Source: a virus. From it: a stretch of DNA of 29,472 nucleotides. Where the stretch lies: positions 1 to 29,472 of IMG/VR virus record IMGVR_UViG_3300028676_000250. One strand, written 5' to 3'. Under the pieces are notes generated by a model. The model was not told where the DNA came from. It ran no database searches and was given only the letters and a program-made list of their open reading frames with translations. Below are positions 1-29,472 of the stretch, in pieces (positions within the stretch are counted from its first letter, which is position 1; every line of letters begins with the position of its first letter). A program made the position numbers and the translations under genes.

Positions 1-468
1 CTATTTTTCAATGTGAAATTTTGGGTCTATTGTAATTAAAAGTCTTTTGAAGAGCTGTATTAAACGTTCTCTTATCGACTTTAGGATTAATGTCATTGCG
101 TCGAAATTTTCTATTTCTTTTTTTGTTTTTATAGCAATAATATTGCTGATAATTGAAATGCCATCACTCACGATAAGTAAGTCCATTACTATGGTTACGA
201 ACCATTTAAAATTGTAATTAAGTCCTATACTCATTAATGCAAGAGCTGTGGGTATTAACAATACGGCTAATTTGGATACAAATCCTAAAGCCAGTTTTTT
301 AAAACTAAAAGCATTACTTAATACGATGGTTTTGATAATGCCTAAAAAAGTATCCATTACCATCAGGTAAAATAATACTTTAACAATTTCTATATCCATT
401 TCTAAGTAAATAAAAATCCCGTAAAGCAATAGTTTTATTTCGTTTGAATATTCTGAAATTTTTTGCAT
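1..468 (-). CDS. Phage-type holin (Phage_holin_4/TcdE-like family)
   Basis: 155-aa membrane protein. Hydrophobic segments lie near residues 13-22, 28-50, 62-80 and 86-110, followed by a charged C-terminal tail rich in K and R. The segment MVMDTFLGIIKT followed by a stretch ending in SFKKLALGFVSKL matches the layout of the toxin-secretion/phage-lysis holin family (TcdE/UtxA type), in which a D-x-L-x-G-like motif follows the first helices. Such proteins open the inner membrane so that the endolysin can act. It is last in the minus-strand baseplate/fibre block and has an ATG start at 468. A GC-rich hairpin sits between it and the fibre gene upstream. The family call rests on topology and motif resemblance; the lytic role is inferred from context. 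Confidence 0.75.
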   Translation of the reverse strand: MQKISEYSNEIKLLLYGIFIYLEMDIEIVKVLFYLMVMDTFLGIIKTIVLSNAFSFKKLALGFVSKLAVLLIPTALALMSIGLNYNFKWFVTIVMDLLIVSDGISIISNIIAIKTKKEIENFDAMTLILKSIRERLIQLFKRLLITIDPKFHIEK

Positions 469-514
469 CGTTGGTTTTTTTTATGTTTATAGGTTGTTTG
501 GGGAGATAAATAAC

Positions 515-540
515 CTTTTGGGGTTTTTGTACCCCAAAAG
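515..540 (-). terminator. Hairpin between fibre and holin genes
   Basis: A perfect 9-bp stem, CTTTTGGGG at 515-523 with CCCCAAAAG at 532-540, has an 8-nt loop. It lies between the stop codon of the fibre gene and the start of the holin gene. On the minus strand it is followed by a T-rich stretch but not by a clean U run, so it may attenuate transcription or stabilise mRNA rather than terminate fully. Confidence 0.4.
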
Positions 541-564
541 ATTGTTAGTAATTATAAATTTGCT

Positions 565-2460
565 TTATAGAGAACTAATGGTTATTGAAGCTTCCTTATA
601 CGCAGATGAATTTCCGCTCGGGTCTATTGCTCGAATTCTGTAAGTATAAGTTCCGTTTGTTGAAACTTTTTCATTATAATAAGTACTAGGGTTTTTTTTC
701 AAAACTGTAAATAAGGATCCATAGTCACTACGCGAAAGTTCGTAATCTATGGGACTATCGTCGTCTTGTGAAGGGCCCCATTCTACTTGTATATAACCTT
801 GACCATTATGAACACAATGAAGATATGAAGGTACTGTTGGTGCAGTTAAATCTGCCGCAATTGTAGCTTGTGTTAAAGTAGCCGGTGTAGATAAATTTCC
901 GGCTGCATCTCTTGCTATAACAGAAAAATTATATGATGTACCTGCAGTTAATCCTGCAACGGGGAAAGAAAAGACATTGCTATCGACAATTTCTAATAAA
1001 ATACTTTCTTTATAGATAAGATAATTAGTAACGCCAACATTATCAGTAGACGCAGTCCAGTTTAAAGTTAAACTTTTAGTACCTATATTTGAGGCTTTTA
1101 AATTTGTTGGGCTTGTTGGTGCCGTTTGATCGCTTGAAAGGCCTGTGTATTCTATGAATTGAACTACTCTGTAAGGATTTAGAATATCTATAGCTGCAGC
1201 AATATTTCCATTATTTACCGCGCCTGAATATTTTTTTTCACCTGCATATTCGATATCTGTTGCATTCACGTATCTGGAATCACCTCCGCTATTATCACCT
1301 GCTGAAACTGGCAAAATTACATCTAGTGGAGGAATGTTTTCTTTCTTCAATATTTTACCTATTCGTCCGCCGGTATTTCCTAGTGTGTCAAAAGGAAATA
1401 CTGCGCTGCCGAAGCTATCTCTGTAATAAGTTATACCATTACCTCCATCCCCATCCTGTTGGTCACTTATTTCTTGTGCAGTTGGATTATAAAGTCCTAC
1501 AGGCATTTTTCCAACCAATGGTTTATATTCTTCCCAGCCTTCAGGAAATGGTGCAGGTTTTCCCCAAATGGCAACCATTCCAATAGGTACAGCTGTCGTA
1601 GGTTTGTTTTCTAAAGCTGTAATGCGACTCAACAACGAATCGATTAGCGTATTATTTTTAGTGACCTGATTTGAATTGTCTATTACCAATAAAGATTTAG
1701 TAGTATCAGATGTATTTAAATTCTCTAAATATACTTTTCCTCCAATTGAAGTATTTTGCCAGTCTGAGCCATAATTTAAAGTAAGATTTGTACTGTCGTT
1801 TACGATTGCTCTGCCTAAAGCTGATCCCAATCTAAAATCTGTAACTCTTACATTGGCTGTAGCGGAATCTTTGATATCTAATTTCGATAATTTGTAAGGG
1901 CCCAAATCCAGATCTCCTTTCATTGCCTTTGAGCCGTCAAGCGGAAGATAGTTTTGATTGATTAGATCAATGTTTGTCTCAATCGTTTGTAAAATATCTT
2001 CAACGGTTTGAAGATCTTTAACAACTTTAAAAGTGGCTAAATCATAATAATGTACTGCTAATGCATCAGTAATTTGAGAAGACAAAGGACGATTTGCATA
2101 ATCTTCCGGGCTGATATATTGTGCTTCATAATCAAAATAAGCCGTTTGAGATACTCCTGTTCCGTAAACTAAATTTGTTCCTGTTCTGGTTGTTTTTAAA
2201 AATCCGGTTGGAGTACTTTTTTGAATAGGATATAAAATTCCGTCCGGTATTCTTACTCCTGTACTATCTTTAGGATGAATAATAGCCCAGCCTTCTTTTT
2301 CGTTTGTTGCCGGAGCTACTAAGTAGTCATAATCCGGCCTGATGCTTAAATGACTTTTTAAAGCTCCGAATAATTCAGACCTGTAAGCAGTTTGAAGCCT
2401 TTCTAAAGTTTCTTGCTCGAGAGGAAATCCCCCCGGATGACTAAAATTTACTTGTTTCAT
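565..2460 (-). CDS. Tail fibre/collar protein with two C-terminal FN3 domains
   Basis: 631-aa protein. The N-terminal part (about 1-160) likely attaches to the baseplate. Residues 160-285 contain repeat-like beta segments (GDLDLGPYKL, NVRVTDFRLGS) typical of fibre shafts, then a short coiled-coil-like stretch. Residues about 291-441 look like a phage tail-collar domain: PIGMVAIWGKPAPFPEGW near the start and NPYRVVQFIEYTG at the end, as in many phage fibre tips. Two fibronectin type III domains follow (about 447-538 and 543-630), with typical W-x(n)-Y-x-V-x-A-x-D-x-x-G-N-x-S patterns. It lies directly downstream of tail protein I, the usual place for a fibre gene. Role inferred: receptor or glycan binding. 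FN3 domains after the collar are a variation, because the collar is often terminal. Confidence 0.85.
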   Translation of the reverse strand: MKQVNFSHPGGFPLEQETLERLQTAYRSELFGALKSHLSIRPDYDYLVAPATNEKEGWAIIHPKDSTGVRIPDGILYPIQKSTPTGFLKTTRTGTNLVYGTGVSQTAYFDYEAQYISPEDYANRPLSSQITDALAVHYYDLATFKVVKDLQTVEDILQTIETNIDLINQNYLPLDGSKAMKGDLDLGPYKLSKLDIKDSATANVRVTDFRLGSALGRAIVNDSTNLTLNYGSDWQNTSIGGKVYLENLNTSDTTKSLLVIDNSNQVTKNNTLIDSLLSRITALENKPTTAVPIGMVAIWGKPAPFPEGWEEYKPLVGKMPVGLYNPTAQEISDQQDGDGGNGITYYRDSFGSAVFPFDTLGNTGGRIGKILKKENIPPLDVILPVSAGDNSGGDSRYVNATDIEYAGEKKYSGAVNNGNIAAAIDILNPYRVVQFIEYTGLSSDQTAPTSPTNLKASNIGTKSLTLNWTASTDNVGVTNYLIYKESILLEIVDSNVFSFPVAGLTAGTSYNFSVIARDAAGNLSTPATLTQATIAADLTAPTVPSYLHCVHNGQGYIQVEWGPSQDDDSPIDYELSRSDYGSLFTVLKKNPSTYYNEKVSTNGTYTYRIRAIDPSGNSSAYKEASITISSL

Positions 2461-2524
2461 TTTTATTAATTTATATGTCTGTTATTTTTTTGTACTATTT
2501 TTTGATTTCTGAATATTTCAACTT

Positions 2525-3160
2525 TTAGTCTATATTTTGAGATGAATAAGAATAAGTCTCATAACTTTTGCCGGCCAGTTTGTAAAAGTTTAGCAGATTG
2601 TGGTATTCGATATTTGATACTCTAATGGCTTCACTTTTTTGTACTGGTCCACTTGTATCTGGTTGCACAATGATGGTTTGGTTGGTTATTAAGTTTTCAG
2701 GTATGAACACTCTGAAATTGGCATAGGCTATTGTAGTGTAATCTTTACGATGGGCGAGATAAACCGGTTTATTATTGCTGTTTTTATATTCATCATGTGT
2801 AAAAATTTTCAATTGTGGAATCATTAAAGTTCCGTCCGGTTCGTAATACTCTTTGTGGAGATATACATACTGTAAAGTAGGTTTGACCGATTCATCTATA
2901 TAAATTAATTCTTCTAATCGTTTCTGCTCAGTACTTAAATTAGGATTGTAATTTTTGGCTGGATTATAAGTTTCGTTCAGCACTTTTTCGAGATAAATGA
3001 CCTGACCGGTATGCTGCATTTTATAAAGAATCTCTTCGTAGAGGGTATGAAGGGGTGTCAGTAGAACATCGAGCCAGTCAAAATGTGTTTTTTTTCTAAG
3101 AATAGGAGGGATGAGCCATAACAACAGCTTTTCCCATTTTAAAACGGTGTATTTATTCAT
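2525..3160 (-). CDS. Phage tail protein I-like baseplate protein
   Basis: 211-aa protein placed directly after the baseplate J-like gene (15 bp gap) and before the fibre gene, which is the P2/Mu-like order J, I, fibre. The N-terminal half (KLLLWLIPPILRKKTHFDWL, then LTPLHTLYEEILYKM) and the later Q-R-L-E-x-L-I-Y-I-D segment fit the small wedge protein that links the baseplate to the fibres. The C-terminal half is beta-rich. The assignment rests mainly on gene order and size, since sequence similarity to gpI is weak by eye. The ATG start at 3160 is well supported. Confidence 0.6.
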   Translation of the reverse strand: MNKYTVLKWEKLLLWLIPPILRKKTHFDWLDVLLTPLHTLYEEILYKMQHTGQVIYLEKVLNETYNPAKNYNPNLSTEQKRLEELIYIDESVKPTLQYVYLHKEYYEPDGTLMIPQLKIFTHDEYKNSNNKPVYLAHRKDYTTIAYANFRVFIPENLITNQTIIVQPDTSGPVQKSEAIRVSNIEYHNLLNFYKLAGKSYETYSYSSQNID

Positions 3161-3175
3161 TGTGTATATATTAGA

Positions 3176-4228
3176 CTATTGTTTATCTCGGTAAAAAGTA
3201 TAAGGAATGTAGTTGACCTCAACCTGAAGTGTATCCATGTCAAAATAACCTGCATTAGGAATAAAATATTCGATCCTGGTCACATCTGCAGGATTTTCAG
3301 GTTCGTCACCAGGATTTGTTGCCCAGGCAGTTTCGACTTTTTTCAATATTGGAATTTTAACGCCCTGCGCTTTCTGAATGGCATCAACCAGATAAGTTTT
3401 GACAAAGGCACCATTAAACTCGATATTTTTTAAATGATCTTTAACGGCATCTAATACTGGGAATTCCTCACTATTTAATATTAATGAACCATTTCTTGGA
3501 TTAAAAACATAATGGTTTAACTGGTCAGTTTCTTCCTGGGTTAATTCCCTGCTTAAGCTTTTTAACTGATAATATTCAATGTCTTTTGGATCGATATAAA
3601 TACTTAAGGGATCGATGTAAACATTCAAAGTTAATTTTAGATTATCTCCCTGATCAGATGTGATATAGACCTGATTTCCTGCATCTTTAATTTTGGCGAT
3701 GTATTCTTTAAAAGCAAAAAGTTCATTTGGAACATCAATTCTGGAAATCTTTTCGTCTTTTACGGTGGCAACTTTTATAAAAACAACTCCAACTTTATTA
3801 TGAAAATAGTCTGAGAAAATTTCTTCTATTTCTTTGTTGGGTTTAATCACTGTTTCTAAGTCAATTTCACTTACGGCACAATGTTTTATTATTTTAGAAT
3901 CTTCGATTTCAGTATCCGTAAGACCTGTAGTATCAAATTGATACAAACCGTCTTTCCAGATCAGTGACATTCCGTTACTCGAATCCGGGTCTAAAGGCAT
4001 CCCGTAATGAAAATTTAAAGCCTGTTCGCGATACCAATTTAGGGTATGAGGCCTTGATATCAGGGCATTTTTCTCTACTATTTTTTCATGTACCCAAATA
4101 GCAGTAGCCACTATGTTGATCCAAAGCTTCCAAATACCCGTCTTTGACTCTGTTAAGCCATTCAGGGAGGGTTGTTTCCCTTTTTCAATCAGAATCTCAT
4201 TCTGTATTTCAGCAATTGTACGTGCCAT
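3176..4228 (-). CDS. Baseplate J-like wedge protein
   Basis: 350-aa protein. The N-terminal segment MARTIAEIQNEILIEKGKQP, followed by W-x-L-W-x-x-I-x-A-x-A-I-W, is characteristic of Bacteroidota baseplate J-like proteins. The middle contains a beta-rich region with G-N-Q-V-Y-I-T and L-N-V-Y-I-D-P-L, then Y-V-F-N-P-R-N-G and D-A-V-K-D-H-L, the conserved C-terminal layout in which J proteins describe successive integration domains. The family forms the baseplate wedge ring around the hub in contractile tails. It sits between the LysM/gp53-like and tail protein I genes. A 200-bp untranslated stretch with hairpins separates it from the gene upstream. Confidence 0.85.
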   Translation of the reverse strand: MARTIAEIQNEILIEKGKQPSLNGLTESKTGIWKLWINIVATAIWVHEKIVEKNALISRPHTLNWYREQALNFHYGMPLDPDSSNGMSLIWKDGLYQFDTTGLTDTEIEDSKIIKHCAVSEIDLETVIKPNKEIEEIFSDYFHNKVGVVFIKVATVKDEKISRIDVPNELFAFKEYIAKIKDAGNQVYITSDQGDNLKLTLNVYIDPLSIYIDPKDIEYYQLKSLSRELTQEETDQLNHYVFNPRNGSLILNSEEFPVLDAVKDHLKNIEFNGAFVKTYLVDAIQKAQGVKIPILKKVETAWATNPGDEPENPADVTRIEYFIPNAGYFDMDTLQVEVNYIPYTFYRDKQ

Positions 4229-4330
4229 ATTTTAATTTTTTAATATAGTTTAGCCTGTAAGACATGTGTAATATGCTTATAGATAATTGTTTATGTTTTT
4301 TTGTAAATGCTACAGAGATGTAGTTTTGCT

Positions 4331-4415
4331 TTTAGAAATTTCTAAAAAAGAGAAATTTAAAGGTATAATTGCCATACAATCCTGATTTGAGAATCAGGGT
4401 TTCTGTTAATGGCAA
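4331..4415 (-). other. Palindrome and two-tier hairpin in the gap upstream of baseplate J
   Basis: The 200-bp gap at 4229-4428 has no credible gene. It holds a perfect 16-bp palindrome (TTTAGAAATTTCTAAA, 4331-4346) and a two-tier hairpin: outer arms TTGCCAT (4369-4375) with ATGGCAA (4409-4415), inner arms CCTGATT (4381-4387) with AATCAGG (4392-4398). Neither is followed by a minus-strand U run, so simple termination is unlikely. RNA processing or a leader structure is possible. Confidence 0.4.
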
Positions 4416-4428
4416 GTGAGTCAATTAA

Positions 4429-4761
4429 TTAATAAATGATAAAATCATCTTCAATAATCATATAATCAATTCCGGAGAAATTGTCCAGTAAATACTGTTC
4501 TTCGTCTGTAATAGAAGTTGCGGGCTTTAAATTTCTGGAATTGTAATATTCAACAATATCCTTTTTAAAAGCTTCTCTGCCTATTTTTAAATCTTCGTAA
4601 ACAGAAATATCATCTGTAAGGTTAAATTGATCATTGTCTTCTAAAAGGTCGAATACTTTTTCTATGCTTCCATATTCCTGCAAAGAGATGTCAAAAATGT
4701 TTTGGTTTTCTTGTGGCTTAATAGTTCCCATCGATTTTAATGTTTTGTAAATCGTTGACAT
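4429..4761 (-). CDS. LysM/gp53-like baseplate protein
   Basis: 110-aa protein when started at the ATG at 4761; a TTG one codon earlier is less likely. The pattern Q-N-I-F-D-I-S-L-Q-E-Y-G-S-I-E, then V-F-D-L-L-E-D-N, N-L-T-D-D-I and L-K-I-G resembles the LysM-like fold of gp53/tail protein X, which clamps the hub-wedge interface in contractile baseplates. The C-terminal half (about 55-110) is acidic and unassigned. It overlaps the gp25 gene upstream by 44 bp in another frame, so the two are probably translationally coupled. The call rests on motif pattern, size and position between gp25 and baseplate J. Confidence 0.65.
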   Translation of the reverse strand: MSTIYKTLKSMGTIKPQENQNIFDISLQEYGSIEKVFDLLEDNDQFNLTDDISVYEDLKIGREAFKKDIVEYYNSRNLKPATSITDEEQYLLDNFSGIDYMIIEDDFIIY

Positions 4762-5005
4762 CAAGTGTTTTTACATAAAAGTTGTCATACGATAATTGTT
4801 TATCTATTTCGTTTTCTAGTCTTAGCCTGGATGTTGCATCCGGGCTGTTAATGTATTTTTTAATTCCTACTCCAAGAATAGGAAACTCTTTATAACTTCC
4901 TTTCTGGCTTAACAATAGATGTTCTATATTTTGCTGATCTGCCTCTTTAATGGCAAAATCTCCATTTGTAATTAACAAGTCCTCATCTATGATAAAATCT
5001 TTCAT
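4718..5005 (-). CDS. GPW/gp25-like baseplate wedge protein
   Basis: 95-aa protein. The pattern L-x-I-x-N-G-D-F-A-I near residue 12, then Q-N-I-E-H-L-L-L-S-Q-K-G-S-Y-K-E-F-P-x-L-G-V-G-I, is the classical gp25/GPW signature, in which a turn precedes the glycine-rich region. The family is a conserved wedge component that touches the sheath in contractile tails and T6SS (TssE). Typical gp25 lengths are about 100-140 aa, so this is compact. It is the first gene after regulatory element 1, with a leader of about 80 nt, and its end overlaps the LysM-like gene. Confidence 0.88.
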   Translation of the reverse strand: MKDFIIDEDLLITNGDFAIKEADQQNIEHLLLSQKGSYKEFPILGVGIKKYINSPDATSRLRLENEIDKQLSYDNFYVKTLDVNDLQNIKIDGNY

Positions 5006-5092
5006 ATGTCGTTATTATTTGTTGTTTTATTAATGAATATCTCCTTTGAATTTGCGCGCCATACCCAAAAGATGATGTTTTATTTGATACTG

Positions 5093-5156
5093 TAAAAATA
5101 CGCTATGCTTTTCCTTTAACCAAGATTTTAAGGGTTGCGAATCAGTAGTTTCAGTA
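5093..5156 (-). promoter_or_regulatory. Regulon element 1, baseplate/fibre block
   Basis: Box CAGTAGTTTCAGTA at 5143-5156 (minus-strand reading TACTGAAACTACTG) lies exactly 42 bp from the octamer TAAAAATA at 5093-5100 (minus-strand TATTTTTA, close to the Bacteroidota -7 consensus TAnnTTTG). It is directed at the gp25 gene. No convincing -33 TTTG is seen, which fits an activator-dependent promoter. Confidence 0.8.
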
Positions 5157-5216
5157 AGTTGAGCGTTTTTTAAACGTGTTGTTAATCAGCTGTTTATTGG
5201 GATAAAAATAAGATTT

Positions 5217-5549
5217 TTATATTCTTGGAATAATCACTTCAAGAATAAAATTAAAAATTACTTTTAGGATATTATTTTTAATTTCATTCAGTTTTATTTT
5301 TGAAATCCCGGTAGTTTGAAGCGTCTGTAATGCCACTAAATCTAATTGACTTTTTAAAAGCCATTCTAATTCTTCTTCCGTTAAATTTCCTGCAGAAAAA
5401 AGAATCATCCAGCGTTCCAGTTTTTCTTTGGATGCTTCCAAAAATGTGTTTAAGTCTCTCTCTAATTCGGTTTTGTTTTCTTCATAACTTTTTGTTATAA
5501 TCGTTTTTAGTTTGCCTTTTAACTCTTCTATTAATTGATCGTTATTCAT
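5217..5549 (-). CDS. Hypothetical helical protein of the lysis block
   Basis: 110-aa protein with no recognised family. The first 55 residues are strongly charged and predicted helical (repeated E and K, with heptad-like spacing in ELERDLNTFLEASKEKLERW). The C-terminal 35 residues are hydrophobic or amphipathic (KNNILKVIFNFILEVIIPRI), which could sit against a membrane. It starts 5 bp after the lipoprotein gene ends, so it is the last gene of the endolysin operon. A role as lysis helper (spanin or antiholin-like) is only a guess from position. Confidence 0.65.
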   Translation of the reverse strand: MNNDQLIEELKGKLKTIITKSYEENKTELERDLNTFLEASKEKLERWMILFSAGNLTEEELEWLLKSQLDLVALQTLQTTGISKIKLNEIKNNILKVIFNFILEVIIPRI

Positions 5550-5554
5550 AGCTT

Positions 5555-6025
5555 TTAAGTATTACTGTTGATTAAATCTAAAAGTGCATCTTTTGATTCC
5601 TTGTCTTTTTTAATTTCATATTGAATCAGTAAATCCAAAGCATCTAAAACCTGTTTTTTGGATTCGTCTGCAAAAACTGGCGATAAAAATCCTTTCATTT
5701 CCCAGCGTTTGAAGAATCCGGCCAGAAGATTTTTTTCTTTATCGTTTAAAACTGTCCACATCGCAAAAGTGATTTTGTTATTGGGTTTGCTTTTTTCATA
5801 TTCGGCCAATTTTTCGATAGTAATCAACAACCTCTGAACTTCTTCTTTATGAGTGTTATAGGGAGTAGTAGCTTTATCCATTAATTTGGAAGTTTCTACT
5901 TTTATTTCTATAGTTTTTTGATAAGAATATTGGTCGAATAGGGCAGTTTTGGTCGAAGTACAGGAGCTAATTGCAAAAGAACTGGCAATTAGAAAAATGA
6001 GGTGTTTTAATTTTAAATGTTTCAT
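5555..6025 (-). CDS. Lipoprotein of the lysis block
   Basis: 156-aa protein. Residues 1-21 form a bacterial lipoprotein signal (basic start, hydrophobic core LIFLIASSFA, then ISS before Cys22), predicting a lipid-anchored periplasmic or outer-membrane protein. The mature part is charged and mostly helical (V-E-T-S-K-L-M-D-K, L-L-I-T-I-E-K-L-A-E-Y-E-K). It lies 4 bp after the M15 endolysin gene, where phages commonly place spanin-type lipoproteins that disrupt the outer membrane. It is much larger than lambda Rz1 and no sequence match to a spanin is claimed. Confidence is high for a lipoprotein and low for a spanin role. Confidence 0.7.
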   Translation of the reverse strand: MKHLKLKHLIFLIASSFAISSCTSTKTALFDQYSYQKTIEIKVETSKLMDKATTPYNTHKEEVQRLLITIEKLAEYEKSKPNNKITFAMWTVLNDKEKNLLAGFFKRWEMKGFLSPVFADESKKQVLDALDLLIQYEIKKDKESKDALLDLINSNT

Positions 6026-6029
6026 CTGG

Positions 6030-6512
6030 TTATTTGTATAAGATTACATAGTTTTTTCTGTCGCGTTTTAGTTTGCTCAGCACTTTCCAGTCGCTGTAAC
6101 CTTTTTTGTCAAAGTGCGGAAGATCTTTAAAGGTTTTCCAGTCTCCGCCCCAGTTCCAGTTGTATTTCTTGAAAATTTCGACACATTCCTGCCAGTCCGA
6201 AATTTGATCACCATCCCAGTCTTTTGCCGTATCCCAGGAAGCTGTTTTACCATCTATAATCAAGCAGATGTCTACTGCAAAGCCATAATTGTGAATAGAT
6301 TGTCCGCCTTTGGCATTCGTAACCTTTTTTCCTGGTTTCGTTCTTCCAAAAGCATAAAGATCCTCTTGTTCCTGAAAAGTTCTGAGACTTTGTGTGATGC
6401 GTACCTTTGCTCGTCCAGTTAATGCCAGATCGCATTCTTCGATGATTTTAGTAACTTCTTCCCTGACCGAAGGATGAAGCAAATCAATGTGTTTTTTTGT
6501 TGTTTGATCCAT
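6030..6512 (-). CDS. Endolysin, M15 family peptidoglycan peptidase
   Basis: 160-aa protein when started at the ATG at 6512 (MDQTTKKHIDLLHP); an in-frame TTG at 6536 would add 8 residues. The zinc-peptidase M15 signature S-x-H-x-x-G-x-A-x-D is present as SIHNYGFAVD (S72, H74, D81), with a second ligand site L-P-H-F-D (H133) near the C-terminus. M15 enzymes of this type (VanY, T5 endolysin) cleave L-Ala-D-Glu or D-Ala bonds in peptidoglycan. There is no signal peptide, so it needs a holin to reach the wall. It is the first gene after regulatory element 2, with a leader of about 190 nt. Confidence 0.88.
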   Translation of the reverse strand: MDQTTKKHIDLLHPSVREEVTKIIEECDLALTGRAKVRITQSLRTFQEQEDLYAFGRTKPGKKVTNAKGGQSIHNYGFAVDICLIIDGKTASWDTAKDWDGDQISDWQECVEIFKKYNWNWGGDWKTFKDLPHFDKKGYSDWKVLSKLKRDRKNYVILYK

Positions 6513-6712
6513 ATTTGTATTTATTAAAGATTTCAAATTTTGAGAATAAAAAGCCTTCCTAATTGTTTTAAGACAATCAGGGATTTTAATATTCGATAAG
6601 ATTTATTGTGTTTAACGATTTATTTACGGTTAAGAAAAACTTGTAAATAAAGCTTGAAAAGTTCCTTTTTTGTGATCACATTTAAGAAGTGAAACACGTT
6701 TTAATAACACTG

Positions 6713-6776
6713 TAAAAATACGCCGAAATAACGTGTTTGAAAAATAATATGGAGTTGTAAGTCAGTAGTTTCAGTA
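6713..6776 (-). promoter_or_regulatory. Regulon element 2, lysis block
   Basis: Box CAGTAGTTTCAGTA at 6763-6776 lies 42 bp from octamer TAAAAATA at 6713-6720. The TGTAAAAATACGC around the octamer is identical to element 1. It reads toward the M15 endolysin gene on the minus strand. Confidence 0.8.
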
Positions 6777-6821
6777 GAAGTAATATAGTTTTTTATGGAG
6801 GTTTTAGATTAATAATTGTAT

Positions 6822-6852
6822 AAAAAAATCCTCGTTTTTAGAAACGAGGATT
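6822..6852 (-). terminator. Intrinsic terminator after the small membrane protein gene
   Basis: An 11-bp stem, AATCCTCGTTT (6827-6837) with AAACGAGGATT (6842-6852), is followed on the minus strand by a run of U (plus-strand A run 6822-6828). It is a textbook rho-independent terminator and separates the membrane protein gene from element 2 and the lysis block. Confidence 0.85.
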
Positions 6853-6915
6853 TAATGAATTTAAAATTAATACTTGAGGTTAATAAGAATATTTATCTCA
6901 ATATTGATGATTTCT

Positions 6916-7209
6916 TTACTTTAGAAATTTATCAAAATACAAAAACATTTTACAGAAAAATATTAAATTTACAATAAGTAAAATAAAAGAAAATATGAGA
7001 TATTTTTTATTTTTAAAAATTCTAAAAAACAAAAATGTTAAGCATCCAAAAATAAGACTAGTGATAGCATATAGGATTTTTAAGAATTCTACAACATCTC
7101 CGTCAATTACTATATCGTTTTCATCATGGACAATATAGGGATCAATAAAATAGGTGGATAGAAAAAGAAAAAGTCCAACAAAAAATAATATTCGTATTAT
7201 GATTTTCAT
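6916..7209 (-). CDS. Small membrane protein, three predicted helices
   Basis: 97-aa protein from the ATG at 7209; an in-frame TTG at 7224 is less likely. Hydrophobic stretches cover about residues 3-22 (IIIRILFFVGLFLFLSTYF), 44-63 and 70-92. An acidic loop (HDENDIVIDGD) lies between the first two, probably periplasmic. No family is recognised. It lies 206 bp downstream of the lysozyme-like gene and has its own terminator. A -7-like TATTTTTA is present upstream (7237-7244), but the regulon box is absent at the expected distance, so it may be expressed independently. Immunity or inhibitor of the neighbouring lysozyme-like protein is a testable idea, not a demonstrated role. Confidence 0.65.
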   Translation of the reverse strand: MKIIIRILFFVGLFLFLSTYFIDPYIVHDENDIVIDGDVVEFLKILYAITSLIFGCLTFLFFRIFKNKKYLIFSFILLIVNLIFFCKMFLYFDKFLK

Positions 7210-7415
7210 AGTATTAGCTAACAATTGTAATTAGAGTAAAAATACAAATTATATGTTTTTTACGGTTTTTAAATTAAATATTTTTAATGTTGTCAAACAA
7301 AAAACTACGCCAAATATATAATAAATATTACATAAGATTTTTAATAGTTATCAATTTTGAAATTTAGTAAAAATATTGAGTTAGAAATAATTTATGATTC
7401 ACTTCATATAAATTA

Positions 7416-8318
7416 TTATCTCAAAGCATTATTAATTTCTTTTTTGTGTTTATAAATTGATCTTCCATAAGAGGTGTTCTGCTTAATTTTTTCTTTTGAC
7501 ATTTCTAATCCTCTATTGTAGCGGGTAGCAATAATCTGTATATCTTCTTGTGTTAATTTGTCTACTGGAGTGTGTTTAAAATCAACATCCTTTAATCTTT
7601 TTATATGTAAAGCTGCAATATAAATTCCAATGACAGGATCTAATAAAGATTTTTGTATTGCATCTCTGTTGGTTTCATTTAAACTCTCATATCCCAACTC
7701 TTTACCAGCTCTTCCTAACTGAACAGCCATATCTCCAAAAGATGTTTTGTCTGGATTATTAGTTATTGTTAGGTTTTTATCTACAACATCTGGCCCGCTC
7801 CAATCAAATTCTCTAATAGAACGGACGTTCTTTTTTAACCAATCAGGTTTGCCTCCGAATTCTGTAAATGCAATTCCTGCCAGCAAAAATGGAGGTATTC
7901 CATTCATTTTAGCTGCATGTTTTATAACTCCACTATAATACTTAACAAATTCTGCTTTTCTTTGAAATAAATAATCTTTCCCTCCTGTTGTTTTCCACCT
8001 AATTATATCGCTATTTGTCCAAGCAACATTATTAGGATTGTATTTCCACAATTTAGAAAGATTATTAGTTTGAGCATGCAAAGAGGTGATTGGGTGTTTT
8101 GTATTGAAATCATTATTTCTGACATTATTGGTGTATAAATTTAGTTGAGCCAATTCTTTGTGATTTATCTTAGAATTTTCAGCATATTTAAGCATTTCAC
8201 CAGCATTTTTATCATCCTCAATCTGCTGACGCCAAATACCAAGCATCATTTGCCTGAACCTTGCCATTTCAGAAGCGCTGGTATCTTTTAGTTCTATAGT
8301 ATGGTTTTTAATAATCAT
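7416..8318 (-). CDS. Lysozyme/transglycosylase-like tail-associated protein
   Basis: 300-aa soluble protein without a signal peptide. Residues about 120-285 look like a lysozyme-superfamily (SLT/goose-lysozyme) domain: I-P-P-F-L-L-A-G-I-A-F-T-E-F-G-G with E153 as likely acid, T-S-F-G-D-M-A-V-Q in the middle, a helix I-G-I-Y-I-A-A-L-H-I-K-R-L, and I-A-T-R-Y-N-R-G near 263-270, matching the A-x-x-Y-N-x-G motif. The N-terminal 110 residues are helical and unassigned. It follows the chaperone-like gene by 37 bp, the slot where contractile phages carry the tape-measure gene. It is too short to be a normal tape measure. It may be a wall-piercing enzyme or a cargo toxin. Confidence 0.7.
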   Translation of the reverse strand: MIIKNHTIELKDTSASEMARFRQMMLGIWRQQIEDDKNAGEMLKYAENSKINHKELAQLNLYTNNVRNNDFNTKHPITSLHAQTNNLSKLWKYNPNNVAWTNSDIIRWKTTGGKDYLFQRKAEFVKYYSGVIKHAAKMNGIPPFLLAGIAFTEFGGKPDWLKKNVRSIREFDWSGPDVVDKNLTITNNPDKTSFGDMAVQLGRAGKELGYESLNETNRDAIQKSLLDPVIGIYIAALHIKRLKDVDFKHTPVDKLTQEDIQIIATRYNRGLEMSKEKIKQNTSYGRSIYKHKKEINNALR

Positions 8319-8355
8319 TAGGATAGTTTTTATGAAAGGGCAAAAAAGGTGTTTG

Positions 8356-8700
8356 TTATAGTATTTCTATTTTAACAGGTTTCGGCTGAATATGATCTGA
8401 GAATGCTGTGGTAATATTGAGGCGTAAATCGTCTTCTTGTTCTATTTTGGCATCACCGCCCAAGTAACAGTTTTTGAATAATACTTCAAGCGCTTTAAAT
8501 TCATCCATTTTTGAAGCTTGCAATACGGCAGAACGAATGCTCATATCCGGTTTTTTGAAATAGGCAAACAAAGTGGTTTCGTCATCATCTGCAATGGTGA
8601 GTTTAACCACTTTTTTATGTTTGTATTTCCATTGGTTTAATTGTGCCTGGGTAATGTTTCCGTCAAGAACGTCGACATTTTTAGATTTTTCTATTTCCAT
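8356..8700 (-). CDS. Tail assembly chaperone-like protein
   Basis: 114-aa protein. The stretch Y-K-H-K-K-V-V-K-L-T-I-A-D-D-D-E-T-T-L-F-A-Y-F-K-K-P followed by a helical part with A-L-E-V-L-F-K-N-C-Y-L-G-G-D resembles Bacteroidota phage tail-chaperone proteins. These carry a beta-rich start describing a substrate-like peptide and a helical body. It shares this layout (K-L-T, Y-F/Y-C-K-K-P, L-F-K-N/E-C) with the 156-aa protein at 16326-16796. It lies after the tube gene but beyond an intrinsic terminator, so it depends on read-through or a weak promoter. Its position between tube and the tape-measure slot matches gpG-type chaperones. Confidence 0.6.
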   Translation of the reverse strand: MEIEKSKNVDVLDGNITQAQLNQWKYKHKKVVKLTIADDDETTLFAYFKKPDMSIRSAVLQASKMDEFKALEVLFKNCYLGGDAKIEQEDDLRLNITTAFSDHIQPKPVKIEIL

Positions 8701-8860
8701 TTTGAAACTCTTTGCTTATTTTATGATAGGGTGAATTGATGTCTGATTTAGTGGTGTCTTTTCTTGTTGATTGGACACAAGTATAAATGTCATATCGCTT
8801 ATAGTAACTGATTGACTTTTTTCTATTTTTATAGAAATTGAATTTTTTTAAGTGTAATTT

Positions 8861-8918
8861 AAAAAAAGAGGCTGCCTGACTTATTCTTTTGAAGTTAAAT
8901 AAGACTCGAAGCAGCCTC
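8861..8918 (-). terminator. Intrinsic terminator after the tube gene
   Basis: Arms GAGGCTGC (8868-8875) and GCAGCCTC (8911-8918), with an inner pair CTTATT/AATAAG, are followed on the minus strand by seven U (plus-strand A run 8861-8867). It would stop most transcripts after sheath and tube, keeping these abundant proteins above the downstream chaperone and lysozyme-like products. The rest of 8701-9099 holds no convincing gene. Confidence 0.85.
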
Positions 8919-9099
8919 CTGAAGAAGATTCCCTGCCTAAAACGGACTAATAAAGAGCGAGTAGAATAATTTGCTTGCAAAAATCCTGTTGCTTTTGAAC
9001 TTCTTTTTTGCGTAACGCATTTAGATATTGGTTTTCTCTTTTAAGTCGGTTTTATAAACGGGGAAGGGGTATTATAGTTTTAGTAGTAGTTTGTGTCGA

Positions 9100-9525
9100 T
9101 TAATTCCACTCAACGTGAGAGCAGATCAGGTCGAAAGAAACCGCAATTTTAGTATCTCCCTGGCTAATTCCTCTGCTGTTTGAGTTGAATTCACAGTTTC
9201 TTACGGTGTGTGTAATTACTTCGTTGCTGTCATCCAAATAACTTACAATGATGCTGAAAGGGTTGATGTCCTGCAATCTTTGTCCTTTTGGCAAAGCCGC
9301 TAAAATAGCTTCAACTTCGTAATTATATAAAGTGATAGAAGCTTTTGCCTCATATTTTCCTCTACCTCTGTGAACCGGCATATCTCCGGCACCGTAATGG
9401 TTTTCTTTAGATACTGAATCACTATAGTTTACAGCTGTAATTCCGGTAACGATATTACCTGCAATACTTACTTCGATAGATGACCAGCTGTGTTGTTGTC
9501 CGTTAATTAATGGTAATTTATTCAT
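9100..9525 (-). CDS. Tail tube protein
   Basis: 141-aa protein. The beta-rich sequence with W-S-S-I-E-V-S-I-A-G, the charged strand G-R-G-K-Y-E-A-K-A-S-I-T-L-Y and the ending I-A-V-S-F-D-L-I-C-S-H-V-E-W fit the tail-tube/Hcp-like fold of Bacteroidota contractile phages. Its size matches tube subunits (about 140-170 aa). It lies 138 bp downstream of the sheath gene, the universal sheath-tube order. A strong terminator follows, consistent with high-level expression. The call combines fold pattern and gene order. Confidence 0.85.
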   Translation of the reverse strand: MNKLPLINGQQHSWSSIEVSIAGNIVTGITAVNYSDSVSKENHYGAGDMPVHRGRGKYEAKASITLYNYEVEAILAALPKGQRLQDINPFSIIVSYLDDSNEVITHTVRNCEFNSNSRGISQGDTKIAVSFDLICSHVEWN

Positions 9526-9663
9526 ATGTAGCTTTGTTTTTTTTATAATCCCGATAACGCTCAGGAGCTATCACCTTTCTTTTTTTGTTTTTACAAAATT
9601 GAAATTTGGGTGATATTATTGGTGAATTTTTATTGTTTGTAGAATTATAATGAATCCAATAAA

Positions 9664-10989
9664 TTATTGTTTGTCAATTCCGAAAGGATTTTTGAATCCT
9701 AAATCAACAGTAATTTTACGGGCAGTTCCAATTGGAGTAATTTCTGCTTTTACTTTTAATTCTGAAGTAGCCAAAATGTTTTGTTTTGGATCTACATACA
9801 CATCAAAAGCAGAAACTTCCTGATTGGCAACCATTGCTTCTAAAGCAGATCTGCATAAACCTTCGAAGCTTTTTGAAACAGATTGTGGTAACTTACCATC
9901 AATATCGACTAAAACCGGAGAAGCTAATTTTGGCAATAAAGCGGTACGCAATAAACGTGTTGCTTTGTTAATAGTACGGTTGTTTTCGATATAAGCAAAA
10001 TCTGAAGTACCAGTTGTACAAGTAGCGCTATCATTAAAATAAACACCAGGTAAACCAGTATGCGTTCTTGCGAAAATGAATCTTTTTTCATTTAGATTAC
10101 TTAAAGTTCCAAGAGTTTTAATTTCTTCTCCGCCTACAAAGCCTGCTTTTGCAAAACCTTCACCTGTAAGATTGAATTTTTCGATCCAGGCAATGTTTTC
10201 AGATACTTTTGCTTTAGAAATAGCTCCCAATGCTAATCCAACTGCTGCAGTATTTTTATACAAATATTTCAAAACAAAATAAAGAACACCTTCATCTCCT
10301 TCTTTGAAACCATCAGCGTTTCTTACGTTATAAATACCTGGCATATTGTCTGCCGGAACTAATTTCTCGTCAGAAGCTAAAGTATAAAGTTTTGATGTGC
10401 CTTCGTAATACACCTTTTGTTCAAGCGCCTTTTCAACATCCATAGCTACTACTACAGATACGTTTTCGGCATTTAATCCGGCTAAAGAAGTAGCATCATC
10501 AACATTAAAACCTTTTCCTTCCAGGATAACTTCAAAAGGCATGTAATCTGTATAAGCAAGGGCAGCCTGTTGTTGTGCTTTTGCAACTGCATCTTTTGTG
10601 CCGGCAAATGTTGTTACTCCGGAATAGATGATTGCCATTTGACGAATGTTTCCGTTTGCTTTTTCCTGCATATCCAAAGCTTTTGCAGCAACTGTTTCAT
10701 AAGAAGTGGCTTTGGTTTTCATAATGTACAAATCTCCTGATGGATTCATTCTGAAGAATTGTTGAATTTGGTAATAAGCCGATTGTCCATCTACATCATA
10801 ATCTGCTCCGATTCCTAATGCTTCAGCATCTTCTAATGAAGCTAAACGTTCTACTTTGTCAAAATCAAATTCAGTTGTAACGCCAGTAGAATCATTAAAG
10901 AGTAATCCTGAAATCATGTCCTGGTCTGGTGTTCTTCTTCCTAATCCACCCGATAATTTGTTAATCACTACATCGTTTAATGTACTCAT
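9664..10989 (-). CDS. Contractile tail sheath protein
   Basis: 441-aa protein. The N-terminal part includes a Q-Q-F-F-R-M-N-P-S-G-D-L-Y-I-M segment and a beta-alpha region with I-Y-S-G-V-T. The C-terminal third (R-L-L-R-T-A-L-L-P-K-L-A-S-P-V, then F-D-V-Y-V-D-P-K-Q-N-I-L and K-I-T-V-D-L-G-F-K-N-P) matches the phage tail-sheath C-terminal domain, which wraps the tube and exchanges strands with neighbours. Length fits phage sheaths (400-500 aa), not split TssB/TssC. It is the first gene after regulatory element 3, with an unusually long leader of about 230 nt. A contractile rather than siphovirus-like tail is therefore well supported. Confidence 0.9.
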   Translation of the reverse strand: MSTLNDVVINKLSGGLGRRTPDQDMISGLLFNDSTGVTTEFDFDKVERLASLEDAEALGIGADYDVDGQSAYYQIQQFFRMNPSGDLYIMKTKATSYETVAAKALDMQEKANGNIRQMAIIYSGVTTFAGTKDAVAKAQQQAALAYTDYMPFEVILEGKGFNVDDATSLAGLNAENVSVVVAMDVEKALEQKVYYEGTSKLYTLASDEKLVPADNMPGIYNVRNADGFKEGDEGVLYFVLKYLYKNTAAVGLALGAISKAKVSENIAWIEKFNLTGEGFAKAGFVGGEEIKTLGTLSNLNEKRFIFARTHTGLPGVYFNDSATCTTGTSDFAYIENNRTINKATRLLRTALLPKLASPVLVDIDGKLPQSVSKSFEGLCRSALEAMVANQEVSAFDVYVDPKQNILATSELKVKAEITPIGTARKITVDLGFKNPFGIDKQ

Positions 10990-11228
10990 AATATAAATTG
11001 TTTTAATTGTTTAAAATTTATTTTTGGGTTTTTGCTCAAAAAAGGGCAAAAGAGGGGTTGTAACAAGTAGTGAAACTTGCTATAATCAATAGTTTATTGT
11101 TTAAAAAGGTATTCGTAATCCGGAATCCAAAAAAGCAGAATTTCTATTTTTGGACGATTTATAAAAACAGGTTTTTTAATTGAATTTTACTCTTGGCCAG
11201 GAGATAAATTTGCTTTTGATATCAGGTA

Positions 11229-11292
11229 CAAATTTAAGGCTCAAGGTTGCTTTTTCCAATTTTTTTGATGTTCAAAACCAGTAGTTTCAGTG
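11229..11292 (-). promoter_or_regulatory. Regulon element 3, sheath/tube block
   Basis: Box CAGTAGTTTCAGTG (11279-11292) lies 42 bp from CAAATTTA (11229-11236), which reads TAAATTTG on the minus strand, an exact TAnnTTTG -7 element. The box starts 2 bp after the stop codon of the 59-aa HTH gene. The remaining sequence to the sheath start (10990-11228) is a long leader without a gene. Confidence 0.85.
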
Positions 11293-11294
11293 CT

Positions 11295-11474
11295 TTAAGC
11301 TCTGGCCTCTGTAGCGAGTCCTTCATTTATAATGGTATAAATAGTGCGCTCTGTAAGGAACAATGTATCCGAAAGTTCAGATACTACAACTTTCATTTGT
11401 TTAGCTTGATTTCTATTTAGGTAGTTGATCACATAATCTCTCCTTTTGTCTAATAGTGTTCTGCTTCTTTTCAT
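11295..11474 (-). CDS. 59-aa helix-turn-helix protein, candidate regulon activator
   Basis: Short gene with an ATG at 11474 and TAA at 11295-11297. The protein begins MKRSRTLLDKRRDYVINYL and has a helix-turn-helix pattern at about 28-50 (VVVSELSDTLFLTERTIYTI: helix, turn, recognition-like helix). The N-terminus is strongly basic. It lies downstream of the tail-terminator-like gene, probably in the same element-4 transcript, and ends right next to the sheath promoter box. Its coding character is supported by a clean HTH pattern, K/R clustering and an uninterrupted frame of useful length in a gap that is otherwise empty. Binding to the TACTG-N4-TACTG boxes is a hypothesis based on size, fold and location; the exact family is not recognised. 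Confidence 0.7.
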   Translation of the reverse strand: MKRSRTLLDKRRDYVINYLNRNQAKQMKVVVSELSDTLFLTERTIYTIINEGLATEARA

Positions 11475-11593
11475 TTTTTGGGTTTTAATAGGTGCGGATT
11501 AATTTGTTTTTGGTGTTGTATGCTGCTTTAGTTTTGCTTCATTTATTTCTTTGTAAATATGTGCTGCTATTAAGTGGTATTAAACCATTCAGC

Positions 11594-12169
11594 TTAATTG
11601 GTAATGTTTAAATCTATATCTCCTTCAACCTGATTTGGGTTTATTCCTATTATTCCCGAAGTTAAGTTATAACCCAAATCTTCTAATTCTTCATTACTTA
11701 ATCCATTATTAAAAAGGATATATTTCTTTTTTAAAATATTTTCAATTAAGGTTGTTTTATAAGTGATCTCCCAAATGAAATAATTGTTTTTATCCCAATA
11801 AACATCTTCATTAACATATTGCTTTTCTTTTACCTTAAAAGTAGAATTGGTATCTATAAAAGCATTACTAGCAGCAGGAGACAAGATAGCTTTGTCAAGA
11901 CGATATGCCATCTCGAATACCTCTTCGTAACTTGTTGATGTGAAAGAACTAATAGGTAATACGATGTACAAACAAAAAGAGACATCAGCTTTGTAATTTT
12001 TTTCAGATGAGGTTTCCCAGGAAATCGTATCATATTTAAACATTACTAAAGGTTTATCAATAGTAGTTTTAAAAACAGCATCACTGTAAAGTTGTACTGT
12101 TGGCGCATTCGTAGAAAACTCAGTTTCGATTGCGTTCTTTTTTTCGCTATAAAAGTCTTTTAAAATCAT
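11594..12169 (-). CDS. Tail terminator/completion-like protein
   Basis: 191-aa protein when started at the ATG at 12169 (MILKDFYSEKK). The longer frame to 12223 would read through the likely -7 element and operator repeats and is rejected as start. The alpha-beta pattern D-K-P-L-V-M-F-K-Y-D-T-I-S-W-E, then A-D-V-S-F-C-L-Y-I-V-L-P, then E-V-F-E-M-A-Y-R-L-D-K-A-I-L, resembles small tail-completion/terminator proteins that cap the tube. Its place immediately before sheath and tube is the usual phage order. The family is inferred from pattern and context, not a firm match. It is driven by element 4 with a very short leader. Confidence 0.6.
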   Translation of the reverse strand: MILKDFYSEKKNAIETEFSTNAPTVQLYSDAVFKTTIDKPLVMFKYDTISWETSSEKNYKADVSFCLYIVLPISSFTSTSYEEVFEMAYRLDKAILSPAASNAFIDTNSTFKVKEKQYVNEDVYWDKNNYFIWEITYKTTLIENILKKKYILFNNGLSNEELEDLGYNLTSGIIGINPNQVEGDIDLNITN

Positions 12170-12188
12170 ATGATGGATTAATTTTTTA

Positions 12189-12253
12189 CAAATATACAAC
12201 ATATGTTTTAATATATACAACATATTACGATAAAAAATGCAGTAATTTCAGTA
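12189..12253 (-). promoter_or_regulatory. Regulon element 4, terminator-like protein/HTH transcript
   Basis: Box CAGTAATTTCAGTA (12240-12253) lies 43 bp from CAAATATA (12189-12196), minus-strand TATATTTG, an exact TAnnTTTG. It overlaps the TACAACATAT repeats, so one promoter may receive both an activating and a repressing input. Confidence 0.8.
12195..12225. promoter_or_regulatory. Operator-like TACAACATAT direct repeats
   Basis: TACAACATAT occurs at 12195-12204 and 12216-12225, spaced 21 bp start to start, about two helical turns. The first overlaps the palindrome AACATATGTT (12198-12207) and touches the -7 element of element 4. Related CAACATAT/AACATAT words recur by the S24 gene start (12387-12394, 12419-12425). 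This layout suggests binding sites for the S24 repressor at both divergent promoters. Confidence 0.55.
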
Positions 12254-12378
12254 ATATGATTTGCTTTTTTACACTGTCTATTAGAGTAATACAATAAGAA
12301 AAAGGTTTTAAATGTCTTTAAATTCAGCTGTTACGTAAAATAAATAGAAAAGAATGCTATTATTTATTATATATTTTT

Positions 12379-12408
12379 TAGTTTTGCAACATATAGTGGA
12401 ATATGCTG
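12379..12408 (+). promoter_or_regulatory. Promoter and operator of the S24 repressor gene
   Basis: TAGTTTTG at 12379-12386 is an exact TAnnTTTG -7 element on the plus strand. It is followed directly by the imperfect palindrome CAACATAT (12387-12394), 6 bp, ATATGCTG (12401-12408). An operator right at the start site fits autorepression of the S24 regulator. Confidence 0.6.
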
Positions 12409-12453
12409 TGAGGTGTAAAACATATTACATAAATAAAAAAAGGCAATTACAAC

Positions 12454-13254
12454 ATGGAAATACATTCTAAGATAAAACGTATTATAGACGAGATGAAGTT
12501 AAACAATAACTCATTTGCAAAGTTAATAGGAGTAACCAGCACAACAATAGACAGTATCACTATTGGTAGATTGCAAGCTGATGGAGATAGAAAAAGGACA
12601 AAACCAGGTTTTGATTTGCTTCAAAGTATCATCACACATTGTAATGTAAATCCGGATTATTTTTTTGGAGACAGTGATGAAATTTTTGTTAATAAAACAA
12701 ATAGTGAAGTTGGTTTACATTTACCAAAGATAATTACGGTAAATGAAGAAGGCGAGGAGAATATCAATTTTGTTGGAGTAAAAGCAAGAGCGGGATATTT
12801 AGACGGTTATGCTGATCCGGAATATATGGAAAGTCTTCCGTCATTTAGTATGCCAATGCTAAAAAATGGCACTTACAGGTGTTTTGAGATAAAAGGAAAC
12901 TCTATGTCGACAACGATTCATGACGGAGATTATCTTTTTGGAAAATATGTTGATAATTTTGATGATATACTTGACGGAAGAATTTATGTGATTATCAGTA
13001 AAAATGACGGAGTAGTGGTAAAAAGGGTTTTAAACCGAATTAGGGAAAGCGGCAAATTAATCCTCAAATCTGATAACAGAGACGGAAATTACCCCATGTA
13101 TTCAATTTATGCTGAGGATATTCTGGAAGTTTGGTACGCCAGTATGTATGCCTCTAAGCAAATGCCGGACCCCATTAATATTTATGAAAAGATTCATGAT
13201 CTCGAAAGTAAATTCTACGAAATGGAAGAGACTTTACGAAAAAAACTCAATTAA
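12454..13254 (+). CDS. XRE/S24 (LexA/CI-like) transcriptional repressor
   Basis: 266-aa protein. Residues about 5-70 form an XRE-type HTH (N-N-N-S-F-A-K-L-I-G-V-T-S-T-T-I-D). Residues 105-230 form an S24 peptidase domain with G-N-S-M at 148-151 (catalytic S150) and V-V-V-K-R at 187-191 (K190). A possible self-cleavage site is Ala113-Gly114 in ARAGY. The C-terminal 30 residues look like a short coiled coil. Such proteins repress phage genes until RecA-stimulated cleavage. It is divergent from the tail shaft block and shares the 200-bp region carrying element 4 and the repeats. It is the only confident repressor in the window. DNA-damage induction is inferred from the family and has not been shown here. 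Confidence 0.88.
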   Translation: MEIHSKIKRIIDEMKLNNNSFAKLIGVTSTTIDSITIGRLQADGDRKRTKPGFDLLQSIITHCNVNPDYFFGDSDEIFVNKTNSEVGLHLPKIITVNEEGEENINFVGVKARAGYLDGYADPEYMESLPSFSMPMLKNGTYRCFEIKGNSMSTTIHDGDYLFGKYVDNFDDILDGRIYVIISKNDGVVVKRVLNRIRESGKLILKSDNRDGNYPMYSIYAEDILEVWYASMYASKQMPDPINIYEKIHDLESKFYEMEETLRKKLN

Positions 13255-13301
13255 GTTTTTTTGACTAGGGATCCTATTTCTAAAGTTGAGGTTTTAGAAA
13301 T

Positions 13302-13337
13302 AAAAAATGCCTCTTACTGTTTAAATGGTAAGAGGCA
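13302..13337. terminator. Bidirectional terminator between repressor and hub block
   Basis: Stem TGCCTCTTAC (13308-13317) with GTAAGAGGCA (13328-13337) is flanked by A6 on the left (minus-strand U run, 13302-13307) and a T-rich stretch on the right. It lies between the convergent S24 gene and the minus-strand hub block and suits the minus direction best. Confidence 0.8.
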
Positions 13338-13362
13338 ATTTCTATACTAATTCAAAATTTTT

Positions 13363-13581
13363 TTAGGAAATATATCCGGTTCCTGTTCCGGTTTGTGCTG
13401 ATGCAGAACCGGTTGTTGTTACTGTTGTAGTAACTGTTCCTGATTTGACGAATTTGTCAATTGCAGCTGCTAATTGATTTGTAATGTTATCTATAGATGA
13501 AGCCCCATCATGTTCATTTGCTTTCTCTTCTGTTAAAAGTATTTTTATATCCTTTTTTAAATCTGCTATGTTTAAAGCCAT
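13363..13581 (-). CDS. Small tail-tip-associated protein, unknown function
   Basis: 72-aa protein. The first 45 residues are helical and charged (MALNIADLKKDIKILLTEEK). The tail is low-complexity, rich in Thr, Ser and Gly (TVTTTVTTTGSASAQTGTG). It follows the spike gene by 7 bp and ends the hub transcript before a terminator. In contractile systems a small PAAR or cargo protein often follows the spike, but no PAAR motif is visible. The low-complexity end resembles small proteins in the same place in other Bacteroidota phages, as far as I recall. No function is assigned. Confidence 0.6.
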   Translation of the reverse strand: MALNIADLKKDIKILLTEEKANEHDGASSIDNITNQLAAAIDKFVKSGTVTTTVTTTGSASAQTGTGTGYIS

Positions 13582-13588
13582 AATTTCC

Positions 13589-14446
13589 CTATTTTAATAG
13601 TTCTGTCAGTTTTCCTTTAATTGTTATAAGTTGAGCTAAATTAATTGGTGGTCCTGATGGTCCGACTGGCGTGGTTACTGTAATTTTTCCAATTTCATCA
13701 ATTAATTCTTCTAGTTTTGATTTTAAACTTTTTCCACCTACGTCAATTTTAAATCGATCATCCATTTCAAGAGTTAGATCTCCTTTCTTAAATGAAGTTT
13801 TAGCATCAGAAATTATGGCTTCAAAACCATCTTGAATCGTTATTTTGGCTTCTCTATCTTTTAAATTAAAAACTGTTTTGCCTTCATTAATACTGATTTT
13901 TTGTTCGTTAATATTAAAGCTGTTCTTCGAAATTTCTTTGCCATCGGCATCATAAAAAAAAGTGCTAATATTTGGATCTGATACATTTCCATTAAATTCT
14001 AATTGCGCAATATTTTTATATGTAGCCGAAGTTGAGGCTGGATTGCTTTCTTCTTTTTGTTTGAATAACATTTGGAATTTATTCACATCTGTATCGATTT
14101 CCAGAAACTGATTTTGCTCATTTTTGAAGCGAATAAAAGTACGCTCGATTTCTGAAAATTGAGAAATAAAGGCCCGCGTTTCTACTCCATCAATTATTGT
14201 GGCCAAAACCCAACTGTCTTTTTTAGGAATCGTAATAATTCCTTGTTCCAGATCCTGAATAGAAGCTTTCAGTCTTACGTTTTTAATTACGGCACCATCG
14301 GCCCGTATAATGTTTACGGTGTAAGCGTCTTCAGGATTATGGAGTGATGCTACTTCTTTATTTATTTCGATGACTTTTGCTGCAAAAGTTTCGATAATTT
14401 GATTTTTATTGGCGACGTCTTTTATTAGATCTGTTATATTTCCCAT
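13589..14446 (-). CDS. Baseplate spike protein, gpV-like
   Basis: 285-aa protein. An N-terminal helix (about 1-40) is followed by an OB-fold-like beta region (V-N-I-I-R-A-D-G-A-V-I, then I-I-T-I-P-K-K-D-S-W-V-L-A-T-I-I-D-G, then A-F-I-S-Q-F-S-E-I-E), a typical pattern of gpV/VgrG-type spikes that bind the end of the tube. The rest (about 150-250) contains repeated beta-strand motifs (S-I-N-E-G-K-T-V-F-N-L-K, then A-K-I-T-I-Q-D-G, then D-L-T-L-E-M-D-D) suggestive of a trimeric beta-helix needle. It lies 10 bp after the hub gene, the usual D-V order. The C-terminal 30 residues contain a P-V-G-P-S-G-P-P segment. Confidence 0.75.
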   Translation of the reverse strand: MGNITDLIKDVANKNQIIETFAAKVIEINKEVASLHNPEDAYTVNIIRADGAVIKNVRLKASIQDLEQGIITIPKKDSWVLATIIDGVETRAFISQFSEIERTFIRFKNEQNQFLEIDTDVNKFQMLFKQKEESNPASTSATYKNIAQLEFNGNVSDPNISTFFYDADGKEISKNSFNINEQKISINEGKTVFNLKDREAKITIQDGFEAIISDAKTSFKKGDLTLEMDDRFKIDVGGKSLKSKLEELIDEIGKITVTTPVGPSGPPINLAQLITIKGKLTELLK

Positions 14447-14456
14447 TTATGTATTT

Positions 14457-15758
14457 TTATATTGTTTCTACTCTTCGTCCTATATAAATTTTTTGTCTGT
14501 AGCCGTTTTCGCCAAAACTCCGCTCTACTTTTTCTACCTGAAAGGTTCCGTTTTTTTCTGTATCCTTTGCATTTTCAAGAATTACCTGATCCGTAGGTCG
14601 CACAAAAGGTTCGCCAAAAGTCAGAAAGTAACCTTCAAACCCGCTTGGCTTAGATTCCATGGCTCTTAAAGCGGCATATTGATACAGCTCTGAAGCTATT
14701 TCTGTTGTTGCTTTTTTGAAAGCCGCAGGATCTTTTGGTAAGTTTTCACTGTCATTATGCAATACATGGGTTTTTATCAACTGACCATTCGGATCACCCA
14801 ACTCGATATAAATTGGTGTGTTTGAGTTTTTAAAATATTTTTCTACTCGTGTACGGGTGTTTTTTGTAGATTCATTCACGACGATTAATTTATCTTCAAT
14901 AATATTATAACGAAACCTGAAACGTACTTTTCCCGAAAATTTATCAGAAATTGATTGGGTGGCTTTGCTTAATTGAGAACTTAAAAGAGCAAGTCCCTGA
15001 TTAATCAACTTTTTTACAAGTGTTCCCGCTAAAGGACTTTTAATGAAGTTTCGATCTATAAAACCGGCTAATTCAGTGGTAGTATGTTGTTGTGGATTAT
15101 TGGTAATCGTAAGTACGGGCGCGGCATCTTCGATTTTAAAATACGTATAAATTCCTTTGTCTTTTAGCATCTCGAAAACCTGGGCCAAACTTTGATTTCT
15201 GTTGATTATTACATTACCTAATTCCTCATCGAGAGCATTTACTTTAAAAGGTAATTTTAGTTCTTTGATTCTTTTTTCAAAGAAAGTTTTTGGATTAAAA
15301 TTTTCAACATTTGTAGTAGGGTTTGTTGCGACAACATTCAGAGTATCATTCTTATCCTGAACATCGGCATCTTTTACGGCCTTTACTTTTTTAAAGGCAT
15401 ACATTACATCTTCGCAGGTTATTACAGCATTTATATCTGTTTGAACTCCGGTAATATAACCTCTAAAAGCAGGTTTGTAATCACCATCATATCCTAAAAA
15501 AACTTCTACGAAATTTTCGAGTTTAAAAAAATCATGAATTGTTTTTTCGCTGCCACTTGCATTTGTAAACATGCTCTGATCAAACCCTTTCGTATCAGTA
15601 TATACTTTTTGGGGCATTACAATTGTTGCTGTATCAGTAAGCGATTTGTATGAACTGCTGATGTCTACATTTTTCACATAGGTAAATTCATAAAATTTAG
15701 GCGTAGGAATAAGTTTTATCGTTTCGTAAACTCTGATTTTAGCATTTAGTTTAAGCAT
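14457..15758 (-). CDS. Baseplate hub protein, gpD/late control-like
   Basis: 433-aa protein. Patterns include F-V-E-V-F-L-G-Y-D-G-D-Y-K-P-A-F-R-G-Y-I-T-G-V near residues 86-108, typical of gpD/gp27 hubs. An N-Q-S-L-A-Q-V-F-E-M-L-K-D-K-G-I-Y-T-Y-F segment is followed by a long beta-rich part. At the end, F-G-E-P-F-V-R-P-T-D-Q-V-I-L-E and F-Q-V-E-K-V-E-R-S-F-G-E-N-G-Y-R-Q resemble late-control D proteins. This family forms the trimeric hub that connects tube and spike. It overlaps the upstream DUF6046-like gene by 8 bp and is followed closely by the spike gene. Length is within the family range (350-450 aa). Confidence 0.82.
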   Translation of the reverse strand: MLKLNAKIRVYETIKLIPTPKFYEFTYVKNVDISSSYKSLTDTATIVMPQKVYTDTKGFDQSMFTNASGSEKTIHDFFKLENFVEVFLGYDGDYKPAFRGYITGVQTDINAVITCEDVMYAFKKVKAVKDADVQDKNDTLNVVATNPTTNVENFNPKTFFEKRIKELKLPFKVNALDEELGNVIINRNQSLAQVFEMLKDKGIYTYFKIEDAAPVLTITNNPQQHTTTELAGFIDRNFIKSPLAGTLVKKLINQGLALLSSQLSKATQSISDKFSGKVRFRFRYNIIEDKLIVVNESTKNTRTRVEKYFKNSNTPIYIELGDPNGQLIKTHVLHNDSENLPKDPAAFKKATTEIASELYQYAALRAMESKPSGFEGYFLTFGEPFVRPTDQVILENAKDTEKNGTFQVEKVERSFGENGYRQKIYIGRRVETI

Positions 15759-16308
15759 TGTCTCTAATTATTAGTTCTACAGTCTCGTCTGATGTGGCAC
15801 TGGCCGTAAATTTCTGAATGTTTTTTGTGCCGGAAATAGAAGGAATAGAGTAGGAGTCGATCACTAACTCATAAATTCCAAATCGATTCAAAATAGCATG
15901 CGTTACTCTTAAAGCATAAGGAGCATTTAAGAATTGTTTCAATAAGAAAAGTTTTTCTTTTGGATATTCATCTCCTGTTTCATTCGCTATTAGTCCTTCG
16001 ATTGAAATACTAAAATCACCGTTTGTAATATGTTCTTTTATGGTTGAATTTCTTCCTTCTACACTCTCTTTTTTTATGATTTTTGAACGATTTAGATTAA
16101 CAGTAACTGCATCTACTCGTAAGCTGGGTAAATTAAGATCGGTTTTTACCAGGGGTTCAAAAACCAAAGGGGCAAAAACTCTTAGATTAAATTCGCCACC
16201 GGTTTTATCGATAATAAAATCTTTAGATTCTGATTCGTTATAATTCATGCCGGTATACTCAGCTTGTTTTGTATCTAAAATTTCGTTTACATTAAAATTG
16301 AATTTCAT
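15751..16308 (-). CDS. DUF6046-like baseplate/tail hub protein
   Basis: 185-aa protein with a beta-rich composition. A segment with N-L-N-R-S-K-I-I-K-K-E-S-V-E-G-R-N-S-T-I-K-E and the pattern D-F-S-I-S-I-E-G-L-I, then F-L-L-K-Q-F-L-N-A-P-Y-A-L and F-G-I-Y-E-L-V-I-D-S-Y, match the DUF6046 tail protein set of Bacteroidota phages, as far as I recall. These lie between chaperone or tape measure and the gpD hub, which is the place seen here. The function is probably structural, connecting tube end and hub. The 8-bp overlap with the hub gene indicates coupled translation. Confidence 0.7.
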   Translation of the reverse strand: MKFNFNVNEILDTKQAEYTGMNYNESESKDFIIDKTGGEFNLRVFAPLVFEPLVKTDLNLPSLRVDAVTVNLNRSKIIKKESVEGRNSTIKEHITNGDFSISIEGLIANETGDEYPKEKLFLLKQFLNAPYALRVTHAILNRFGIYELVIDSYSIPSISGTKNIQKFTASATSDETVELIIRDNA

Positions 16309-16325
16309 AATGATTTATTTTTTTT

Positions 16326-16796
16326 TTAATTTGAAAATGTTTGTGCAAAGGCCGTCATGATTGTATTTTCCATTCTTTTCTCGTTGTGTTTTTGTAACCA
16401 AAGAGCTTCTTCCAGAAGTTTATAAAATTCATCTATATAAAGTTTATAAGGATCTACCTGAAAAGCATGTCTGATAAGCGCTGCCGATTTTTTAAATTCA
16501 TCCTTTTGTGGTGTTGCGTCGATTGCAAATTCACTGTCTTTTTTAATCATAGCTACAATTGAATTTCCTGCAGAAAGCATGAATTCATCGTCATAATTTT
16601 CCTTGTCAAGAACACATTCTTTAAATAAAAACAGGATTGCTTCATGCGGATTATCCTTGTATAAATTTTGATAGTTTAAGAAAGTATTGAACGAAGGTTT
16701 TTTGCAGTAAGTTGTTGTTAATTGGTCATCTGAGGTCAGTTTTAATACTGTACCGTATTTTTCTTTTAATTTTTCTATTGATAATTCGTCTGGCAT
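16326..16796 (-). CDS. Second tail assembly chaperone-like protein
   Basis: 156-aa mostly helical protein. The start L-K-E-K-Y-G-T-V-L-K-L-T-S-D-D-Q-L-T-T-T-Y-C-K-K-P resembles the 114-aa chaperone-like protein at 8356-8700, including the K-K-P and later L-F-K-E-C. The C-terminal half adds K-L-L-E-E-A-L-W-L-Q-K-H-N-E-K-R. Phages usually encode one such protein near the tape measure, so the pair is notable. It lies 17 bp before the DUF6046-like gene and follows the 64-aa first gene of the operon. The chaperone role is inferred from the shared pattern and location. Confidence 0.55.
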   Translation of the reverse strand: MPDELSIEKLKEKYGTVLKLTSDDQLTTTYCKKPSFNTFLNYQNLYKDNPHEAILFLFKECVLDKENYDDEFMLSAGNSIVAMIKKDSEFAIDATPQKDEFKKSAALIRHAFQVDPYKLYIDEFYKLLEEALWLQKHNEKRMENTIMTAFAQTFSN

Positions 16797-16865
16797 TTTT
16801 TGTGGTTTTAGAGATTTTGTCTTTTTGTTGTGATAAAGAATGTGGTTTAATTTTTTTTAGAATAT

Positions 16866-17060
16866 TTAAATACTGCTATCCCTGCTTTCTTTTTTTATAA
16901 TTTCGTTCAGGTTTTCATTTTTCTCAGATACGCTTAAAGGCGTGATATTAAAACTCTCTATAAAAATGCTTCCTTCCGATGTTTGCATTAAAGGATTTTT
17001 GAAATTACTCATGTCTGGTGTTTTAGGTGTTTCGCCTAAATCTTTGGGTGTATAATCCAT
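16866..17060 (-). CDS. Small acidic first gene of the hub operon
   Basis: 64-aa protein with no recognised family. It is Pro- and Ser-rich at the start (YTPKDLGETPKTPDMS) and then amphipathic (SEGSIFIESFNITPLS, followed by N-E-N-L-N-E-I-I-K-K). It is the first gene after regulatory element 5 (leader about 130 nt) and is followed after 69 bp by the chaperone-like gene. Phages often place a short protein before the chaperone or tape-measure region. Coding status is supported by an ATG, position right after a promoter element and biased composition. Confidence 0.55.
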   Translation of the reverse strand: MDYTPKDLGETPKTPDMSNFKNPLMQTSEGSIFIESFNITPLSVSEKNENLNEIIKKESRDSSI

Positions 17061-17198
17061 GATTGGTGTATTGTTTTTAATTGTTAATATGATTGTTGGA
17101 GTGACTTATATAGTTGAGGTTTCCACTTTCAGAAATATTTTGAAAGCAGGAGTTTTTATGCGCCTTTCAGGCGAACTAATTGTTGGAATTAGAGTATG

Positions 17199-17262
17199 TA
17201 AAAATACGTTGGAAGAAGCTTAAAAACGAAAAATTGAAGGTTTGTTTTCAGTAGTTTCAGTA
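17199..17262 (-). promoter_or_regulatory. Regulon element 5, hub/spike block
   Basis: Box CAGTAGTTTCAGTA (17249-17262) lies 42 bp from TAAAAATA (17199-17206), minus-strand TATTTTTA, preceded on the plus strand by TG as in elements 1 and 2. It heads the chaperone/hub/spike transcript. Confidence 0.8.
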
Positions 17263-17322
17263 GAAATTTTTTACTTAATTTATTGATTTTTAGATGTCTT
17301 TTTAGTTTGTTTTTGAAATATT

Positions 17323-17378
17323 AAAAAACACCCAGGATCATCAGGAAATTGATATTCTCCTAATAATCTTTGGGTGTT
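17323..17378 (-). terminator. Terminator downstream of the fibre remnant
   Basis: Arms AACACCCA (17327-17334) and TGGGTGTT (17371-17378) enclose a smaller AGGA/TCCT stem. On the minus strand they are followed by a U run (plus-strand A run 17323-17328). This is the second terminator after the 614-aa fibre gene, probably the original terminator of the fibre whose 3' end remains at 17427-17544. Confidence 0.65.
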
Positions 17379-17426
17379 AATTTTATGAAAGTTATTATGA
17401 TTATGAGACTGATTATTCAGTTTTGG

Positions 17427-17544
17427 TTACCAAGCCGTTAAAGCGGGTCATCCCCATGTGTTTGCTGCTCTACATAAATAAATGTAATCTGCAGTTATAT
17501 AATCGGGAAAACCAAAAGTGCGGTTTTGCAGAGCCAAAAGTTTC
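17427..17544 (-). pseudogene. Decayed 3' end of an older tail fibre gene
   Basis: On the minus strand one frame reads LKLLALQNRTFGFPDYITAD, then YIYLCRAANTWG, a TGA stop (17448-17450), and PALTAW with TAA at 17427-17429. The D-Y-I-Y-L-C-x-A-x-N-T-W and final A-L-x-x-W pattern is typical of C-terminal ends of Bacteroidota phage fibre proteins. No start codon or upstream gene body remains, and the in-frame TGA (possibly a one-base deletion plus a nearby insertion) breaks the ending. It lies between two terminators downstream of the intact 614-aa fibre, whose own end is different (FYFSLLATS). This suggests replacement of the fibre tip by recombination. Confidence 0.55.
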
Positions 17545-17577
17545 AAAAAAAAGCCAATACATGTTGTATTGGCTTTT
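17545..17577 (-). terminator. Terminator after the 614-aa fibre gene
   Basis: Stem AAAAGCCAATACA (17549-17561) with TGTATTGGCTTTT (17565-17577) has a 3-nt loop. A long A run to the left (U run on the minus strand) makes it a strong terminator for the fibre transcript. It also lacks few bases for the opposite direction. Confidence 0.85.
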
Positions 17578-17706
17578 GCATACCTTTTAATCACTCTTTA
17601 AATTTTCTCTCGCACCATCCTAATTTTCTGTGTATGCACCAGAAATTAATAATGGATTCATTTTCGTTTGTAACAAGTAAAACTTATAAATATTGAAAAG
17701 TTAATT

Positions 17707-19551
17707 TTAAGAAGTTGCTAAAAGTGAGAAGTAAAAAATATTACCTATGCACTCTAAAACTCCTGTTCTATTTGGCGGAACTATACAAGAGCTGCCTAAT
17801 ACGCCGTTTATATCTATTGCATTACTTCTGCTAATTGTAACATTGCCTGTCATTCTGTTAATAAAAGTCATTCTTCGACCTCTAAAATAAGTTGGTGTGT
17901 TGTCGAAAGTTACACTACAGTTTGCTACTGTATTAAAAACAAAGCTCATGCTGTTTTGTGTTGTAGGCACAATGTAGCTGGTTGTTTGAACAATTACGGC
18001 TCTGTTGTACTCTGTTGCTGGAACTTTATAAATTCTACTCCCTGTATCCATTGCTAAGAAAAAATCGTAAACATATTGCGCAGGCTTAACGTACATTATA
18101 TCATTTCTTTGTACCCAGTATTGAGAAATGTCTTCTGGGTTTTTTATAACATTTCCGTCTTTATCAAAAGCTAACAAATTGCCTCCAAATTTAGGGTAGT
18201 ATCTTATGTAACTATACGCTCCTATGGAGCCAACACAACCGTAATAGCTGTCATTCCAAAACATTAAAGTATTGCCGTATTCCTGCTTTATTTCTCCTTC
18301 AAATGCATAAGTACTTGTAAACTTATGTATTCCGTATCGTGGTGTCGTTCCTGTTGTCTTCGGGCATATTAATAAGCTTGTTCCTTCAAATCCTATAGCT
18401 GATATTCCTAAGCTTCTCCAGTTTGAGTTTGCACTAGGAACTCCAGTTAAATTTATCGCTGTAGCGTCTCCAGAAGTTAACTCCAAAACGTAAATCCCTG
18501 TATTATTTACTTCATCTTTTGCTAAAGCGTAAACAGTTCCAAAGTTAACAAATTCTCTTCCTAATGGAACAGGAGAACTAAACGGAGTTCCTACTCCAGC
18601 GTAAGTAATTCTTTTTGTCTGCCCTGCATGATCGCTAAACATGTATAATCTGGCTGCTGAAGTAAAAAGATTTCCTATTAATGGTTGTCCTGTTACTGGA
18701 CTTGCCCCTAAGTCGGTCACTAAACTTATAGTATCGTTTGTGGCTAATAATTTATAAATTCTATTGATAGAATAATCTGAGTTTGTAGCTCCAAAATAAA
18801 CGTTATTGTCAGCACCTAAAAAAGCATGTGTAGCAAATAAACCGTCTGGGATGGCTAAATCTGGATACGTTGTCAATCCTGAGGCAGAACTTGTTCTAAA
18901 AGTTGCAATTTTGTTTATTACAGAAGAGTCTTTATAAAAAACTAATCCTATAGATGTGTTATAGAGGACTGGTATTCCTTGCGTTCCTCCTGTTGGTGCT
19001 GTCCAAATCATACCACCTCCACTAAATGATTGTTTTTCATATATTCCGACACGACGTTCTGAGCCATTCCAGGAAAAAGAAAGCATCCAGATTGCTGTTG
19101 TTGTAGTTAAAACTGCAGGTTTTACGTAAGTTCCTACACTGTCAACGTTAGTCAAAAACCATTTTTCTATATTTGGCGAAAAATCAACTTTATCAAATTT
19201 TAATCCCATAATACCAGCTGCCTGACTGTCTATTGTAATAGGTCGAGCAGAGTAAACAACGTTTGTGCCGTCAGACAAATAACCTGCCGTAGCTGGTATT
19301 GCATTATTTCCGCTTGATTTCAAGTAAGCACCAGAACCAAAAACATCATGCACCTGCATATTTGCACTGTTTACTCCTGTAGACGTTATGCCCTGACCAG
19401 TTAACGTGAATTCGCCACCTGAACTGCCAAAAGAATCAGACGGCAACTCTTTAATATCTCCGTCAGCTGTTCGCATAAGAACTTTATCTTCTAAAGAACC
19501 GATATTAACCTGTTGAAAGTTTAAAGGTGTTTTAAATGTTTGTTTAGCCAT
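17707..19551 (-). CDS. Tail fibre protein with propeller-like region
   Basis: 614-aa protein. The start (KTPLNFQQVNIGSLEDKVLM, then D-G-D-I-K-E-L) and a glycine-rich segment are typical of Bacteroidota fibre shafts. Residues about 130-450 contain repeated blade-like strands (N-N-V-Y-F-G-A-T-N, A-R-L-Y-M-F-S-D, G-T-V-Y-A-L-A-K-D, I-Y-V-L-E-L-T-S-G) suggesting a beta-propeller-like domain. It shares a flanking motif with the 1051-aa fibre: DSQAAGIMGLKFDKV here versus DSQVEGKSGLRFNKL there, and LLAFDKDGNV versus LLTLDENGNV after the propeller. The C-terminus (about 500-614) is beta-rich and probably a receptor-binding tip. It lacks the adaptor module, which may be supplied by the 131-aa protein upstream. 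Confidence 0.78.
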   Translation of the reverse strand: MAKQTFKTPLNFQQVNIGSLEDKVLMRTADGDIKELPSDSFGSSGGEFTLTGQGITSTGVNSANMQVHDVFGSGAYLKSSGNNAIPATAGYLSDGTNVVYSARPITIDSQAAGIMGLKFDKVDFSPNIEKWFLTNVDSVGTYVKPAVLTTTTAIWMLSFSWNGSERRVGIYEKQSFSGGGMIWTAPTGGTQGIPVLYNTSIGLVFYKDSSVINKIATFRTSSASGLTTYPDLAIPDGLFATHAFLGADNNVYFGATNSDYSINRIYKLLATNDTISLVTDLGASPVTGQPLIGNLFTSAARLYMFSDHAGQTKRITYAGVGTPFSSPVPLGREFVNFGTVYALAKDEVNNTGIYVLELTSGDATAINLTGVPSANSNWRSLGISAIGFEGTSLLICPKTTGTTPRYGIHKFTSTYAFEGEIKQEYGNTLMFWNDSYYGCVGSIGAYSYIRYYPKFGGNLLAFDKDGNVIKNPEDISQYWVQRNDIMYVKPAQYVYDFFLAMDTGSRIYKVPATEYNRAVIVQTTSYIVPTTQNSMSFVFNTVANCSVTFDNTPTYFRGRRMTFINRMTGNVTISRSNAIDINGVLGSSCIVPPNRTGVLECIGNIFYFSLLATS

Positions 19552-19567
19552 AATTTTTAATTAAAAG

Positions 19568-19717
19568 TTATCTCTGAACTTCCTCAGATGTAGTTTGTTC
19601 AGATTTGATTATTTTTTTCATTTGTACCACACCATCAATAAATGATAAAGTGATTGATTCGTTTTCATTTGAAGAATTTGTAATTGTCAGGCAAATTCTT
19701 TGACAATATTTCTTCAT
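19568..19717 (-). CDS. Possible 49-aa protein between fibre genes
   Basis: An open frame with ATG at 19717 and TAA at 19568-19570 encodes MKKYCQRICLTITNSSNENE, then a Ser/Ile-rich stretch and SEQTTSEEVQR. It overlaps, in another frame, a 33-aa frame (19665-19766, MSKRKQVLKLKKRLKKHEE) that begins 9 bp after the 131-aa gene ends. One or both may be translated as small fibre accessory proteins. No family is recognised. Support is only an open frame, start codons and the operon position, so this is tentative. Confidence 0.3.
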   Translation of the reverse strand: MKKYCQRICLTITNSSNENESITLSFIDGVVQMKKIIKSEQTTSEEVQR

Positions 19718-19775
19718 GCTTTTTAAGCCTCTTTTTAAGCTTTAGAACCTGTTTTCTTTTGGACATATTTAAACT

Positions 19776-20171
19776 TTATAATTCAAGTCCTGATTTAATG
19801 TCGTAGCTGTTATTGCCCGAATAGGTGCCGCATATAAAAACTCCATTAATATAGCCCAGGCAAAAATCGCTGGATTCTTTTATTTTTGGATTTCCTTCCG
19901 GACTAGTTTTGAATACCAGAACTTCACCGTATGGTATTATCCTAGCAATTGCCAATAAATTTTGATGTGTATTCTCATCTGTTAAGTGACTTTCAAAAAC
20001 TTCATTGTCAGTTTTACTTAACAGCAGCTCATCAATGCCTTCTACGTCTGCAACAGGAATTTTTTCGCTTTTGTGTCGAAAACTATCCCAAGTATCCCAA
20101 AACTGCTGTTGCGTTGGTTTTAAACCAGTTCTAAACCATTGTTTTATGGTATTTAATGTTTGTAAAGCCAT
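19776..20171 (-). CDS. Short fibre/adaptor paralogue
   Basis: 131-aa protein. Residues 1-50 (start MALQTLNTIKQWFRTGLKPT, then W-D-T-W-D-S-F-R-H-K and D-V-E-G-I-D-E-L-L) are nearly identical to the start of the 1051-aa fibre. This is probably the module that docks fibres on the baseplate. Residues 50-131 are unique, with C-L-G-Y-I-N-G-V-F-I-C-G-T-Y-S-G-N-N-S near the end. It is the first gene after element 6 and precedes the 614-aa fibre, which has no such adaptor. It may be a short fibre, an adaptor that carries the 614-aa protein, or a truncated fibre whose C-terminus was replaced. Confidence 0.72.
   Translation of the reverse strand: MALQTLNTIKQWFRTGLKPTQQQFWDTWDSFRHKSEKIPVADVEGIDELLLSKTDNEVFESHLTDENTHQNLLAIARIIPYGEVLVFKTSPEGNPKIKESSDFCLGYINGVFICGTYSGNNSYDIKSGLEL
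20037..20171 (-). repeat. Fibre-adaptor repeat, copy 1
   Basis: This coding segment for the first about 45 residues of the 131-aa protein is repeated at 24898-25032. A 37-bp run (20128-20164 versus 24989-25025) is identical and the rest diverges mainly at synonymous or conservative positions. Such identity can support recombination between fibre genes. Confidence 0.85.
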
Positions 20172-20401
20172 GTTTTTTCTTTTTTTTATTATGTAGTTTT
20201 AGATTTTGGTAAATTCAATATTAGGTTCTTAGGTAATTCTGCCATGATTTTGTGTTTGATTTATATTGGAGCTATTAATGCTCAATGCAAGTAAATATGG
20301 TTTTCTATTAGAGAATAGGAGAGGATATTGTTATAAAAACATCCTGAAAGTTTGCAAATTGACGTGTATGGCCCAATAACACTATTCGACTTCTGAGAGT
20401 G

Positions 20402-20465
20402 TAAAAGTAGTAATGAAATAGGTGAAAAAAGAAAAATAGAAATTGTGTTTTCTGTAATTTCAGTA
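20402..20465 (-). promoter_or_regulatory. Regulon element 6, fibre block 2
   Basis: Box variant CTGTAATTTCAGTA (20452-20465) lies 42 bp from TAAAAGTA (20402-20409), minus-strand TACTTTTA. It reads toward the 131-aa adaptor gene with a leader of about 225 nt; the rest of 20172-20586 holds no gene. Confidence 0.75.
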
Positions 20466-20586
20466 GAAAAAAAACACTATAAGTTTGTGATTAACAGTTT
20501 TATATTTTAAAAAAAAATAAAAACAACATAGTTACTGAAATCGAATTTACTCTCAGTTATTTATAACACAACTCCTGTAATGTCTT

Positions 20587-20778
20587 TTACTTTTCTTCAT
20601 TAGAAAATAAAGTAGTAATACTTGGTAATGCTGCTGATAAAACCAAACCAATCAATTTAATTCTATTGATTGTCAATAGTGACAATCCTGCATCTTGTAA
20701 GAGATCGAATTTTGTATCGATTAAACCTGTTAAAACAATTAAAAGGCTAACGATTACTGTGATTTTTGATTTGTTCAT
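20587..20778 (-). CDS. Small two-helix membrane protein, holin-like
   Basis: 63-aa protein with two hydrophobic stretches (about 6-20 and 38-57), a charged turn between (D-T-K-F-D) and an acidic/basic C-terminus (NEEK). It could be a second holin or antiholin, or a small membrane protein carried with the fibre module. No family is recognised with confidence. It lies 338 bp downstream of the LamG-like gene on the same strand and may be the last gene of the element-7 transcript. No separate box is present. Confidence 0.55.
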   Translation of the reverse strand: MNKSKITVIVSLLIVLTGLIDTKFDLLQDAGLSLLTINRIKLIGLVLSAALPSITTLFSNEEK

Positions 20779-20978
20779 ATAATTAGTTTAAAGCGTTAAG
20801 GTTAATGTTGAGGATTGGATTCATCGGTTAAAAGTTTTGTCATATATAAACTTAAGATGATTGTATTAAAGTCTAAAGGTTAAGGATACTGTACTCTTCC
20901 TTCTGCGATAGTTTCTGAGCTTTAAGTCCCCATGAAAAGTTAAGTGACTTTAAGTTTCAAATTGATTTTCTTAATAGC

Positions 20979-21006
20979 GGATTTAAAAATCGAAATTTTT
21001 AAATCC
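20979..21006. other. Perfect 12-bp hairpin in the 20779-21116 gap
   Basis: GGATTTAAAAAT, CGAA, ATTTTTAAATCC forms a perfect hairpin with a GNRA-like tetraloop (CGAA). It lies downstream of the LamG-like gene. There is no clear U run after it on the minus strand, so it may be a processing or stability element. The rest of this 338-bp gap shows no gene. Confidence 0.45.
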
Positions 21007-21116
21007 TAATGTTGATAAATCCCCCTATTTTGATTCTTATATAAATACTAAGATTTCTAATCTTCTAATCTGCGCTATTTAATTTAAATGTGTTGTCTTC
21101 AAATTGTATGATAATT

Positions 21117-21887
21117 TTAACCGCTAATTGGTTGTCCTGTATAATCTACATGACAGTTATTTGAGCCTAAAGAAGTTTCGGTAAATCCAATAAGTGATCC
21201 GTTGTAAGAATTTTTACTTTTGTCATTTGCAATTGTTCCCGTTTTTTCATCAAATCCTAAATCAAGCAATACATCATTTGTTGCCGTTGTTGGTACAATT
21301 TTACCTCTGGTATTAAAAAGCTCAAAAACCTCTGTTTCTGAAAGTGCTTTTTTAAAAACTTTAACATCATAAACTATTGCAGTTGAGCTGTAAATTCCCC
21401 GGTTTCCAGTTGATCCAATATAGACGGTATTTGAATCACCAACAATTCTGTTTGTCGATACGGAGTCAAAAAATACTCCGTTTTTATAAACCTTCATTAT
21501 ATATCCATCATAAGTTACACCTATTACAATAGTCTCATTTATTGTATACGGAACTGTTACTGGTTCAGCCTCTATTCCGGTTAATTGAAATGAAACCCAA
21601 AAAGTTCCATTTAATCTCAAATCAATGCTAAATGCATTACTTCCTTCAATATCGTTTATCCAGTTTGTAAAAATTACTTCATAAGCTCCTACTTTAGTGG
21701 GCTTGAATATTATATTTACTGAGAAAGGAGTTGCTGTGTTCCAATTATTAACTCCACTTAAATTTGAACTTATTACTTGATTCCCATTGAACTTGATTCC
21801 ATTATTAATCCATTTTGCTCTATCGTCCCTATTAATAAAATCTGAATTATTTGAAATTATATTTCCATTTAAATCTTTAATTAACAT
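21117..21887 (-). CDS. LamG/concanavalin-like fibre-associated protein
   Basis: 256-aa protein. Residues about 25-195 show the LamG jelly-roll pattern: G-I-K-F-N-G-N-Q, then P-F-S-V-N-I-I-F-K-P, I-G-V-T-Y-D-G-Y-I-M-K-V-Y-K-N-G-V-F-F-D-S-V, V-Y-I-G-S-T-G-N-R-G-I-Y and I-V-Y-D-V-K-V-F-K-K-A-L-S-E-T-E-V-F-E-L-F-N. Such domains bind glycans and occur in phage fibre tips. The gene overlaps the end of the 1051-aa fibre gene by 11 bp, indicating coupled translation. It is likely a fibre tip subunit or chaperone that recognises a surface glycan. No signal peptide is seen. Confidence 0.78.
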   Translation of the reverse strand: MLIKDLNGNIISNNSDFINRDDRAKWINNGIKFNGNQVISSNLSGVNNWNTATPFSVNIIFKPTKVGAYEVIFTNWINDIEGSNAFSIDLRLNGTFWVSFQLTGIEAEPVTVPYTINETIVIGVTYDGYIMKVYKNGVFFDSVSTNRIVGDSNTVYIGSTGNRGIYSSTAIVYDVKVFKKALSETEVFELFNTRGKIVPTTATNDVLLDLGFDEKTGTIANDKSKNSYNGSLIGFTETSLGSNNCHVDYTGQPISG

Positions 21888-24800
21888 CGTTAGATCCTTT
21901 CACGCTTTTAAAAGTTATTGAATTACCTGTGTTTGTTGCTCCGTATGCAAATTGAATATCAAAAATTTTGTTTGTTGTCGTATCTATAGTAACAGAATCC
22001 CCTGAAACGGAATAGATATTCATACCATCTATCAAAACACTTAAATTTGCAATCATTGCTCCCGAAATTCCTTCAGAATTAACTGTAAAAGAATAATTAA
22101 TTTCAAAAGATTTATTTGTTATCGTTAATGGAATCAATAAAGAATTTGAATTTAACAATGTTGTCGAGCCCACTTTCAAAATTATATTGAAAGTTGCTGA
22201 GGAAATCGCGCTGATCTGTCCAAACATTTTTCCTGAGAAGGACTTTCCTGTTGTTAGCATTGGATTATCTAAATTCGTACTCGAAACTAAAGTAGTGTTT
22301 CCAAGAATAGTTCCACTTAAGATAGAATTTAAAGTTGCTGTATTTATTGTTATTGGTGTTGCCTGTACAAATGAGAATAAGTTGACAACATTTCCTCCTC
22401 TTGTTGGAGTTCCATTTGAAGATAGTAATTGAACTGCCTGACCATATCCGCTTAAATTTGCATTCCCGGCATCGCTTAACATTAAAGTACCACTTGTATC
22501 TTGCAAAGAATAATTTCGTGATGCCGTGTTTGAATTTGATAAAAATGAAGAAAATGTATTAGCAATATTCCTAAAGGCAATTTTGCCGTTTAAAAATGAT
22601 TTTACTCCTGATACTTCCTGATTTGTATTTGTAGTCATATCTCCCATCCATGGCACAACTACATTTCCAATAATATCTGCTTCAATTCCGTTTATAGTTC
22701 TAACTATATGTTGATTGTTTACTTTTGCACCTTGACCATCTTCAGTTCCTGCCTTGATGTCTAAAAGTCCAAACTCTGCGCCTATTCTCATATTGCCATA
22801 AGAATTCATGTTAATAAACGGCTTGGTTCCTTCCGTCATTTCCATAATAATGGATGCGGCAGATCCATTTACCCCCAATTGTAATGCTTCAAGACTATTA
22901 ATCGTTGCTCTTTTTTGTGTTTCAATTAAGAAGTTTGAATTTTCAGTGTTTATTATTTTTGTTGCTGACATTGTAGACAACATTTGAATAGCACCTTTCC
23001 CAAAATCACCTCCTGATAATGTAGTAGAACCACCTTGACCATCAATAGAAATTCCTCCAGCACCACCTTTTAAGGCTAATTTTGAATTATTTGCATTGAT
23101 TTCAAAAACATTATTTTGATTAATAAGTGCTGTTGAGATAGAACCTCCACCATTATATGATGTTATATTAATACGCTTCGCTCCAATATCTAGAGACCCA
23201 CTTGTATGAACCCCGATTCCTGTTTCTGACTCAGAGTCAGATTTTCTCATGTTAATTGTTGAATAAGTAGAATCATCTGACTCGCTATAACCAAGGTATA
23301 CTTCTTTCTGAACAATTCCTTCACTACCGTTTTCTAATGTCTTTTGTAGCGTTATATCTTCTCTCACTGCCAATGTCCCATTAAGAATCTCGTCAGGGAA
23401 ATAGAAAGTTGATTTAGTCCCCGTAAGGTTTTTTCTAAAATTTAAAATATTACCATCTCCGTTAGTGTCGGTATAATCTATATAACCTCCATCACCTGAG
23501 GTACATAAAGTAAAAAAATCAGGATTGTAAATGCCATCTTTTCCAAAAGACAGGGATATAGAATCAGATTTGATTTTAGATTCAAACCAGTCAGTTTGCA
23601 TTACTATAGAGTTACCCGTAGTATCAGTATTGCCTTCTCCAAGTACTTCCTCAAGTGTTTGATAAATCGCTCCGCCAACAATTATATCACCAGAACCTAC
23701 TATAGATTCTCCGTTAATAGTTTTAAAATCAGATTTTGAAGCGACATCTTTATCAGATAATATAACATTTCCATTTTCATCTAATGTCAATAAATTTTCA
23801 ACATCTTGACTGGCAATTCTTATAAGATTATATGAGGCGCTATTGCTAATATATACTACTCCTGAATTGGTTACTGCCATATATCTCGGAGAATTTCCTG
23901 CAGTGCCAAAAAGGCTAACTGCTCCTGTTGGAGAAATTTTGTAAACTAAACCATTATCATAATCATTATTATGGACGTATAGATAACCATTTTCTGCAAT
24001 ATAAGGTTCGAATGATTTATAGGCTAATGAAGCAAAAACATTGGTAATAATTCCAAGATTGCTTAATGAATAAATATTTTTATCATCATCATCATACGCT
24101 GTAATATATAGTGATCCATCAGGTTTTACGCATGCAGTTCCGATTTCAAAACTTAAAGTTGCAAAATTCTTTACTGTGCCATTTGGATCTAATTTATAAA
24201 TTAAATTACGGGTCTGATAATCATAAAAATAGCCATTTGATTCCAAATCAAATCCTAAAAGGCTTATTGATAAATTGCCGGTATAATATTCAATAGTATT
24301 TGATGTAACAGTGTTTACCCTTAGTATTTTTTGCGAGACATGTTCCTGAAGGTATATATTATTGTTTTTATCAATTCCCATATGATAATAACTCAAAATA
24401 GAAGATCTTAACACAGATAAAATACCAGTGTTATCAAATTTCACTAAAATATACTTTGAAACACCATCAAAATATTCCAGGAATAAATCTCCATTATTTG
24501 GACTTACTATTATTGACCCTTGTATCAAGCATCCTACCGGAAATGAATAATAATCAATAATAGTTTTATCCAAGTTTACTTTTTTAACGATATTTCCATA
24601 AGGAAAATAAGCTGTTCCATCAATCCCGGCAGTTGGAATAACATCCTGGGTAAAGATTATTTCACTAACTGTTTTTGATTCGTTTTTTAATTTATTGAAC
24701 CTTAAACCGCTTTTTCCTTCAACCTGGCTATCAATTTCTGTAACAGAATTAATAGTTATTTTATTTCCTGTATCTGTAATATTTGACTGTACTAAATTTA

Positions 24801-25032
24801 AATTACCTTTTGAGTCGCGGTCTATTTTGGTAAGTCTGTTTGTATCTCCATTAATAGTAGGTATTTGAGGAATAACTTCTGAAAGCAATTCTTCAATACC
24901 CTCAACATCTTTCACAGGCACTTTTTCGTACTTGTGTCTAAATGAATCCCATGTATCCCAAAACTGGGCTTGTGTAGGTTTTAAACTTGTTCTAAACCAT
25001 TGTTTTATGGTATTTAATGTTTGTATTGCCAT
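21877..25032 (-). CDS. Long tail fibre with adaptor, beta-propeller and shaft
   Basis: 1051-aa protein. Residues 1-50 form the adaptor module shared with the 131-aa protein. After the DSQVEGKSGLRFNKL motif (about 101-115), residues 120-410 carry blade repeats (N-N-I-Y-L-Q-E, G-S-L-Y-I-T-A-Y-D, G-Y-L-Y-V-H-N-N, G-V-V-Y-I-S-N-S), consistent with a beta-propeller of NHL/SMP-30-like type. Residues about 430-880 are a long shaft with repeated short beta motifs (M-R-K-S-D-S-E-S-E, I-N-I-T-S-Y-N-G-G). The C-terminal 170 residues form a separate domain (T-L-N-S-I-L-S-G-T-I-L-G-N-T-T-L). The likely role is host recognition. It is the first gene of the element-7 transcript, with a leader of about 255 nt. 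Confidence 0.82.
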   Translation of the reverse strand: MAIQTLNTIKQWFRTSLKPTQAQFWDTWDSFRHKYEKVPVKDVEGIEELLSEVIPQIPTINGDTNRLTKIDRDSKGNLNLVQSNITDTGNKITINSVTEIDSQVEGKSGLRFNKLKNESKTVSEIIFTQDVIPTAGIDGTAYFPYGNIVKKVNLDKTIIDYYSFPVGCLIQGSIIVSPNNGDLFLEYFDGVSKYILVKFDNTGILSVLRSSILSYYHMGIDKNNNIYLQEHVSQKILRVNTVTSNTIEYYTGNLSISLLGFDLESNGYFYDYQTRNLIYKLDPNGTVKNFATLSFEIGTACVKPDGSLYITAYDDDDKNIYSLSNLGIITNVFASLAYKSFEPYIAENGYLYVHNNDYDNGLVYKISPTGAVSLFGTAGNSPRYMAVTNSGVVYISNSASYNLIRIASQDVENLLTLDENGNVILSDKDVASKSDFKTINGESIVGSGDIIVGGAIYQTLEEVLGEGNTDTTGNSIVMQTDWFESKIKSDSISLSFGKDGIYNPDFFTLCTSGDGGYIDYTDTNGDGNILNFRKNLTGTKSTFYFPDEILNGTLAVREDITLQKTLENGSEGIVQKEVYLGYSESDDSTYSTINMRKSDSESETGIGVHTSGSLDIGAKRINITSYNGGGSISTALINQNNVFEINANNSKLALKGGAGGISIDGQGGSTTLSGGDFGKGAIQMLSTMSATKIINTENSNFLIETQKRATINSLEALQLGVNGSAASIIMEMTEGTKPFINMNSYGNMRIGAEFGLLDIKAGTEDGQGAKVNNQHIVRTINGIEADIIGNVVVPWMGDMTTNTNQEVSGVKSFLNGKIAFRNIANTFSSFLSNSNTASRNYSLQDTSGTLMLSDAGNANLSGYGQAVQLLSSNGTPTRGGNVVNLFSFVQATPITINTATLNSILSGTILGNTTLVSSTNLDNPMLTTGKSFSGKMFGQISAISSATFNIILKVGSTTLLNSNSLLIPLTITNKSFEINYSFTVNSEGISGAMIANLSVLIDGMNIYSVSGDSVTIDTTTNKIFDIQFAYGATNTGNSITFKSVKGSNDVN
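24898..25032 (-). repeat. Fibre-adaptor repeat, copy 2
   Basis: This is the N-terminal coding segment of the 1051-aa fibre, homologous to 20037-20171, including the identical 37-bp run at 24989-25025. The proteins share W-F-R-T-x-L-K-P-T-Q-x-Q-F-W-D-T-W-D-S-F-R-H-K. Confidence 0.85.
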
Positions 25033-25294
25033 ATTTTCTGCTTTTAAATTGTGTAATTAAATTATTGAGTTGATGAATTTCTAAATTGGAATTTTTCTGT
25101 GAATGATGAATTCAGAAAGTAAAAAATATTCTTGTCCGGAATTTTAGGCATTTTCCTTATAACCGCTGCTAATAAATAATCCATAATGGTTATTGTTTTT
25201 ATTTGATTAATATGTAATGTGGTGATTGCTTTTCAGAAAATAACAGAAGGATTTTACAAATTAAGATTGCATAAAAGTTAATTTTTTGAGAGTG

Positions 25295-25359
25295 TAAAAG
25301 TAGAACAGAAGAATAGAAAAAGAACTAGAAAAAACCTTGTGAATTCAGTAGTTTCAGTA
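25295..25359 (-). promoter_or_regulatory. Regulon element 7, fibre block 1
   Basis: Box CAGTAGTTTCAGTA (25346-25359) lies 43 bp from TAAAAGTA (25295-25302), minus-strand TACTTTTA. It faces the 1051-aa fibre gene and forms the left half of a divergent arrangement with element 8. Confidence 0.8.
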
Positions 25360-25387
25360 GAAACAGAACTTGCTGAAACTACTGAAT
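25343..25387. repeat. 15-bp inverted repeat formed by two opposed regulon boxes
   Basis: ATTCAGTAGTTTCAG (25343-25357) pairs perfectly with CTGAAACTACTGAAT (25373-25387). The two arms are the boxes of elements 7 and 8, so this is a divergent control region. An extended minus- or plus-strand reading frame through it is not expected to be translated. Confidence 0.85.
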
Positions 25388-25434
25388 ACAAGAGGTTTGA
25401 AATTTTAAAATCACAAAGCTGGATACTACTTTTA
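25371..25434 (+). promoter_or_regulatory. Regulon element 8, 1338-aa protein gene
   Basis: Plus-strand box TGCTGAAACTACTG (25371-25384) lies exactly 42 bp upstream of TACTTTTA (25427-25434). This is the only plus-strand copy. Its likely start point is just upstream of the ATG at 25456, giving a very short leader, as in element 4. Confidence 0.85.
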
Positions 25435-25455
25435 CACCCAGAAAAACAACTAGCG

Positions 25456-28400
25456 ATGAGTAAAAATGTAATTCATAATTTCAATCTTTCAATAAAAAAT
25501 AGTACTGATATAAAAAGCTCCGAAGATTTAACCAAGGCTATCATAAAAGAGTTGGCCAAAGTTTCAAAAGAAATGAACCAGCAAAAAGATATTGTACAGG
25601 AATGGCAGGAGCAAAAAAATCAAAATGCAACTGCTATTTTAAACAATTCTAGTGCCTCAACCGAAGGAGGCGCCAACGATACCAATGTTGAAACAATCAA
25701 AAAAACAACAATGTCGATTAGCAATACTCCTTTGGTTTCTGGGGAAACAAAATCAATTCCAAGCACTCTATTCGGAGGAGGCGTTGCTGATACCACCGGC
25801 AGAACAACAATAAGTTCTGCTACATCAGACAACACTACTCCTCCGACAGCAGGAGCAGAAAACAGCTCTCTAAACTTTAGCAATGGCATAACGACTCAAG
25901 CTTATGCGAATGTTGCAGCACAACAAACTCTTACAGTACCAGAAAGCCTTCAAACAAATGGTAATGAGCTGTCTGTAGAAGTAATTAAAGCTGAGGTTAA
26001 AAAGAAATTAGATGCTGCTATTTCAGCGAATGAAACTTCAGCAATAGAGTATTGGAGAAATATTTCTAAAGCTTTTAATGAAGGTGCCACTGCTCAGGAT
26101 TTTGATGGTAAACCAAATGATATGCTGTTTACCCAATTGTATGCTATGTTAAAACAGTCAAATCAGGCAATAGAAAATCAAATTTTTAATTGGGATATCG
26201 TTCGTGAAAAAATGATTGAGTCAATTGATAATAATATACTTAAAGGAAAAATTTCTATTGACAGTAAGGTACGTTGGAAACTAATCCAAAAACAATTAAA
26301 AGATGATACAATCAATGTCGCAAATCTATTTGAACGATACAACGAGTTATTTTTATTATTGAAAGAAGTTGAAGGGCTACATTCGTTACCAAACACTCTT
26401 ACAATAACCACCAAAACCAAAATTTATCCTAATTTAAGTGCTGATAGGGTTTATGCTGATATTGGAAAAGAAAATGTTTATGTTTTCTTAAAAGAAATAA
26501 ATAACAAGGAAATTACGGGAAGTGCTGTAAATAAAGGAGCTGTTAAAATTAAAAATACTGGCGCCACTAAATTTATCGTTGGAGAAAGCCTAGATTTTAT
26601 TCTTGATGAGGTTTTAGTAAACGACATTAAGTTTGAAAAGAAAGATATCAATTGGATTGTTTATAATAGCCAAAAGAAAAATGACAAAGGAATTATTTTT
26701 ATAAACGAAGGAATTTCCTTTAGTTATAATTTTGATGCCCCAGGAAAATACAAGGTCGAAGCTTATGGTGGAAATCCTGGATCAAATAGTAAGAATAAGA
26801 AAAATGTAAAATTAGCGGCTTTTGTAGAAGTAGAAATAATCGCTCAGGAAATTACAATCGTACCTCCGGCAACTATTAAAACCACTTTTATAAGACCTTC
26901 TACAGAAGAACAGTTGTTTAAAGTAGGATTAAAAAATCCTGAAGTAAAAACATTAAATCCGTTAAAACTTTATTATCAGATTGCTTATACAAATGCAGAT
27001 AAAGTAACTACAATTTCAGACGAACAAGAAATGGATTCAACAGGTATTGTTAAGCTTGCTATGCCAAATTTAGGTGAATACAGTATTAAAGTTGTTAGTA
27101 AAGATCAATATACTTTGAATCAAAAATACAGTATTAATACAATCAAAAACTTTATTAATAACATCGAGATAATAAAGAACAAGGCCGAAAAAGATATCTA
27201 TTTATGGAGTAAATCAAATCAGGATGTTCATTTTAAAGCTCAAAGCTTTAAAATGGAGCCAGCTACACCACAGGAAAAACAAAATATAAAATGGCTTGTT
27301 TATGATAAAAACGGTCAAATATACGTTCCAGATGGTTTGCCGTTGAAATTAGAAAATAACGAGGCAGGAAAGCAATATCTAGTTAAAGGAGAATCTTTTA
27401 CCTTTCCAATTCCTAAAAAAGAAGGTGAATTTACAATTGAATCCTATAGTAATGTTAAAGAGGGGTTTAAATCAAAATCAAGTAAAAAAATATTTGTAAA
27501 ACATCCGCAAGTAACCGAAGCTTACTGGACTTATAATGACGGAAACAAAAAGAAAACATCTGGTTTTGCCGGAGAAATCAATCATATCAAAGCAAGTATT
27601 CCGGGATATGTGAATCAGCCGGTCAGAATTAAATTCTATTTAAACGATAGCAAAGACGTTAATTATTATAATGATACTAAAACCAATGACAATGGTGAAA
27701 TAGATAAAGTCTTAAAATTTGATGCCAATTTGCAGAAACATTTTGGAATTAAAAATGGAAAAACTGCCAAAATTAGATTTGAGCTGGAAGGAATACAAAA
27801 CGGAAATGTGCCTTATTTATTTAAAGAAAATACCAACGCTTATAAAGAAACTTTATTAAATGTTACAACGAGTGCAAAAATAACCGATGCTTATTTCATG
27901 TATGACGGTAATCGTGTAAATCCATTTACTCAAGTTCCTTATGGAGCAAAAGTAACAGGAATAGTTAAGACTTTAAATATGGTTGGAAAAGTTGTGAATT
28001 TGAAAATCTACAAAGATATTCATCGTCCAAAACATACCGCCAAAGCTATTGTAGACAATGAGGGAATTGCTGTCATTAATTTTACATTGAACAAAAATTG
28101 GAAGGAAATAAATGCACTATCAGGATTAATGGATACATTTTATATTGGAATTAAAGGTGTCGAATCTAAAATTTCTTTACAGAATGGGATGAATGCGGTT
28201 TCTGTGAGTGGTATAAAGCCAGCTGAAAAGAATAATTCTAAAATAGATAATACTGGCTTAGGCATGATTTGGGGAGGAAAAGTAAGTATTAAATTTAGAC
28301 AAAAAGTTGTTACAATTTGTAAAGATCTTTGGGGAGAAGATAGAAAGTATGAAATGGCAAATGCTTTAATGATTGCTATGTCTGTCGAAACTGCCGAAAC

Positions 28401-29472
28401 ATTTAGTAGCTCACTAATAAAATTAACCAAAAATGGATATGTTGCTATTTCTAAAGAAGAACATAGAGATAATCCGGATTTAGTAAAAGGAAATGCTATT
28501 GGTTTAGCTCAATTTACATTTAAAGCAATACGATCACTTATTTTAAATGAAAGAGGAATTCCAGAAAACGAAAAAACGATTACAACTATTACGCTAAAAG
28601 AAATTAATGATTATAAACAAAAATTAGCATTATTATCTCCCGAAGATCAGTTAGATTATGTTAAAGCATATTTTATGCTATTCAATAACTATAAAAAGGT
28701 TACGAGACCAGAAGATGTTTATATGATTATATTTGCGCCAAGTGCTACAGGAAAAGGAGATAATGTCAATATCTATAAAAAGTTTTTAATAGAAGAAGAT
28801 AAAAATAAAGGAAAAGTAAATCCGAATTATAGAGATAATGCTGCAATGGATATTAAAAATGACGGATTTAACAAAGGAAATAATGATAGTATAATTCAAT
28901 CCGGAGAATTGTTGGCCAGATATAGAGAAATGGAAAACAAAGGACTAAGATATGCTATTGATATCAATGAAGGTAGAAAACTTAATCAAGTTCTGGCAGA
29001 AAAAATAATAAAGGGAGGAAGAGTAACTTTTGGAGATTCTCATGTTTCAAATAAAATGGATAAGGCAATGGCTCAGGATAATATAACTGATACATCTCTT
29101 GGTAAGAATGCAAAAAGAAGTAATTATAAAAGGGCACCAGGTGGTGAGATAGAAATTTTATCTGAATTACTATATATTATGTATCAATTAAGTAAAGATT
29201 ATAGATTTAAAGTATCTGAAATTAGTGGAGCAGATCATTCTAGAAATAGTAGACATTATTTTGGGAAAGCGTTTGATGTTTCTGAGATAAATGGATTAGA
29301 TATAGGTCAAGGAATTGGAGATGAAGCAGTGGCAAATCCTAAAGTCTCAGATAAATTAATAGAAGAATTTAGATTAAAAGCATTAAGTTATGGAGCATTG
29401 TTAGTCTGGAATAAACTTAATGACAAAGTTAAAAAAGAACATCATAATCATTTTCATGTTGAAGTGAAATAG
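25456..29472 (+). CDS. 1338-aa Ig-like, dual peptidoglycan-hydrolase-like protein
   Basis: Starts at the ATG at 25456 (MSKNVIHNFNLSIKN). The frame is open back to a GTG at 25339, but that part contains boxes 7 and 8 and the -7 element. No signal peptide. Residues 1-180 are helical, then Ser/Thr/Gly-rich low complexity; 180-310 helical; about 310-930 are beta-rich, Ig-like modules (repeated V-T-E-A-Y-W-T-Y, A-K-I-T-D-A-Y-F-M-Y-D-G and G-x-I-x-x-x-K-I-F-x). Residues about 940-1095 resemble a lysozyme/transglycosylase domain (M-S-V-E-T-A-E at 975-981, G-N-A-I-G-L-A-Q-F). The end is an M15-type peptidase domain: SRHYFGKAFD (H1267, D1274) and H-N-H-F-H-V (H1332). It could be a tail-associated wall-degrading effector or a large tip protein. 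Opposite in strand to the rest but in the same regulon. The stop codon is the last codon of the window. Confidence 0.75.
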   Translation: MSKNVIHNFNLSIKNSTDIKSSEDLTKAIIKELAKVSKEMNQQKDIVQEWQEQKNQNATAILNNSSASTEGGANDTNVETIKKTTMSISNTPLVSGETKSIPSTLFGGGVADTTGRTTISSATSDNTTPPTAGAENSSLNFSNGITTQAYANVAAQQTLTVPESLQTNGNELSVEVIKAEVKKKLDAAISANETSAIEYWRNISKAFNEGATAQDFDGKPNDMLFTQLYAMLKQSNQAIENQIFNWDIVREKMIESIDNNILKGKISIDSKVRWKLIQKQLKDDTINVANLFERYNELFLLLKEVEGLHSLPNTLTITTKTKIYPNLSADRVYADIGKENVYVFLKEINNKEITGSAVNKGAVKIKNTGATKFIVGESLDFILDEVLVNDIKFEKKDINWIVYNSQKKNDKGIIFINEGISFSYNFDAPGKYKVEAYGGNPGSNSKNKKNVKLAAFVEVEIIAQEITIVPPATIKTTFIRPSTEEQLFKVGLKNPEVKTLNPLKLYYQIAYTNADKVTTISDEQEMDSTGIVKLAMPNLGEYSIKVVSKDQYTLNQKYSINTIKNFINNIEIIKNKAEKDIYLWSKSNQDVHFKAQSFKMEPATPQEKQNIKWLVYDKNGQIYVPDGLPLKLENNEAGKQYLVKGESFTFPIPKKEGEFTIESYSNVKEGFKSKSSKKIFVKHPQVTEAYWTYNDGNKKKTSGFAGEINHIKASIPGYVNQPVRIKFYLNDSKDVNYYNDTKTNDNGEIDKVLKFDANLQKHFGIKNGKTAKIRFELEGIQNGNVPYLFKENTNAYKETLLNVTTSAKITDAYFMYDGNRVNPFTQVPYGAKVTGIVKTLNMVGKVVNLKIYKDIHRPKHTAKAIVDNEGIAVINFTLNKNWKEINALSGLMDTFYIGIKGVESKISLQNGMNAVSVSGIKPAEKNNSKIDNTGLGMIWGGKVSIKFRQKVVTICKDLWGEDRKYEMANALMIAMSVETAETFSSSLIKLTKNGYVAISKEEHRDNPDLVKGNAIGLAQFTFKAIRSLILNERGIPENEKTITTITLKEINDYKQKLALLSPEDQLDYVKAYFMLFNNYKKVTRPEDVYMIIFAPSATGKGDNVNIYKKFLIEEDKNKGKVNPNYRDNAAMDIKNDGFNKGNNDSIIQSGELLARYREMENKGLRYAIDINEGRKLNQVLAEKIIKGGRVTFGDSHVSNKMDKAMAQDNITDTSLGKNAKRSNYKRAPGGEIEILSELLYIMYQLSKDYRFKVSEISGADHSRNSRHYFGKAFDVSEINGLDIGQGIGDEAVANPKVSDKLIEEFRLKALSYGALLVWNKLNDKVKKEHHNHFHVEVK

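Follow-up and report, generated by a model that had tools for sequence, protein, structure and literature searches.

A 59-residue helix-turn-helix protein as candidate activator of contractile weapon clusters in Flavobacteriales

Introduction

The R and F pyocins of Pseudomonas aeruginosa are governed by PrtR/PrtN, in which a self-cleaving S24-type repressor holds a small activator in check and the weapon promoters carry a box to which this activator binds (PMC8609362; PMC10598620). Regulators of the GerE/LuxR, BTAD and RfaH-like types adjoin eCIS loci and are proposed to regulate the operons (PMC8213781). The regulation of many contractile injection clusters has been called unclear (PMC10598620). 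Here, we describe a viral record in which a short helix-turn-helix (HTH) gene, an S24 repressor gene and a repeated promoter box occur together, and we compare it with these systems.

Results

The window, the whole stretch of DNA that we analysed, covers a contractile tail cluster; it is an IMG/VR record of 29.5 kb, open at both ends. The cluster encodes a sheath (DUF2586), tube, hub, gp25-like baseplate protein, M15 endolysin, holin, fibres and an S24 repressor, and sheath, tube, baseplate and lysis genes, the features of R-type tailocins, are all present. Family searches identified the tail sheath (DUF2586/PF10758; 9664..10989, minus strand), a target gene of the proposed activator, and the tail tube protein (phrog_4579; 9100..9525, minus strand). 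The tube gene drew one "major head protein" label in the scan of window proteins. Capsid, portal and terminase had no convincing match among the window proteins scanned, which cover all but a few ORFs of this open-ended record. The cluster looks like a tailocin because the scanned proteins include no convincing capsid or terminase.

We note that a 300-aa SLT-type protein (7416-8318, minus strand) has matches to its first ~45-50 residues in 53 loci, and over most of its length in only 3 loci. The observation also concerns L106:10079-12295, and in genome G601 the N-terminus is joined to a domain predicted to be a metallopeptidase toxin. The N-terminus resembles a sorting domain whose cargo can be exchanged.

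We refer to the 59-aa product of the ORF at 11295..11474 (minus strand, start codon ATG; MKRSRTLLDKRRDYVINYLNRNQAKQMKVVVSELSDTLFLTERTIYTIINEGLATEARA) as HTH59. It is a lone three-helix HTH protein and the proposed activator, which we studied by homologue comparison, AlphaFold2 modelling and codon analysis. Its transcript runs from 12223 to 11295 and comprises the gene of a 209-aa tail protein (11594..12223, minus strand), which is tail-terminator-like by position and inspection and has no family match, followed by HTH59. The box of the sheath promoter begins 2 bp past the HTH59 stop codon, in agreement with an earlier note on this DNA that placed the gene directly before that promoter. The same note named HTH59 as the sole small DNA-binding candidate besides S24; among the window proteins scanned, an HTH match was indeed found only in S24.

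The HTH59 homologues that we collected are 60-100% identical and come almost entirely from Flavobacterium, with 32 viral contigs and 30 species genomes as sources. The gene is kept in 60 sampled clusters. Codons 1-53 are free of stops in all 41 unique DNA versions, and each of the other five frames is interrupted by stops. The uncorrected pN/pS is 0.109, and variable sites number 23/18/47 by codon position, with the most at the third (47 of 53). The frame is thus a real gene under strong purifying selection. The residues of the recognition helix, LFLTERTIYxII, are almost invariant among homologues. The AlphaFold2 model of HTH59 alone has three helices (residues 4-21, 27-38 and 42-58) with a mean pLDDT of 87.5. 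The intact frame and the predicted helices together bear out the earlier claim that this short ORF is a genuine HTH gene, and the frame is not broken in relatives; frameshifts there would have spoken against the earlier reading.

HTH59 was assigned to no Pfam, PHROG or NCBIfam family: its HTH matches in Pfam were all below threshold, and a fold search of the PDB, in which no match had E ≤ 0.001, brought up nothing beyond homeodomains and three-helix HTHs of the generic kind. When viral contigs were rescanned with the HTH59 alignment, no new loci appeared, and a plasmid search gave no match. HTH59-like proteins with 36-41% identity occur in other Flavobacteriales (L137, L138 and L108), and this similarity suggests a broader superfamily.

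Eight window promoters carry TACTGAAACTACTG or a version with one mismatch, seven on the minus strand and one on the plus strand, each followed 42 or 43 bp downstream by TAnnTTT, the Bacteroidetes -7 element. This bears out the eight promoters of the earlier note. The composite of box, N42/43 and TAnnTTT was observed 8 times versus 0.017 expected; none of the 300 Markov shuffles behind this expectation had more than 1. On the minus strand, exact copies of TACTGAAACTACTG lie upstream of the baseplate operon (5143..5156; gp25-like gene at 4718-5005), the endolysin (M15) operon (6763..6776; 6030-6536), the gene at 16866-17060 with the hub/spike operon (17249..17262), and the large fibre gene at 21877-25032 (25346..25359; 43 bp to the -7 element). 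The other three minus-strand boxes are that of the sheath promoter (CACTGAAACTACTG, 11279..11292; 42 bp to TAAATTTG), that of the operon encoding the 209-aa protein and HTH59 (TACTGAAATTACTG, 12240..12253; 43 bp to the -7 element TATATTTG at 12189..12196, minus strand) and that upstream of the fibre gene at 19776-20171 (TACTGAAATTACAG, 20452..20465). The plus-strand box (TGCTGAAACTACTG, 25371..25384) forms the divergent promoter of a large plus-strand gene, the ORF of which is called at 25339. This ORF (25339-29472) runs past the window end and has a listed GTG start upstream of the box promoter at 25371; since the listed start precedes that promoter, its true start must lie downstream, which makes the ORF over-extended.

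Across all loci, the spacing from box to TAnnTTT was 42 bp 168 times and 43 bp 63 times, and the runner-up, 36 bp, occurred 18 times. The 123 unique 42-bp promoters gave the consensus tACTGAAACTACTG ... TTTG-N20-TAttTTTacA. The -7 box of flavobacterial sigma-A spans -12 to -5 (PMC9723704). With the -7 element placed there, the box would therefore lie at about -68 to -55, with its centre near -61.5. Class I activators such as CRP bind near -61.5. Boxes near -61 whose helical distance is fixed are compatible with activator sites. The core promoters are weak, with TAnnTTTA in the window and GAnnTTTG in the injection clusters described below.

We searched the same 299 Flavobacterium genomes separately for HTH59, the sheath and the composite promoter. 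The composite promoter was present in 21/21 genomes with HTH59 and the sheath versus 3/278 others (Fisher p = 2e-29, uncorrected for the shared ancestry of window-type clusters); a window-type sheath and, in its cluster, a strong HTH59 occur in exactly these 21 genomes. Of the 25 genomes that have a more distant sheath but lack HTH59, 24 are without the box. Each of the three composite-promoter genomes outside the 21 has one match, two of which resemble coding sequence. The third, genome G601, has one real-looking box, located before a cargo gene. The first 45 residues of the cargo protein match the window gene at 7416-8318, and its C-terminal part is predicted to be a metallopeptidase toxin domain; HTH59 was not detected in this genome despite the box. 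Several boxes are degenerate in L034 and L066, and the box at G485:C6:695528 has no obvious weapon gene behind it. Lone box-like matches in G467, G562 and nine order-level genomes were set aside, on their appearance, as chance or coding sequence. Weak HTH59-like matches in G131, G455, G487 and G603 had no composite box in the small stretches searched.

Homologues of HTH59 also occur in phages, namely Chryseobacterium phage MA9V-3 (L068:12001-12201) and two phage contigs, each about 53 kb long (L036:4718-4900 and L037:4023-4205). These were rejected as box carriers, with no convincing box in 99.8 of the 103 kb of MA9V-3 or in the parts of L036 and L037 searched.

A 55-aa homologue of HTH59 with 53% identity lies beside a different S24 gene in G587, in a cluster that encodes large PKD-type fibres, a holin and a predicted toxin. 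When the intergenic regions of this cluster were compared without bias for recurring words, TACTGCAACTACAG emerged, with nAnnTTTG 42 bp downstream. Ten further injection-type homologues were found in 346 Flavobacteriales genomes, each with this box type; divergent HTH59 proteins (53-65% identity) thus occur in 11 injection-type clusters, all with TACTGCAACTACAG. At 35 of the 40 injection-type boxes nAnnTTTG lies at exactly 42 bp, and at none does it lie at another distance between 20 and 74. The strict TACTGCAACTACAG composite was found in 10/10 homologue genomes (2-9 sites each) versus 9/336 others (one site each), with p = 1.6e-14, uncorrected for shared ancestry. A reversed-pattern control gave no matches in the 346 genomes, and the TACTGCAACTACAG type was absent from the window-type HTH59 genomes of this set. 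The G718 cluster, the sole injection-type cluster listed in full, has injection-system structural genes by sequence.

Distant copies of the TACTGCAACTACAG box precede fibre genes or a cargo-like gene, which implies a trans-acting reader. Orphan fibre and cargo genes behind TACTGCAACTACAG, at the usual 42 bp, were seen at L165-L170 (G851, G605, G812 and G825), far from the HTH59 cluster or on another contig.

The earlier expectation that homologues occur with the box held in 21/21 and 10/10 genomes; the one exception is an orphan box. The comparative evidence supports a tie of the box to HTH59, away from the S24 repressor and the tail genes, and its strongest part is that the box and spacing recur in a second, largely unrelated machine.

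The S24-peptidase-type repressor (PF00717 by family search; 12454..13254, plus strand) is divergent from the HTH59 operon and, by inspection, has the Ala-Gly (RAGY), Ser (GNSM) and Lys (VVKRV) motifs. We propose that it is an SOS-cleavable repressor of the HTH59 operon. Four AnTATGTTG sites, two per divergent promoter, are conserved among 42 unique S24-HTH59 intergenic sequences, in which the box lies farther upstream of the HTH59 operon promoter than these sites. In the window, the candidate S24 operators are the palindrome AACATATGTT (12198..12207), which adjoins the -7 element and has no other exact copy in the window, AATATGTTG (12218..12226, minus strand) over the HTH59 operon promoter, CAACATATAG (12387..12396, plus strand), directly after the putative S24 -7 element TAGTTTTG (12379-12386) and possibly autoregulatory, and AACATATTA (12418..12426, plus strand).

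PF00717 was found in the window and in L107. An S24 homologue lies within ~0.8-1.2 kb upstream in 10/10 injection-type clusters; it is 26-34% identical overall to the window S24, its N-terminus matches poorly and its DNA-binding region is clearly different. L067 is an exception to the divergent-S24 layout: HTH59 (63% identity), the sheath (53%), a perfect sheath-promoter box and two variants at 42 bp are present, no S24 match was found in the 68 kb searched of the 72-kb contig, and neither the palindrome nor a box precedes its 209-aa gene. In G541, the S24 match (G541:C1:2091540-2092324) is broken by stops (2 TAA) into two pieces, with HTH59 and boxes still present; either a pseudogene or an error in the assembly may account for the break.

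Discussion

The earlier reading of HTH59 as a master activator is supported by its co-occurrence with the box, the conservation of its frame and a predicted box position of about -61. Three alternatives bear on this reading. The S24 repressor could itself read the boxes, leaving HTH59 another role, and S24 does adjoin HTH59 in most clusters with a median identity of 95.9%. However, a box at about -61, upstream of the core promoter, is a poor repressor site, and separate conserved sites cover just the S24 and HTH59 promoters. The box is also nearly unchanged in injection clusters despite an S24 of such low identity, and it is present both in L067, where S24 is missing from the contig stretch searched, and in G541, where boxes and HTH59 are kept beside the broken S24 match. 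We consider this explanation very improbable.

Alternatively, HTH59 on the boxes could be a repressor or anti-activator. Repression is a common role among small phage HTH proteins, and the promoter of HTH59 has a box of its own. Yet the boxes lie ~18 bp upstream of -33, in fixed helical phase and with no core-promoter overlap; the weak core promoters speak against repression, and the off role is already taken by S24, which makes repression by HTH59 highly unlikely. Co-occurrence by itself names no reader, and another cluster or host factor could read the boxes while HTH59 merely co-travels. The only matches to window proteins in injection clusters are, however, HTH59, the weakly similar S24 and a fibre N-terminus, and a host factor predicts boxes without HTH59, of which there were almost none in the genomes searched. 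A third-party reader is similarly hard to credit.

We consider it very probable that the locus as a whole works as a two-step switch resembling PrtR/PrtN, from S24 through HTH59 to the box promoters. S24 would repress the operon of the 209-aa protein and HTH59 through the separate AnTATGTTG sites over its core promoter, and DNA damage would lead to cleavage or removal of S24. HTH59 would then be made, and the box at its promoter would let it boost its own synthesis. It would bind the direct repeat TACTG-N4-TACTG with one protomer per half-site and, at about -61, would recruit sigma-A RNA polymerase to the weak -7 elements, firing all other weapon transcripts.

More broadly, lone-HTH proteins of 53-60 aa probably form a family that acts as a transferable weapon switch of Flavobacteriales, with at least two machines, one box and distance, a recognition helix that changes along with the box, and reach in trans. 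The machines would be tailocins and extracellular injection systems, sharing one near-constant box at a fixed distance; TERTIYTII would pair with TACTG and SERTIYNII with TACAG. In genomes with injection systems, orphan fibre and cargo genes would be reached in trans, and the box alone could find weapon cargo.

HTH59 and its box would give the tailocins and injection systems of a large bacterial order one switch that can be tested, and would account for a gene that is easily lost under annotation cut-offs. The box is a DNA signature that led to orphan cargo and fibre genes distant from the main cluster. As a very small candidate activator, HTH59 could also probe the minimal protein needed for transcription activation in Bacteroidetes.

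The regulators described beside eCIS loci are presented, in the accessible part of that report, without a named pair of S24 and 59-aa proteins or a box (PMC8213781). The GerE/LuxR family PF00196 gave no HTH59 match at E ≤ 1, and a GerE chain reached E 0.43 by profile. HTH59 shares with C and Mor of phage Mu, activators of phage promoters, a structural match to their C-terminal HTH (C: Z 6.7, rmsd 2.1, 52 aligned residues, 23% identity; Mor: Z 6.0, rmsd 2.5, 49 aligned, 20%). Z scores of ~6-7 are common among three-helix HTHs. In contrast to C and Mor, HTH59 lacks the N-terminal (dimerisation) part, and membership of the Mor/C family was rejected, with no PF08765 match and an hhalign probability of just 9-12%.

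Membership of the PrtN family was ruled out by a search with PyocinActivator (PF11112), which matched none of 25 HTH59 members at E ≤ 1; it also gave nothing above cut-off in the window or 4 genomes, a search in which no P. aeruginosa positive control responded. The likeness to PrtR/PrtN lies in the arrangement: an S24 gene divergent from the HTH59 operon, and activator-type boxes at the weapon promoters. The differences are that HTH59 is a lone HTH whose direct-repeat box sits near -61 in Bacteroidetes promoters, that every promoter of its cluster has its own box, and that the HTH59 family appears to serve two kinds of contractile system.
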